Assembly (NCBI GenBank): GCA_038731975.1
Contig: JAVYQJ010000010.1
Location: forward strand, 1 to 52,461
Length of the DNA: 52,461 bases
DNA from: Thermofilaceae archaeon
GTDB lineage: Archaea; Thermoproteota; Thermoprotei; Thermofilales; Thermofilaceae
Reading direction: 5' to 3'
Below are positions 1 to 52,461 of the stretch, piece by piece. Numbering within the stretch: the stretch's first letter is position 1; each line of letters starts with the position of its first letter. The position numbers and the translations under genes were made by a program. Under the pieces are notes generated by a model, which saw only the letters and a program-made list of their open reading frames with translations, was not told the DNA's origin and ran no database searches.

Positions 1-86
1 AGCGCAAGCGTGGCCGCGCCATCTATCAGCATGAGCACCAGCGAGGCTAGAACATGCCACCTCAACGGCTGGACGGGTGGAGGCAC
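1..86 (-). CDS. partial hypothetical membrane protein (N-terminus only)
   Basis: Only the first 28 codons are in the window. A GTG start at 86 follows a GGGGAG ribosome-binding site, and the reading frame gives a short proline-rich lead followed by a hydrophobic stretch (roughly residues 11-27, VLASLVLMLIDGAATLA) that looks like a signal or membrane segment. It starts 24 bases after the stop of the endonuclease III gene on the same strand, so the two are probably co-transcribed. The rest lies outside the window and no function can be given. An internal TTG at about 65 is an alternative start. Confidence 0.4.
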   Translation of the reverse strand, partial: MPPPVQPLRWHVLASLVLMLIDGAATLA

Positions 87-109
87 GTTCTCCCCATCGA
101 AGCGCTAGA

Positions 110-805
110 TTAACCTTTTCCCCTCAAGTCGGCGCTGGGGCAGATCTTGCTGAGCGGGCACACCGGGCATTGCGGGCTCCTGGCCTTGCACAGCTCCCTG
201 CCCAGCTTAATGAGCAGGAGATGGGCCTCCAACCTGTACTCCTCCCTGAAAACCCTGTGGAGCGATTCTCGAACGGCCTCGTAACTGGAGCCTGTAGCAA
301 TGCCGAGCCTTTTCGCAACCCTTCTAACGTGAGTGTCGACGGGGACTACGGGGAAGCCCGAGAAGGCTAGGAGAACGTCCACCGTCTTCTCGCCGATACC
401 CCTGATCCCCCCAAGTACCGTCCTCACCCTCTCCTCGCCCTCTTTGAGAAGCTTCCCCAGATCCCCACCGTAATCCCTCAGGACGAGCTCGGCTGCGGCC
501 ACTATGGCTTCAGCCTTCTGCTTCTGCAGACCCGCTACCCTTATCGCCTCCTCCACCCTTTTAACCCCAGCCGCTACAATCGATGCGGGGTCGACGCCTA
601 TCTCCCTCTCCAACCTTTCGAAGGCGAGGAAGGTGTTCCTCTCGTTCGTGTTCTGGGAGATTATCGTGGCGACGAGAACTCTAAACGGGTCTCCGCTCCT
701 ACCTGCCTTCAGCGCGGCGAACTCGCTTTCGTCGATCTGAAACCTCGCTCTGAGCAGTCTGAGGATCTCGTCGCCGAAGTCGTACTGCTCGGCACGCGCC
801 GCCAT
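110..805 (-). CDS. nth: endonuclease III, base-excision repair DNA glycosylase/AP lyase
   Basis: This enzyme removes oxidised pyrimidines from DNA and nicks the abasic site. The protein (about 231 residues, usual family length) has the helix-hairpin-helix GIRGIGEKT with the catalytic lysine, followed by the catalytic aspartate in PVDTHVRRV, and ends in the four-cysteine [4Fe-4S] loop C-x6-C-x2-C-x5-C (CKARSPQCPVCPLSKIC). I chose the ATG at 805 because an AT-rich box at 826-833 lies about 25 bases upstream, as expected for a leaderless archaeal transcript; a GTG at 817 is the longer alternative. It is divergent from the PHP gene at 930 and likely co-transcribed with the partial membrane-protein gene downstream. 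Family assignment is firm; the substrate range is inferred from the family. Confidence 0.95.
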   Translation of the reverse strand: MAARAEQYDFGDEILRLLRARFQIDESEFAALKAGRSGDPFRVLVATIISQNTNERNTFLAFERLEREIGVDPASIVAAGVKRVEEAIRVAGLQKQKAEAIVAAAELVLRDYGGDLGKLLKEGEERVRTVLGGIRGIGEKTVDVLLAFSGFPVVPVDTHVRRVAKRLGIATGSSYEAVRESLHRVFREEYRLEAHLLLIKLGRELCKARSPQCPVCPLSKICPSADLRGKG

Positions 806-825
806 CAGAAACCCCACCCATCACC

Positions 826-833
826 TTTATTAT
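826..833 (-). promoter_or_regulatory. TATA-like box of nth
   Basis: ATAATAAA read on the minus strand, centred about 25 bases before the ATG at 805. Spacing fits archaeal TBP/TFB promoters on a leaderless transcript. Confidence 0.5.
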
Positions 834-898
834 CGCTACCTGTCGATGCTTTACCTGCAAGCTGAGGGAAAGGAGCCGCATGGGAGACTGCCCGAGCG

Positions 899-908
899 CT
901 TTTTAAAT
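899..908 (+). promoter_or_regulatory. TATA-like box of the PHP-domain gene
   Basis: CTTTTTAAAT lies about 26 bases before the GTG at 930, placing the transcription start at or next to that codon. It decides the start in favour of 930 over the longer frame from 846, which would begin upstream of the promoter. Confidence 0.6.
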
Positions 909-929
909 GGATGCTGCCAACCCCGGGGC

Positions 930-1634
930 GTGATTCCGCGGCTGGACTTGCACGTCCACAGCCAGTTTTCACCCTGCGCTAACGATGTGAGCATCGAGCG
1001 TGACGTAGAGACGGCTTTGGCTAAGGGGGTTCGCGTCATCGCCATCACGGATCACGGCACAGTCCCCTTCCCGCCATGGTTTGAGAACTACCTTCGAGAG
1101 GTGGAGTGGGCGCAGAAGAAGGTGGAGGGAAGATTAACTCTTCTGAAGGGCATGGAGGTCGACATAGTGGAGGGCGGTAGGCTGGCTGTTAGCGCGAGCC
1201 TGCTCAAGCAGCTAGACGTCGTTGTCGCCTCGCTTCATTCTATACCGGAGGGTACTGACGCGGTGGGCTACTGGAGGAGGAGCGTCATCAGAGCTATCGA
1301 GAGCGGCTTCGCGACGGTGATCGGGCATCCCACAGATGTGGGTTGGCGCAAGTTGAAGCCCGATCTTGAGGACGCGCTTGAGGTGCTCGACGTTGCGCGC
1401 TCGCACGGGGTCGCTGTAGAGCTCAACTACCACCATCGAGATCCCGAACCCTGGTTCCTGCGCTTAGCGATCGAACGGAGCGTCCTACTCGTGCCGACAT
1501 CCGACGCGCACAGCTTGCACGAGATAGGCAACTTCTGGTGGCACGAGGAGAGGATTAGGTCTGCCGGGTACGATCCATCTCACGTAAAGTGGCTGGATGA
1601 GGGCAGCTTAGCGCGTGCGCAGGTGCGCGTATGA
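930..1634 (+). CDS. PHP-domain metal-dependent hydrolase
   Basis: Polymerase-and-histidinol-phosphatase (PHP) fold protein of about 234 residues. The metal-binding motifs appear in order: LDLHVHS near the N-terminus, ITDHG, KGMEVDI, ASLHS, IGHPTD, ELNYHH and TSDAH. This is the free-standing, YcdX-like type of PHP protein, which acts on phosphoester or related bonds; the actual substrate is unknown. The GTG at 930 is chosen because the box at 899-908 is about 26 bases upstream. The stop overlaps the start of the next gene (MFS transporter) by four bases, so the two form an operon, perhaps coupling uptake or export of a compound to its hydrolysis; that link is inference. Confidence 0.85.
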   Translation: MIPRLDLHVHSQFSPCANDVSIERDVETALAKGVRVIAITDHGTVPFPPWFENYLREVEWAQKKVEGRLTLLKGMEVDIVEGGRLAVSASLLKQLDVVVASLHSIPEGTDAVGYWRRSVIRAIESGFATVIGHPTDVGWRKLKPDLEDALEVLDVARSHGVAVELNYHHRDPEPWFLRLAIERSVLLVPTSDAHSLHEIGNFWWHEERIRSAGYDPSHVKWLDEGSLARAQVRV

Positions 1635-2851
1635 GGAACCCTGGTACGAGCGATAGTCACACTGAAGATCGGGGAAGGGAGGTTTACGCGAGTATCGCCG
1701 CGCTCTACCTTGCCTACTTCTTCTCCTTCTTCCACAGAACAGTTACCGGTATACTTTCAGACGAAATGAGAGAGATCGCTGAACGATCAGGGTGGGACCC
1801 GGCTCTCCTCAGCATCACCGTCTCCTCCGCCTACTTCTACACCTACGCTGCCATGCAGATCCCGGCCGGTATCCTAGCCGACGCGCTTGGGGCGAGGAGG
1901 TACGCCGCGCTCAGTACATCACTAATGGCCCTAGGTTCACTGCTATCCTCCATTGCTTCACCGCTGCCCTTAATCGTTGGCCGCCTCCTCGTCGGCCTTG
2001 GTGCAGCCGCGATCTGGATCTCGATGCAGAGGGTCATCGGAGTGAACGTGGGGAAGGCTCGCGGCGGCCTGCTTACGGGTCTGGGTCTGATGGTGGGCGG
2101 TTTGGGTAACATTGCAGCAACGCTGCCGGCTCGACTCTTGCTCGTGAGGTTCGGTCTAAGCGGCCTATTCCTTTCGACGGGGCTTGCCTCGCTCCTCGCG
2201 TCGATAGCGATCCTGCTCGCGGTGAATGATGAGGGGCTAGGGCTAGGTAGCGTGAAAGCTGGCCTTTCAGCCACGCTCAAGCAGTTGGGAAGCGTAGCGC
2301 GAACCCCCCATTCGCTCGCTCTAGCGGTAGCAGGCTTAGCCACGTACTCCGCTTACCTCGCTTTCATGTCGTACTGGGCGCCCTTGTACTTTGAGGAGTA
2401 CACCCCTGTTACAGGGGATGCGGTGGCCAGCCTACTGCTTCTCGCGTCAATCTCCTTCACGGCTGCCGTCCCGTTCGTCGGCTACGTCAGCGACGCAAGG
2501 GGTAGAAGGAAGCCGATCCTGGTGGCGAGCTGCATCCTACACGGCGCAGCTTGGGCGTCGGCTATTGTGCTGGCCAACGCTCCCCCGGAGCGCCTCGCCC
2601 CGTACATGGTTCTACTCGGCATAATCGCCGCCACCCACTCGATCATTTCACCCATGGCTAGGGAGCTATACAGGCCGGAGTTCTCGGGAACAACTCTCTC
2701 CTTCGTGAACGGCGTAACGTTCGCGGGGGTAGCCGTGTACCAGGCAGCAGGGTACGTTATCCGCGACCCTCTCCAAGCGTTGATGGTGTTCTCAATGATC
2801 GCCGCCGTTGCTACGGTGCTGACCCACTTCGTGTGGGAGACGATGGATTAG
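1631..2851 (+). CDS. major facilitator superfamily transporter
   Basis: A 406-residue integral membrane protein with about twelve hydrophobic segments. The loop between helices 2 and 3 reads GILADALGARR and the equivalent loop in the second half reads GYVSDARGRRK; both are the MFS motif A (G-x3-D-x2-G-x-R-R/K). It would move a small solute across the cytoplasmic membrane using an ion gradient. The substrate cannot be told from the sequence. The ATG overlaps the stop of the PHP gene (ATGA), indicating translational coupling. Its last 41 bases overlap the 3' end of the convergent ThiF-like gene. Confidence 0.9.
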   Translation: MRNPGTSDSHTEDRGREVYASIAALYLAYFFSFFHRTVTGILSDEMREIAERSGWDPALLSITVSSAYFYTYAAMQIPAGILADALGARRYAALSTSLMALGSLLSSIASPLPLIVGRLLVGLGAAAIWISMQRVIGVNVGKARGGLLTGLGLMVGGLGNIAATLPARLLLVRFGLSGLFLSTGLASLLASIAILLAVNDEGLGLGSVKAGLSATLKQLGSVARTPHSLALAVAGLATYSAYLAFMSYWAPLYFEEYTPVTGDAVASLLLLASISFTAAVPFVGYVSDARGRRKPILVASCILHGAAWASAIVLANAPPERLAPYMVLLGIIAATHSIISPMARELYRPEFSGTTLSFVNGVTFAGVAVYQAAGYVIRDPLQALMVFSMIAAVATVLTHFVWETMD

Positions 2852-3569
2852 CCTGCTGAGAGCAGACCGGGCAGTCCAACCTCTTCCTCAAGTTAAACGT
2901 CTCTACGGTCGCTTCGGCCAAGTCCAAGTAGAGTAGGCGACCTAGGAGGGGTTTTCCGAAGCCTGTCAACAGCTTCAACGCTTCGAAAGCCTCTGCCGCA
3001 CCTAGCACACCGGGGAGAGGCCCAATGACCGGAATAGCGGATTTCTCAGGGGGTGCTCGGGGGAAGATGCATCTCAGGCAGGGCCCTTCGCCGGGTTTCA
3101 CGACCGTCAACCACCCCGCAGCTCCCTCGACAGCCGCGTGGACGAGGGGTTTCGCAGCTCGAACGCACGCTTCGTTGAGCAGGAACCTGCTCGGCCAATT
3201 GTCCAGGCAGTCAACAACCACGTCAACACCGCTCACGAGCCTCACTGTTTGTTCCACCGAGCTGAGCTTCTCTGCGATGGGTTCCACCTCCACCTCAGGG
3301 TTCAGCATGCGCAGCTTCTCCGCGGCCGACTCCACCTTCAGCCTTCCCACATCCCGATCCCAGTGGAGCACCTGCCTGTTCAAGTCGCTCTTCTCCACCC
3401 GGTCGTGATCGACGAGCACGAGCTTACCCACTCCTGCGGCCGTGAGGTAGAGGGAGGCGGCTGAACCCAAACCACCAAGCCCGGCAACGAGCACTCTCGA
3501 CGACGCAAGCGCTTCCTGAGCCTCTCCGCCCCAAACCATTATCTGCCTCAGGTACCGGCTAGCCGGCAA
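2811..3569 (-). CDS. ThiF/MoeB/HesA-family E1-like adenylyltransferase
   Basis: E1-like enzymes adenylate the C-terminal glycine of small ubiquitin-fold sulfur carriers (ThiS, MoaD, SAMP/Urm1 type). The 252-residue protein starts with RYLRQI, then the nucleotide-binding VLVAGLGGLGSAAS, the arginine-finger segment SDLNRQVLH, the lysine in DVGRLKVESA, and VVVDCLDN with the Mg-binding aspartate. Two zinc-binding CxxC pairs (CLRC and CPVC) frame the C-terminal half. A TTG start at 3569 sits four bases after the stop of the GHL10-like gene, so the two are co-transcribed although no functional link is known. No carrier-protein gene is visible nearby. The 3' end overlaps the MFS gene by 41 bases. 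Confidence 0.85.
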   Translation of the reverse strand: MPASRYLRQIMVWGGEAQEALASSRVLVAGLGGLGSAASLYLTAAGVGKLVLVDHDRVEKSDLNRQVLHWDRDVGRLKVESAAEKLRMLNPEVEVEPIAEKLSSVEQTVRLVSGVDVVVDCLDNWPSRFLLNEACVRAAKPLVHAAVEGAAGWLTVVKPGEGPCLRCIFPRAPPEKSAIPVIGPLPGVLGAAEAFEALKLLTGFGKPLLGRLLYLDLAEATVETFNLRKRLDCPVCSQQANPSSPTRSGSAP

Positions 3570-3573
3570 CCTG

Positions 3574-4683
3574 TCACACCCGCTGCCCGCGCCTCCTCAT
3601 GGTCTCAAAGAGCTTTCCCATGTAGCCCCAAGCGCCAGAGGAGTCGAGCCCCCCGTCCCAGAAGACGATCAAGTCGTCGCCTCCTAGCCTCCTGACGATC
3701 AGCGCCTGCCGCACCCAATCGACAGCAGGATGCCCCCTGAGCTCCCACCCGATGATCATCACGGGCTTGGTCTTCGAGCCCCGAAGCTCCTCGAAAACTC
3801 CCTTGACCCAATGCTCGAGAGTGCGGTCGTCTGCAGTGTAGGCCATGAAGGTGAAGCAGTCGAACACCCCCCTTCTTCCCAGCTCTACCCAGTCGATGCC
3901 GTGAACCCTCCTGTTCCTCTCCCTGCTGACCTCCGTCGCCAGCGAGACTTCCAAGCCCGGCTTAACCGATTTTACCGCTTTCACGAGTTCGCAAGCCACT
4001 TCAGCGACAACCTCGCACTTGTACTCGATCCAGTAGCTGTAGTACCTACCGCCCTCCACGGCGTCGCTGGGCCACTCCAGATCCGTGATGCCGCGCTCCT
4101 CTAGGAAGCGCGTGAAGCGCCGGTGGTTCAGCTCATCGTAGCTGAACCACTCGCCGCAGTAACCGTAGCCGAAGTCGTCCTCGAAGTTAACCCCGTCCAC
4201 ACTGTACCGCGCCACTAAATCGATCAGCGCCCGCCTCCAGAAGTCGACGACTTCGGGGTGGGCAGGGTTCATCACGTAGAACCTCTCGCCGCCGGGGCTG
4301 CACGGCCTCTCGAGCGTACTCCTACCGTCAGGCCAGACTGCAGCCCAATCCCGATGCTTCTCCAGCAGGGACTTGTAGCCCATGAAGCCGAACCAGGCCC
4401 AAACCTTTAACCCCGCCTCGCGAGCCTTCTCGATGAGGTAGGCGAGGAGATCCTCCTCGCAGGCCTGTCCGCAGGGGAAGAACTCGGTCCTATACGAAGC
4501 TGTAACACCTTCAGGCCCCCGCCGCGGGTTTACAAACCAGATCAGCAGGTTGAAGCCCGAGCCGGCAGCCTTCTCGACGAGCGCATCCACGGCACGCTTC
4601 GTATCAACGGAGCTGTAGACCCCGCGAATACCGAACAGCTCATGCTCAGACGCTTCACGAAGCAGTTGAAGTAGCTCCCCCAT
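3574..4683 (-). CDS. glycosyl hydrolase-like 10 (GHL10/DUF187-type) TIM-barrel protein
   Basis: About 369 residues. The pattern GIRGVYSS near the N-terminus, LLIWFVNPRR, GLKVWAWFGF, YVMNPAHPEVVDFWRRAL followed by YSVDGVNFEDDFGY, and IIGWELRG near the end matches the GHL10 family of (beta/alpha)8 barrels, distant relatives of GH13/GH42-type enzymes. The acidic cluster EDD in VNFEDDFGY is the likely active site. No signal peptide is visible, so it should act in the cytoplasm. The ATG at 4683 follows GGGAGG at a good distance; the longer frame from 4764 adds a low-complexity stretch and is less likely. Substrate unknown; a sugar-processing role is inferred from family and from the carbohydrate-rich neighbourhood. 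Confidence 0.75.
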   Translation of the reverse strand: MGELLQLLREASEHELFGIRGVYSSVDTKRAVDALVEKAAGSGFNLLIWFVNPRRGPEGVTASYRTEFFPCGQACEEDLLAYLIEKAREAGLKVWAWFGFMGYKSLLEKHRDWAAVWPDGRSTLERPCSPGGERFYVMNPAHPEVVDFWRRALIDLVARYSVDGVNFEDDFGYGYCGEWFSYDELNHRRFTRFLEERGITDLEWPSDAVEGGRYYSYWIEYKCEVVAEVACELVKAVKSVKPGLEVSLATEVSRERNRRVHGIDWVELGRRGVFDCFTFMAYTADDRTLEHWVKGVFEELRGSKTKPVMIIGWELRGHPAVDWVRQALIVRRLGGDDLIVFWDGGLDSSGAWGYMGKLFETMRRRGQRV

Positions 4684-4796
4684 GCAGCCTCCCGATCGGG
4701 TGGAGGGGCGGCCATTAAGCCTTACGTGCTCAACGGGGTTTTTGAGCGCCACGCTGGTGACCACGCGCCTCGTCGAGGCGATCCCGCGTAGAGGCA

Positions 4797-4806
4797 GGTT
4801 AAAAGG
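4797..4806 (+). promoter_or_regulatory. TATA-like box of the BioD-like P-loop gene
   Basis: GGTTAAAAGG is centred about 26 bases before the GTG at 4828 and supports a leaderless start there. Confidence 0.55.
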
Positions 4807-4827
4807 CTTCGCGGCGGGCGGAGTCGC

Positions 4828-5694
4828 GTGGCGTTAATTGTCCTCGTTGCTGGGCTTCTCCCCTACGATTCGGGTAAAACCTGGTTCACCACAGGTGCCG
4901 CGCTCGCAGCTAGAGAGAGGGGGCTTAGGGTTAGCGTCTTTAAACCGGTAGCCGCTCACAACCTCTGGTACAGCCCGAGAACCGTGAAGAAGAGCCTTGA
5001 GCTGGGCATGCTGGTAGGCAACGATGTTCTGCTCTACTACGAGAAGGGTTTGGTTGGCGATTTAGGCGTCTCAAACCCCGTAGCCATAGCGACGGTACCA
5101 CCCGATCCCTCCAAGTACTCCTCGATCGATAGTTACATGGATGATTTTGGGGATGTTGGGAGGATAGCGGTGATCTCTAGAGTCTACGACTGTGGGAGGG
5201 GGCAGCATACCCATTATGTTCACGCGGAGAATCTCAGCAAAGCCGGTCGATGGGCCAGCCGCGTCATCGGGAGGATGCTCGCAACCTTTAAGGCTGAGCA
5301 GCGCAGCTTTGCGGACTTAGCCGGCTATCTCTACTCGAGCAGCGCGGTTGACAACCTCGACCTTTGCTTGAAGAAGCTTGAGAGAGGGAGTGAAGTGGTG
5401 TTCGTTGAGAGCTTCAGCGACGCCTTCACACCCTACGGTGCTCTGCTGCGGTCGGTGGGTTTAATCGTGCTTGTCGCGCCCGGAGCTGTCTACGTCTACA
5501 CGGACGTAGAAGGGCTGAGGGCTGCTGCAGAAGAAGCTGTAAGACGGATTGGGTTGGGGGGTTACAGCAGCAGGTACGTTTTACGTCTCGCTCGACCAGT
5601 ACTCTTCCTCGAAACCGGTCTCTCTCGGAAGCCGGCACCGAGGAGAACGCACAGGGAATTCGTAGAAAAGGTTTTAATGCCGAACCTTACATAA
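4828..5694 (+). CDS. BioD-like P-loop NTPase of unknown role
   Basis: A 288-residue protein that opens with a strand and Walker A motif, LVAGLLPYDSGKTWFTTGAA, then GLRVSVFKPVAAHN, where the lysine aligns with the substrate-binding region of dethiobiotin synthetase-like enzymes. Later come a strand VVFVESFSDAFTP (Walker B-like) and GLIVLVAPGAVYVY. The overall plan resembles the SIMIBI-class BioD/CobQ group, but no biotin genes are near and the middle third (VYDCGRGQHTHYVHAENLS) is not one I can assign. I see this as a predicted archaeal ATPase/GTPase of unknown substrate. The start is supported by a TATA-like box about 26 bases upstream. Single gene, divergent from the GHL10-like gene. Confidence 0.7.
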   Translation: MALIVLVAGLLPYDSGKTWFTTGAALAARERGLRVSVFKPVAAHNLWYSPRTVKKSLELGMLVGNDVLLYYEKGLVGDLGVSNPVAIATVPPDPSKYSSIDSYMDDFGDVGRIAVISRVYDCGRGQHTHYVHAENLSKAGRWASRVIGRMLATFKAEQRSFADLAGYLYSSSAVDNLDLCLKKLERGSEVVFVESFSDAFTPYGALLRSVGLIVLVAPGAVYVYTDVEGLRAAAEEAVRRIGLGGYSSRYVLRLARPVLFLETGLSRKPAPRRTHREFVEKVLMPNLT

Positions 5695-5762
5695 CTGATA
5701 GCTTAAGAGCGCCCCAGCGTTAACGATGAACAGCGCTGAACCGCAGATACCGGAGTAGCAAT

Positions 5763-5772
5763 CGTTTTTAAC
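5763..5772 (+). promoter_or_regulatory. TATA-like box of the GH4 gene
   Basis: GTTTTTAACC centred about 26 bases before the GTG at 5793; supports a leaderless transcript. Confidence 0.6.
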
Positions 5773-5792
5773 CCCGCGCCCCGCAACGGCGC

Positions 5793-7313
5793 GTGGAAAA
5801 GCTCAAGATTGCTTTCATTGGAGCTGGAAGCGCTGTTTGGTCCAGCACGATCGTTATCGACCTTCTGATCAACGAGGGGTTGAGGAGTAGGAAGCTGGAC
5901 ATCTGGTTAATGGACATAAGCGATGAGAGGCTCGACATAATCTACGGTTTCGCGAAGAGGTACGTTGAGGAAATGAAGTCGAACGCAGACGTGCACAGGA
6001 CAAAGGATAGGCGTGAAGCCATCAGGGACGCGGACTTCGTTATCAACTCGGCGATGGCCGGTGGCCACGGCTACTACGAGCGCATGCGCGAAGTATCGGA
6101 GGAGCACGGCTACTACCGTGGTATTAACAGCGTTGAGTGGAACATGGTGAGCGACTACCACACGATCTGGGGGTACTACCAGTTCAAACTGGCCATGGAG
6201 ATCGCGAGGGACATCGAGGAGCTAGCACCAGACGCCTGGTTCATCAATGTTGCGAACCCCGTCTTCGAGCTGACGACGCTTATAACGAGGGAGACAAAAG
6301 TTAAGCACATAGGGCTGTGTCACGGCCACCTAGGCTTCCTTAAGGCTGTGGAGGTTCTAGGTATCAGGTTGGCTGAGGACAAGCTCGGAGAAAGAGTGAA
6401 CGCGCTCTGTGCAGCTGGTGATCCAAGGGGTTACGCGGCCCTCATGAAGGTGGTTGACCCAAGCGAGCTCGAAGTCGAAATGTCCGGTTTCAACCACGTT
6501 ATCTGGCTGACCAAGTTCAAGTACGCGGGTGAGGACGCGTACCACTACATCGACGAGTGGATCGAAGAGAACGCTGAGGAGTACTGGAGCGTGTGGCGCG
6601 AACACGTAACCAACCCCTTCGACATAGACCTGTCGCCAGCAGCTGTGGACATGTACAGGACCTACGGTCTCTTCCCCGTCGGCGACACAGTGAGGGGCGG
6701 GACTTGGAAGTACCATTGGAACCTGAAGACGAAGCAGAGGTGGTACGGGCCGATCGGTGGGCCGGACTCTGAGATCGGATGGACGATGTACCTGACGGGA
6801 TTGAGGATGCGGCTTGAATCTTTCAAACGCGCGGTTGCAGATACTTCAACACCCTTGACCAGAAGGTTTCCACCGAGACCCAGCGGCGAGTCCCTGGTGG
6901 AGATCATCGAAGCGATCGTCAACGACAGGCCGAAGGAGTACTACACCCTCACGCCACCCTTCCCTGGAGCCCCCTCGATACCGGTGCCGATTCAGGTGAA
7001 CGTGCCCAACATGGGCGCTCTACCGGGGATACCCGACAACGTTGCGGTTGAAATGCCCGTGAAAATCGATGGTAAAGGGGTTCACAGAAGGCCGCTAACC
7101 CCGCTTTCCAGGAGGGTGATGAACTACGTGATGCTGCCCAGGCTGATGCGCGCCGAGTGGGCGATCGAAGCTTTCCTTGAGGGTGGTAGGGACCACCTCT
7201 TCAACTGGCTGATAGTCGACCCCAGGACCAAGAGCAGCAAGCAGGTTGAGGAAACGATCGACGCCCTGCTAAAGCTGCCCGGAAACGAGGAGATGGCCAA
7301 GCACTACAGCTAG
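5793..7313 (+). CDS. family 4 glycoside hydrolase (NAD- and metal-dependent)
   Basis: GH4 enzymes split glycosides by an oxidation-elimination route using NAD+ and a divalent metal. The 506-residue protein begins with a Rossmann nucleotide-binding segment IAFIGAGSAVW, continues with DADFVINSAMAGGH, and has the family landmarks NVANPVFELT and GLCHGHLGF (metal-binding Cys and His) and SGFNHVIWLTKF. The C-terminal part lacks secretion signals, so it is cytoplasmic. GH4 members act on alpha-glucosides, alpha-galactosides, alpha-glucuronides or phospho-glycosides; which one applies is unknown. The GTG start has a TATA-like box about 26 bases upstream. It is followed by a frameshifted amidohydrolase and a URO-D superfamily gene, each with its own AT-rich upstream box, which may form a sugar-catabolic group. 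Confidence 0.9.
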   Translation: MEKLKIAFIGAGSAVWSSTIVIDLLINEGLRSRKLDIWLMDISDERLDIIYGFAKRYVEEMKSNADVHRTKDRREAIRDADFVINSAMAGGHGYYERMREVSEEHGYYRGINSVEWNMVSDYHTIWGYYQFKLAMEIARDIEELAPDAWFINVANPVFELTTLITRETKVKHIGLCHGHLGFLKAVEVLGIRLAEDKLGERVNALCAAGDPRGYAALMKVVDPSELEVEMSGFNHVIWLTKFKYAGEDAYHYIDEWIEENAEEYWSVWREHVTNPFDIDLSPAAVDMYRTYGLFPVGDTVRGGTWKYHWNLKTKQRWYGPIGGPDSEIGWTMYLTGLRMRLESFKRAVADTSTPLTRRFPPRPSGESLVEIIEAIVNDRPKEYYTLTPPFPGAPSIPVPIQVNVPNMGALPGIPDNVAVEMPVKIDGKGVHRRPLTPLSRRVMNYVMLPRLMRAEWAIEAFLEGGRDHLFNWLIVDPRTKSSKQVEETIDALLKLPGNEEMAKHYS

Positions 7314-7447
7314 TTTGACCCTAGGGTTTCGGGTAAAACGTCCATAGGGTAGCATTTTTCTCGAGCCGTAAAATCGGCACCCCAGCTCAAGCTCTGATGC
7401 TGTCGCATTCACGTTAACCATTTTTGCCTACTGAGCACTAGACGAGC

Positions 7448-8280
7448 GTGAGGGTTCTCGATTGCCACGTGCATGCGACTGGGGGAGAGACTTCTGAGGA
7501 GCTGGTGAGGGAAATGGACCGTTACGGCATTGATGCGATCGTTCTCTTCTCCCCCTACCCTGGTGTACGCCGGGACGAGTACAGGGGGGCATTCGAGTAC
7601 AGCTCCAGTATGCAGCGGGCTTCGGCAGAGCACGTAGCGATGCTGCAGAGGGATCACCCCGATCGTATCATAGGCTTCCTCTGGCTTGAACCTAGGCTGG
7701 CTGAAGCACTCGAAATCCTCGAGTGGGCGATCTGCAGCTTAGAGCTCCGTGGAATCAAGATGATACCCTACCACTGGTACCCCTACGATGAGAAGCTGTT
7801 GAGGATCTACGAGAAGATAGAGGAGCTAAGGGTGCCGATAATCTTCCACTCCGGATCCTCTTTGGTTTTGAAGACTCGTCCCGCTACTGCAGGCCTGTCA
7901 ACTATGAGGTGCTCATCAACTTTCCGCGCCTGAAGTTCGCCCTAGCCCACGTGAGCTGGCCGTGGATCGATGAGTGCATAGCCCTCTGGGGCCGCTTCAG
8001 GTACTCGGCCGAGAGGGCTGGGAGGGATGTGCAAATGTTCATCGATGCGACACCAGGCACTCCGCAAGCCTACAGGAGAGAGGCTTTCGCCAAGTTGATG
8101 GCATACGGTGCCTACGCTCACGTGATGTTTGGCAGCGATAGTACAGCGCGGAGTCTGGCTTACTCGGCTTCGGTCAGAGAGAGGGATGTGAGGATGCTTA
8201 GAGAAGAACTGGGTATGCCCAACAGCGTTATAGAAGCTTACTTGTACTCTAACGCAGCCCGCTTCCTAGGGTTAAAGTAG
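7448..8280 (+). pseudogene. amidohydrolase-2 family metal-dependent hydrolase, interrupted by a frameshift
   Basis: The 5' part (7448 to about 7855) encodes LDCHVHATGG (metal-binding HxH), GIDAIVLFSPYPG, IIGFLWLEPR, LRGIKMIPYHWYP and PIIFHSG. The reading then continues in another frame from about 7857 with LFGFEDSSRYC, NFPRLKFALAHVSWPW (metal-binding His) and HVMFGSDS (catalytic Asp), ending at 8280. Joined, this is one amidohydrolase-2 protein of about 277 residues with all usual metal ligands. The join needs one extra base near 7854-7858 (GGATCC where GGAATCC would restore the frame). In the first frame the protein would stop at 7933. Either a real inactivating mutation or a sequence error; both halves keep good codon structure, so an error or very recent mutation is likely. 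GTG start, with an AT-rich stretch (CATTTTTG) about 25 bases upstream. Confidence 0.8.
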
Positions 8281-8368
8281 CCCGCCCGATGCAACGATGG
8301 AGGGTCCAGTGTTTAACCTCGAGTACTGAGAGAATTCCGATTAATCTTTTATACATGCAAGGTAGCTG

Positions 8369-9454
8369 ATGACCGTGGATTCAAGGGAGAGAGTCTACAG
8401 GCTTTTGAGCTTCGAGGAGGCCGACAGGGTGGCTCTTATCGACTTCCCGTGGCCGGAGACCATCGACAGGTGGAGGGTTGAGGGTTTACCCAGAACGGCT
8501 TCGATACACAGGTTCTTCGGCTTCGACATCTACCTCGTGGGCATCGACGTCTCCCCCAAGTTCGACCCTATCGTGCTCGAGGAAGCTGATGAGTGGGTGG
8601 TTTACCGGGACTCCTACGGGGTTGTCACCAAGTCGTGGAGGGGGAGGAGTGGGACGCCGATGCCGGTCGAGCCTGCAATCAGAACTTTGGAGGACTTCAA
8701 GGAGTACATCGAACCCATGCTGGACCCCGAGCTCCCCTTCCGCGCCACGAGCAGCCGCTACCCCTTCCGGGGAGACCTGGAGAAGGCTATCAAGAGGCTC
8801 CAGCAGGAGTTCTTCGTCGCAGCCAGCATCTTCGGCCCCTTCGAGTACGTGAGGCACATCGTGGGCGAGGGGGTGAACAGCGTTCTACGCCTCGTCTACC
8901 GCGATCCGGCTATGCTCGACTACATATTCGATAGGGTCGGCAGGTTCCTAGCCCGGGTGGCTGATACGTTTGAGGAGTTAGGGGCGGATGGAGTGTGGGT
9001 ATGGGATGATCTGGCCTACAGGAGTGGCCCCTTCATCTCCCCCCAGCACTACAGGCGCTTCGTAAAGCCCCAGCACGAACGCATCCTGCACCCGTTTAGA
9101 AGGAGGAATAAGCCGGCAATCCTCCACACCGATGGTAACGTGAAGCTGCTGATACCTGAATTCATTGATGCTGGCTTCACAGCCCTTCAACCCTTGGAGG
9201 TGAAAGCCGGGATGGACGTGAGGGAGCTAAAGGAACTCTACGGCGATAAACTCGCGTTTATCGGCAACATCGACGCTCGGGTACTATCGAAGGATAAGGA
9301 GAGCATCAGGAGGGAGGTTGAGTCGAAGATTCCCATGGCCGCCAAGGGTGGGGGCTACATCGCGGGCTCTGACCACTCCGTCCCGCCAGACGTCCCACTA
9401 AGTAATTACCTCTATTTCGTCCAGCTCGTGAAAGAGGTAGGGCGCTACCACTAG
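8369..9454 (+). CDS. URO-D superfamily protein (uroporphyrinogen decarboxylase-like), paralogue 1
   Basis: About 361 residues of the URO-D/MtaA fold. It begins with the typical SRERVYRLLSFEEADRVAL, has VWVWDDLAY in the middle, ISPQHYRRFVKPQHERI, ILHTDGNV, LQPLEVKAGMD and LAFIGNIDAR. Corrinoid methyltransferases of this fold bind zinc through an HxC pair; here the place reads HTDGN, so the cysteine is absent. This suggests neither heme synthesis nor a standard MtaA-type thiol methyl transfer. Many such proteins sit in sugar-utilisation loci, as here beside GH4 and an amidohydrolase, but their reaction is unknown. ATG at 8369, or GTG at 8375 which is closer to ideal spacing from the TATA-like box at 8346-8354. 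A related gene lies at 22781-23842. Confidence 0.8.
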   Translation: MTVDSRERVYRLLSFEEADRVALIDFPWPETIDRWRVEGLPRTASIHRFFGFDIYLVGIDVSPKFDPIVLEEADEWVVYRDSYGVVTKSWRGRSGTPMPVEPAIRTLEDFKEYIEPMLDPELPFRATSSRYPFRGDLEKAIKRLQQEFFVAASIFGPFEYVRHIVGEGVNSVLRLVYRDPAMLDYIFDRVGRFLARVADTFEELGADGVWVWDDLAYRSGPFISPQHYRRFVKPQHERILHPFRRRNKPAILHTDGNVKLLIPEFIDAGFTALQPLEVKAGMDVRELKELYGDKLAFIGNIDARVLSKDKESIRREVESKIPMAAKGGGYIAGSDHSVPPDVPLSNYLYFVQLVKEVGRYH

Positions 9455-9507
9455 AATAGCTGATCGCTTCGAATGGTAAGGTGGATACGTTCAGTACGTG
9501 CATCCCC

Positions 9508-9534
9508 CATCCGGTGAAAACCATTGTCCGGATG
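9508..9534. repeat. 7-bp inverted repeat (hairpin) upstream of vapBC
   Basis: CATCCGG and CCGGATG are exact inverted copies separated by 13 bases, located between the URO-D gene and the toxin-antitoxin pair. It could be an RNA hairpin near the end of the URO-D transcript or a protein-binding site. Chance occurrence is possible. Confidence 0.35.
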
Positions 9535-9601
9535 CTAAGCGAAATGGGAGGACGCCCCCTCCTTCACTTAAGCCGTAGATGCTTCTCGGTAAACAGGCTA
9601 A

Positions 9602-9611
9602 TGTTTAAATA
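9602..9611 (+). promoter_or_regulatory. TATA-like box of vapBC
   Basis: TGTTTAAATA centred about 28 bases before the ATG at 9635. The box makes 9635 a better start than the in-frame ATG at 9617. Just before the start is a near-palindrome TGCATTATGCA (9626-9636), a possible autoregulatory operator. Confidence 0.5.
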
Positions 9612-9634
9612 GATCCATGTATCGTGCATTATGC

Positions 9635-9859
9635 ATGAAAACTATTACGATCAGCGATGAAGTCTACTACAAGCTTGTAGCGCTAAAAGGGGATCGGAGC
9701 TTCACCGAGGTGATTGACGAGCTGATAAGATCAAACGTTAAGGGTAGGATCCAGATGATTATCGCACTTTCGCGCAAAGCGGCCCCCGAGGGGCTCGAGG
9801 AGGTGGTAAGGTTGGTGAGGGAGGGCTTCAAGGCGAGGCTCGTTGAAGCTGCTCCTTGA
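9635..9859 (+). CDS. vapB: VapB-type antitoxin
   Basis: A 74-residue protein starting MKTITISDEVYYKL and continuing with SFTEVIDELIRSN. This is the ribbon-helix-helix-like DNA-binding N-terminus common in archaeal antitoxins (the DUF217/UPF0330 type). The second half is helical and charged and should wrap the toxin. Antitoxins of this kind neutralise the partner PIN ribonuclease and repress their own promoter. The gene overlaps the downstream toxin gene by 17 bases, the usual arrangement for coupled translation. Confidence 0.85.
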   Translation: MKTITISDEVYYKLVALKGDRSFTEVIDELIRSNVKGRIQMIIALSRKAAPEGLEEVVRLVREGFKARLVEAAP

Positions 9860-10271
9860 TACGTCCTTCATAATCGAGCTGAGAAGAGGTAGTAAAACCG
9901 CGGAGAGTAAGCTCAGGGAGCTTGCCGACACAGCCTCGGATGTGGGAATATCGGCTCTTTCCTTATACGAACTGCACTTGGGAGCCTCTCTGTACTTTCT
10001 AAGGACAGGGAGCACTAGTGAGCTAGCTTGGCTTGAAAGTTTCTTAAGTTGGGTCAGCGTGTACCCTGTCACTCGATCTTCGGCTGAAGCTGCGGCTCGA
10101 ATCAAAGCAGAAGCCATGACGAAGGGATTAAATCTCCCCGATATCGACCTCTTGATTGCGACATCGGCGGGCCCTGGGACGCTCCTTCTTACGTTCGACA
10201 GCGACCATGAAGCAGCTAGGCAGTACCTATCCCGCTACGACGTGAAGGTTGTGTACCTCGAGAAGCGCTAG
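9843..10271 (+). CDS. vapC: VapC toxin, PIN-domain ribonuclease
   Basis: A PIN-domain protein of 142 residues that would cut RNA when released from its antitoxin. The acidic metal-binding residues are in place: D in LLLDTSFIIEL, E in LSLYELHLG, D in LPDIDLLIA, and D in LTFDSDHE. The TTG start at 9843 lies inside the end of vapB (17-base overlap). The last 56 bases overlap the 3' end of the radical SAM gene on the other strand. RNA target unknown. Confidence 0.88.
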   Translation: MKLLLDTSFIIELRRGSKTAESKLRELADTASDVGISALSLYELHLGASLYFLRTGSTSELAWLESFLSWVSVYPVTRSSAEAAARIKAEAMTKGLNLPDIDLLIATSAGPGTLLLTFDSDHEAARQYLSRYDVKVVYLEKR

Positions 10272-11145
10272 CCTTTTTCAACGCCAAATGCGTACCATCG
10301 CATGATACGCCGCGATCGATCAGATCACGGAAGCCTTCCCTGCATGGTGAAAAGGTTAAGCCGTACTTGTGCGCATTTTCTCTTACCATTTTCATCAAAC
10401 GGTACCTGCTGCTTTTGGGCGCGTACATGTAACCGTGTATGCGCTCACCCCCTTCAACGTACATACCCCTCAGCCTTGGAATCGTGTCTGGGAATGCCTC
10501 TGAAAGCCTCCTCAGACTGTCCGGCTTGGCCTTGTAAGTGCTGCTTACAACGTGCTGAGCGCCTGCAGCTGCAGCAGCCTCCAAAACCTCCCTTATCGCC
10601 TCGGGGTGATCGTTTAAGCCGGGGAGAAGAGGATCGAGTCTTACAACGACCGGTATCCCCCTTTTCGATAGCTCCTCGATCGCTCTCAGCCTCCGATCAG
10701 GCGAGGGAGCGTGCGGCTCTAACCTGGCTGCTAAGGCTCTGTCAAGGGTCGTGATCGTTATTGAGACTATGCTGGGACCCCTAGCCAGCAGGTCCGCATC
10801 CCGCACGACGAGGTCGGACTTCGTGACGATCTCAACGACGTAATCGCCCGCGATGAGCTCCAACAGCCTCCTGGTGTAGCCGTACTCCGCCTCGAGGGGT
10901 CCGTACGGGTCGCTACTGCTGGAGATGTTGATGAGAGATCCTGCTGGCACTCTTCTGAGATCCCTCGCTACCACCTTAATGAAGTCCGCTTTAGGCCTCG
11001 GCTCGAAGAACCTCCTGATGTAGCTGCTAGCGTAGCAGTAGAGGCAGCCGTGAGCACAACCTGTGTAGGGGTTTACCGTGTACTTGAAGGGGCAAGTACA
11101 CAGGCTGGTTGCGCGCCAGGGATCGAAGGGCTTCAGGTAGCTCAT
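10216..11145 (-). CDS. radical SAM protein of the SPL-like (COG1533) group
   Basis: Radical SAM enzymes cleave S-adenosylmethionine with a [4Fe-4S] cluster to start radical chemistry. The cluster motif is GCAHGCLYCYA (C-x3-C-x2-C, about residues 31-38). Further family features are NISSSSDPYGPLEAEYGYTR, VEIVTKSDLVVRD, SITITTLD, RLDPLLPG and YKAKPD. The group is often named DNA repair photolyase because of distant similarity to spore photoproduct lyase, but the true reaction of archaeal members is unknown. About 309 residues, typical length. The final 15 or so residues come from sequence that overlaps vapC and look unstructured. Start ATG at 11145; its AT box is shared with the divergent sfsA gene. 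Confidence 0.85.
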   Translation of the reverse strand: MSYLKPFDPWRATSLCTCPFKYTVNPYTGCAHGCLYCYASSYIRRFFEPRPKADFIKVVARDLRRVPAGSLINISSSSDPYGPLEAEYGYTRRLLELIAGDYVVEIVTKSDLVVRDADLLARGPSIVSITITTLDRALAARLEPHAPSPDRRLRAIEELSKRGIPVVVRLDPLLPGLNDHPEAIREVLEAAAAAGAQHVVSSTYKAKPDSLRRLSEAFPDTIPRLRGMYVEGGERIHGYMYAPKSSRYRLMKMVRENAHKYGLTFSPCREGFRDLIDRGVSCDGTHLALKKASASRGTQPSRRSGIGTA

Positions 11146-11167
11146 CTCTAACTATCTGAGCAGCAGA

Positions 11168-11178
11168 GGTTTTAAGTG
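11168..11178. promoter_or_regulatory. AT box shared by divergent promoters of the radical SAM gene and sfsA
   Basis: GTTTTAAGTG is the only AT-rich element between the start codons at 11145 (minus) and 11199 (plus), which are 53 bases apart. It is centred about 27 bases from the first and 26 from the second, the right TATA-to-start spacing for both leaderless genes. One TBP site may serve both directions. Confidence 0.5.
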
Positions 11179-11198
11179 CGTAGCTTCGCTGTACCACA

Positions 11199-11891
11199 GT
11201 GCTGCTCGATTTACCCCCAGCAGTGGAGGGAAGGATCATTAGAAGGGTGAACAGGTTCGTAGTGGAAGTGGTTGTAGGAGGGCTTGTTGAACGGGCGTAC
11301 ATCAACAACACCGGTCGGCTGTCCGAACTTCTAGTAACGGGGAGGAAGTGCTACTGCCTGCCTAAAAGCGGGGGTTTGACAAGCCTGAGGTTGATCGCCG
11401 TCGACGACGGAGTTGGAGCGGCTCTCATCGACACGGCGATTCAGATGAAGGCCTTCGAAAAGGCCCTTCAAGCGAGAGCGCTGCCGTGGGCCCCCTGCAG
11501 CATTATCTCTAGGAACCCGAGGCTGGGGCGTTCTGTTCTAGACTACCTCCTGGACTGCCGCGGCGAACCGGTATACGTCGAGCTTAAGAGCGCGGTGCTC
11601 CGAGACGGTTTTTACGCAGCCTACCCCGACTGTCCAACGGCGCGGGGGAGGAGGCACGTGATCGAGCTGGCAGAGTACGCTGAGAGGGGCGGCAAGTCGC
11701 TCATCGTCTTTATCGCGGCTCTGCGGGGGGTGAGAGCGTTTAGACCCTACGAGAAGGGCGACCCTGAGATGCCGAATCTGTTGAGGAGAGCCGCGTCCGC
11801 TGGTGTCGAGATCAGGGCATTATCAATGCACTACGATCCCGCTTCCTCCCTCGTCGTGCTCGACAACCCGGATCTGCCAGTGATCCTCTAG
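11199..11891 (+). CDS. sfsA: SfsA family protein
   Basis: SfsA proteins (sugar fermentation stimulation protein A) have an OB-like N-terminal part and a restriction-nuclease-like C-terminal core; in E. coli overproduction affects maltose metabolism, but the biochemical role is unsettled. This 230-residue protein has the family pattern: FVVEVVVGG, AYINNTGRLSELL, then PVYVELKSAVLRDG (nuclease-like D/E-x-K), YPDCPTARGRRHVIEL and FIAALRGVRAFRP. Length is normal. The GTG at 11199 has a TATA-like box about 26 bases upstream, shared with the divergent radical SAM gene. Confidence 0.9.
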   Translation: MLLDLPPAVEGRIIRRVNRFVVEVVVGGLVERAYINNTGRLSELLVTGRKCYCLPKSGGLTSLRLIAVDDGVGAALIDTAIQMKAFEKALQARALPWAPCSIISRNPRLGRSVLDYLLDCRGEPVYVELKSAVLRDGFYAAYPDCPTARGRRHVIELAEYAERGGKSLIVFIAALRGVRAFRPYEKGDPEMPNLLRRAASAGVEIRALSMHYDPASSLVVLDNPDLPVIL

Positions 11892-11984
11892 CTCTGCTGT
11901 GGTACATAGGTTTAGCAAGAACTAGATAACAAATGCTGAAAAGGGCTCTCAATGCAACCCGAAAAATGCGAGGATCATGCTAAA

Positions 11985-11994
11985 AATTTATAAG
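11985..11994 (+). promoter_or_regulatory. TATA-like box of the ECF S-component gene
   Basis: AATTTATAAG about 25 bases before the GTG at 12015. Confidence 0.55.
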
Positions 11995-12014
11995 TGAGGC
12001 ATCGGTAGGCCTGT

Positions 12015-12890
12015 GTGAACGCCACATCGGGAACCGTTGTTAAACCTACTTCTGGCGGGGGAGCGAAGGTTTTGATGATCATAGCCGTCCTGGCCGGTGT
12101 ACTGCTGGCCGCAGCACTGATTTACGCGTTCTGGCTAGCACTCCAGGAGAGCCCCGACAACCCGTGGGCTGCTTTCGTGGTCTCGCAGCTGTTCTTAGGC
12201 TACCACAGTGCCGTATTCGCTGTGGGGGCTATCGTGTGGGTGCTCGGTACAGCGATCTTCGCTCTCGAGCTCTACGGTCTCACGCCGACTAGGCAAGGTC
12301 TGAAGCGCTCAGGCATGGGGATAGCAAGCTGGAGCGTCCTCGACGTAGCCCTAGCAGCGCTGAGCGCGGCAGTCTACGGTGGACTTCTCACTGCCACGGC
12401 ACCCATAGTTCTGGTTCCTGGTTTCACGTGGCTTAGGCCAGCAAACGCCCTAGCACCCCTCTTCGGAATGTTCTTCGGGATCCCAGGCTGCGTTGGCGTT
12501 GCCTTCGGAAACCTCCTCGCCGACATCTTCGGAGGCTTCTTCGGCGTAGGCTCCTTCGGCGGTTTCATCGGGAACTTCCTAATCGCCTATCTCCCCTACA
12601 AGCTGGTGCGGGATCACAGCTTCTCCACCGCAACGTCCATCGGCGAGTTCTACGTCTGGGGCGTTATAACACAAGCCTTCGTCAGCGCGATCTACATATG
12701 CTGGTGGCTTGACGTGGCTCAGACGCTCGTCGGGCTCCCCCTCTTCGTGATCTGGGGCATCATAGCGCCCATCATCCTCACCAATAACATCGTCGTCAAC
12801 GCCGTGCTATCGCCAGTGCTGGGAAGAGTCCTATACCCCCTGATCAAGGGTAGGGGGCTTTACTGGAAAGACCGGGTGAGAACAACCTAG
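12015..12890 (+). CDS. ECF transporter S component, substrate unknown
   Basis: A 291-residue membrane protein with hydrophobic segments beginning at about residue 18. The central segment, with PGFTWLRPANALAPLFG and then GVAFGNLLADIFGGFFG, resembles QueT-like and related S components of energy-coupling-factor (ECF) transporters. It would bind a vitamin, metal or queuosine-type micronutrient and hand it to the EcfT/EcfA module encoded directly downstream. It carries an extra N-terminal soluble tail (about 17 residues, T/S/G rich) and is longer than common S components (about 180-200). GTG start with a TATA-like box about 25 bases upstream. A U-rich tract after its stop may separate it from the downstream genes, so it may be expressed independently. 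Confidence 0.7.
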   Translation: MNATSGTVVKPTSGGGAKVLMIIAVLAGVLLAAALIYAFWLALQESPDNPWAAFVVSQLFLGYHSAVFAVGAIVWVLGTAIFALELYGLTPTRQGLKRSGMGIASWSVLDVALAALSAAVYGGLLTATAPIVLVPGFTWLRPANALAPLFGMFFGIPGCVGVAFGNLLADIFGGFFGVGSFGGFIGNFLIAYLPYKLVRDHSFSTATSIGEFYVWGVITQAFVSAIYICWWLDVAQTLVGLPLFVIWGIIAPIILTNNIVVNAVLSPVLGRVLYPLIKGRGLYWKDRVRTT

Positions 12891-12909
12891 ACCGAAACAT
12901 AAAACCCCC

Positions 12910-12920
12910 TTTTTCTCTCT
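12910..12920 (+). terminator. possible pyrimidine-rich terminator after the S-component gene
   Basis: TTTTTCTCTCT, 20-30 bases after the stop at 12890, preceded by CCCCC. Archaeal termination needs only a U-rich run. An AT stretch at 12897-12904 could instead be the promoter of ecfT. Confidence 0.3.
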
Positions 12921-12939
12921 AGCAGCACCGTGATGCTGT

Positions 12940-13710
12940 ATGTCCTCTGGGCTTTACATCGAGAAGAGGACGTTCTTTCATAGCTTAGACCCTAGAGCGA
13001 AGCTGATCTGGGCTCTTCTCGTGCTCGCGGCTAGCGCGGCTGCCCAGTACAACGGCTTGAAGAGTCTTCCCGTCTTCGCTTCGACGTTGGCAGCTCTGAG
13101 CCTATCTGGGCTTAGCGCCGGCTTGGCCCTCCTCCTCATCGTGAACGCCTCCGTTTTCCTGGCCGTTGTGACTCTGATCTGGGCGGGGATGTACAGCACT
13201 GAGGGTGCGTTGCTGCTGGCCTGGGGCTTCTTCCGCATCACCGATGTGGGGCTTCTCGTAGCGCTCGGTAAGTTCCTCCTCATCATGAACCCCGTCCTGG
13301 CTTTCGTAGCCTTCTTCGCATCGACGAAACCCTACCACATTACCTGGAGCTTGGAGAAGCTGGGGGTGCCCTCCAAGCTCGCGATGACCTTCACTCTAGC
13401 TCTAAACATGATGCCGCAGACGGTAAGGATCGTGAGGGAGGTAACCGAGGCTCAAATCGCCAGAGGCCTCGCCCTCGACAGCGGTGGTCTAATCCAGCGC
13501 TTGAGAAACTACGCGCCGATCATCATACCCGTGATCTCGCGTTTTATCACGGATGTATGGGATCTCAGCATGGTTCTTGCATCCAGGTACACCGGCTACG
13601 CGAGGAGGACGTACCTGTTTGAACCAAGATGGAAGCTAAGGGATACGGGCTTTATGCTAGTATCAGTACTGGTCTACGGTGGGGTGATCGTGTGGAGCAT
13701 GCTTCCGTGA
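12940..13710 (+). CDS. ecfT: ECF transporter transmembrane component EcfT
   Basis: EcfT couples the ATPases to the substrate-binding S component. The 256-residue protein begins FFHSLDPRAKLIWALLVL, the typical N-terminus of the CbiQ/EcfT family, has several membrane helices, and a cytoplasmic stretch with AQIARGLALDSG, where A-R-G is the conserved coupling motif that touches the ATPases. A second coupling helix lies around VLASRYTGYARRTY. It overlaps the next gene by four bases (GTGA). Together with the two ATPases it forms one general ECF module. Confidence 0.9.
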   Translation: MSSGLYIEKRTFFHSLDPRAKLIWALLVLAASAAAQYNGLKSLPVFASTLAALSLSGLSAGLALLLIVNASVFLAVVTLIWAGMYSTEGALLLAWGFFRITDVGLLVALGKFLLIMNPVLAFVAFFASTKPYHITWSLEKLGVPSKLAMTFTLALNMMPQTVRIVREVTEAQIARGLALDSGGLIQRLRNYAPIIIPVISRFITDVWDLSMVLASRYTGYARRTYLFEPRWKLRDTGFMLVSVLVYGGVIVWSMLP

Positions 13711-14531
13711 TCGTTAACAAGCTGAGGGCAAAGTACGCCGTCTCGAGTGAATGGATTCTGAAGGGCGTGAACCTAACCGTAGGGAGGGGGGAGATGTTAG
13801 TGCTCATGGGACCCAGCGGCTGCGGTAAGAGTACGCTGCTGTACGTGCTAGCGGGGCTTCTCCCATGGGTGATACCGGGTCAGGTGGAGGGCACCGTTGT
13901 TATCGAGGGTAGGGATGTCGTAAAAACTGGCTACAGGGGCTTGGCCGGGGTCGTTGGCATCGTGTACCAGAACCCGGAGATGCAGGTTGTGACGCGCTCG
14001 GTTTATGAGGAGCTCGCAATGACGCCTGAGAACCTAGGCCTGCCCAAGGAGGAGATCGTTCAGCGCGTGGAGTGGGTGGTCGAAGCCCTAGATTTGCGCA
14101 GGTACCTCGACAAGGATCCTCAGTCGCTCTCGGGCGGTGAAAAGCAGCTCATAGCGATAGCTAGCGCTCTAACGATGAAGCCGAGAGTGCTGCTCCTCGA
14201 CGAGCCAACTTCCATGCTGGATCATAAGGGGACGGCCATGGTTCTCGAAACCGTGGCGCAGCTGAAAAGCGAGTACGGGCTCACAATCATAGCCGCTGAG
14301 CACCGGGTGGAGTGGGCGGTTGAAGTGGCCGATAAAATAGCGATCATGCAGGATGGGCAAGTAGTCCTCGAGGGAACCCCTGACGAGGTGTACAGCATGG
14401 TGGAGGAAGTCAAGAAGTACGGCATCAGACCGCCAGGGGCCAGTGAGGTTGCTTACGAGCTTCTCAAGAGGGGCGTCCGCCTGCGGGTACCCGTCCGCCT
14501 CAAGGACGCCTTCGAGGTGTTCGCCCAATGA
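13707..14531 (+). CDS. ecfA1: ECF transporter ATP-binding protein 1
   Basis: ABC-type ATPase of about 274 residues. Walker A GPSGCGKSTLL, Q-loop YQNPEMQ, signature LSGGEKQ, Walker B VLLLDEPTSMLD and H-loop AAEHRVEW are all intact. The Q-loop followed by PEMQVVTRSVYEELAM is typical of EcfA proteins. The start is set at the GTG at 13707 that overlaps the ecfT stop; the longer frame from 13629 would overlap ecfT by 82 bases and adds no domain. It overlaps the second ATPase gene by four bases (ATGA), so ecfT-ecfA1-ecfA2 are translationally coupled. Confidence 0.92.
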   Translation: MIVNKLRAKYAVSSEWILKGVNLTVGRGEMLVLMGPSGCGKSTLLYVLAGLLPWVIPGQVEGTVVIEGRDVVKTGYRGLAGVVGIVYQNPEMQVVTRSVYEELAMTPENLGLPKEEIVQRVEWVVEALDLRRYLDKDPQSLSGGEKQLIAIASALTMKPRVLLLDEPTSMLDHKGTAMVLETVAQLKSEYGLTIIAAEHRVEWAVEVADKIAIMQDGQVVLEGTPDEVYSMVEEVKKYGIRPPGASEVAYELLKRGVRLRVPVRLKDAFEVFAQ

Positions 14532-15334
14532 TTAAGCTGGAAAACGTTCACTTCAGGTACCCCAATGGCCCCGACGCTATAAGAGGTATCACGCTAGGGA
14601 TCGGCAGGGGAGAGTTCATCGGGATTATCGGGCATTCGGGCGCTGGTAAGACGACACTGGCGAAGCTCATAGCCGGCCTCTTGAAACCGACTCAGGGGCG
14701 TGTTCTCATCGACGGCCTCGATACGCGGCGCGTGCCTGCCTCGACCCTCGCTAGAAAGGTCGGTTATGTTTTCCAGAATCCAGAGATGATGATTTTCTCG
14801 GCCACAATCTATGACGAGGTCGCTTTCGCTCTCAGGAACATGGGCCTGCCCAACGATGAGGTAACAATGAGGGTTCAGGAAGCGTTGAAGGTCGTTGACC
14901 TGAACAAGCCCCTTGATCACTCGCCGCACACCTTGAGCTTCGGCGAGAAGCGCAGACTGGCAATCGCCTGCATTCTCGCGATGAAGCCTGAAGTATTGAT
15001 ACTCGATGAGCCGACGACAGGCCTTGACTACTCTAGGAGTATAGCGCTCTTCGAGGCTCTTTCCCAACTCCACAAGTCGGGGAGGACGGTAATAGTGATC
15101 ACGCACGATACGGATCTGCTAGCTCGTTTCGCCTCGCGAATCCTGGTCTTGAGGGAGGGGGTCGTTGTTAGCGATTCGGCGGCTGAGGATGTGCTTAGCG
15201 ACGTCGAGTTCCTCAAGTCTCAGGGGTTCATTCCCACGCAGCTTCAATTTCTCGCTTCGAAGCTGAGGGTCGGGCGCCCGACGGTAGAAGCTGTAGCTGA
15301 GGCCATCGTCAGCCGTTTCAAGGTAAGGGTATAA
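14528..15334 (+). CDS. ecfA2: ECF transporter ATP-binding protein 2
   Basis: Second ABC ATPase of the module, 268 residues. Walker A GHSGAGKTTLAK, Q-loop FQNPEMMIFSATIYDEVAFAL, Walker B VLILDEPTTGLD and H-loop VITHDTDLL are normal. The signature reads LSFGEKRR, where the second glycine position of LSGGQ-type signatures is phenylalanine, which may make the two ATP sites of the heterodimer unequal. The C-terminal 50 residues form the usual EcfA tail. Overlaps ecfA1 by four bases and is followed 25 bases later by the methyltransferase gene. Confidence 0.92.
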   Translation: MIKLENVHFRYPNGPDAIRGITLGIGRGEFIGIIGHSGAGKTTLAKLIAGLLKPTQGRVLIDGLDTRRVPASTLARKVGYVFQNPEMMIFSATIYDEVAFALRNMGLPNDEVTMRVQEALKVVDLNKPLDHSPHTLSFGEKRRLAIACILAMKPEVLILDEPTTGLDYSRSIALFEALSQLHKSGRTVIVITHDTDLLARFASRILVLREGVVVSDSAAEDVLSDVEFLKSQGFIPTQLQFLASKLRVGRPTVEAVAEAIVSRFKVRV

Positions 15335-15359
15335 ACTCCAAGCCCGAAGCAGATCCGCT

Positions 15360-16664
15360 GTGAGAAAGGTTGGTGGCCCACACCCGATAGAGGCGATCGT
15401 CGCGGAGGTAATAGCGACCACTGAGACGAGGAGGGAGAGCTTGAGAGCGGTCATGGAGGAGTACTTCAAGAGGAGACCGTACCTCTCTGACGCTAAAGGC
15501 TTAGCGAGAGCCTACGCCGCAGGCGTCCTTCGCACTTACAGGCTGCTCGACGAGATTGCCCGCCAGCTGCTCGGCGTCGAGCCAAGCCACATGAAGCCGT
15601 TCGAGAGGAACCTGCTGCGCGCTCTTCTATACGAGGCAAAGTTCAGGCCTGCGAGCCCGAGCAGAGTTGCCGGCTTAGCAGCGCGCTTCGGCTTACCCCT
15701 AGGGCCGAGCGACGTATCGAGGGTTAGGGAGGTCGAACCCGAAGATCTAGCGCGAGGAAGGGGCGAAATCGCCTCGCTGGCTCTCGTGTACTCCCAGCCG
15801 GAATGGGTCGTCGAGTACCTCGTGAAACTGCTGGGGAAGCGCGAAGCCGAGCTGCTGCTGAAGGCCTTCAACAGGAACCCCGTTGTGTGGCTGCGCGCCA
15901 ACACGCTGAAGATTAGGGTGGAGGAGCTCGTGAAGCGTCTTTCGAGAAGAGGGCTTGTAACCGAAATCGATAGAGATCTACCCTTCATGCTCAAGGTGGT
16001 AAAAGGGAGTGTAAGCCCCTCCCGAGTACCGGAGCACGCGAGCGGCCTCTTCTACGTTCAGGACAAGGCGTCAGCTCTCGCCGTCTATGCCCTGGGAGGC
16101 TCAGAGCAGGCCGTCGATCTAACTGCGGCACCCGGTGGCAAGGCAAGCCTCTACCACCAATTGTACGGCGCTGAAGTTCTGGCTCTCGATCTCCGCGCGA
16201 AGAGGCTCGCCGTGATGAAGGGGCTCCTGGAGAGGCTCGGGGCTTGGGGAGTCTACGCTATCAACGCTGACTCCACGATGCCACCGCTCCGTGCGAAGTT
16301 CAAGCGCTTGATCGTCGACCCGGATTGCTCGAGCCTCGGAAGGCTGGGGCACAGCCCCGAGATCAGGCTGTGGATCAGGCCTGAGCACGTGATGACCTAC
16401 TCGGCTGAACAGAGGAGGCTTCTGAAAGCTGCCAGCGAGCTCCTCGAAAGGGGAGGAGAGCTCGTGTACTCCACGTGCACACTGACTCTTGAGGAGAATG
16501 AGGAGAACGTGCTCTGGGCCCAAGAAGCACTGGGGTTCGAGCTGATCGAGTTTGAGCCCTACCTGGGTTTGCCGGGAAAGCTCGGAGCAGCCAAAGCGCG
16601 AAGGCTTTACCCCCATCTTCACGAAACGGTGGGTTTCTTCCTCGCGAAGCTGAGGAAAGAGTGA
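15360..16664 (+). CDS. NSUN/RsmB-type RNA m5C methyltransferase
   Basis: These SAM-dependent enzymes methylate C5 of cytosine in rRNA or tRNA. The 434-residue protein has an N-terminal NusB/RsmB-like helical region (about 1-150), a PUA-like/RNA-contact region, then the methyltransferase core: VDLTAAPGGKASLYHQL (SAM site), EVLALDLRAKR, VDPDCSSLG (motif IV) and VYSTCTLTLEENE (motif VI with the nucleophilic cysteine). Motif IV normally has proline just before its cysteine (DxPCS); here it is aspartate (DPDCS), an unusual change. The C-terminus ends with the conserved LYPHLHETVGFFLAKL. GTG start 25 bases after ecfA2 suggests co-transcription. RNA target unknown. Confidence 0.88.
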   Translation: MRKVGGPHPIEAIVAEVIATTETRRESLRAVMEEYFKRRPYLSDAKGLARAYAAGVLRTYRLLDEIARQLLGVEPSHMKPFERNLLRALLYEAKFRPASPSRVAGLAARFGLPLGPSDVSRVREVEPEDLARGRGEIASLALVYSQPEWVVEYLVKLLGKREAELLLKAFNRNPVVWLRANTLKIRVEELVKRLSRRGLVTEIDRDLPFMLKVVKGSVSPSRVPEHASGLFYVQDKASALAVYALGGSEQAVDLTAAPGGKASLYHQLYGAEVLALDLRAKRLAVMKGLLERLGAWGVYAINADSTMPPLRAKFKRLIVDPDCSSLGRLGHSPEIRLWIRPEHVMTYSAEQRRLLKAASELLERGGELVYSTCTLTLEENEENVLWAQEALGFELIEFEPYLGLPGKLGAAKARRLYPHLHETVGFFLAKLRKE

Positions 16665-16734
16665 AGCAAAACTGTTCGTATGCATTGAAGTGTTTAAACA
16701 GCAACCTCAAAAATACCGACTGGAGGGACGGCCG

Positions 16735-17316
16735 ATGGCTCTGCCCAGGAGCTACGCGATAGCCGTGACTGCGGCTATGTCGGCTCTCGCAATAGTCCTC
16801 GCGTTGTTCAGGATTGAGTTCCCATTCTACCCGCTCACTTTCCTCAAGTTCGACCTCGCCGAGCTACCCTCAGTCCTCACTCTCGCGCTAGTTGGGCCTA
16901 AGTGGAGCTACCTGTGCGCGGCGATGCACGCTTTTGGGCTCCTGGCTAGGGGGAGCGACCCGCTGGGAGTCTCAATGAAGTTCCTTGCCGTTACCTCCAT
17001 GCTGGCCGGCCTCCACGCTGCAAAGCGACGCTGGAGGTACGCGGTAGCCGTGGCCACCGCTGCTAGGGTGGCAGCCATGTCCCTGGCCAACTTCGCTGTG
17101 CTCGGTTTCCTCTTTCCGCACTGGTTGACATTCGCCCAGCGGTTGCTGAATGCTGCGGGAATCCCGGTGAAGGGTTGGACGGATACTCTCCTGGTCACGC
17201 TCGCGCTCGTAGCAGTCTTCAACACGCTCCACGTTTTGCTCTCCACGATACCTTCGGTAGCAATAGCAAGCAGGGTTCAGCGCGTCCTAGGCTCCAAAGG
17301 TCAAGGGGGTCAGTAA
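16735..17316 (+). CDS. ribU: ECF S component, RibU-like (probable riboflavin uptake)
   Basis: About 193 residues with five or six hydrophobic segments. The stretch FYPLTFLKFDLAELPSVL is the hallmark of RibU-type riboflavin-binding S components, followed by LVGPKWSYLCAAMHAFG and a conserved FLAVTSMLAGLHAAKR. It has no ATPase or T component of its own and presumably uses the EcfAAT module just upstream. The ATG at 16735 follows GGAGGGA at 16722-16728, and an AT box (TGTTTAAACA, 16691-16700) would start transcription a few bases before that ribosome-binding site. The longer frame from 16690 begins inside the AT box region and is unlikely. Confidence 0.75.
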   Translation: MALPRSYAIAVTAAMSALAIVLALFRIEFPFYPLTFLKFDLAELPSVLTLALVGPKWSYLCAAMHAFGLLARGSDPLGVSMKFLAVTSMLAGLHAAKRRWRYAVAVATAARVAAMSLANFAVLGFLFPHWLTFAQRLLNAAGIPVKGWTDTLLVTLALVAVFNTLHVLLSTIPSVAIASRVQRVLGSKGQGGQ

Positions 17317-17390
17317 ACCCCGGGCCTTTTCCGCACTGGTCGGTTTCGCCCTCGTTCATCACGCGAGATAACCGTGAGGTATGAACTTTA

Positions 17391-17400
17391 AGCTTTTTTA
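17391..17400 (+). promoter_or_regulatory. TATA-like box of the GH51 gene
   Basis: AGCTTTTTTA about 25 bases before the GTG at 17421; supports a leaderless start. Confidence 0.55.
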
Positions 17401-17420
17401 CGGATTTCCGACGTAGGTCC

Positions 17421-18872
17421 GTGGAAGCCGAGATCCTCATCGACGCTACCTCGAGAGTCGCGGCTCTCAACAAAGGTATCTACGGTCAGTTTATCGAACA
17501 TCTCGGCCGCTGCATCTACGGCGGCGTTTGGGTAGGCCCCACCTCGAGAATCCCCAACGTGAAAGGCTTCAGACTCGATGTCCTTAACGCGGTTCGGGAG
17601 ATCAGACCGCCCATAGTTCGCTGGCCTGGAGGGAACTTCGCATCGTCCTACCACTGGGAGGACGGCATTGGCCCTCGAGAACGGAGGCCGAGAAGGTTCG
17701 AGCTCGCGTGGGAGGCAGAGGAGCCGAATGAGTTTGGTACGTGCGAGTTCATCGAGTGGGCTCGAATGGTGGGCGCGGAGCCCTTCATCGTCGTGAACGC
17801 GGGCAACGGTACGCCTGAGGAAGCAGCGCGCTGGGTGGAGTTCTGCAACTCGACGCGTAACACGCACTACGCGAACCTCCGGAGGCAGCTCGGGTACTCG
17901 GAGCCCTTCAAAGTGAAGCTCTGGGGGGTGGGCAACGAGCTTTACGGCAGCTGGCAGGTCGGGTTCTGCGAGGATGGTGAGGAGTGTGCTAGGAGGACGA
18001 TCGAGTTCGTAAACGAGATGAAGCGCGTGGATCGAACCATCGAGATCGTAGCCGTGGGCTGCGACTACGACCCCCAGTGGAACATCGATATGGTGAGGGT
18101 CGCGGGCAACTACTTCGACTACCTATCCGTCCACAGGTACATCTTCACCGAGCATCAAGGCAGGAGCTACGAGGAGCTCGTCGCGTGGCCGGTTGAGATC
18201 GAGGAGTGGCTCAAGGCCACCTACCACACAGTTCAAGCGGCCAAGCGCAGGTACGGCATCAGGAAGGACATCAAGCTGGCCTTCGACGAGTGGAACGTGT
18301 GGTACCCTGAAGCTAGGCCGCCGCTGCTGAGCCAGAACACAGCCGTGCGCGACGCGATCTTCACCGCGCTCGTCCTGAACGCCCTCCAGCGGTTAAGCAG
18401 GATCGTGCCCATAGCCTGCTTCGCCCAGACTGTCAACGTACTTCCGCTCATCCTGACCGACGATGAGGGGCGGATCCTGCTAACACCGCAGTACTTCGTC
18501 TTCAAGCTCTACTCGAGCGTCCAAGAAGGTGACGTGGTTAGGACGGTTTGCTTCTCTCCATCCTACACTTCGAAGGAGGTGGGCACCGAAGTGCAGTACG
18601 TCGACGCGTCGGCTGTGCTATCGGGTGGCAAGCTGCACCTCTTCGTTGTCAACCGGCACCCCGATGAAAGGGTCAAAGCCAGAGTCTTCATCAGGGGCTT
18701 CGAGCCTTCAGCCGTTCACCACAGGTGGATCTCGGGGGCCTCCGTGGATGATAGGAATACGTTCGAGGAACCGTCGAGAGTTTCGATAAGCGAGACTAGC
18801 TACGCCTTCAAGGGCTTCGTCGAGCTGCCGCCTCACTCAGTAAACGTCCTAACGCTAAGCCCTACGGCCTAA
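17421..18872 (+). CDS. GH51 alpha-L-arabinofuranosidase
   Basis: Removes terminal arabinofuranosyl groups from arabinan or arabinoxylan fragments. The 483-residue protein shows the family order: NKGIYGQFIEHLGRCIYGG, PPIVRWPGGNFASSYHWEDG, KLWGVGNELYG (acid/base glutamate), FDYLSVHRY, and LAFDEWNVWYP (nucleophile glutamate), then a C-terminal beta domain (about 370-483). No signal peptide, so it acts inside the cell on imported oligosaccharides, as is usual for GH51. Length is normal for archaeal and bacterial members (about 480-510). The last four bases overlap the convergent gene. Confidence 0.93.
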   Translation: MEAEILIDATSRVAALNKGIYGQFIEHLGRCIYGGVWVGPTSRIPNVKGFRLDVLNAVREIRPPIVRWPGGNFASSYHWEDGIGPRERRPRRFELAWEAEEPNEFGTCEFIEWARMVGAEPFIVVNAGNGTPEEAARWVEFCNSTRNTHYANLRRQLGYSEPFKVKLWGVGNELYGSWQVGFCEDGEECARRTIEFVNEMKRVDRTIEIVAVGCDYDPQWNIDMVRVAGNYFDYLSVHRYIFTEHQGRSYEELVAWPVEIEEWLKATYHTVQAAKRRYGIRKDIKLAFDEWNVWYPEARPPLLSQNTAVRDAIFTALVLNALQRLSRIVPIACFAQTVNVLPLILTDDEGRILLTPQYFVFKLYSSVQEGDVVRTVCFSPSYTSKEVGTEVQYVDASAVLSGGKLHLFVVNRHPDERVKARVFIRGFEPSAVHHRWISGASVDDRNTFEEPSRVSISETSYAFKGFVELPPHSVNVLTLSPTA

Positions 18873-19558
18873 CCGCCTTTCTCTACAGCTGGCGCGACTA
18901 CGCGTAGAACCCTTTTCCTCCTCCATTGAGCGTACTCGTAGGCGATTACGAACAGCACGAGCGGTATCAGCGCGAGCAGCGCAATCATCAGCATAAACTC
19001 CCCAGTCGAAATCGGCAACCCCCCGATTTCGCCGAAAATATCCAGCTGAAGTGTAACCTCCGTTGGGCCAACGACTTCAACCCTCTGCTCACCTGCTCTT
19101 CCGCCGTACTCGGCCACTACGGTGTAACTGGCTGCGGGGAGCAGCGTCTTGTACGTGCCCGAGGCGTCTGTTACACCCCTTTCAATCTCCCGGCCCTCAT
19201 GAAGGATCCTGACGGTTGCGTCGGCGAGCCCCTGCCTTCTAGCTCCAACAACGTTTACAGTGAAGCGGTGGATCGCTGGCACCCTGATCGTCGTGTTCAG
19301 CGTCGTCACTAGGCAGCGGTAATCGATCGGAACGCCCTTCCAGCTGATAACTCTCACCCTGAGGATCCCCAGCGGGACTTCTCGCACTACTATTACTCCC
19401 TCAGGCCCGACCGTAAACACCTGGCGCTCACCGTCTAGCTTCTCAACTTCAACGACAGCCCCGGTCAGCGTCTCCCCGCTTGAAGCCACCAGCATTATAG
19501 GCTGGGCAAGTACGAGCTGCGCTAGCATGATCACCAGCACGACGGGCCAGGCTCTCAC
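18869..19558 (-). CDS. exported membrane-anchored protein with carboxypeptidase-regulatory-like beta domains
   Basis: About 229 residues. An N-terminal signal sequence (VLVIMLAQLVLAQP) is followed by two beta-rich modules, the second with the pattern GLADATVRILHEGREIERGVTDASGTYKTLLPAASYTVVAEYGG, seen in CarboxypepD_reg/Ig-like extracellular folds. A C-terminal membrane helix (about 190-212, EFMLMIALLALIPLVLFVIAYEY) and a basic tail (RRKR) anchor it facing outwards. It has no enzymatic motif. Probably a surface structural or scaffold protein. The GTG start at 19558 has a minus-strand box (GGTTTAAAGC, 19579-19588) about 26 bases upstream, which lies over the end of the DUF4443 gene. Confidence 0.6.
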   Translation of the reverse strand: MRAWPVVLVIMLAQLVLAQPIMLVASSGETLTGAVVEVEKLDGERQVFTVGPEGVIVVREVPLGILRVRVISWKGVPIDYRCLVTTLNTTIRVPAIHRFTVNVVGARRQGLADATVRILHEGREIERGVTDASGTYKTLLPAASYTVVAEYGGRAGEQRVEVVGPTEVTLQLDIFGEIGGLPISTGEFMLMIALLALIPLVLFVIAYEYAQWRRKRVLRVVAPAVEKGG

Positions 19559-19582
19559 GTGGTTACAGTAGGCAGTGCCGCT

Positions 19583-20140
19583 TTAAACCTTCGCTGAAGA
19601 CACCAGCTTAAGCAAGCCCTTAACGCACGGGTAGATGTGCTCACCCAGAACCACGACGTACGTTGGAGCGAGAGGGAGCTGCACCAGGGCATCGTGTAAC
19701 TGGGGGACATTCGATTTCAAGTCGTAGCTCTCAACCAGCGGCAGAGTAAAACCCCTCTCACCCCTCTCGATTATCAACGCCATGTAAGCCCCGGCTCTCA
19801 CAGCCTCATCACGCGCTTCCACAACGTTCCTGATTCTACCATCCAGCGCCGCAGCTACGCCTCGAAACTTCCTCCCCCAAGCTTCCACGTCCTCAAGCAG
19901 AATAGCTTCCACCAGGTGCCACTTGTCGAGGAGCCTGCGCAGCTCTTCCAAACCCTCGCGCGTCAGCCAGGTACCACCTCTGCCGACCTGCACGTAGCCC
20001 CTCTTTGCCGCTTCAGCGGTAAGGCCGCGGAGCACGCCCTCGCCTAATCCAAGCTCTCTGCTGAGGGTGTACCTACCCTTTGCCCCGCTCCTCAAAGCTA
20101 AAAGAAACGCTAGTATCCGGGCTTCGCGCTCCTCCCTCAT
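19583..20140 (-). CDS. DUF4443-like winged-helix protein
   Basis: 185 residues. The first 70 read as a winged helix (ARILAFLLALRSGAKGRYTLSRELGLGEGVLRGLTAEAAKRGYV), then a mixed alpha/beta C-terminal domain containing GAYMALIIERGERGFTLPLVESYDLK, the pattern of archaeal DUF4443 proteins. Such proteins are presumed transcription regulators with a ligand- or partner-binding tail; no target is known. Its ATG at 20140 follows the stop codon of the DUF4430-like gene with no gap (TAGATG), so the pair is co-expressed and probably works together. Confidence 0.65.
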   Translation of the reverse strand: MREEREARILAFLLALRSGAKGRYTLSRELGLGEGVLRGLTAEAAKRGYVQVGRGGTWLTREGLEELRRLLDKWHLVEAILLEDVEAWGRKFRGVAAALDGRIRNVVEARDEAVRAGAYMALIIERGERGFTLPLVESYDLKSNVPQLHDALVQLPLAPTYVVVLGEHIYPCVKGLLKLVSSAKV

Positions 20141-20671
20141 CTAGAACTTCCAGTGCTCGAACCTCCACATAACTGTGTCCCCGTCCTTCAGAACCTGCTG
20201 GTCGGCAGCTACGGGACCTAGCACCCACTTCCGCTGCCCAGTTTCGTAGATGTACCAGAGCCAGGAGTAGCCCTCGTTTGCCGCAAGGATCTTCTCAGCT
20301 ACCCCATCGATGGACGTTACGTAGGCCCCCCATGCTCCATAGGTGTACTCGACTCTGGAAGCTACCGCTAAGAGGGCTTTAAGCACAGTCGACCCTGTGG
20401 GAAGGGGTGTCGAGTTGAACCACCTTACAGTCCCGTTACCGTAATCGATGGCAATGTTCACAAGGACTACGCGTGCGCGAAGAGCACGCAGCTCCGACTC
20501 TGTCTCCGTGAGGGCAGCACGTAGTGCGGTGAGCTCTGACGAGAGGTTTTCTGCCCTCATGTAAGCAAAGGCGGCCAGCGCGCTTGCTAAAACAGCCCAT
20601 GCGAGGAGTACGACAAGTAGGACATCCCCTAAGGTTCTGCGCTTACCCGAGCTCTGAGCTTGTGAGGCCAC
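20141..20671 (-). CDS. membrane-anchored DUF4430-like (transcobalamin C-terminal-like) protein
   Basis: 176 residues. One N-terminal transmembrane helix (about 16-38) is followed by a short coiled coil (NLSSELTALRAALTETESELRALRARV) and a beta-rich outer domain with NEGYSWLWYIYETGQRKWVLG and VLKDGDTVMWRFEHW. The last pattern (aromatic pair, then DGD-x-V-x-W) is typical of the DUF4430 fold, related to the C-terminal domain of transcobalamin and intrinsic factor. It could bind a ligand outside the membrane, but no cobalamin genes are near. GTG start at 20671; its promoter box is shared with the divergent ncsA gene. Confidence 0.65.
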   Translation of the reverse strand: MASQAQSSGKRRTLGDVLLVVLLAWAVLASALAAFAYMRAENLSSELTALRAALTETESELRALRARVVLVNIAIDYGNGTVRWFNSTPLPTGSTVLKALLAVASRVEYTYGAWGAYVTSIDGVAEKILAANEGYSWLWYIYETGQRKWVLGPVAADQQVLKDGDTVMWRFEHWKF

Positions 20672-20694
20672 GAATCTTACTGGTTATTCATCCT

Positions 20695-20706
20695 AAGCTT
20701 AAGCTT
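20695..20706. promoter_or_regulatory. 12-bp perfect palindrome, probable shared promoter box (DUF4430 gene / ncsA)
   Basis: AAGCTTAAGCTT is a perfect palindrome between the divergent starts at 20671 (minus) and 20748 (plus). It is about 29 bases from the minus start, giving a leaderless or near-leaderless transcript, and would start the plus transcript around 20727, just ahead of the GGAGGT ribosome-binding site of ncsA at 20736-20741. It may also be a repressor site. Confidence 0.45.
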
Positions 20707-20747
20707 TTCTCAAGAATAGCTGATAAGCCGTCCAAGGAGGTAGGCAC

Positions 20748-21695
20748 GTGAAATGCAGGATTTGCGGCAGTGAAGCTGTAGTTAAACTTGAATACGCCAA
20801 CCTGAAGTTGTGCGAGGAAGACTTCATCAGATTCTTCGAAAACAGGGTGGAGCGGACCGTTAAGAGATACAAGATGCTGCCGCGAGGCTCGAAGGTCGTC
20901 GTTGGGCTCTCAGGAGGAAAGGACAGCTCCTCGCTCTTGCACGCGCTCTGGAGGCTGAGAGATCGGCTCGGCATCGAGGTAGAAGCACTCACGATCGACT
21001 TAGGGATCGCCGGCTACAGCGAAGCTTGCCTGGATGCGGCTAAAGAGCTCTGCAGGCGGTTAGGTGTTCCTCTCAAGGTTGTAAGCCTGGAGTCCGAGTA
21101 CGGCTTTACTGTGGACGATGCTGCCAAATCATTGAGGAGCAACGCATGCTCCGCCTGTGGCACCATCAAGAGGTACCTGCTGAATAGGGTAGCGAGGGAG
21201 ATGAAGGCGTACGCCATCGCGACCGGCCATAACCTCGACGATACCCTTGCAGCGGTACTCCAAGCCCTCGTAAGGGGCGACGTCGATTCGCTCGCGAGGA
21301 TCGGACCCGTCCTCCCGCCGACGGGCAAGTTTGTAGCAAGAGTGAAACCCTTGATCGAGACTCCTGAGAGCGACAGCAAGCTCTACGCGGACTTTCTCGA
21401 TCTCGGCTACGTAGCGGCAAAGTGCCCCTACTCGCGAGGGGCTACGAGCTTCGCGTATAAGGCCGCGATCGAGTTGCTGGAGCATGAGTTCCCCAGCGTG
21501 AAGCTCCAGATGCTGAGATCCTTTCTCGATAAGGTTCAACCATCGTTAGGGGGTATCGAAGAAGGCAGGCTCACCGAATGCGTGGAGTGCGGTGAGCCCA
21601 CTTCGAGGCAGCTCTGTCGATTCTGCCGAGTGAGAATTGAAGTTTTGAGGAAAAAGGTATCATCCCAGCCGACAGCGTTTATGAGCGATTCTTGA
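20748..21695 (+). CDS. ncsA: tRNA 2-thiolation protein NcsA/CTU1 family (TIGR00269-type)
   Basis: Activates U34 of tRNA for sulfur transfer from a ubiquitin-like carrier (SAMP/Urm1 type). The 315-residue protein has an N-terminal zinc finger (CRICG...LKLCEEDF), the PP-loop VVVGLSGGKDSSSLL, the cysteine-containing NACSACGTIKRYLLN, ATGHNLDD, CPYSRGATSF, and a C-terminal zinc finger (CVECGEPTSRQLCRFC). All catalytic parts are present. The GTG start is preceded by a strong Shine-Dalgarno GGAGGT, one of the few leadered genes here. The E1-like protein at 2811-3569 might be a partner in the same sulfur pathway, which is inference. Confidence 0.9.
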   Translation: MKCRICGSEAVVKLEYANLKLCEEDFIRFFENRVERTVKRYKMLPRGSKVVVGLSGGKDSSSLLHALWRLRDRLGIEVEALTIDLGIAGYSEACLDAAKELCRRLGVPLKVVSLESEYGFTVDDAAKSLRSNACSACGTIKRYLLNRVAREMKAYAIATGHNLDDTLAAVLQALVRGDVDSLARIGPVLPPTGKFVARVKPLIETPESDSKLYADFLDLGYVAAKCPYSRGATSFAYKAAIELLEHEFPSVKLQMLRSFLDKVQPSLGGIEEGRLTECVECGEPTSRQLCRFCRVRIEVLRKKVSSQPTAFMSDS

Positions 21696-21726
21696 TGGCA
21701 ACGGTGTTAGCAGAGCTGTAGGAGTG

Positions 21727-22608
21727 CTAGCGCTCGGGGAAGAGGGGGCTGGCGCCCTTAAGGCGGAAGTGCTCGACAACCTTCGCCTGCTCCTCATCGC
21801 TCAGCCTCCTGAACCTCTCACCAGCGCCAACTATCTTGTCCCACAGCCTGACCTCGGCTGCCATGGAGTACGTCGTTACACCGGGCTGAGATAGCGTGTA
21901 CCATACTGCGAGGTCGATATCCTCCTGGCTGTCGAAGGGCTCATACCATGTCGTAAAGGGTCTATCTCCGATCATCCTCCGCTCACCGGGCCACCTCCTC
22001 TTAGCGATAGCCTTGATCGCGATGACACCGATGTCCCTGTCCATGGCCGCCTTAAGCACCGGGCGATAATCGTTCTCAGGGCTGGGGGCGATCATGCTGG
22101 CCGCGTTAACCGGAATTAGGACTGTGTCGAAGTCGAAGCGTTCGAGCGCCTTCAAAACGATGCGCATATCGTTGTGAACCGTGATGCCGATAAACTTGAT
22201 CAACCCCGTATCCCTAGCCTCCAGGAAAGCTTCGATGGCGCCGCCCCTGTCGAAGATCCTATCGAGCTCCTCCAGCGAACTGACAGCGTGGAACTGGTAG
22301 ATGTCGAAGTACTTAACGTTCAGCCTAGAGAGCGACTGCTTCAGTTCCCTAAATGCGCCCTCCCTGGTTCTCTCAAGGGTCTTCTCCGCGATTACAAGCT
22401 TGTCCCTGTACCTGCTTATCAGAGGTCCCAGCCTAACCTCTGCTTCACCGTAGCTCGGCGCGATGTCGACCATGTTCAACCCCCTCTCGATTGTCATCTC
22501 GAACGCTCTGACGCCCTCCTCGGCGAAGGGGGTGAAGCCGGGGCCAGCTCCACCGACAGTCAAGATGGTAACTCTGTAACCCGTCCTCCCGAGGATCCTT
22601 TTCTCCAT
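21727..22608 (-). CDS. aldo/keto reductase
   Basis: NAD(P)H-dependent (beta/alpha)8 oxidoreductase of 293 residues. Tetrad residues are visible: Asp and Tyr in MVDIAPSYGEAEVRLG, Lys in VIAEKTLER, and His in DIYQFHAVS. The N-terminus KRILGRTGYRVTILTVGGAG is standard for the family. Longer insert loops near YRPVLKAAMDRDIGVIAIKAIAKRRW match AKRs that act on sugars or sugar aldehydes. Substrate unknown; neighbours suggest sugar metabolism. Start ATG at 22608 with a minus-strand TATA-like box (GGTTAAATC, 22630-22638) about 26 bases upstream. Its 3' end faces ncsA with a 31-base gap. Confidence 0.9.
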   Translation of the reverse strand: MEKRILGRTGYRVTILTVGGAGPGFTPFAEEGVRAFEMTIERGLNMVDIAPSYGEAEVRLGPLISRYRDKLVIAEKTLERTREGAFRELKQSLSRLNVKYFDIYQFHAVSSLEELDRIFDRGGAIEAFLEARDTGLIKFIGITVHNDMRIVLKALERFDFDTVLIPVNAASMIAPSPENDYRPVLKAAMDRDIGVIAIKAIAKRRWPGERRMIGDRPFTTWYEPFDSQEDIDLAVWYTLSQPGVTTYSMAAEVRLWDKIVGAGERFRRLSDEEQAKVVEHFRLKGASPLFPER

Positions 22609-22780
22609 GTGGTACCGTGCCGTATGCTCGGATTTAACCCTGCTGGCCTAAATCGCCGCGTCCGCGTAAATCGTAGATGCTGTGCGGAGGCTGCTTCTCA
22701 TCAAGCCACAAACAGCATTACAATCGAGGAGCACGTTGCTTGGGCGGCAGGTTGATTTTCGCGCCTCTCGCGCTCTGCAT

Positions 22781-23842
22781 GTGAGACCCAGAGAGAGGGT
22801 TCTCAGAGCGGTTCTCCGGGAGGAGGTTGACGCCGTGCCGATCAGCATATGGGTGGAGTGGCCGCAGCCAGCTCGCAGCCTGATGGACGCGCTCCACGCA
22901 GATGCCGTGGAACGCATGCTGGAGAAGCTGGAGGTGGAGTACCGGGGCTTCCTCCCAAATATCAGCTGGCTGGGCGTGGGTTTGGTGGGGGGCTACGAAG
23001 AGCGATGGTTCACCGACGAGCAGGGGAGGCGCTGCCACCGGAACATGCTCGGTGTCGTTACCGCCTTCTCGAGCGATGGGCGGACGAGCATGTACGTGGA
23101 GCACCCGCTTCAGAGGATCGACGTGAGGGAGTACGCGTTCCCGGAGGTGCGGGAGGAGGACTTCGGCAGTGTTGAAAAGTTCCGGAGGCTTCACGAGGAC
23201 TACTGCGTGATCGCTGCAACGCTCCAGCCTTTCGAGACGGCGTGCGCCCTCTTCGGCTACAACCTGATCTACAGGCTAATGCTACGCGAGCCCTGGAAGG
23301 TGGAGTACGTGCTGGATAGGCTCTTCGCGATCGCCGAGCAGCAGGCTAAGCTTCTGGCTGAAGCGGGTGTCGACCAGGTCTACGGGGGCGACGACGTGGG
23401 GGCTCAAACCACGATGCTGATCTCCCCCCAGCTATGGCGCCGCTTCCTGAAGCCCCGGTACAGGCGCCTCGCCGACGCGATTCACAAGCGTGGAGCCTTC
23501 TTCCACTTCCACAGCGACGGCTGGATCGAACCCATCATCCCCGATCTAATCGAAGTGGGGGTCGACGTCCTCGAGCCCCTCCAGCCCGAGTGCATGAACT
23601 TAAAGCAGATTAAGGAGCGATACGGCGACGAATTGAGCTTCGAGGGAGGCATCGGCGTTCAACGCCTACCCCTCATGAAGACCCACGAAGTCGCAGAGGA
23701 GGTTAGGCGCGTGCTTGAGGCGATGGGACCCACGGGCTTCACCCTCAGACCCAGCCACACAATTCTTCCCGAAACACCGCTGGAGAACATCCTCGCCCTC
23801 TACGAAAGCGCCAACAAACTCAGAAGACTCTCAAAGCACTAA
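22781..23842 (+). CDS. URO-D superfamily protein, paralogue 2
   Basis: About 353 residues, same fold as the protein at 8369-9454. It starts RPRERVLRAVLREEVDAVPI and has DQVYGGDDVGAQTTMLISPQLWRRFLKPRY, FFHFHSDGWIEPII, DVLEPLQPE, LSFEGGIGVQRL and TLRPSHTILPETPLENI. The HSDG motif keeps the histidine of MtaA-type zinc sites but lacks the cysteine. Reaction unknown. GTG at 22781 is chosen because an AT box (GTTGATTTTC, 22751-22760) is about 25 bases upstream; the longer frame from 22682 adds 33 residues without family resemblance. A decayed copy of part of this gene lies at 24854-24907. Confidence 0.8.
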   Translation: MRPRERVLRAVLREEVDAVPISIWVEWPQPARSLMDALHADAVERMLEKLEVEYRGFLPNISWLGVGLVGGYEERWFTDEQGRRCHRNMLGVVTAFSSDGRTSMYVEHPLQRIDVREYAFPEVREEDFGSVEKFRRLHEDYCVIAATLQPFETACALFGYNLIYRLMLREPWKVEYVLDRLFAIAEQQAKLLAEAGVDQVYGGDDVGAQTTMLISPQLWRRFLKPRYRRLADAIHKRGAFFHFHSDGWIEPIIPDLIEVGVDVLEPLQPECMNLKQIKERYGDELSFEGGIGVQRLPLMKTHEVAEEVRRVLEAMGPTGFTLRPSHTILPETPLENILALYESANKLRRLSKH

Positions 23843-24211
23843 TCCCGAGTCCACCAGCAGGCTCCTTAAAGGACTCTGCAGGCATTCTAAAATCAACGCC
23901 CCGCATCTGCTCTCCAGCCTAGATCGTAATGCAGAACCAAAACGGGCTGCCGATGCTTCCACCAAGCTGCACGCGTGAAGCCCATCAAACCCTGTAACTA
24001 AAGCCAAAGCGTCGATCCCTGTACAAACGCATCCAGCATCGTCCTACTCATCGGGTTACGCAGACCCTATCGCTAAACCGAGACTTTTACTGTTTACCGA
24101 AAATCCCTCCTGCTACCCTCAGCCTAGCTGCTCGGGATATGTGCGAATTCCTCCCTAATCAAGGTAGTTTTTTATTATGTTATTTGGCTGATAGTTAAGG
24201 GGGGTAGGATA
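23843..24211. other. 369-base intergenic region, no gene seen
   Basis: No convincing reading frame, RNA gene or repeat. The only clear signal is near its right end: GTTTTTTATTATG (24167-24179), a promoter-like box, and a GGGGGT ribosome-binding site (24199-24204) for the gene at 24212. Base composition shifts towards AT over its last third. Confidence 0.5.
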
Positions 24212-24628
24212 ATGGCTGATGTATCTGGAAAGCCTTCGAAGTTAATTGCGTGGTTTTCTGGGGTAATGCTCGTTATGGCACTTGGTTTCTTGATCGCAGA
24301 AATTCCAGTAAGAATTAAGTCAGGACGTTTAGACATCACCTTTCTCACGGATACTACAACTGTGTTTTCCCTCATGCTTTTCAGCTACGGCCTTTCATCG
24401 CTCGTTGAACTAAAGAAACCGGAGTGGAAGCCCTACCCGTCCCTTTATGCAGCAATTTCAGTATTCGTTGTGACAACGCTGTGGTTAGGGGTTCAGGCTT
24501 ACTACGCGCTAACAGGAAAGCAAGCTCACTTACTCGGAATACCTACCATCGGGTTATTTTGGCTCTTTTCGCTTCTAAGCATTATCGTGAAAGGGTACAC
24601 ACTAAGGTCTTCTTCTAGGGTTCAGTAG
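24212..24628 (+). CDS. small four-helix membrane protein of unknown function
   Basis: 138 residues with four probable membrane helices (about 11-30, 49-66, 77-100, 111-129). Nothing in it matches a family I know. The gene has a leadered start: a box at 24167-24179, GGGGGT, and ATG. It is AT-richer than its neighbours. The helix spacing and the pattern SVFVVTTLWLG in helix 3 resemble FAILVALTLWAF in the protein at 24966-25406, so the two may be distant paralogues. Confidence 0.6.
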   Translation: MADVSGKPSKLIAWFSGVMLVMALGFLIAEIPVRIKSGRLDITFLTDTTTVFSLMLFSYGLSSLVELKKPEWKPYPSLYAAISVFVVTTLWLGVQAYYALTGKQAHLLGIPTIGLFWLFSLLSIIVKGYTLRSSSRVQ

Positions 24629-24853
24629 ATTTTGGTCTTCCCGCTCTGTGGAGAATCCAGTGGGCGTGGGGCGAAGCGTGGATAGCGGCTTCTCTAGGGT
24701 GCTCTGGGGCTGCTGCCAATGAGAGTTGCATCTCGTTCTCCAAGTAGCTTGCAGAAGGCTTCCCCGATCACGGTTTCCTCGGTTACCGTCTTTACCAGTC
24801 GAGTTCCATTCGTGATTCAGCCTCGTTATCTGCGGATACCCTTGTGGAGTCCC

Positions 24854-24907
24854 GGAGGTGTGGAAGGAAGACTTCGGCTATGCCGAGAAGTTCCGGAGGA
24901 TACCTTA
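24854..24907 (+). pseudogene. decayed fragment of a URO-D superfamily gene
   Basis: In one frame this reads PEVWKEDFGYAEKFRRIP and then stops; the intact protein at 22781-23842 has PEVREEDFGSVEKFRRLH. By eye 42 of 51 bases match between 24854-24904 and 23143-23193. Upstream (24760-24853) weaker resemblance may continue but with stop codons and gaps. The rest of the 24629-24965 gap holds no gene. It is a remnant of an old duplication or of a second copy that was largely deleted. Confidence 0.6.
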
Positions 24908-24965
24908 GATGCTTAGGAATTAAAAACTTAAAATGGTCTAAAATTACATAAGCTGGTGCATCTGT

Positions 24966-25406
24966 ATGCCTCGGTCGCGGGGCGATTATGGAAGTCTTTT
25001 CTTCACAGTGCTCTTCGTCACACTCGTAGCTGTAAATATTTTTCTTTACGTGGAAAAGGTGACTCGAACTGGGCTTTGGTTTCACCCCGGCGCTTTCACG
25101 TACCTTAGATGGGCCTTCCTGTTGTCCCTCTCAACTGTTTGGGATTTCGCGGGCTTTCTAGCTGGTGGGGATCCGCAAAGGAGAAAGTACCTGACCATTC
25201 GTACATCTTTCGCAATTCTCGTCGCTTTGACGCTGTGGGCGTTCATTGAGGGCGCCCTAGTGCGCTCTTACGGCTGGGTACTACTCCCCGACCCACCCCA
25301 AATCGTCTTTTTTCATCTTGCTGGCGCGCTCCCTCTGGTTTTCGATGCGATTCCTCGCGCCCCAAGCGCACGGCTTTTCACACTTCAAACCGTAGTGCTC
25401 GCGTGA
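24966..25406 (+). CDS. small four-helix membrane protein of unknown function
   Basis: 146 residues with about four membrane helices (about 10-28, 47-66, 77-95, 110-128) and a basic N-terminus (MPRSRGDY). No family recognised. An AT-rich stretch (TCTAAAATTA, 24938-24947) lies about 24 bases upstream of the ATG. Possible distant paralogue of the protein at 24212-24628, separated from it by the URO-D fragment. Confidence 0.55.
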   Translation: MPRSRGDYGSLFFTVLFVTLVAVNIFLYVEKVTRTGLWFHPGAFTYLRWAFLLSLSTVWDFAGFLAGGDPQRRKYLTIRTSFAILVALTLWAFIEGALVRSYGWVLLPDPPQIVFFHLAGALPLVFDAIPRAPSARLFTLQTVVLA

Positions 25407-25474
25407 ACTAGTCACTTCCCCCTCGGTAAGGGACCGTTTTCCTTATATTGTCGATTCCTCAGCTCGCAGGCTGT

Positions 25475-26152
25475 ATGTCGATTGTGGAGAGCACCGTAGA
25501 GGCTGCCCTCACGCTCCTTTCGAGTATGGGGCTCGCGGGGTTGTACGTGCTGGCAGTGCTAGAGCTGCTCCTCGCCCCGATACCGGGGGAAGTGGTGATG
25601 GCTCTCGCCGGCCTCCTGGCGAGCAGAGGCGATGTAGCTCTCTGGCAGGTGGTCACAGTGGGCACTTTGGGCAACCTGACTGGCTCTTTCATCCAGTATC
25701 TGCTGGGCTGGAAGATTGCCCGCCCCGTCTTAATCAAGCTGTTAAAACGCTTCTTTATAGACGAGCGGGACCTTGAGAAGGCGGAAAGGTTCTTCAGCCA
25801 GCGGAGCGGCTTCGCGGCCGTTGCCGGAGGAAGGCTGGTGCCGGGCGTGAGGTCCGTCATCAGCCTGCCGGCTGGCATGGCTAGGATGAGCCTACCGGCG
25901 TTTACCGCTGCGACACTGATTGGGAGTCTCCCTTGGAACGCGATTTTCGCTTACCTCGGCTTCGTGCTGGGGGAGAACTGGCACGTGGTACGAACGTACT
26001 CCACCTACCTGGACATCGCGGGTGCCGCGGTGCTGGCCGCGTTAACCGTCTACATTGCCCTTAAGCTGGCTGAGCGTAGTCGAAGAGCGCGCGCCAACCG
26101 CACACAGAGTACTCCTCCAGCACCCTCCGGTACACGTGAAGTAGGTACCTGA
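25475..26152 (+). CDS. DedA family membrane protein
   Basis: About 225 residues. The family core is present: ELLLAPIPGEVVMALAGLLA near the N-terminus, GNLTGSFIQYLLG, then GGRLVPGVRSVISLPAGMARMSLPAF and GSLPWNAIFAYLGF. DedA proteins act in lipid carrier or phospholipid movement and membrane homeostasis; the arginines in GRLVPGVR are the functional signature. ATG at 25475 is preferred over TTG at 25448 because the box CCTTATATTG (25441-25450) sits about 28 bases upstream and would include the TTG. The basic tail (about 25 codons) overlaps 92 bases of the glycosyltransferase gene on the other strand. Confidence 0.88.
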   Translation: MSIVESTVEAALTLLSSMGLAGLYVLAVLELLLAPIPGEVVMALAGLLASRGDVALWQVVTVGTLGNLTGSFIQYLLGWKIARPVLIKLLKRFFIDERDLEKAERFFSQRSGFAAVAGGRLVPGVRSVISLPAGMARMSLPAFTAATLIGSLPWNAIFAYLGFVLGENWHVVRTYSTYLDIAGAAVLAALTVYIALKLAERSRRARANRTQSTPPAPSGTREVGT

Positions 26153-27779
26153 CGATCTTATCCCACCTGTACAGCTCCTCCACCCTCCTCCTCCCCCTGA
26201 ACCCCATCTCCCTCGCAAGCTCAGGGTTGTTCAAGAGGTGCTCGATCGCTGCAGCCAGCGCTCCAGGGTCTTCGGGTGGCACTAGCAGACCCGTAACGCC
26301 GTCCTCAACGATCTCTGCTAGCCCGCCGACTCTTGAGGCTACGACCGGCTTGGCGGCCGCCATGGCTTCGAGCGCGACTATGCCGAAAGGTTCGTAGCGG
26401 GAGGGGATGACGACGATGTCCGCCAGCCTCATGGCCTTGTACAGCTCGCTGTCGCTGATCCTGCCAGTGAACAGGACTTTGCTGCCCAACCCGTAGCTCC
26501 TGGCCATCCACTCCAGGTGCATGCGCATAGGTCCATCGCCCGCGATCACGAACTTCGCGTCCCCCCTCCTCGATAGGACCATTCGCGCAGCCTCGATGAG
26601 AACGTCCACCCCCTTATCGTAAACGTGCCGGCCGGCGAAGAAAACTATCCTCTCCCAGGGCAGCGCGTACCTGTCCCTCTCCCCGGGTGCGGGCACATGC
26701 GCATCGACCTCTTCCAGGTCGATCCCGTTGGGGAGCACCGTCAACTTGTCGGAGGGCAGGGAGAAAGCGGCCATTACTTCGCCCTTCATCGAGTGGCTGC
26801 AGACGAAGACTCTCCAAGCTTCGTAAGTGAGCCTCCACTCCCAGTAGTGTATCTGACTCTGCATCGGCGTGGATATGCTCCCTCTGCTCCTCCCATACTC
26901 CGTGGCGTGCATCGTGGCGATGAGCGGAACCTTCAGCAGGTGCTTGAGCGCTACGGATGCCGGCGCGCTGAGCCAGTCGTGGGCGTGGATGATCTTCGGC
27001 CTGAAGCCGCTTTCCAGGACTTTCGCGATCATCAGCAGGTTGAATGCGTAGACCCACGATACGAGCCCCGTGCTCCTCAGGCGGAACGGGTCGACTCTAA
27101 GCACCATCAGATTATCATTGGTCTCGTCGTAAACCCTACCAGGCAAACCGAGCGTCAGCACACAAGTAGTAGTGTGGGCAGCCATCTTCCTAGCGATGCT
27201 GGTTACCGCGCGACCAAGACCCCCAACTACGTGTGGGGGGTACTCCCAGGAAACGTGGAGAACTCCAGAGGACTTGGCTGGTGAGGGGGCTCCCGCGGCT
27301 CGCCTTCGCGATACACGGCCCTTCAGCTTCTCCACTACCTCGTCAGCCTCAGCCTCTAGGAAGGATTCGATACTTTTGACAGTTTCCGACACAAGGCCGG
27401 AGCCTCCCCGTTCCTCCTCCCGCGTGTAGATGGAGTAGCGGAAGGGAAGGTTTAGTCGCTTCGATAGGATGTACGCGACGAGGGCGCCCATCCATTCGTG
27501 CCCTTCAACAACCTTGAGCCCGCGCGGGTCAAGCCTGTAGGGAGCCTCCGCCAGGGTCGTGAACAGCTCTATAAAGGTCCACTCCACGATGTCGGATGTA
27601 GCGACGCGCGGCGCGCTCCCCCCACCGATAACCTCCACGCCGTCGATAACCGTACGCCCCTCGTAGCCGATGAGTAGGACCTTTCCCCCCTCCCTCCTCA
27701 CGCTATCCCAGACCCAGCTGGCCAGCAGACCGGAACGCTTCAGCGGCTCTAGCTCTGACGTTACGTGTAGAATCGACAT
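26061..27779 (-). CDS. GT4-type glycosyltransferase with an extra N-terminal half-domain
   Basis: 572 residues. The C-terminal 400 form a full GT-B enzyme: VLHVSWEYPPHVVGGLGRAV, IIHAHDWLSA, VLPNGIDLEE, VFFAGRHVYDKGVDVLIEAA, FVIAGDGP and PSRYEPFGIVALEAMA with the E-x7-E donor-binding motif. This pattern is close to glycogen synthase-like GT4 enzymes. The first 165 residues (HVTSELEPLKRSGLLASW... GHEWMGALVAYILS) look like another, degenerate copy of a GT-B N-terminal domain. Donor probably ADP- or UDP-glucose, acceptor an alpha-glucan, inferred from the island of GH57 and GlgA genes beside it. Two bases separate it from the small upstream gene, so they form an operon. Its end overlaps dedA by 92 bases. 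Confidence 0.85.
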   Translation of the reverse strand: MSILHVTSELEPLKRSGLLASWVWDSVRREGGKVLLIGYEGRTVIDGVEVIGGGSAPRVATSDIVEWTFIELFTTLAEAPYRLDPRGLKVVEGHEWMGALVAYILSKRLNLPFRYSIYTREEERGGSGLVSETVKSIESFLEAEADEVVEKLKGRVSRRRAAGAPSPAKSSGVLHVSWEYPPHVVGGLGRAVTSIARKMAAHTTTCVLTLGLPGRVYDETNDNLMVLRVDPFRLRSTGLVSWVYAFNLLMIAKVLESGFRPKIIHAHDWLSAPASVALKHLLKVPLIATMHATEYGRSRGSISTPMQSQIHYWEWRLTYEAWRVFVCSHSMKGEVMAAFSLPSDKLTVLPNGIDLEEVDAHVPAPGERDRYALPWERIVFFAGRHVYDKGVDVLIEAARMVLSRRGDAKFVIAGDGPMRMHLEWMARSYGLGSKVLFTGRISDSELYKAMRLADIVVIPSRYEPFGIVALEAMAAAKPVVASRVGGLAEIVEDGVTGLLVPPEDPGALAAAIEHLLNNPELAREMGFRGRRRVEELYRWDKIVRYLLHVYRRVLEEYSVCGWRALFDYAQPA

Positions 27780-27781
27780 CG

Positions 27782-28003
27782 TCAGCAGAAGAAGCTGCTG
27801 ACCTTGAGGATTCCTAGCTCGGACAGGAACACCCGGTTCCCCACGAGTACGACATAATTCATCTCGCGAAGAGACTTCAAAGTCTCGTTCAGTTCCTCGG
27901 GGGGTACTCCGATGATTCCGCAGAGCTTTGCCACCTCGATAGCCCTAGCCTCGTCGACGGCTGCCAACGCGTGAAGAGCCTTCAAGAGCTCAAAGGGGTC
28001 CAC
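27782..28003 (-). CDS. small winged-helix-like protein, possible regulator of the glucan island
   Basis: About 73 residues: FELLKALHALAAVDEARAIEVAKLCGI then VPPEELNETLKSLREMNYVVLVGNRVFLS. The helix-helix-strand-wing order fits a minimal winged helix. It would be a DNA-binding regulator, or a small adaptor. The GTG at 28003 is favoured by an AT box about 28 bases upstream (shared with the divergent GH57 gene); GTG at 28021 is the longer alternative. Two bases before the glycosyltransferase gene. Confidence 0.55.
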   Translation of the reverse strand: MDPFELLKALHALAAVDEARAIEVAKLCGIIGVPPEELNETLKSLREMNYVVLVGNRVFLSELGILKVSSFFC

Positions 28004-28024
28004 GGTTTTAGGTGAACACACGAA

Positions 28025-28038
28025 CTAAAATTTTTAGC
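28025..28038. promoter_or_regulatory. AT-rich near-palindrome shared by divergent promoters in the glucan island
   Basis: CTAAAATTTTTAG lies between the small winged-helix gene (minus, 28003) and the GH57 gene (plus, 28064). It is about 28 bases from the first start and about 32 from the second. No other AT-rich box exists between them. Confidence 0.5.
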
Positions 28039-28063
28039 CTCAGCCTTGCGCTGCCCACGAAAT

Positions 28064-29755
28064 ATGGCAAGGGTTTTCTCAGAGTACGCGGCTTACCTTC
28101 CAGGCGAACGCGTTGTACTACGCGTAGAGAGTGGAAGGGGGGGTAAGCTGCTGTTGAAGCGTGGCGGCGAACTGGTCGCATCCTGGGAGGTCAAGCCCGG
28201 GAGGGACGTTTTCGAGTTCTCGGTCGCAGAAGAGGGTCTGTACGAAGCGACGCTAGAGCCTGAAGGTGCGCACTCCATGTTTGCGGTTCTGACGCGCCAA
28301 GATCCTCCGCCGATGCTTGCGGTGGTGTTCCACAACCACCAAGCCCCCAACTACTCCCCTGATGGGGCGGTACGCGAGCCTTGGGCCTACAAGCACGTTT
28401 GGGAGGACGAGTTTGCCCCCTACTACGATGGGGGAGCCTACCTCGTCCAAGCACGTCTGCTGGAGAAGTGGGGGGTTCGCTGGAATGCGAATCTCTCGCC
28501 CAGCCTCCTGCACCAGTGGGCGAGGCTGCTCGAGCGGGGTGCGGTCATCAGCCAAGATGGAGCCTACCTATGCGTCGAACCGGATAGCTGGAGGAGCAGG
28601 AGGGTCGCTGAGAGCTTGGAGATCTTCAAGCGGCTGGCGAGGAATCAGCTGGAGGTGCTCACCAGCTTCTACTCGCACCCTATAGCCGGCTACATAGCCG
28701 AGGTGTACGGTTGGGCGGATCTGCTGAAGGAGGAGCTGAGGCTGGGGAAAGAGATCACCGAGAGAGTGCTTGAGGTGGAGCCGCTGGGCGCCTGGCTCCC
28801 CGAGATGTCGTTCTCGACGAGGCTTGTCCCCATCCTGATCGAGCACGGAATCCGCTACACGGTTTTAGACGCTCTCAACCACTTCTCGGGCGCGGTGGGC
28901 GACAAGGGGGGAATCTACGAGCCATACAGCCTCGGAGAGCTGGTCATCTTCTTCCGCCACACGGGCCTCTCAGACCTCTGGAGCTTCAAGTACAGCAACG
29001 TTCCCAGCCCAGAGGCAGCGGAGGTGGCTGCGAGAGACTTCACCCTGCGCCTTGTTCTGGAAGCCTACACGAACAAGGCGAAGCCGCTCACCGTCGCGTT
29101 GGACGGAGAGAACTGGATGATCCTGCCCCATCCGAAGCCTCCGGCGGCCGTGTTCTTTGATAGGATGCTCGAGCAGCTGAGGGCTGCCGTCGATCGGGGG
29201 TTGATTAGGCTAGTCAAGTTGAGCGAGGTACTGGAGGAGGTGGAGCCGAGGAGGCTGATCTCCGTGCCGGCGAGGAGCTGGATGGGGGGTTACGCCAAGT
29301 GGACGAGCGAGAAGCGGCAGGAGCAGGAGAAGATATGGGCGAACATCATAGAAGCCTACGAAGTGTATAAAGCGCTTGAAAACAGCGTGGGCGCTGGTGA
29401 GGAGGATCTGCTCGCTCTGTTTCACGCCGTCAACAGCGACCACATCTGGGCTGAGTTCGCGGACGAGGGTTTCTCGCGCGAGTGGCTCGAATACCTCCGC
29501 AGCAGGTTAGCAACGATCCTAAGCTCAATAAAGCTCGAGGGCTTCGCCGACAGCAAGCTAAAGATCCGGAACACGCTCGACAGGGAGGTTAAAGTTTTGG
29601 TAACCGAGAACGGACATGCAACAGAGGTGACACTACCACCGGGCGTGAGCGAGATACCCGTTCAGGGCTCAGTCGTCGAGATCTCTATTAAAGGCTGGAC
29701 GAGCGTGTTTAGGCTTGGGAAACCTCTTGTGAGGGAGCGCAGGAGCAGCGATTAA
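28064..29755 (+). CDS. GH57 alpha-glucan-active enzyme with N-terminal beta domain
   Basis: 563 residues. The first 90 or so form a beta-rich domain; then GH57 regions follow: VVFHNHQAPNY (region 1), TSFYSHPIAGY (region 2), LGAWLPEMSFS with the probable nucleophile glutamate (region 3), VALDGENWM with the acid/base aspartate (region 4), and FHAVNSDHIW. The C-terminal 60 residues look like a second small beta domain. GH57 covers amylases, branching enzymes, 4-alpha-glucanotransferases and amylopullulanases; a precise activity cannot be given. No signal peptide, so intracellular. ATG at 28064, with a TTG at 28046 as alternative. Its place next to GT4 and GlgA points to glycogen turnover. Confidence 0.85.
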   Translation: MARVFSEYAAYLPGERVVLRVESGRGGKLLLKRGGELVASWEVKPGRDVFEFSVAEEGLYEATLEPEGAHSMFAVLTRQDPPPMLAVVFHNHQAPNYSPDGAVREPWAYKHVWEDEFAPYYDGGAYLVQARLLEKWGVRWNANLSPSLLHQWARLLERGAVISQDGAYLCVEPDSWRSRRVAESLEIFKRLARNQLEVLTSFYSHPIAGYIAEVYGWADLLKEELRLGKEITERVLEVEPLGAWLPEMSFSTRLVPILIEHGIRYTVLDALNHFSGAVGDKGGIYEPYSLGELVIFFRHTGLSDLWSFKYSNVPSPEAAEVAARDFTLRLVLEAYTNKAKPLTVALDGENWMILPHPKPPAAVFFDRMLEQLRAAVDRGLIRLVKLSEVLEEVEPRRLISVPARSWMGGYAKWTSEKRQEQEKIWANIIEAYEVYKALENSVGAGEEDLLALFHAVNSDHIWAEFADEGFSREWLEYLRSRLATILSSIKLEGFADSKLKIRNTLDREVKVLVTENGHATEVTLPPGVSEIPVQGSVVEISIKGWTSVFRLGKPLVRERRSSD

Positions 29756-29987
29756 CGCGCGTCGACGTGCAGCTAAGACAGGCATCGGTGAGAGGAGGGG
29801 GTGATCGGGACCGCATCGAGCACATCTATCCATCGTGTTTCGCCCCCCTAGCTGCGAGGGGGAGCAGTTGGGCATGAGGCACGTCCCTAAGCCCCTTTCC
29901 CCTGCTCGCACGGATAGGACTTGGGGTGGTGAAGCATCGTGCTCGGCCCTATCGCGCTACGGATAAAAGCCGCCGGGTCTTGAGGAG
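29756..29987. other. intergenic region, no gene seen
   Basis: 232 bases between two GH57 genes. It contains a short GC hairpin, CCCCC/GGGGG around 29846-29865, and a TATA-like GGATAAAAGC at 29961-29970 for the next gene. No reading frame or RNA gene that I can support. Confidence 0.4.
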
Positions 29988-31070
29988 ATGATTACTGTGG
30001 ATTTCGTGCTTTACCTCGAGATGCATCAGCCGCTTGTCTTGAGGAGGGAGCCCCCCGCTAAGGTGGAGTCCTGGTGGGATTTAACGGACGTTGAAGCCAG
30101 CAAGGCCGCCTTCGAGCGGGCTCTGGGCTCATGCTACTTGCCGCTCCTCAGGACGTTTGAGGAGCTTGCCCCATCCGGCTTGAAGGTGGGGTTGCGCGTC
30201 AGTGGCGTCCTTCTCGAGTCGGCGGAGCTGTGGGGTAAGAGCCTCCTGGAGAGCTTGGCCTCCCTAGTCTCCATCGAAGCGGTGGAGCTTGTAGCCGGTC
30301 CTTACTTCAACTTGCCCCCTCTCATCTTTCCGGCTGACGAGCTGGTGGAGCAGGTGAAGCTGCACAGAGCAAAGCTGAAGGAGCTCTTCGGAGTCGAAGC
30401 CGAAGTCTTCGCTGCGCCCTATCTCGCTTACTCGGATGAGATTGGCAGACTAGTGAAGGACGAGCTGAACCTGAGGGTTGTGCTGGCTGAGGGGGCGACG
30501 CACGTGCTAGCCTGGAGGACGCCGCACTTCGTTTACAAGCATCCCTCGAGGGATCTTTCGATCCTCGTGAGGGATCAGGAGATCAGCAACCAGGTGGCCT
30601 TCGGGCTTGGGAAGTGGCTGACGGCCGCCTACATCGCTGAGAGGGCTTCAAGGATCGAGGGGACGACGTTGGTCGTCGCGGTACCAGCCGAAACATTTGG
30701 GCTCTCCGTACCCGCAAGCGCCGGTGCTTTCGAGTTCCTGCGCTGGCTGCCAAAGGAGCTCGCGAAGCACCCGTGGATTCGCTTCGCCACACCCAGCGAC
30801 GCGGCAGGTAAGGAGTATGTGGATGTGCTAAACGTCCCCCAGCCCGTAACGTGGCTCGAATCGAAGGACTTGCGCCCGTTGACGGAGAGCGCGGCTCAGC
30901 AGATGCTGCTGGCGCTACTGACGGAGCTGAAGGGAAGGGTGCAGTGCGAGCTGCTCGGGGCCTGGCGCTTCCTAGCGCAAGCTGACCTGCTGCTGGCTTC
31001 GAGAAGCATGGATGCCGCGCTCCGGTTAGCGAAGGCCCTCTGCGCACTGAGAGCCTCGGTGGGCAGTTGA
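29988..31070 (+). CDS. GH57 homologue lacking catalytic residues (probable pseudoenzyme)
   Basis: 360 residues, clearly homologous to the intact GH57 protein on the opposite strand (31026-32600): LYLEMHQPLVL against LIFEVHQPYRL, VLAWRTPHFVYKHP against VLGWRSPNYVYMAK, FEFLRWLPKE against FDFFEWLPVE, RFATPSDA against RFATPSEA. The catalytic parts differ. Region 2 is GPYFNLPP instead of CQTYFHSLA (His lost). Region 3 is VFAAPYLAYSD instead of VFENTELIYDN (nucleophile Glu lost). Region 4 is VAVPAETFGL instead of IFIDYETVGEH (acid/base Asp lost). The frame is open and well-formed, so it is not simply decaying. It is also shorter, missing the C-terminal part. Possible role: glucan-binding or regulatory subunit. 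Overlaps the convergent GH57 gene by 45 bases. Confidence 0.8.
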   Translation: MITVDFVLYLEMHQPLVLRREPPAKVESWWDLTDVEASKAAFERALGSCYLPLLRTFEELAPSGLKVGLRVSGVLLESAELWGKSLLESLASLVSIEAVELVAGPYFNLPPLIFPADELVEQVKLHRAKLKELFGVEAEVFAAPYLAYSDEIGRLVKDELNLRVVLAEGATHVLAWRTPHFVYKHPSRDLSILVRDQEISNQVAFGLGKWLTAAYIAERASRIEGTTLVVAVPAETFGLSVPASAGAFEFLRWLPKELAKHPWIRFATPSDAAGKEYVDVLNVPQPVTWLESKDLRPLTESAAQQMLLALLTELKGRVQCELLGAWRFLAQADLLLASRSMDAALRLAKALCALRASVGS

Positions 31071-32600
31071 GAAGGATTCCAATAACCTCTCGCACAACGC
31101 CTTGTACAGCCTCTCTCTCAGTTCCTCGCCCCTCAACCCTCGCATGCCCTCCACCTTCTCGGCTGCAATCACGTCACCCACTACGGATCGCAGCCACTCG
31201 GCCAAATGCCCGTTCTCGACGTGGAACTCCAAGCTCTGCGCAGGCACCCTCTTGACGATCTCGATCAGGTCGAGCCCGCTCCTGGCTACGTACGGGAGGG
31301 GCTCGCCCTCGCGTGCGAAGAAGCGGAACGCCTCCGACTCCGGAAGCGGCTTCACCCACCTCGCTACCTCCTCCTGCCGTGCAAGTCTGCTGAAGAGCTC
31401 CGCCTCGAGGCAGGCGATGGCTTCGGTGAAGGCGGCGAAGGCGTGGTAGGGGCTCGGGTAGGGGCTAAAGTAGCTGTGTACCTCGCCTGGACCCCCGCCC
31501 TTCGTACTCATGTAGTAGTAGTGGTCGCTTATCGAGAGGAGCCTCCACAGCCTGAGGGCGGCTGGGTCGCCGAGAGCTTTCACCAAGGGCTCGAGCCGAG
31601 CCTCCCTGGCGAGCGACATCTGCTGCATCATGTTGCCCAGCCAAGCTGAAGCATCCCTCTCCACGTCCGCCCAGGATATCGTCTCCGGGACATCTATCTC
31701 GTCAACAGGTGCATGCATCTCGATCGCCTCGCTTGGAGTCGCGAAGCGGAGCCCTCGCTTCTCAGCCTCGACGGGCAGCCACTCGAAGAAATCGAATATG
31801 CCGGTCTCCCTGGGGTAGTGCTCGCCCACCGTCTCGTAGTCGATGAAGATGCAGATGAGCTGGCCGGGTGTCGCGGCGAGCCACGTTGCGTACTTCTCAG
31901 CGGTGAGCGGGTACTCCTCCCACTTGACCGAGGCGAAGCGGAAGCCTACGTCGTCGCTCAACCTGTAGTTCCTGAGGAGCACCTTAATGTCAACACCCTT
32001 CGCCATGTACACGTAATTGGGCGACCTCCACCCCAACACCCTCTCAACGCCCTCTGTCACTACGGCACGGAACCCCAGCTCCCTGGCGATTCTGGCTACG
32101 TTGTTGTCGTAGATCAGCTCCGTGTTCTCGAAGACTCGCGGCTCGACGCCCAGCAGGTCCCGCACTCTCCGCCTGTGCATTTCGACCTGTTCTATGAACT
32201 CTATACGGGAGATGAAGTAGGCGAGCGAGTGGAAGTACGTCTGGCACAGCACCTCGCACTGCTTATGTCTGGCAGCCTGCTTGAACAGCTCGAGAAGATC
32301 CGGATCCCAGCGCTCAGCCTGCTCCAGCAGGACACCGGAGATGCTGTACGAGACCCTGAACCCCGGGTGTTCGTCGAGCAGCCTGAGGAACATCGACGTG
32401 GCGGGCTTGTAGCACCGCGACGAAACCCTCTCGAAGATCCTCTTCGTCAGCTCCTTGTCAAAGAATGCCTCTTCCAGCGCCTCGAACGTCTCTACCTTAC
32501 CGAAAGTCCTCCTCAGTAGAGGCTGCTGGGCCAGCCTGTAGGGCTGGTGCACTTCGAAGATGAGAACGATGTCGGGGCGCCCGGTCTGCATCCCAACCAT
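31026..32600 (-). CDS. GH57 alpha-amylase-like enzyme
   Basis: 524 residues, similar to the GH57 amylases encoded near glycogen synthase in methanogens and Thermococcales (for example Methanocaldococcus jannaschii MJ1611). Region 1 IFEVHQPYRL, region 2 CQTYFHSLA, region 3 FENTELIYDN with the nucleophile glutamate, region 4 FIDYETVGEH with the acid/base aspartate, region 5 helices in the C-terminal half (SISDHYYYMSTKGG). All catalytic residues are present. It should cut or rearrange alpha-1,4-glucan inside the cell. ATG at 32600; the AT box is shared with the divergent glycogen synthase gene, implying co-regulation of synthesis and breakdown. Confidence 0.9.
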   Translation of the reverse strand: MVGMQTGRPDIVLIFEVHQPYRLAQQPLLRRTFGKVETFEALEEAFFDKELTKRIFERVSSRCYKPATSMFLRLLDEHPGFRVSYSISGVLLEQAERWDPDLLELFKQAARHKQCEVLCQTYFHSLAYFISRIEFIEQVEMHRRRVRDLLGVEPRVFENTELIYDNNVARIARELGFRAVVTEGVERVLGWRSPNYVYMAKGVDIKVLLRNYRLSDDVGFRFASVKWEEYPLTAEKYATWLAATPGQLICIFIDYETVGEHYPRETGIFDFFEWLPVEAEKRGLRFATPSEAIEMHAPVDEIDVPETISWADVERDASAWLGNMMQQMSLAREARLEPLVKALGDPAALRLWRLLSISDHYYYMSTKGGGPGEVHSYFSPYPSPYHAFAAFTEAIACLEAELFSRLARQEEVARWVKPLPESEAFRFFAREGEPLPYVARSGLDLIEIVKRVPAQSLEFHVENGHLAEWLRSVVGDVIAAEKVEGMRGLRGEELRERLYKALCERLLESFSTAHRGSQCAEGLR

Positions 32601-32618
32601 GATGAATTACGGGTTGTC

Positions 32619-32627
32619 GTTATATTA
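32619..32627. promoter_or_regulatory. shared TATA box of GH57 and glycogen synthase genes
   Basis: GTTATATTA lies midway between the divergent starts at 32600 and 32649, about 23-27 bases from each. It reads as a TATA-like box in both directions and is the only one in the 48-base gap. Confidence 0.55.
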
Positions 32628-32648
32628 GGGTTGTCTCCACAAGCTCCC

Positions 32649-34154
32649 GTGAGAGTCTGGGTCATCAGCTTCGAGTGCGGGGGCGTCGCAAAGGCTGGCG
32701 GCTTGGGGGAGGCTGTGAGGGGCTACGCCTCGCGGCTGGCGGAGAGGGGCCACGCGACTAGGATCCTGATGCCCAGCCACGGATTGCGAAGCGAGAGCAG
32801 CGTAAGGCTGGGGGAGTTCACCTTCTACAGGAGGACTGTGGATGGCGCCGAAGTCATAATGGCTTCAAATCCCGTTTTAGACGAACCATCGATCTACGCT
32901 GGCGGGCTGACCGAGGCCAAGGCCGCCGCTCTTGCTAGAGCCGCTAAAGCCCTGGTTGAAGCGGAAGGACCCCCCGACGTTATCCACGCGAACGACTGGC
33001 ACGCGGTTCCAGCTGCGCTATCCGTGCTCTCCTCCGCTCCAGGGACGGCCTTCATCTTCCACGTTCACCTGTACCTGGGCTGGTGGGTGAGCTGGGATTA
33101 CCTCTTTCGAGACTGCGGCCTGGACCCCGGGAGCAGGTTGAGGGGCCTCAGCTTGGGTGAGGCTTACGGGAGGGCAAACGGCGTCATCGAGGTGCTGGCC
33201 GCGCAGCTCGCCGATTCAGTCGTGACGGTTAGCCGCGCGTACATGGAGGAGGTTTTGAGGCCGGCGGTCTGGTGGGCTGTCGGCGACCGGCTGACTTTCG
33301 TATATAACGGGACGGACTGGAGCTTCGGGAAGCTCGTTGAGGAGGCGAAACGGCACCACGCTCTACCGGAGCTGGGCGACGTCCGCTGCAGCCGGAGGGA
33401 GCTCCGGAGGTACCTTTTAACAGAGGCGATCGCTCGCGCGATCCCTAGGGTGAGCGACCCCAGCATGGCTTGGGCCGCCAGGGGTGCGCAAGCGTTCCCC
33501 TCGGACGGGCCTCTCGTGCTAGCCACGGGCAGGGCTAGCTGGCAGAAGGGCTTCGACGTCCTGCTTCAGGCGTCCGATCTTCTGGCCAGCGTCGTGCCGG
33601 GCGTGAGGTTCCTGCTCCTCCTGCTTCCAGCGAGGGGCGAGGAGGGCCACCTCTCCTGGCTGATTGGGGAGGCTGAGCGGAGGCCGCACGTGAGGCTCAT
33701 CGTCGGCCACGCGGCGGAAATCTACGCTCTGGCCCACCTGGCTGCCGATGCCTTTGCCGTCCCCAGCCGTTGGGAACCCTTCGGCCTCTCAGCGGTCGAA
33801 GCTATGGCCGCCGGCGTACCGGTGGCCGCAAGCGGTGTGGGTGGATTGAAGGAGACCATCGTCGACCTGAGGAGCGACCCCTCGGGAGGGACGGGCTACC
33901 TCGTCCCCCCGGAAAACCCGGCCGAGCTGGCGCGAGCTCTCGCATCCTTACTGGCTGTAACTGCGCGCGAGGATCTGGCAGCCTCCGGGGTGCTGGAGAG
34001 GGCGGAGTCGTTCGGCCTGCCCAAACCCTCCCTCTCAGATAGCGAGCTTAGAGCGCGGTGCGCAGCGAGAGCCGCGGAGTTCAGCTGGGCTAAGGCGGCT
34101 GAGCGGCTAGAAGAGATCTACCGTGACGCGTTGATCAGGGCTAGGGGCGCTTAA
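32649..34154 (+). CDS. glgA: glycogen synthase
   Basis: Transfers glucose from ADP- or UDP-glucose to the end of an alpha-1,4-glucan. The roughly 501-residue GT-B protein begins VWVISFECGGVAKAGGLGE, where K-x-GGL is the donor-binding motif of the GT5 family, followed by VIHANDWHAVPAA, FVYNGTDW, LATGRASWQKGFDVLLQA and PSRWEPFGLSAVEAMA (E-x7-E), and GYLVPPENPAELA. The GTG at 32649 matches both the family N-terminus and a TATA-like box about 26 bases upstream; the longer frame starts inside the neighbouring gene. Overlaps the convergent IolB-like gene by 14 bases. Confidence 0.92.
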   Translation: MRVWVISFECGGVAKAGGLGEAVRGYASRLAERGHATRILMPSHGLRSESSVRLGEFTFYRRTVDGAEVIMASNPVLDEPSIYAGGLTEAKAAALARAAKALVEAEGPPDVIHANDWHAVPAALSVLSSAPGTAFIFHVHLYLGWWVSWDYLFRDCGLDPGSRLRGLSLGEAYGRANGVIEVLAAQLADSVVTVSRAYMEEVLRPAVWWAVGDRLTFVYNGTDWSFGKLVEEAKRHHALPELGDVRCSRRELRRYLLTEAIARAIPRVSDPSMAWAARGAQAFPSDGPLVLATGRASWQKGFDVLLQASDLLASVVPGVRFLLLLLPARGEEGHLSWLIGEAERRPHVRLIVGHAAEIYALAHLAADAFAVPSRWEPFGLSAVEAMAAGVPVAASGVGGLKETIVDLRSDPSGGTGYLVPPENPAELARALASLLAVTAREDLAASGVLERAESFGLPKPSLSDSELRARCAARAAEFSWAKAAERLEEIYRDALIRARGA

Positions 34155-34890
34155 CCTGCAGGTGGCCCCCTACCTGGAAGCGCTCGAATCCGGGCTTTAC
34201 TTCAACTCTCATATTTTTCTCCCCCAAAGTCTGGCAGAGGACCCAGACGTAGCAGATCCTGCTACCGGGTGAGGCGACGTTCGGGTGGTACCCCCTCAAG
34301 ATGACCACGGCGTCTCCGTCTCTGACGATGTAGGAGTCGGCGCCCCCCTCGTCCTCTACGATCTGGACGCCGAAGCCATCCCCCAAGCCGTAGTACACGT
34401 AGACCTCAACCTTGTCATCGTGCTTGTGAGGCGGGAAGCTCGTCCACTCGCCCGGGAAACCTTCGGTGAACCCCGCTAGCAGGCTCGTGCCTGGATCGTT
34501 CACCCCCAACAGCGTGTAAACAAACCGCCTATAGCCCTCACCACCCACTAAGATGGGTTGAGCATCACCTGCGCGCTTTACCATCCACAAACCACTCAGC
34601 CTTGAGGGGGCCTCGGCTGCGACCAGCAGGCACCCCCGCCCCGCAAGCTGTACTTCGGTAGGACCTGCGACGTACAGTAGATCCCGCGCCCCCAGCTCAG
34701 TGGAGCCGAGCTCGCTCTCAACCCCGCACGATCCGAACGCGCACACGATTGCCGCTTCTCTCCCTTTGCCAACGCATACTTGGCCCTCCCCCTCCAGCAG
34801 CCCCCACGAGAAGGTGCGAGTCCCATCGCTCCACAGCACTTCGAACCAGCCAGGCTGCCTTAATGCTCGGCGGAAGATCGACCGTACCAC
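34141..34890 (-). CDS. IolB/KduI-like isomerase
   Basis: 249 residues in the double-cupin family of 5-deoxy-glucuronate isomerase (IolB) and related KduI. The signature block is GYRRFVYTLLG, TEGFPGEWTSFPPHKHDD and VEVYVYYGLGDGFG, followed by VILRGYHPNVASPGS: the HxH, Glu and second His positions are those of the metal site. Typical IolB is about 270 residues. The rest of the myo-inositol pathway is not in the window, so another uronate or ketose may be the substrate. GTG start at 34890 with a minus-strand box (34909-34919) about 26 bases upstream. Confidence 0.78.
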   Translation of the reverse strand: MVRSIFRRALRQPGWFEVLWSDGTRTFSWGLLEGEGQVCVGKGREAAIVCAFGSCGVESELGSTELGARDLLYVAGPTEVQLAGRGCLLVAAEAPSRLSGLWMVKRAGDAQPILVGGEGYRRFVYTLLGVNDPGTSLLAGFTEGFPGEWTSFPPHKHDDKVEVYVYYGLGDGFGVQIVEDEGGADSYIVRDGDAVVILRGYHPNVASPGSRICYVWVLCQTLGEKNMRVEVKPGFERFQVGGHLQVKRP

Positions 34891-34908
34891 AACCCTGCCG
34901 AAGCGTCC

Positions 34909-34919
34909 ATCTCTAAAAA
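34909..34919 (-). promoter_or_regulatory. TATA-like box of the IolB-like gene
   Basis: TTTTTAGAGAT on the minus strand, about 24-26 bases before the GTG at 34890. Confidence 0.5.
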
Positions 34920-34976
34920 TGGTTGCTGGTATAGTGTTGGCTGTGTATTCGCTCTCTCAAGTAGATCACGCCTTTT

Positions 34977-34990
34977 CAGGTTCGAACCTG
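34977..34990. repeat. 14-bp perfect palindrome
   Basis: CAGGTTCGAACCTG sits in the 240-base gap between the divergent IolB-like and iron alcohol dehydrogenase genes. A dimeric regulator could bind it. It also mimics a tRNA T-loop, but the surrounding sequence does not fold as a tRNA. Confidence 0.45.
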
Positions 34991-35100
34991 GCTTTCTTGC
35001 GCTGTAATGGGCGACTGTCGCCGGAAGTCACGGGTACCCGATTATGCGCATGGTCAGTTCGATCTCCGCTGTACTTCAGTTAGGGGTTCGTAGCGTTACA

Positions 35101-35110
35101 CTTTCATATG
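35101..35110 (+). promoter_or_regulatory. TATA-like box of the iron alcohol dehydrogenase gene
   Basis: CTTTCATATG about 26 bases before the ATG at 35131. Confidence 0.45.
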
Positions 35111-35130
35111 CGCGGAGTAGGGGAAGTCCT

Positions 35131-36264
35131 ATGGATGAACATTTGAAGAGTTTCAAGTACAGGTACGCTGGCATCGAGCTCTACTTCGGCCCCGGTGCGA
35201 TCAGTGGGCTGGAGGATTGGTTAAAGAGGCACGAGAGGGTTCTAATTGTGACGGGGAGGAGGTCGGCGAAGGAGAGCGGGGCTCTTGACGATGCGCTCAA
35301 GATCCTCTCTCGGCACGGTGTAGCGTACGAAGTCTTCAGCGACGTTACCCCGAACCCGTGGGCCAGCCAGGCTGACAGGATGGCAGAGCGCGCCTGGTCG
35401 ATGGGTGCTGAAGCTATACTGGCCATTGGAGGGGGCAGCGTGATTGACGCGGCGAAGGTCGCCGCGATGATCGCGGTGAGCGGCGGTAGAGCATCCGACT
35501 ACGTTTACGGGCGGAGGAGGGCGAGGGGGTGCCTCCCGGTTTACGCGATCAACCTTACTCACGGCACGGGTACTGAGGTCGACCGTTACAGCGTCCTGAC
35601 GGTCGATGAGACGAGGGAGAAGCGGGGGATGGTTTCGATCTACCCGACAGCCTCTGTCGACGACCCGCTCTACACTCTGACGCTTCCGAGGGACCAGACC
35701 ATCTACGTTTCGCTCGACGTGTTCTACCACGCCTACGAGTCTGCCACGCAGCGCGATTCGCCGCCAATCGTTGAGCTCCTGAGCGCTGAAGCCGTCAGGT
35801 TGCTCGGCATGTGGCTGCCTCGAGCCGTTGAGAACCTCAACGATCTTGAGGCGAGGTACTGGCTCCTCTACGCTTCGATGCTGGCCGGCGTGGCGATAGA
35901 CATTTCGGGAACCCACGTCAACCACTTGCTGGAGCACGAGCTGAGCGGGGCTAACCCCAGGCTGGCGCACGGCTGCGGCCTGGCTCTCCTCGGGCCGCGG
36001 GTGGTTTACTACACTCACAAGCTTGCGCCGCAAGCCTCTGCTGCTGTGCTCAGGGCTCTGGAACCATCGATAAGGCCCGTGCCTGACGACGCGGAGAAGG
36101 CCATGAGGGTTGTGAAGGAGTTCCAGGAAAGCGTGGGGTTCCGAGAGAGGTTGAGCGATTACGGATTCTCGGAGAGCGACCTCAGAGCGATCGCTCGCAA
36201 GCACGCTGGCCTCATGGGCTTCAGCGAGGAGCAGCTGTTCGACATCCTCAAGTCAGCCGCTTGA
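35131..36264 (+). CDS. iron-containing alcohol dehydrogenase
   Basis: NAD(P)-dependent group III alcohol dehydrogenase of about 377 residues. The N-terminus YRYAGIELYFGPGAIS, the nucleotide-binding AILAIGGGSVIDAAK, and GTGTEVDRYSVLT are standard. Metal ligands are visible: Asp in VSLDVFYHAYES, His in that block, His in HVNHLLEHELSG, and His in LAHGCGLAL. It would reduce or oxidise a small alcohol, aldehyde or sugar alcohol. The ATG at 35131 is chosen for the box about 26 bases upstream; the frame extends to 35044 without family similarity. It ends 12 bases inside the convergent TIM-barrel gene. Confidence 0.9.
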   Translation: MDEHLKSFKYRYAGIELYFGPGAISGLEDWLKRHERVLIVTGRRSAKESGALDDALKILSRHGVAYEVFSDVTPNPWASQADRMAERAWSMGAEAILAIGGGSVIDAAKVAAMIAVSGGRASDYVYGRRRARGCLPVYAINLTHGTGTEVDRYSVLTVDETREKRGMVSIYPTASVDDPLYTLTLPRDQTIYVSLDVFYHAYESATQRDSPPIVELLSAEAVRLLGMWLPRAVENLNDLEARYWLLYASMLAGVAIDISGTHVNHLLEHELSGANPRLAHGCGLALLGPRVVYYTHKLAPQASAAVLRALEPSIRPVPDDAEKAMRVVKEFQESVGFRERLSDYGFSESDLRAIARKHAGLMGFSEEQLFDILKSAA

Positions 36265-37170
36265 CAAGTGCCTTTCAACCATAGCTTCCAGGAACCTTTT
36301 CGCCTCCAGTACCTCTTCGTCCAGCCGCCCTCTTAGATCCGGGCCTCCCACGTCAACCGCCATTGGGCCGCTGAACCGGTGCTTTCTCAGCGCCTCGAAT
36401 AGGCCATCCCAGTCTACCGTGCCGCGGCCAGGAGCCCAGTGGTAGTTGTCGCGCCCATCGTTGTCGGAGGCGTGGACGTAGAAGATCCTGTCCGCGAGCT
36501 TCTCGACCGATAGGGGTATCAGCTCCTTGGCAGCGTGGAGGTGTCCCACGTCCAGCACCGCGCCGAAGTTGGCTTCGCCAACCTCGTCGATGAGGCGGAG
36601 CATCGCGTCGCTGTTGCTGATGGTCTCCCCGATGCGGGGCTCGACGGCTAGCTTCAGCCCCCTATCAGCCGCCACCTTCGCAGCCCTTCTCATACCATCT
36701 ACAACAATTGACCAGAACCGGCGCCAGGAGAAGCTTGGGTCAACCTTGACCCTGTATCGCTCGCCGAACACTACCGCGCTGGAGTAAGGGCGTGGGCCGA
36801 CAAACTCGAGCGGCGGGGTGAAGGTGTCGGTCTGCATCAGCTCAGCGCCAAAGTAGACGGCCAAGTCTGCCGCTCGCGCGAGTAGTTCAATCGCTTTCGC
36901 CCTCTCAGCCTCGACCGGCGATACGAGCTCGCGGAAGATCCCAGCGAAGTTGACAACCTCCAAACCCAGCGCATCCAGCGTTTTCCGCAGCTCGCTCCGC
37001 CTACTCTCGATCTCCTGCAGGTTTGCCTCCCCGACTGCTTCGATCTCAACGTACTTGAAGCCCAGTCGTGCTGCGTCCTCGAAGGCTTTCACCATACCAT
37101 CGACGGGGGTCGGGTAACCGTACTTCGTGATCGCGTAAAGCCAGGCGAGGCAGATTTTCGCGTGCCGCAC
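36253..37170 (-). CDS. sugar phosphate isomerase/epimerase-like TIM barrel protein
   Basis: About 305 residues of the xylose isomerase-like/AP endonuclease 2 fold: FKYVEIEAV, VNFAGIF, LAVEPRIGETIS (metal Glu), GAVLDVGHLHAAK (metal Asp and His), IFYVHASDNDGRDNYHWAPGRGTVDW (His, Asp and the W-x-P-G-x-G pattern) and AVDVGGPD. Related proteins are hexulose/inosose dehydratases and epimerases (IolE, Hyi, DTE). With the IolB-like gene close by it may process inosose- or uronate-type sugars; that is inference. GTG at 37170 has a minus-strand box (37191-37200) about 25 bases upstream, better than the longer frame from 37209. Confidence 0.82.
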   Translation of the reverse strand: MRHAKICLAWLYAITKYGYPTPVDGMVKAFEDAARLGFKYVEIEAVGEANLQEIESRRSELRKTLDALGLEVVNFAGIFRELVSPVEAERAKAIELLARAADLAVYFGAELMQTDTFTPPLEFVGPRPYSSAVVFGERYRVKVDPSFSWRRFWSIVVDGMRRAAKVAADRGLKLAVEPRIGETISNSDAMLRLIDEVGEANFGAVLDVGHLHAAKELIPLSVEKLADRIFYVHASDNDGRDNYHWAPGRGTVDWDGLFEALRKHRFSGPMAVDVGGPDLRGRLDEEVLEAKRFLEAMVERHLSSG

Positions 37171-37190
37171 ACGATCAAGCCTGCGGGGTT

Positions 37191-37200
37191 TCTTATAAGC
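37191..37200 (-). promoter_or_regulatory. TATA-like box of the TIM-barrel gene
   Basis: GCTTATAAGA on the minus strand, about 25 bases before the GTG at 37170; decides the start. Confidence 0.55.
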
Positions 37201-37232
37201 TCGCTCCACCGCGAAGGGCTACTTAAGGGAGA

Positions 37233-37252
37233 GACCGCGGTTGGACGCGGTC
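37233..37252. repeat. 7-bp inverted repeat between thiR and the TIM-barrel gene
   Basis: GACCGCG and CGCGGTC flank a 6-base loop in the 148-base spacer. It could be an RNA hairpin at the end of the thiR transcript or an operator. Function unknown. Confidence 0.4.
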
Positions 37253-37318
37253 CAATGGAAGAGGTCGATGCAACGGAGCGCAACCGGGCTCCGCGGTCAA
37301 AATCGCGTTTCGAGGATC

Positions 37319-38236
37319 TCAAGGAGAGGGTTGGGCAACCACTGAGCGAGCGATTCTTTCCGCGCAGAGTACCACCTCAACTGCGCTCGCGCCGAAGATG
37401 TAAGTCACAGGCTCAATCCCACGGCCCCCTGTATCGGCGACGACCCTCGGCAGTGTCCCTTTCCGCCTCCTTTCGTGTACTGCAGCAGCCGCCGGGTTTG
37501 GGGAGGGGTAGTCCTCGCTGGAGAACCAGGTCCACTCTAAACCTAGCTCTTCGAGAGCTCTTTCCACGCGTTCGTCAAACCTGATGTCGATGCAGGCTGA
37601 GTAGCCGGAGGCTAAAAGCACCTCTGCAAGGTGTTTCGAAGCCCCGAACGCTGGTTTGCGTCTCGCAATCAGCCTTCCACCAACCTTAGCCAACCTCCCC
37701 GGTACGGCTGCAACATCCCTCACGCTCACTGCCCCCGGCACCGCTCGAGCTATGTTCACCATCACTTCGGGAGCCACCGATGCCAAGCGCGTCGACGATT
37801 CGGCCAGAACGATTGCCCTCTCGAGGTCCGCGAGAGCCATCCCCCTGTGCGCCGTCAACCTCGGGTACAAGGCAAGGGTGCAGGCGGTGCAGCTCATGAG
37901 GGACCAGTTGTTGCGCTTATGCAGCCGGCAGGCGCCACCCGACGCGGCTACAAGCAGCCAATACCTGTGCGCGAGAGCGGATGCTTCCACTACCCTGCCT
38001 GAAGCGAGAAGCTCGAGGAGCCTACCGACCAGAAGCTCCGCCTCCAGCTCGTCGATTCCCAGCTCAGCGAGCTTCAAACCTCTCTCCTCGTTCAGCAGCT
38101 TACTGACAGCCGCCTGGCTGACGCCAAGAACCCTCGAGATCGCCCTCTGCCCCCACCCTTTCCCTCTCAGTTCCTTCGCGAGCATGGCCCGCAGGGGTGA
38201 AAGGTAGTACTCCTTGAGCTCGTCCGCAGGTATCAT
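37319..38236 (-). CDS. thiR: ThiR, thiamine-responsive transcription regulator (HTH plus ThiN domain)
   Basis: 305 residues. The N-terminal helix-turn-helix is GQRAISRVLGVSQAAVSKLL (about residues 28-47). A cysteine pair SCTAC follows at about 134-138. The C-terminal half (about 145-300: EVMVNIARAVPGA, DVAAVPGRLAKVGGRLI, FGASKHLAEVLL, ACIDIRFDERVERALEELG, and VVADTGGRGIEPVTYIFG) is a ThiN thiamine-phosphate synthase-like domain. In archaea HTH-ThiN proteins act as repressors of thiamine genes, sensing thiamine phosphates. The divergent gene is the thiamine transporter component thiT, and matching palindromes lie in both promoters. ATG at 38236; TATA-like box ACTTTTAAGC about 28 bases upstream. 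Confidence 0.9.
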   Translation of the reverse strand: MIPADELKEYYLSPLRAMLAKELRGKGWGQRAISRVLGVSQAAVSKLLNEERGLKLAELGIDELEAELLVGRLLELLASGRVVEASALAHRYWLLVAASGGACRLHKRNNWSLMSCTACTLALYPRLTAHRGMALADLERAIVLAESSTRLASVAPEVMVNIARAVPGAVSVRDVAAVPGRLAKVGGRLIARRKPAFGASKHLAEVLLASGYSACIDIRFDERVERALEELGLEWTWFSSEDYPSPNPAAAAVHERRRKGTLPRVVADTGGRGIEPVTYIFGASAVEVVLCAERIARSVVAQPSP

Positions 38237-38238
38237 GG

Positions 38239-38253
38239 TATAACCAGGTTATA
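38239..38253. promoter_or_regulatory. predicted ThiR operator at the thiR promoter
   Basis: TATAACCAGGTTATA, a perfect odd-centred palindrome, sits just before the thiR start and after its TATA-like box at about 38260-38269. A bound repressor would block transcription start (autoregulation). It is repeated with one change at the thiT promoter. Confidence 0.75.
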
Positions 38254-38296
38254 AATTTGCTTAAAAGTTTTTCTATCAATGGCGGTCTGCTTCAGG

Positions 38297-38306
38297 TAAT
38301 ATTTAA
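38297..38306 (+). promoter_or_regulatory. TATA-like box of thiT
   Basis: TAATATTTAA about 28 bases before the GTG at 38330; immediately followed by the second ThiR-type palindrome. Confidence 0.55.
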
Positions 38307-38318
38307 AACCTGGTTATA
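38304..38318. promoter_or_regulatory. predicted ThiR operator at the thiT promoter
   Basis: TAAAACCTGGTTATA; its reverse complement differs from the thiR palindrome at one of 15 positions. The centres of the two sites are 65 bases apart. It sits between the TATA-like box and the start codon of thiT, where binding would stop transcription. Confidence 0.75.
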
Positions 38319-38329
38319 GATAGGGGCGC

Positions 38330-38890
38330 GTGGCCAGCTCGACGGTGGCCCGGGAAAAGAGAGTGGAAGCCGGAAGAGTCAGAATCCTCGCCGAAGCAGC
38401 CGTCATGCTGGCGCTAGCCACCGTGCTGAGCCTCTTCAAGATCTTCCGGATGCCGCAGGGAGGCTCAGTGACTCCAGCCTCGATGGTCCCGATCATCCTT
38501 TTCGCGATGCGAAGGGGCCTTAAGTACGGGATCGCGGCCGGCGTCGTCTTCGGCTTAATCCGGTTATACTTAGGTTTCTACGTCGTTCACCCGGTACAGA
38601 TGCTCCTGGACTACCCCCTGGCCTTCGGGGCTCTAGGCCTTGCCGGCCTCCTCAGGGGGAGGGAAAGCCCTCAAGCAGCCGCTGCGGGCTCTGCGCTCGG
38701 GATCGGTGGGCGCTTCTTCTGCCACTGGCTCTCGGGCGTCATCTTCTTCGCCGAGTACGCGCCAGCTGGCCAGCACCCGGCCCTTTACTCGCTGATCTAC
38801 AACGGCGGCTACCTTGGTGTCGAGCTAGTGGTCAGCGCTCTCATAATGGCTCTGCTCGCGAAGGCCGGTGTGATGAAGGTCTTCCTCTAG
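38330..38890 (+). CDS. thiT: ThiT, thiamine-binding S component of an ECF transporter
   Basis: 186 residues with about six membrane helices. The pattern GGSVTPASMVPIILFAMRRG, GLIRLYLGFYVVHPVQMLLDYPLAFGALGLAGLL and the tail NGGYLGVELVVSALI is that of ThiT (YuaJ). It binds thiamine outside the cell and needs an EcfA/EcfA/EcfT module, most likely the one at 12940-15334. A charged N-terminal tail (about 20 residues) precedes the first helix. Regulated by ThiR through the operator at 38304-38318. GTG start, leaderless. Overlaps the alcohol dehydrogenase gene by four bases at the 3' end. Confidence 0.9.
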   Translation: MASSTVAREKRVEAGRVRILAEAAVMLALATVLSLFKIFRMPQGGSVTPASMVPIILFAMRRGLKYGIAAGVVFGLIRLYLGFYVVHPVQMLLDYPLAFGALGLAGLLRGRESPQAAAAGSALGIGGRFFCHWLSGVIFFAEYAPAGQHPALYSLIYNGGYLGVELVVSALIMALLAKAGVMKVFL

Positions 38891-39918
38891 GTCTGGCTGG
38901 GCCTCAATACGACCTTGACTACATCCTCTTTCTTCTCGTCAACCATCCTGAACGCTTCGACACCCCTTTCGAGTGGGAGTACGTGGCTGATGATGGGGCG
39001 CAGCATGACCCTGCCCGAGGAAGCGATCCTCACGGCACGCTGGAAGGTGTAGGGGCTCCTGTAGGAGGCTACCATCATCAACTCCTTGTCGTAGAGCTCG
39101 AAGGGCCTCAACTGGAGCACATCGCTTTCGGGCGCCACTCCGAAGATCAGCACTCTACCGCCCCTTCTCGCCATCTTCACGGCCAACTCGATGGCCTTAG
39201 AGCTGCCCACGGCCTCTATCGCGACGTCCACGCCGATGCCCTCGGTGTCGCCGCGCAAGACCTCGACGGGATCCTCCCTACCAGCGTTGATGGCTACGTC
39301 GGCCCCCAGCTGCCTCGCTAGACTCAGCCTGCGGTCGATCAGGTCCACCGCGTAGACGCGGGAGGCCCCCCACATCTTAGCCAGTTGCACCATCAGGAGG
39401 CCGATCGGCCCCGCTCCCACGACTGCCACAGTGTCGCCCGGCTCCAGCCCCACGTTGTAGAGCCCTCTCACGCAGCAGGCTATGGGCTCAACGAGAGCCG
39501 CTTCCTCGAAGCTCATCCAGCGCGGCACGCTGTACACGTTAGCGGCCGGTACTTTCACGTACTCGGCGAAGGCTCCGGCCACGTCGACACCCACCGCCCT
39601 GATGTTGGGGCAGTAGAAGTTCCGCCTCTCCATCCTGCAGTAGTAGCAGTGGCCGCACGTGACGTTCGGCTCCGCGACTACGTGCTCGCCCTCCTCTATC
39701 CAGTCCACACCCGGCCCGACCTCCTCGACGACGCCTGAGAACTCGTGACCCGGGATGAGCGGGGTCTTGACTCTCCACTCACCCCTGTAGAAGTGGATAT
39801 CGGTACCGCAGATCCCGCAGGCGCCCACCCTGAGGAGAACTTCACCCTCGCCCACTTCCGGGGTGGGGACTTCCTCGAACCTCAGATCCCTCACGCCGTG
39901 CAGTACTAGGGCTTTCAC
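38887..39918 (-). CDS. zinc-dependent medium-chain alcohol/sugar dehydrogenase
   Basis: 343-residue MDR enzyme. Catalytic zinc ligands: Cys in GACGICGTDIHFYRG, His-Glu in IPGHEFSG, and Glu in AALVEPIACC. Structural zinc: the four-cysteine block CGHCYYCRMERRNFYC. NAD(P) site: VAVVGAGPIGLLMVQLAK. This combination is typical of sorbitol, threonine and 2,3-butanediol dehydrogenases. A polyol or sugar substrate is likely from context. GTG start at 39918, with an AT box (GATATTAG, minus strand, about 39941-39948) about 26 bases upstream. Confidence 0.9.
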   Translation of the reverse strand: MKALVLHGVRDLRFEEVPTPEVGEGEVLLRVGACGICGTDIHFYRGEWRVKTPLIPGHEFSGVVEEVGPGVDWIEEGEHVVAEPNVTCGHCYYCRMERRNFYCPNIRAVGVDVAGAFAEYVKVPAANVYSVPRWMSFEEAALVEPIACCVRGLYNVGLEPGDTVAVVGAGPIGLLMVQLAKMWGASRVYAVDLIDRRLSLARQLGADVAINAGREDPVEVLRGDTEGIGVDVAIEAVGSSKAIELAVKMARRGGRVLIFGVAPESDVLQLRPFELYDKELMMVASYRSPYTFQRAVRIASSGRVMLRPIISHVLPLERGVEAFRMVDEKKEDVVKVVLRPSQT

Positions 39919-39940
39919 GCCGCAGCCGGTTAAAGTGGTG

Positions 39941-41953
39941 CTAATATCTCCGCTCCGGGCTTAATCTGAGCAGTCGATCGCAGAAGCCGAGGCCATCCGA
40001 TCCAGCTGCGAGACTGGAGATGAGCCTCCATAGGGCCGAAGTGTTCATCAGCGCGTACTCGATCTGCTTCACGTTCCTGGCCAGGAAGGGGCCGTAATCG
40101 GCAGTTAGCGTTAGCAGTACCTCATTCCCGTTGATGGGGAGGAGCGCAGCTTCCACCCTTAATCTCCACCTCACCGCGGCTGCGGGGTTCTCCTGAGCCA
40201 CTGAGCCGATGACGGCCGCGATCTCGCTCGGCGTAGCCGACGAGGAGATGCGCCTAAGCAGCTCAACCCGCAGAGACTTAACCGCCTCCTCGCTCGCCCC
40301 CTTCACCTTCAAGTCCTTTAGAGGGTCGAGGCAGAGCGGAGACGGGGAGAAGCTCTCCGGGTGATTGCGGACAGCCTCCTCCGCTTCATCCTTCGCAACG
40401 TACCTCCTGTTCGAAGCCCCCAGCCGGATGTAGATCTCTCGCATCCCGGCCTCAATCTGGCTCTGCAGCTGTGCGTAGGCTTCGTCGAGGTCGTAGAAGT
40501 AGTATATCGCCCCAACCCTCGCCCCCTCCTCCAGCTCTCTCAAAACCCTCCTTCTAACCCGTGCGCTCTGGGCAAGGGTGCCCAGAAGGAGCTCGCCCGT
40601 AACCCCGCTGACGCCGATGGCTTGCGCCACCTCCTTCACCTTCCTCGCCATGAGCAGCCCCTCGCCGAGGACCTGCGAGCCCACATCGTCGAAGATTCCT
40701 GAGACGTCAATGCCCTCACGAGCCAGAGCTACGAGGCTCTCGGGAAGCGCGTCGTAGTCCCTGGTGCCGGGCGTCACTATGAAGACCGCGTACTTTATCC
40801 GGTCAGGCGATGGGCGCAGCGCCCTACCCAATCTCTGGTAGAGGCGGAGGGGTGACGAGACGTGTGACCAGAACACGAGCAGGTCGACCTCGGGAATGTC
40901 GATTCCCTCGTCCCCCGCCGACGTGGCGATTATCAGCTTCGTCTCCGGCTTCCTCGCCTCCTCCAGCAGCCCCCTCCTCGCCTCAGGGTCGGCTGCCTCA
41001 CGCCCCCCTATGATCTTCACAGGCCGCAGGTGCTGGAAGTGCTCCTCGAGCAAGTCTGCCGTGCAGCGGCGGTTGACGAAGACGAGGGCCTTCTCGAAAT
41101 TCCCCTCGTAGTCCTTGAGCACGCTCTCCAGCACTGGTAGCTTGTGGGGAGTGGGCGGGATAGGGGTCCACGGGATCGCCGTCTGTAGGAAGGAAGCGAA
41201 CGCGGTCGGCCTCGACGCCGAGTCGAGGAGCGCGTTGCTGCCGTCCCTGCTGAGCGTCGTAAGAGCGAGAGCGGCGAAGTGGGAGTAATGGCTGCCCTCC
41301 AGCCAGAGGCTGTAGAGGCGGGCGTAGAGCTCCTCCTCCTCAGGCCTGAAGGGTGCCTCGTACACCTCAGCTATCATGTAGGGCTTCACGTAACCCTTCC
41401 CCTGGAGCTCCGAGAAGTCCCACCTCCTGATCGGTCCGATGTAGCGCTCGATCTCCACCATCCTGCCCCTGGGGATGAGGGCGGAAAGCCCGAGCTTGAT
41501 GGAGTCGGCCAGGAAGGCCATCGCTTGGGCGAAGGGGTCTCTACCTACGGTGTGGTGGCACTCGTCTATAATGACTACGGGGAACTCGCGCGAAGCCTGC
41601 TCCGCAGAGCTGGGGGTTTCGCCGTAACGCTGCTGGAGGTAGCTGAGGGCGGACTCAGGCGTCGCGACGACGATTTGGCGGCTCCAGTCCCTCTCCTTCA
41701 CGCCGGAGTGGATCATGGCAGCGTCGAAACCCTCGTAGCGGAATCTCTTTGCGGTCTGCTCGACGAGGAAGCGTGTGGGCTCGAGCACTAGCACTCTCAA
41801 CCCCTTCCTGAGGTAGTGCTCCGCGAAGGCAACGCCGACGAGGGTCTTCCCTGTGCCTGTCGGTAGGCTCACTACGCAGCCGCCGCGTAGCTCCGCTACC
41901 CTCAGGGCCCAGTCGAGGGCCTCGCGCTGGTAGGGTCTCAGCTTCGTTTTCAT
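39941..41953 (-). CDS. superfamily 2 DEAD/DEAH-type helicase
   Basis: 670 residues. N-terminal helicase core: LRPYQREALDWAL (Q-motif like), SLPTGTGKT (Walker A), VLEPTRFLVEQTAKRF, VVATPESAL, VVIIDECHHTVG (DECH box), LGLSALIPRG where other helicases have SAT, then KALVFVNRRCTADLLEEHF, LIIATSAGDEGIDIPEVDLLVFW and YQRLGRALRPS (motif VI). The C-terminal 230 residues are helical with no known nuclease or HRDC motif. The layout is reminiscent of the helicase half of Hef/XPF or ERCC3-like repair helicases, but the nuclease is absent. Acts on DNA or RNA in repair or processing. Start ATG. Confidence 0.85.
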   Translation of the reverse strand: MKTKLRPYQREALDWALRVAELRGGCVVSLPTGTGKTLVGVAFAEHYLRKGLRVLVLEPTRFLVEQTAKRFRYEGFDAAMIHSGVKERDWSRQIVVATPESALSYLQQRYGETPSSAEQASREFPVVIIDECHHTVGRDPFAQAMAFLADSIKLGLSALIPRGRMVEIERYIGPIRRWDFSELQGKGYVKPYMIAEVYEAPFRPEEEELYARLYSLWLEGSHYSHFAALALTTLSRDGSNALLDSASRPTAFASFLQTAIPWTPIPPTPHKLPVLESVLKDYEGNFEKALVFVNRRCTADLLEEHFQHLRPVKIIGGREAADPEARRGLLEEARKPETKLIIATSAGDEGIDIPEVDLLVFWSHVSSPLRLYQRLGRALRPSPDRIKYAVFIVTPGTRDYDALPESLVALAREGIDVSGIFDDVGSQVLGEGLLMARKVKEVAQAIGVSGVTGELLLGTLAQSARVRRRVLRELEEGARVGAIYYFYDLDEAYAQLQSQIEAGMREIYIRLGASNRRYVAKDEAEEAVRNHPESFSPSPLCLDPLKDLKVKGASEEAVKSLRVELLRRISSSATPSEIAAVIGSVAQENPAAAVRWRLRVEAALLPINGNEVLLTLTADYGPFLARNVKQIEYALMNTSALWRLISSLAAGSDGLGFCDRLLRLSPERRY

Positions 41954-41999
41954 GCGCTCCTTCTCCTCTGTTCCGGGGCTCTTATACCACTCGCTTGCC

Positions 42000-42995
42000 T
42001 CACTCTACGTACAGTTCGTTCAACCTTCGCACGGCTGCAACGAGGTTCCTGAGCTTGCCAACCGCGATCTCGTAAGCACCCTCTTTGCCCCTTAAGCCGC
42101 CCAAGCCGCAATCTCCACTGAACAGGTTTACGTACTCGAACCCTACGGCCTTGAGCACCCTGGTAGCAAGCTCGAGGATCTCATCACTGCTCTCGATGCT
42201 AGCGCTCTTCGTGCTAAACACTCCTGGGCTCAGGAACTTGTCTCCCTTCTCTAGCATCCTCCGCCACGGGAGGGAGAGGTTGGCTGGCGTGTCGTGAAAC
42301 TCGTGGTTGAGGAAGCCGAGGCTCTCCGATTCGCAGAGGAGCGATGCGAGTCTCTCACTTACCTGGCCGCAGACGTGAGTTCCTCGGAGCAGTCCCTTCG
42401 CCGGCTTCAGCTCCCTAGCGTAGACCTCAAGGACATCCTCCTCCCTGTAGCCGAAGAGCGTCACTCTCGCCCCCACCACCGTGCCGAGCACAGGCTCGTC
42501 CACAACCACGATTGCTCCGGGCAGCTCGGACGCGGCTCTCACCACCTTTGAAACGTACTCCGCCAGCGGTCCCACCACGAGCTCCCTCTCCGCCAGTGCT
42601 GTGCTACGCATCCCCCGAGCGGGGTCGCCGACGTACACCCTAGAAGCTAGCGTGAACGCCCCCGTGACGGGTACGCGAACCCGCTCGATCTTGAGGCTCC
42701 TAGCAATCTCGCCGGCTAGGGAGAACTCGGGTACGAGCGGAGTTACTCGTACAGCCTCCTCGAGAGCCTCGGGAGACCCCCTGTAGAGCGTTCCGACACG
42801 TTCCAACAGCCCAGCTTCAGCTAGCGGCTGCAGGTACATTGAGATGAAGTCCCTCATCTGGGGGACTGGTGGAACATCGAGGCCGAGCTCCACCAGATCG
42901 TTGAAGGCTTTACGGAAGTTCTCTTCGCTGTAGTCCAGCGGCAGGCTGCCAACGTGGCTCGAAACGTACCTGTCGAAGTACCTGTCCCAAGGCAC
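42000..42995 (-). CDS. metE: core-type methionine synthase (MetE C-terminal domain)
   Basis: About 331 residues corresponding only to the catalytic half of bacterial MetE (about 750). N-terminal SSHVGSLPLDYSEENF, then VVVDEPVLGT, RGTHVCGQVSERL (zinc ligands His and Cys), SLGFLNHEFHDTPANL, FLSPGVFSTKSASIES, and LFSGDCGLGGLRGKEGAYE (zinc Cys). Archaeal core-MetE uses a methyl donor such as methylcobalamin or a modified folate rather than polyglutamyl methyl-THF. GTG at 42995 has a box (minus-strand GCTTTAAG, about 43018-43025) about 27 bases upstream; TTG at 43013 is only about nine bases from it and less likely. Confidence 0.85.
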   Translation of the reverse strand: MPWDRYFDRYVSSHVGSLPLDYSEENFRKAFNDLVELGLDVPPVPQMRDFISMYLQPLAEAGLLERVGTLYRGSPEALEEAVRVTPLVPEFSLAGEIARSLKIERVRVPVTGAFTLASRVYVGDPARGMRSTALAERELVVGPLAEYVSKVVRAASELPGAIVVVDEPVLGTVVGARVTLFGYREEDVLEVYARELKPAKGLLRGTHVCGQVSERLASLLCESESLGFLNHEFHDTPANLSLPWRRMLEKGDKFLSPGVFSTKSASIESSDEILELATRVLKAVGFEYVNLFSGDCGLGGLRGKEGAYEIAVGKLRNLVAAVRRLNELYVE

Positions 42996-43070
42996 GGATT
43001 CAGCCGCCAACACCCACTCTTAAAGCTCTGCGCGGCACAAGGAATAACAGCTCTAACTCTCCCTGCGCAA

Positions 43071-43358
43071 GTGGCGTGGCGTCTCGCATCCCTCTCGGCT
43101 AGGATTACGCTCGTGCAGGAGCTCAGGAGGAGGGGTTTCTACGTCCGCTGGCACGCCTACGAGTTCATCCTTTACAAGCGCGGACCGGTCGGAGTCCTGC
43201 TTCTGGAGCCCAGCAAAGCCAGGGCGGAACTAATCTGCCAGGTCGGCGAAGTAGAGGAAGTTGCTCGGGAAGTTGATGAGGCGCTGAGAACAGTCGCTCC
43301 TGCGGTGCAGCTGCACGTGAGGGTCGCTGAGGGAGGTGTTAAGGGTGGATCTACCTAG
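43071..43358 (+). CDS. conserved-looking hypothetical protein, about 95 residues
   Basis: Sequence WRLASLSARITLVQELRRRGFYVRWHAYEFILYKRGPVGVLLLEP... with alternating helix and strand. No family recognised; the phrase RRGFYVRWHAYEFILY could be a small nuclease-like or NTPase-associated fold, but I cannot support it. A GTG at 43071 has a box (GGAATAACAG, 43041-43050) about 26 bases upstream. It overlaps the DUF123 gene, so both are probably one operon. Confidence 0.55.
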   Translation: MAWRLASLSARITLVQELRRRGFYVRWHAYEFILYKRGPVGVLLLEPSKARAELICQVGEVEEVAREVDEALRTVAPAVQLHVRVAEGGVKGGST

Positions 43359-43800
43359 AAGCGCGGGAGTCTACGCGCTCCTACTCAGAGTGAGTGCACC
43401 GCTGCATTTGAGTATCCGCGGTCTCCAGCACAGGCTGGAGCCGGGCTACTACGTCTACGTGGGGTCTGCCAGAGGGCCCGGCGGGCTGAGGGCTAGAGTG
43501 GAGCGCCACTTGAGGCGCGCCAAGAGGTTGAGGTGGCACATCGATCAGATCACCGGAGGGGCCGATGCGGTAATGGTCTTCTACGCGGAGACGCGGGAGA
43601 GCGAGTGCGTGCTTGTGCCCCCGCTGGAGGCCGACGGCTTTGAGCACCCCATTCCGGGTTTTGGCGCAAGCGACTGCCGCCGAAAGTGCCGCTCCCACCT
43701 GCTCAAGTGCAGCGGAGACCTTGAAGCCTGCACTGCTAGGATCCTGTCAGCGTTCGAGAGGGCCGGCTTGAAACCGAAAACGGTTAAAATCACTGCTTGA
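43345..43800 (+). CDS. DUF123 (GIY-YIG-like) protein
   Basis: About 151 residues: GVYALLLRVSAPLHLSIRG, LEPGYYVYVGSARGPGGLRARVERHLRRAKRLRWHIDQIT, then a cysteine-containing tail (GASDCRRKCRSHLL). The GYYVYVGSA segment corresponds to the GIY-YIG core. DUF123 stands alone in archaea and is also found fused to endonuclease III in some bacteria, which suggests DNA repair. GTG at 43345 follows the ribosome-binding site GGGAGGT at 43332-43338; GTG at 43336 is the alternative. Overlaps the upstream gene. Confidence 0.75.
   Translation: MDLPRSAGVYALLLRVSAPLHLSIRGLQHRLEPGYYVYVGSARGPGGLRARVERHLRRAKRLRWHIDQITGGADAVMVFYAETRESECVLVPPLEADGFEHPIPGFGASDCRRKCRSHLLKCSGDLEACTARILSAFERAGLKPKTVKITA
43781..43790 (+). 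promoter_or_regulatory. TATA-like box of the Nudix gene
   Basis: CGGTTAAAAT about 25 bases before the GTG at 43810; lies within the end of the DUF123 gene. Confidence 0.5.
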
Positions 43801-43809
43801 GGGCGGATC

Positions 43810-44334
43810 GTGGAGCCCCGCGTACTGGGCGACGAGCTTCTGGCAGTCGGTAGGCGCTTGAAGCTGCTGAGGAGGAGGGTTGAGGCTGGAGGCGTCGTCT
43901 TCGAAAGGGACGTGGTAGCCTTCGGCGAGGCGGTGATCGTCGTCCCGATTCTAGGCGGCGGAAGGGTGCTGATGGTAAAGCAGTGGAGAGCCCCGATACA
44001 GTCATGGGTGCTTGAGGTCCCAGCCGGCAAGCTGGAGCAGGGTGAAGACCCCCGCGAGGCGGCGGTCAGGGAGCTGGAGGAGGAGACCGGTTACATCGCC
44101 GGCTCCCTCGTTGAGCTGGGCAGCTTCTACGCTACGCCCGGCTACAGCGACGAAGTGATGCACTTCTACGCTGCGCTCCAGCTTTCGAAGGGGAGGGCCC
44201 ACCCAGAGCCGGGCGAAGTACTGAAGGTTGTGGAAGTCGACGCTGACGAGTACCTCTACGGAGCCGGCAGTACCCCGCGCGACTTGAAGACCGTAGCCTC
44301 CCTCCTCCTCTGCAAGGCGAGGGGTCTGCTTTGA
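43810..44334 (+). CDS. Nudix hydrolase, ADP-ribose pyrophosphatase-like
   Basis: 174 residues with a complete Nudix box, GKLEQGEDPREAAVRELEEETGY (G-x5-E-x7-REUxEExGU), preceded by VLMVKQWRAPIQSWVLEVPAG, which matches ADP-ribose pyrophosphatases (E-x-PAG-x). It would split ADP-ribose or a related sugar nucleotide. GTG start with a box about 25 bases upstream. Overlaps the flippase gene by four bases. Confidence 0.9.
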   Translation: MEPRVLGDELLAVGRRLKLLRRRVEAGGVVFERDVVAFGEAVIVVPILGGGRVLMVKQWRAPIQSWVLEVPAGKLEQGEDPREAAVRELEEETGYIAGSLVELGSFYATPGYSDEVMHFYAALQLSKGRAHPEPGEVLKVVEVDADEYLYGAGSTPRDLKTVASLLLCKARGLL

Positions 44335-45803
44335 GCTTGAGAAGGATCGGCGCCGCCTTCTACCTGGTGAAGCTCTACAGCATCTTAACGGGCGCCCTTT
44401 TCATCCTCCTCATCACTCGCAACCTCAGCGTAAGCGAGTTTGGGGCTTGGAGCACGATCTCCAACCTGCTAGGTTACGCTGCAGCCCTAACCTTCATCAA
44501 TTTCTGGACGACGAGGCTGAGAGCCTCCGGGGCCGTCGAAGCCACACCGACAGCTCTCTACCTCTCCTCGGCATTCGCTCTCCCCGCAACCGTTGTGTAC
44601 GTGGCGGCCTCGCTGCAGGTTGCCAGCACCTTCCACTTACCGCTTGACGCGCTTCTGGTCTCAGCCTGGTACGTCCCCACGCTCTACGCCAACTCCGCCC
44701 TCTATGCGGCTGCCTTAGGCGCCAAACCCGTGTATGCCGCCGCCTCCGAGGCCGCGTTCGAGACCGTCAAGCTCCTCTCCGCAGTCGCGGTAGTGGCCCT
44801 TCGAAGGGTCAGCTTGGCAGCGGCTTTGCTCGCCGTGCTGGCGGGGTACATCGCTCAGGTAGCGGTGCTGGCGTGGCTCATGCGCGGCGACTTGAGGAAG
44901 GGGTTCAGCCGCAGGATAGCCGTCAGGATCCTGTCTCTCTCCCCCGCGAATGCTCTATCCCTACTGCCCCCGCTGATCGGTGGGATGGACGTCCTCCTCC
45001 TATCGGCTTTCGTATCGAACGACGCTGTCGCGTACTACACCGTGGTCCTCCCCTTCACGAACGCTGTCTCTTACTCCTACTTCTTGGCCAGGGGCCTCTA
45101 CCCCGCGCTGCTAGCAGGATCGATAGAAGGCGAGAGGCTCATCGAGGAAGCCGTCCGGCTGGTCACCCTGCTAGCAATACCCAGCTCAATCGGCGCGGCC
45201 GTCACGGCTCCCTACCTGCTGTACGTTTTGAGACCCGAGTACAGCGTAGCGTCCACCGTCCTAGCGATTTCAGCCTTCGCAGCCGCTGTCAGCTCGGTCG
45301 GCTCAGTGTTCTCGGACGCAGTGCAGGGCCTTGAGCGGAGGGACCTGGAAGGGGCGGGGCTGAGGGAGATGCTCCGATCCAGGATACTCCGCGTCCAGTT
45401 GCTCGCCTGCGCCAGGACCTCGGCCGGCATCGCTCTCATCGCACTGATCGCGCTGGCGGTGAAGGACCCGGTCAAGGCTGCCGCGCTTTGCAGGAGCGCG
45501 TGGCTGGCCTTACTGATCGTCGAAACCTCGATCCTGGCATCCTGGGCTAGAGCGGGTCGCGCGCTGGCGAGAGCCTCCGGAAGCGCTCTACGCTTCACAC
45601 TAGCGGCGCTAGCGGCGGCAGCTGCCGCGTACATGATTCGGCCGATGAGGATCCGTGAACTAGCAGTATCCCTAACCGCGGCCGCCCTCACGTACTTCGC
45701 TCTCACCTATCTGCTAGACCCATGGTTCAGGCAGCTCACCGCCAAAACCCTCCCCCGCCTTCGCTCGATGCTTACGCTTAAGCAGAACGGTAAGAAGGGT
45801 TAG
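44331..45803 (+). CDS. polysaccharide/oligosaccharide flippase (Wzx/MOP family)
   Basis: 490 residues with about twelve hydrophobic segments. The first helices, AFYLVKLYSILTGALFILLITRNLSVSEFGAWSTISNLLGY, resemble membrane proteins of polysaccharide biosynthesis (PST/MOP flippases). It would move lipid-linked sugar across the membrane for surface glycans or protein N-glycosylation. TTG start overlapping the Nudix stop by four bases. The last 90 bases overlap the transglutaminase-like gene on the other strand. Confidence 0.8.
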   Translation: MSLRRIGAAFYLVKLYSILTGALFILLITRNLSVSEFGAWSTISNLLGYAAALTFINFWTTRLRASGAVEATPTALYLSSAFALPATVVYVAASLQVASTFHLPLDALLVSAWYVPTLYANSALYAAALGAKPVYAAASEAAFETVKLLSAVAVVALRRVSLAAALLAVLAGYIAQVAVLAWLMRGDLRKGFSRRIAVRILSLSPANALSLLPPLIGGMDVLLLSAFVSNDAVAYYTVVLPFTNAVSYSYFLARGLYPALLAGSIEGERLIEEAVRLVTLLAIPSSIGAAVTAPYLLYVLRPEYSVASTVLAISAFAAAVSSVGSVFSDAVQGLERRDLEGAGLREMLRSRILRVQLLACARTSAGIALIALIALAVKDPVKAAALCRSAWLALLIVETSILASWARAGRALARASGSALRFTLAALAAAAAAYMIRPMRIRELAVSLTAAALTYFALTYLLDPWFRQLTAKTLPRLRSMLTLKQNGKKG

Positions 45804-47687
45804 CAGCGCTGCTGCTGCTATGAGCTCGGGCGAAGGCGCTACGATCAGGCTGACCGTTGCGGCGGCTGGCTCGTAACCTCGGGGGGAGGTGGAAGCAGCA
45901 ACTTTGAGCACGCAGGGGAGGAGTAGTGGACCGACGCGAAGGACGGCTGTGCCGTCCGGGCCTGTTTCCGCGGTGAACCTCCCCGCGAAATCGCAAGCTT
46001 CGACTTCGACTAGAACTCGCGCCCCGCTCACAGGCGGTACGGTTTCCACGATGATTGCCGCTTGCCGCAGGAGCATCGCATCGACGACTCTAACTGTAAG
46101 GTTGAGGGGCCTGGGCTTCACTTGAATCGTCCAGCTCCCGTAGAAGGGCTCGCACCCTGCCGCCCACGCGAAGATACCGATCGACCACGATCCTGTCTCG
46201 TTGAGCTCAACCTCGATCGGCCTGCCGCAGCTGAGAGAAAGCAGGTATGCTGACGCGGGGCTCCGGATGCTTACCTCGCAGTTGGCCCCCCTAACGGTAG
46301 CTTCAGGCTTGAGCAGCAGCACCTCCCCGTAGAGGGCCTGGGAGGGCACCGCCGCATCCACGGTGAAACGCTTCAACTGCGGCTGCAACGGCGCCATGGA
46401 GGCCGTGTAGCTCAGAGTGGCGTGGAGCGATCCCGAGTAGGTCAGTAGGAAGAGTGATGGCCCCCTCCGTTCGCCCGCCAGCTCCACTGGGCTGTCGGAT
46501 CCCCTGACCACCGCGATGTACCCGAGCGCGGGCGGTGTGAGGCCTAGAGTCGAGCCGGGGTACTGCGGCTCCACTGGAAGCCAGCCGTAGCCCGGCACGT
46601 AAACCTCGACGTAAGCGTGCGCGTAGCGCTCTCCAGAAACCGCGGGGGGTTTCGCATCGAAGCCCTCCACTACGCGCGCCGGAATCCCCGCAGCCCGAGC
46701 TAGGGCGACGTAGAGGCGGGCGAATTGGACGCACGCGCCCTTCCTCGCGTGTAGCGCCCAGAGGGCACCCAGGGCGCGGTAGTTGGGTAGCTCGCTGATG
46801 CTTTCATCGTACACCAGGTGGGTGGATACGAAGTCAGATATCCTGGTGAGAGCCTCCCGGTAAGTTGTAGCCCCGCTCACCAGCCTCTCTGCGAGCGAGA
46901 CGATCTCGGGCGCATTCGACTCGATGTAGGGGCTCGGCTCTAGAAACCTTCTCGCCTCCGGGGGGAGCGGAGCTCCAAGGGCGGCGTCGACCGCGACCCA
47001 TCTCATTCTTTGAAGCGCGAAAAGGGTCACCGTGATCCTGAGCGTGCGCTCCACCTTCAAGTCCTCAAAGAGAGCGTAACGGTTCCCCAACTCGTCTACG
47101 ACTATTGAGGAGGGCGAAGGGGTGATTATCGGGCCGGCTATGACCTCTAGCGTTGGGTCGTTGGGCAGAGCCAGCAGGAGAGTTTTCACAAAACCAGCCC
47201 CGCTAACCTCCAGCGCGTACTCCAGCTCCAATCGATTCTCAAGCGTGGCTGGGGCGAGGAGGAGGAAGGCCGCCTCGTAGCCAGCCTCCACCCCCGCTAG
47301 CGAGGCTTTAACGAAGACCCTGTAGTAGCCCGAGGGGAGTCGTTGGTCAACCCTGAACTTGAAGAGGACGTCCCAACTGCTGGAGCCCGCTGGCACCTCA
47401 AGCTGGGAGGAAGCTTCGGAAAGCACGGGCCCGAGCGGGTGAACGAGAGCGCCCCTAACGACGAGCGTGCCGCCCGAGGTGGATGAGGCGAATACCGTAA
47501 CTTTCACTACCACTGCTTCGCCGCTGCCGAAAACCCTTGAGGGCCTCGGCAGAAACTGGTCCCCTACGAGGCTCCCAAACTCGACGCTAGCGATCCTCAC
47601 GAGCCCGGGAGCCCCGCTGACGACCGGTACCGCCAGCAGGAGGCAGAGGGCAGCAGTCAATAGCAGATCCAACCGCTCCAGAGCCAA
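45714..47687 (-). CDS. exported transglutaminase-like surface protein
   Basis: About 657 residues. Signal sequence (ERLDLLLTAALCLLLAVPVVSG), beta-rich N-terminal region, then a transglutaminase/protease-like domain at about residues 280-400: KGACVQFARLYVALARAAGIPARVVEGF (nucleophile Cys), AHAYVEVYVPGYGWLPVEPQ (His), where the third catalytic residue, usually Asp, is Glu. Ig-like beta domains follow, then a C-terminal membrane helix (ELIAAAALLTLLTVLLKRKHR). Likely outside the cell, anchored at its C-terminus, acting on or cross-linking surface proteins. TTG at 47687 follows GAGAG; the longer frame to 47837 adds a basic arginine-rich region overlapping the next gene and is unlikely. Its 3' 90 bases overlap the flippase gene. 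Confidence 0.75.
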   Translation of the reverse strand: MALERLDLLLTAALCLLLAVPVVSGAPGLVRIASVEFGSLVGDQFLPRPSRVFGSGEAVVVKVTVFASSTSGGTLVVRGALVHPLGPVLSEASSQLEVPAGSSSWDVLFKFRVDQRLPSGYYRVFVKASLAGVEAGYEAAFLLLAPATLENRLELEYALEVSGAGFVKTLLLALPNDPTLEVIAGPIITPSPSSIVVDELGNRYALFEDLKVERTLRITVTLFALQRMRWVAVDAALGAPLPPEARRFLEPSPYIESNAPEIVSLAERLVSGATTYREALTRISDFVSTHLVYDESISELPNYRALGALWALHARKGACVQFARLYVALARAAGIPARVVEGFDAKPPAVSGERYAHAYVEVYVPGYGWLPVEPQYPGSTLGLTPPALGYIAVVRGSDSPVELAGERRGPSLFLLTYSGSLHATLSYTASMAPLQPQLKRFTVDAAVPSQALYGEVLLLKPEATVRGANCEVSIRSPASAYLLSLSCGRPIEVELNETGSWSIGIFAWAAGCEPFYGSWTIQVKPRPLNLTVRVVDAMLLRQAAIIVETVPPVSGARVLVEVEACDFAGRFTAETGPDGTAVLRVGPLLLPCVLKVAASTSPRGYEPAAATVSLIVAPSPELIAAAALLTLLTVLLKRKHRAKAGEGFGGELPEPWV

Positions 47688-47778
47688 CTTCTCTCTAAGT
47701 AGAATCGCTGCACGAAACTTAAGCGTAGCGCTCCCGGCTCGCCGGCGATCCAGGGGATAGGTTTCTCGCCTCAACCTC

Positions 47779-48660
47779 CTAAGCTTCCCCCGCAACCTTC
47801 GCGAGGGCTGTGTAGAGAACCCCCTTCGCGGCTTCAACGGGCTCCCTCCAGATCTGCCCCTCCTCCGGCTTCACTTCGAAACCCACAGCCCCCCTGTAGC
47901 CGATCTCGAGAAGCACCCTGATGAGCTCGGCCACTTCTTCAACACCGTTTATGGCGCCCGGCCTGTAGAAGCCCGGGTGCGAGTCCACGAGCCGCCCGTC
48001 GGGGAGCCGCTTGGCGCAGCCGATGTGCACGTGAGCCAAGTGGTCGCGAGCCCGCTTGAGATCGTGGGGGCTCTCGTTGAGCATCGGCGCGTGGCTGAGG
48101 TCCCAGAGGAGGCCGAAGTTCCCGAACTCCGCTTTCACCTCCTCAGCCACCTTAACTGCGTCTGAGAGCGGGCCGATCAGCCTCCTCCGGTCCCAATCCC
48201 TATCGAAAGTCTCGAGGATCAGCTTTACTCCCAGTCTCCCAGCTTCAACCGCAACCTCCTTGATGCTCCTAACGAGGGAGTCGATTGCTGCCCCCCTATC
48301 GGCCGGGCCCGGGTCGGGGCCGCTGCAGAACGCGAGGGCCCTAGCCCCGCGTGAGGCGGTCAGCTTCGCGGATTCGATCAGCATCTCCACAGCCTTCCTC
48401 CGCTCGCCCTCGTCGAGGGCCGACGGGTTGAAGCCCCGGTTGATGATGATGGGTTGGACGCCGAAGACAACCTCAACTCCGCCCGCTTGGATCGCGGGCT
48501 CAGCCAGCCTCCAGGCTTGCTCGCTCATCGGGTGCAGCTCAATCACGTCGAAGAAGGGGTCGCTCGCGAGCACCCTAATCGTCTCATCAACCTGCTCCTC
48601 CCTCTGGAGGAGGGGGTTCGCCATGAACGCGACGATGCTGATCTTCCAGGGCAGCCTCAC
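47779..48660 (-). CDS. sugar phosphate isomerase/epimerase-like TIM barrel protein
   Basis: About 293 residues: ISIVAFMANP, FDVIELHPM, LILETFDRD (metal Glu), GLLWDLSHAPM (Asp, His), HVHIGCAK, SHPGFYRPGAIN and VGFEVKPEEG (metal Glu). Same fold as the protein at 36253-37170 but only distantly similar. Substrate unknown. GTG at 48660 has a minus-strand box (GGTTTTAGGC, 48681-48690) about 26 bases upstream; the longer frame from 48702 starts upstream of that box. Confidence 0.8.
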   Translation of the reverse strand: MRLPWKISIVAFMANPLLQREEQVDETIRVLASDPFFDVIELHPMSEQAWRLAEPAIQAGGVEVVFGVQPIIINRGFNPSALDEGERRKAVEMLIESAKLTASRGARALAFCSGPDPGPADRGAAIDSLVRSIKEVAVEAGRLGVKLILETFDRDWDRRRLIGPLSDAVKVAEEVKAEFGNFGLLWDLSHAPMLNESPHDLKRARDHLAHVHIGCAKRLPDGRLVDSHPGFYRPGAINGVEEVAELIRVLLEIGYRGAVGFEVKPEEGQIWREPVEAAKGVLYTALAKVAGEA

Positions 48661-48680
48661 AGAACCCTCCAGAAGCCCCC

Positions 48681-48690
48681 GCCTAAAACC
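48681..48690 (-). promoter_or_regulatory. TATA-like box of the TIM-barrel gene
   Basis: GGTTTTAGGC on the minus strand, about 26 bases before 48660; one of two separate boxes in this divergent region. Confidence 0.5.
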
Positions 48691-48722
48691 GGCCGCAAGC
48701 ACGGGTTTCGTCAGCCGGTGCA

Positions 48723-48733
48723 GTTAATAAAAG
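48723..48733 (+). promoter_or_regulatory. TATA-like box of the GH12 gene
   Basis: GTTAATAAAAG about 25 bases before the GTG at 48753; favours that start over the GTG at 48744. Confidence 0.5.
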
Positions 48734-48752
48734 TGCCTGCGAGGTGGGGATT

Positions 48753-49547
48753 GTGCGAGCGGCACCGAAGCTTCGGCAAGTGGGAGCGGTAGCGGTCACC
48801 CTCTTAGCAGCCTCTGCCGCTCTCTTTCTCCTGCTGGAGGCGAAAAGGCCCGTGGAGGCCGGGCGGGGGCTCGTGAAGCTCTCGGGGAGGTGGGACTGCA
48901 TCGACGTGATGGGGGGCGAGTACAGGGTTTGCAACAACGTCTGGGGTACGGGCGCGGGAGTGGGCAGGCAGGTTATCGAGGTTGATCCAGACTCAACCTA
49001 CTTCAAGGTCGTGGAAGCAACGCACAACTCGCAGAACGTGGCCGCCTACCCGTTCATCTACAAGGGCTGCCACTGGGGAAGCTGCACAAAGGGTAGCGGG
49101 CTGCCGGTCCGGGTGAAGGAGCTGCGTGCGGCGAGGTCCACATGGAGCATCGGCGTGGAGAGTGTGGGAGGGGTTTGGAATGCCGCCTACGATATCTGGT
49201 TCAGCAGAGCGGGGGCTAGCAGCCCGGAGGGCGGGGCTGAGCTGATGATCTGGATCAACAGGGGTGGGGGAGCGAGGCCTGCCGGGAGGCGTGTGGCAAC
49301 CTTGGAGATAGGAGGGGTAGTATGGGAGGTCTACTACGCCAACTTAAGCTGGAACTACATCGCGTTCCTCGCCGCCCAGCCGCTGGAGAGCGTGGATTTG
49401 GACATTAAGGCCTTCATCGACGAAGCTGTTAGGATGGGCTACATCGATCCGGAGTGGTTCCTCGACGCGATAGAGGCCGGATTCGAGATTTGGCGGGGTG
49501 GTGTAGGCCTGACAACGCTCAGCTTCTCCGCCTCAATCGAGCGCTGA
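48753..49547 (+). CDS. GH12 endo-beta-glucanase, exported
   Basis: About 264 residues. An N-terminal hydrophobic segment (QVGAVAVTLLAASAALFLLLEA) acts as signal or anchor. The catalytic domain has RVCNNVWGTG, AAYPFIYKGCHWGSC, WNAAYDIWFS, GAELMIWINRGGGARPAG (nucleophile Glu) and AGFEIWRGGVGLTTLSFSA (acid/base Glu). GH12 enzymes cut beta-1,4-glucans such as cellulose, carboxymethylcellulose and mixed-linkage glucans; archaeal members occur in Pyrococcus and Sulfolobales. It works outside the membrane. GTG at 48753, leaderless. Confidence 0.9.
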   Translation: MRAAPKLRQVGAVAVTLLAASAALFLLLEAKRPVEAGRGLVKLSGRWDCIDVMGGEYRVCNNVWGTGAGVGRQVIEVDPDSTYFKVVEATHNSQNVAAYPFIYKGCHWGSCTKGSGLPVRVKELRAARSTWSIGVESVGGVWNAAYDIWFSRAGASSPEGGAELMIWINRGGGARPAGRRVATLEIGGVVWEVYYANLSWNYIAFLAAQPLESVDLDIKAFIDEAVRMGYIDPEWFLDAIEAGFEIWRGGVGLTTLSFSASIER

Positions 49548-49576
49548 AGTTATCAGCTGGCCGCCGCTCTCCCAGT

Positions 49577-50116
49577 GTGCGGGTGGTCGTGGGGAGCAGA
49601 AACCCCGCGAAGCTGAAGGGGGTTGAAAGAGCCTTCAGGAGCTTCTACGGCCCCGTGGAAATCGTAGCCGTAGAGGTGGATCCGCTCGTTCCCCCACAGC
49701 CGGTGGGAATCGACGAGGTGCTCCGCGGCGCTTTGAACAGAGCTTACGGGGCGCTCCGCAGGGAAGCCGGCGACTACGGCGTGGGGGTTGAAGCGGGCTT
49801 CTTCCACCTGACCGGCACATCGATCGAGGTACAGGTTGCGGCAGTCGTTGATGGGAGTGGCAGGGTTGGCGTTGGGCTTTCACCAGGTTTCCCGCTACCT
49901 CCCGCTTTCGTTAATGCGCTGGAGAGGGGTGAGGCTGTCGAGCTGGAGGAAGTGGTGGACAGATGGTTCGGTACCAGGAGTATAGGGGAGGCGGGTGGGC
50001 TCGTCAGTCTGCTAACCGGCGGAAGAGTGACCAGGGAGGATTTGACCTACTACGCGGTCGTCATGGCCCTGATACCCTTCATCAACGAGCCGCTGTGGCG
50101 CGCGCCAGCCGCCTGA
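49577..50116 (+). CDS. inosine/xanthosine triphosphatase (YjjX/DUF84 family)
   Basis: About 179 residues. Starts VVVGSRNPAKLKGVERAF, then PPQPVGIDEVLRGALNRA, GVGVEAGFF, GVGLSPGFPLP and GEAGGLVSLLTGGRVTREDL, the marks of the DUF84/YjjX house-cleaning NTPase that removes ITP and XTP. GTG at 49577; AT-rich GTTATCAG about 24 bases upstream. Overlaps the convergent GGR-family gene by 35 bases. Confidence 0.85.
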   Translation: MRVVVGSRNPAKLKGVERAFRSFYGPVEIVAVEVDPLVPPQPVGIDEVLRGALNRAYGALRREAGDYGVGVEAGFFHLTGTSIEVQVAAVVDGSGRVGVGLSPGFPLPPAFVNALERGEAVELEEVVDRWFGTRSIGEAGGLVSLLTGGRVTREDLTYYAVVMALIPFINEPLWRAPAA

Positions 50117-51188
50117 CGTTCGTTAGGATCTGGGCCAGCGCCGCCGCGTGGTCATCGTACTCGAGCTTCTGAACCTCAACCTCGAGCTTCAGCCCAAGCC
50201 TAGGTGACGCGGCGATGGTGCGGTCGACGCGTTCAGCCAGGATGTAGCTCCGGCGCAGCGCGGCTAGAACCCCCTCGATCCTCTTGAGAGCGCTTCGCTC
50301 GGGCTCGCCGCCCACCGCGATGCTGTCCACAACGGAGGCGAGGGGCCCCGCTAGCGCCGCGATCGCGTACAACCCGCCACCGCTCAAGCTCTTCACCGTC
50401 GCAGCAGCATCCCCGAAGACGAACAGCCTGCCGCGCCCCAGGGCGCGGGGGTAACCCCTCAGCACGTAACCACCCCTCAAACCCCCCTCGAGCTCCGCTT
50501 CAACACCCGCCTGCTTCCTCAACAGCACGGCAGCGCGGCGAAGAAGACCCCACGCCTCCCGTCTTCCCGCTACAACCCCCAGCGAGCAGCGTTTCTCGTC
50601 AACCGGGGCCATCCAGGCGAAGCCCCCCAGGAGCTTCGGCGAGTAGACTACGTAGAGGGTGCTGCTGGAGACCCCGGTCGCGCGCGCGGAGGCGTGGACC
50701 CCGAGCCTCTCCTCCACGTGCGGCGAAAGGTTGCACTGCCTCGCCAGAATCGGCGGGTAGCCCTCAGCGATGACTGCCGCATCGTACACACGCTCGCCAC
50801 CGCACCACCGCAGCCTCACGCAGTCCCTCAACGGCTCAGCACGGTACACGCGCGTTCTCTCTCTGAGCTCAACCCCCCTTGCCTCGAGGAGCTCAGCCAG
50901 CCTCTCTTCGTGAGCCCTCCTATCGATCTTGTACGCGAAGACCCCCCTCGAGGTGATGGAGACCCTGAGAGCGAGCTCTGGCACGGCCAGCTCCATCGAA
51001 TCGTACGCCTGCTCCACGAACCTCCACCCTTCGGGCAGCTTAGCCAGGGTGTCCGCTGACACGATGCCGGGGCACCGCCCCCCGCGCAAGCCCGGCCTGC
51101 CGCTCTCAAAGACCACCACGTTACTTCTCAGGTTCAACGCGAGGAGAAGGCCGGCAACGCCTGCCCCAACTACCGCGACGTCACCCAT
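50082..51188 (-). CDS. geranylgeranyl reductase (GGR) family FAD-dependent oxidoreductase
   Basis: About 368 residues. Begins with the dinucleotide-binding VAVVGAGVAGLLLALNL, then GGRCPGIVSADTL, and GDAAATVKSLSGGGLYAI, the FAD-binding GD motif followed by the G-rich stretch typical of this family. GGR proteins saturate the isoprenoid chains of archaeal membrane lipids, or reduce menaquinone side chains. It is shorter than some (about 390-450). Start ATG at 51188, eight bases inside the end of the KptA gene; the longer frame overlaps KptA over 120 bases and has no family similarity. Likely operon with kptA. Confidence 0.8.
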   Translation of the reverse strand: MGDVAVVGAGVAGLLLALNLRSNVVVFESGRPGLRGGRCPGIVSADTLAKLPEGWRFVEQAYDSMELAVPELALRVSITSRGVFAYKIDRRAHEERLAELLEARGVELRERTRVYRAEPLRDCVRLRWCGGERVYDAAVIAEGYPPILARQCNLSPHVEERLGVHASARATGVSSSTLYVVYSPKLLGGFAWMAPVDEKRCSLGVVAGRREAWGLLRRAAVLLRKQAGVEAELEGGLRGGYVLRGYPRALGRGRLFVFGDAAATVKSLSGGGLYAIAALAGPLASVVDSIAVGGEPERSALKRIEGVLAALRRSYILAERVDRTIAASPRLGLKLEVEVQKLEYDDHAAALAQILTNVRRLARATAAR

Positions 51189-51864
51189 GCTGAGCCGCCT
51201 CCGGGCCACCCGTCGTCGGGGCTGAGTTCCTGCAAAGCCGGATGACATCCACGATGGAATCGGGGGGTACGTAGGGCGCAACGTAGACGTGCTTGCCCGC
51301 ATGGAAGAGCTTGACCCTCCCCTTCATCGTCTGAGGGTCGATGACCAGCACAACAGGGTCGCTGTGGATCCTGGCTCTAGCCGCGGCATCCTCGAAGACG
51401 GCCGTGAGGTGGACGAACCTCCTCCTCATGGGCAGAAGACCCCGCCTCATGATCGAGTCGAGTTTGGATAGGGAAGTACCGTGGTAGAGGAGAGCGTTCG
51501 GATACGCTTCCGGGTAACGGATCCTCACGGGAACGCTGTGACCGTAGCGGGCCCTAATCCTACCCCCTGAGATCTCGAAGCGACCCTTCGGGTCCGCCTG
51601 CGCAAGCGCCACGATGTGCTCTACGCGGACCCACTCGTACCCCTCCCTTTTCCTCACCGCCTCCGCCAACGCTTCCAGGCTCACGAACCCCTCCTTATCG
51701 AGCGTGAGGCCCAACTTCCCGGGGAAGTGCCGAAGCACCCCGCTGATCAGCTTGCTCAACCTAACCCTATCCGCGGCGCGTATCAGCAGCTCCGTTGCTA
51801 CGCCGCAGTGCACGCTCTCCTCAACGGGAGCACCGCAGATACGGCACTTCCGCAGGTCCTTCAC
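51181..51864 (-). CDS. kptA: RNA 2'-phosphotransferase
   Basis: Removes the 2'-phosphate left at RNA splice junctions, using NAD+ (Tpt1/KptA family). 227 residues: N-terminal zinc finger-like CRICGAPVEESVHCG, then LSKLISGVLRHFPGKLGL (catalytic Arg-His), GRFEISGGRIRARYGHS, LLYHGTSLSKL and RRRFVHLT. The zinc-finger N-terminus is an archaeal extra. GTG at 51864; the AT box is shared with the gene at 51923. Confidence 0.92.
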   Translation of the reverse strand: MKDLRKCRICGAPVEESVHCGVATELLIRAADRVRLSKLISGVLRHFPGKLGLTLDKEGFVSLEALAEAVRKREGYEWVRVEHIVALAQADPKGRFEISGGRIRARYGHSVPVRIRYPEAYPNALLYHGTSLSKLDSIMRRGLLPMRRRFVHLTAVFEDAAARARIHSDPVVLVIDPQTMKGRVKLFHAGKHVYVAPYVPPDSIVDVIRLCRNSAPTTGGPEAAQHG

Positions 51865-51889
51865 CAGCCTTCAGCAAAGTTGAACTAAA

Positions 51890-51900
51890 GTTGTTTAAAA
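51890..51900. promoter_or_regulatory. AT box shared by kptA and the downstream divergent gene
   Basis: TGTTTAAAAGG lies between starts 51864 (minus) and 51923 (plus), about 28-30 bases from each. It is the only AT-rich element with the right spacing for both. Confidence 0.5.
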
Positions 51901-51922
51901 GGTGCCTTCCCGTGGTAGGTCC

Positions 51923-52461
51923 GTGGAGCGCGCTGACGCTACCGACGAGCTCGTCGAGCTGGAGGACCTCTCCAGCGCTCGGACTGCAGACGTTGTTCGC
52001 AGCTTCAACCGGGAGGTTGAAGAGCTGCTAAGCGCTGAAGCCGCGCGCCACTACGAGAGGTTGCGGGAGTACGCGTGCGCCCCCCGAGTCGTCAGCGCGG
52101 CTCTGCTGAGGGAGGGGGTGGCGTTGCTCTACAAGGGCCTCGAGGATGAAGTGGTGCTGCTCCGCCGGGATGGGGGGCGAGCGGTGCTGCTGAAGCCCCG
52201 CGAGGGTGAGGTCTTCACCTCGCTGAGCCGTGTCAAGGGCTCCAACGATTGGATAGCGGTTCGAGCCTCCATCGAGGGATCCGATGAGGGGCGCACGTAC
52301 ATCATCGACGCAGGGACGGGAGTTATCCTCCACACGATCGAAGGTGTTGCGCACGGCTTCTGCAGCGTTGGCGGCTCACTGGTGTACGTTAGGAGCTACA
52401 GGAGGGTTCCGCCACCTGACGGCGGTGAAAGACCCACGGATCGGCTCGTCACCCTCGAAGA
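51923..52461 (+). CDS. partial: probable S9 (prolyl oligopeptidase-type) peptidase, N-terminal part
   Basis: About 179 residues up to the window edge. The N-terminal helix block (ELEDLSSARTADVVRSFNREVEELL, then HYERLREYACAP) followed by short beta-strand repeats with IAVRASIEGSDEGRTYIIDAGTGVIL fits the start of a prolyl oligopeptidase beta-propeller. The catalytic domain would lie beyond the window, so this call rests only on the propeller-like N-terminus. GTG at 51923, leaderless. Confidence 0.45.
   Translation, partial: MERADATDELVELEDLSSARTADVVRSFNREVEELLSAEAARHYERLREYACAPRVVSAALLREGVALLYKGLEDEVVLLRRDGGRAVLLKPREGEVFTSLSRVKGSNDWIAVRASIEGSDEGRTYIIDAGTGVILHTIEGVAHGFCSVGGSLVYVRSYRRVPPPDGGERPTDRLVTLE

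Follow-up and report, generated by a model that had tools for sequence, protein, structure and literature searches.

Why should an archaeon keep a GH57 homologue that has lost its catalytic residues beside GH57 genes that are intact, and what might such a protein do? The question is raised by a gene, here called P0001, in a 52,461-nucleotide stretch of DNA (the window) that represents contig 10 of a Thermofilaceae genome assembly (G000; 1.85 Mb, 95% complete). GH57 homologues without catalytic residues are a described class, listed in sequence surveys with no function (PMC6037648). The evidence assembled here indicates that P0001 is probably a retained pseudoenzyme of one kind or another. Two aspects are new: a clade that has lost the whole catalytic centre together with CSR-5 while under purifying selection, and the operon-like tie of a dead GH57 gene to an intact gene of the amylopullulanase type. 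Because the genomic context is fixed, a candidate partner is intact, and there is evidence of selection, the function of a dead GH57 protein becomes testable.

Identity and predicted fold of the dead protein

P0001 (29988..31070, forward strand) encodes 360 aa, with an ATG start and zero internal stops. The PF03065 profile places it in the GH57 fold family, with a score of 149.6 bits (cut-off 21.2) and an alignment that covers profile positions 1-283 of 291, and the same profile matches all six orthologous proteins. Pfam adds no further domain to P0001 or its orthologues, NCBIfam has no name for P0001 or for its intact GH57 neighbours (P0002 and P0003), and a phmmer search of the PDB with P0001 yielded no match. 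The GH57 alpha-amylases of the P0002 type, which include a characterised enzyme from Methanocaldococcus jannaschii (PMC11046441), belong to the same Pfam family, and P0001 shares 34% identity with P0002 across the barrel (E 9e-50). In contrast to these enzymes, P0001 lacks the His, Glu, Asp and CSR-5 and is shorter (360 aa vs 524 aa for P0002).

An AlphaFold2 model of medium confidence, built from three sequences only (pTM 0.65, mean pLDDT 61.6), supports the barrel, the C-terminal part excepted (residues 275-360 have pLDDT <50 and are unreliable). When this model was compared with PDB structures in a fold search, GH57 enzymes were the best matches (1K1X, E 1.1e-12, TM 0.52), and related (polysaccharide) deacetylases ranked below them. 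Assembly or frame artefact was ruled out as a source of P0001, as six assemblies from three genera contain the gene together with its neighbours.

Loss of the catalytic centre

From a comparison of P0001 with P0002, the first-pass annotation held that the region 2 His, the region 3 nucleophile Glu and the region 4 acid/base Asp had all been replaced, and an alignment of the six dead proteins with 37 intact homologues of the class, GH57 alpha-amylases, confirms it. The CSR-2 His position is occupied by Asn108 (30309..30311, forward strand), Asn being found in 6/6 dead proteins and His in 37/37 intact ones. Tyr145 (30420..30422, forward strand) stands at the nucleophile position, where the dead proteins have Tyr (5/6) or Phe (G007) and every one of the 37 intact proteins has Glu. 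The acid/base position, Asp in all 37 intact homologues, is Pro throughout the dead clade (Pro233 in P0001; 30684..30686, forward strand). From P0002 to P0001 the motifs change from QTYFHS to GPYFNL (His124 to Asn108), from NTELIY to APYLAY (Glu161 to Tyr145) and from IDYET to VPAET (Asp254 to Pro233). Glu161 of P0002 (32118..32120, reverse strand) aligns with Glu123 of the 4-alpha-glucanotransferase structure 1K1W (TLGT), so the nucleophile had been chosen correctly in the earlier comparison; the P0002 acid/base residue, Asp254 (31839..31841, reverse strand), was located by alignment. Since the replacements recur in five orthologues while the 37 intact homologues keep all three residues, the pattern is not due to chance.

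The losses extend beyond these three positions. CSR-5 (SDHYYYMSTKGGGPGEVHSYFSPY) is cut down to ADLLLASRS in P0001, its loop is deleted in 6/6 orthologues, and the SWADxERDxSAWLGN motif is gone. The CSR-1 HQP motif (His13-Gln14-Pro15; 30024..30032, forward strand), which had been described as remaining, does so in P0001 but reads NQP in the orthologue from G002. At 73 highly conserved columns (>=97% conserved among intact proteins), the dead clade keeps 21 in 6/6 members, has deleted 6, and has lost or varies at 39; seven have changed to the same alternative residue in every member (H124N, T160P, R221G, F222L, D254P, D312E and W320L). The dead proteins all retain Q14, P15, R195, W289 and D333, five residues that are conserved among the intact enzymes.

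Measured against an active GH57 enzyme, P0001 thus lacks the CSR-3 Glu (end of strand beta-4), the CSR-4 Asp (end of strand beta-7) and CSR-5. With nucleophile, acid/base and active-site His all gone, the GH57 retaining mechanism is impossible for this protein, which would be expected to have no glycosidase activity. The GH57 AAMY-like proteins (PMC6037648) are similar to P0001 in being alpha-amylase-related and in lacking one or both catalytic residues. Unlike them, P0001 has also lost the active-site His and, through the deletion of CSR-5, no longer has the five CSRs expected of that group; Martinovicova and Janecek (2018) left out sequences obviously without a CSR (PMC6037648). A related-locus search of genome contigs with P0001 gave one distant Bacteroides protein, which has Asn for the Asp as its sole replacement and fits the published "like" group.

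Orthologues and purifying selection

Orthologues of P0001 (47-69% identity) occur in five other genomes, three of the same genus (G001, G002 and G003) and two of other genera in the same family (G006 and G007). In a profile search of 81 genomes of the class, the six dead proteins scored 596-648 bits and the next best protein 265; no dead gene was found among these genomes beyond the six. Complete genomes from a different genus of this family likewise lack it, and the dead gene is therefore lineage-specific. A phylum-wide search with a DNA pattern for the altered CSR-3 returned matches that were mostly due to chance. In G001, an apparent fusion (a 939-aa open frame) overlies the upstream P0003 orthologue in another reading frame and is read as accidental.

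The frame, first noted as open in the window, is undisrupted in all six genomes, which span three genera. Between G000 and its nearest relative, G003, the Nei-Gojobori dN/dS of P0001 is 0.195, similar to that of P0002 (0.176) and P0003 (0.222); for the remaining pairs dS is mostly near saturation, and pN/pS ranges from 0.28 to 0.56. Purifying selection on P0001 is about equal in strength to that on its intact neighbours, and neither a disrupted frame nor relaxed selection, as would mark a pseudogene, was found. Intact frames, this dN/dS and the conservation of the replacements themselves uphold the earlier suggestion of a pseudoenzyme retained for another role.

Gene neighbourhood and candidate partners

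Directly upstream of the dead gene in 6/6 genomes lies P0003 (28046..29755, forward strand), an intact GH57 protein of the amylopullulanase type whose nearest solved structure is 7e1y, the Staphylothermus marinus amylopullulanase. Its orthologues share 55-69% identity, are catalytically intact in 6/6 and, in the order searched, are confined to the same six genomes as the dead gene; this co-occurrence is phylogenetically not independent. Between the P0003 stop and the point where the P0001 frame opens there are 211 nt in G000, against 0-45 nt in the five others. The gap between the two genes is 232 nt here (29756-29987), with nothing recognised in it, and makes co-transcription less sure than in the relatives.

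On the other side, P0002 (31026..32600, reverse strand; 524 aa), an intact GH57 protein of the alpha-amylase type, is convergent with P0001, and here the ends of the two genes overlap over 45 nt (31026-31070); in 6/6 genomes the two face each other tail to tail. Beyond P0002 lies a GlgA-like GT5 protein of the starch synthase type (32547..34154, forward strand), the true start of which is probably further in, as its first codons overlap P0002. GlgA had been suggested as a partner. It is adjacent again in G006 but absent beside P0002 in G002 and G007, and the contig ends in G001 and G003. With adjacency in two genomes and absence in two, GlgA is unsupported as a fixed partner; the constant upstream neighbour is P0003.

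A GT4-type glycosyltransferase gene (26061..27779, reverse strand), divergent from P0003, is part of the conserved block in every genome whose contig extends that far. In G024, which represents another family of the same order, a P0003-type gene, a GT gene and an intact GH57 alpha-amylase gene lie side by side.

Origin of the dead clade

A maximum likelihood tree (LG+I+G4, 402 columns) recovers the dead clade as monophyletic (support 100), with a stem of ~1 substitution/site, and positions it outside the P0002 clade, near G024-type proteins. The first-pass annotation had treated P0001 as a close paralogue of the convergent P0002, a view that the tree does not favour. P0001 is probably not a recent tandem duplicate of P0002, although long-branch attraction in the placement of the clade is possible. 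An origin by such a duplication, with catalysis lost later, is a question independent of function and appears rather doubtful. It would account for the convergent neighbouring positions of the two genes and for the presence of P0002-type proteins among the closest matches (34-40% identity). Against it, the tree joins the dead clade to other GH57 alpha-amylases, among them the intact one of G024, which itself adjoins homologous GT and P0003-type genes, and AU tests gave p=0.03 when the clade was forced beside the six P0002 orthologues and p=0.058 when the constraint covered the whole family. The AU value of p=0.03 for a tree constrained to G024 is left out of this conclusion; that tree was perhaps not fully optimised.

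Proposed function and alternatives

As all catalytic residues are lost and the gene is under selection, P0001 is probably a non-enzymatic helper or a glucan-binding subunit, and the conservation of both the altered residues and the neighbouring genes suggests that it serves the same pathway in a structural or binding capacity. P0001 may have been retained as a structural component of alpha-glucan metabolism, in which it would bind alpha-glucan chains, dock on an intact GH57 neighbour, or both. The first choice of partner would be the upstream, probably co-transcribed P0003, and the second the convergent P0002. A hetero-oligomer of this type could position the glucan for its active member, as ISA2 does with ISA1 in plants. 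ISA2, itself noncatalytic, forms a complex with its catalytic paralogue ISA1 and affects the form of the glucan (PMC12510319). By analogy, P0001 resembles it in that selection has kept a noncatalytic paralogue of an enzyme acting on alpha-glucan, whereas ISA2 is a eukaryotic GH13 protein and its complex with the active paralogue, proposed for P0001, is demonstrated. We regard the chances as roughly even that P0001 is an ISA2-like noncatalytic GH57 subunit or glucan-binding partner of its GH57 neighbour.

A somewhat unlikely alternative is that P0001 acts as a regulator or chaperone through protein contact alone and binds no glucan (a decoy subunit). Substrate contacts were probably made by CSR-5 and by the SWADxERDxSAWLGN motif, and the loss of both argues against ordinary GH57 glucan binding by P0001; the loss of many other substrate-side residues and the conserved gene neighbourhood also fit a decoy. 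Retention of the five residues shared with the intact enzymes (Q14 to D333) in all six dead proteins argues the other way.

Less probable still is a new catalytic activity in the old cleft, for example through Glu235, Glu168 or Tyr145. The two glutamates (Glu256 and Glu183 in P0002) are kept in 6/6 dead proteins, 32 positions are invariant in the dead clade and unconserved in the intact clade, and polysaccharide deacetylases are among the structures that the fold search matched to the GH57 barrel. Yet Glu235 and Glu168 are invariant in the intact enzymes too and so are not new, and the Pfam search reveals no added domain. Tyr145 was rejected as a substitute nucleophile, since it is not conserved (Phe in G007).

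Neutral decay, with P0001 a pseudogene on its way out, would agree with the loss of catalytic residues and the long stem branch (~1 substitution/site) but is extremely improbable given that the frame is intact in all six genomes (three genera, 47-70% identity), that dN/dS is ~0.2 and that the replacements are fixed.

Relation to glucan branching

The preferred reading of P0001 as a noncatalytic GH57 subunit touches on a gap in archaeal glycogen metabolism. According to a review, TACK archaea contain glycogen but have yielded no branching enzyme so far, and the GH57 amylases are suspected (PMC11046441). Searches of G000 (95% complete) for the GH13 domain (PF00128) and for the C-domain of GH57 branching enzymes (BE_C, PF09210) found neither, and its PF03065 proteins are P0001, P0002, P0003 and one P0003-type protein on contig C6 (L004), with no others. 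These GH57 proteins, or something unknown, would therefore have to account for any glucan branching in G000, and the cluster is a reasonable place to look for the missing enzyme. The more specific idea that P0001 is the noncatalytic subunit of a hetero-oligomer with P0003 or P0002 that supplies the branching activity is speculative and very unlikely to be correct.

Additional features of the locus

Residues 1-165 of the GT4-type glycosyltransferase form an N-terminal extension that resembles a vestigial GT-B N-terminal half. This extension is 22% identical to the protein's own GT domain (E 3e-4) and 30% identical to a 202-aa frame that stands by itself immediately upstream of the GT homologue in G024 (L106:10167-10772). 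If the extension is indeed such a remnant, the cluster contains a second duplicate that lacks a catalytic half of its own. A further frame in G024 (L106:6436-7956), directly downstream of the P0003-type gene, appears by eye to encode a glycogen phosphorylase-like protein or a related glucosyltransferase. Beside the cluster in the window (34141-38236) are genes for a KduI/IolB family protein, an iron-containing alcohol dehydrogenase, a xylose isomerase-like TIM barrel protein, and a ThiN-domain protein with an N-terminal region that, by eye, is helix-turn-helix-like and of the DNA-binding type.
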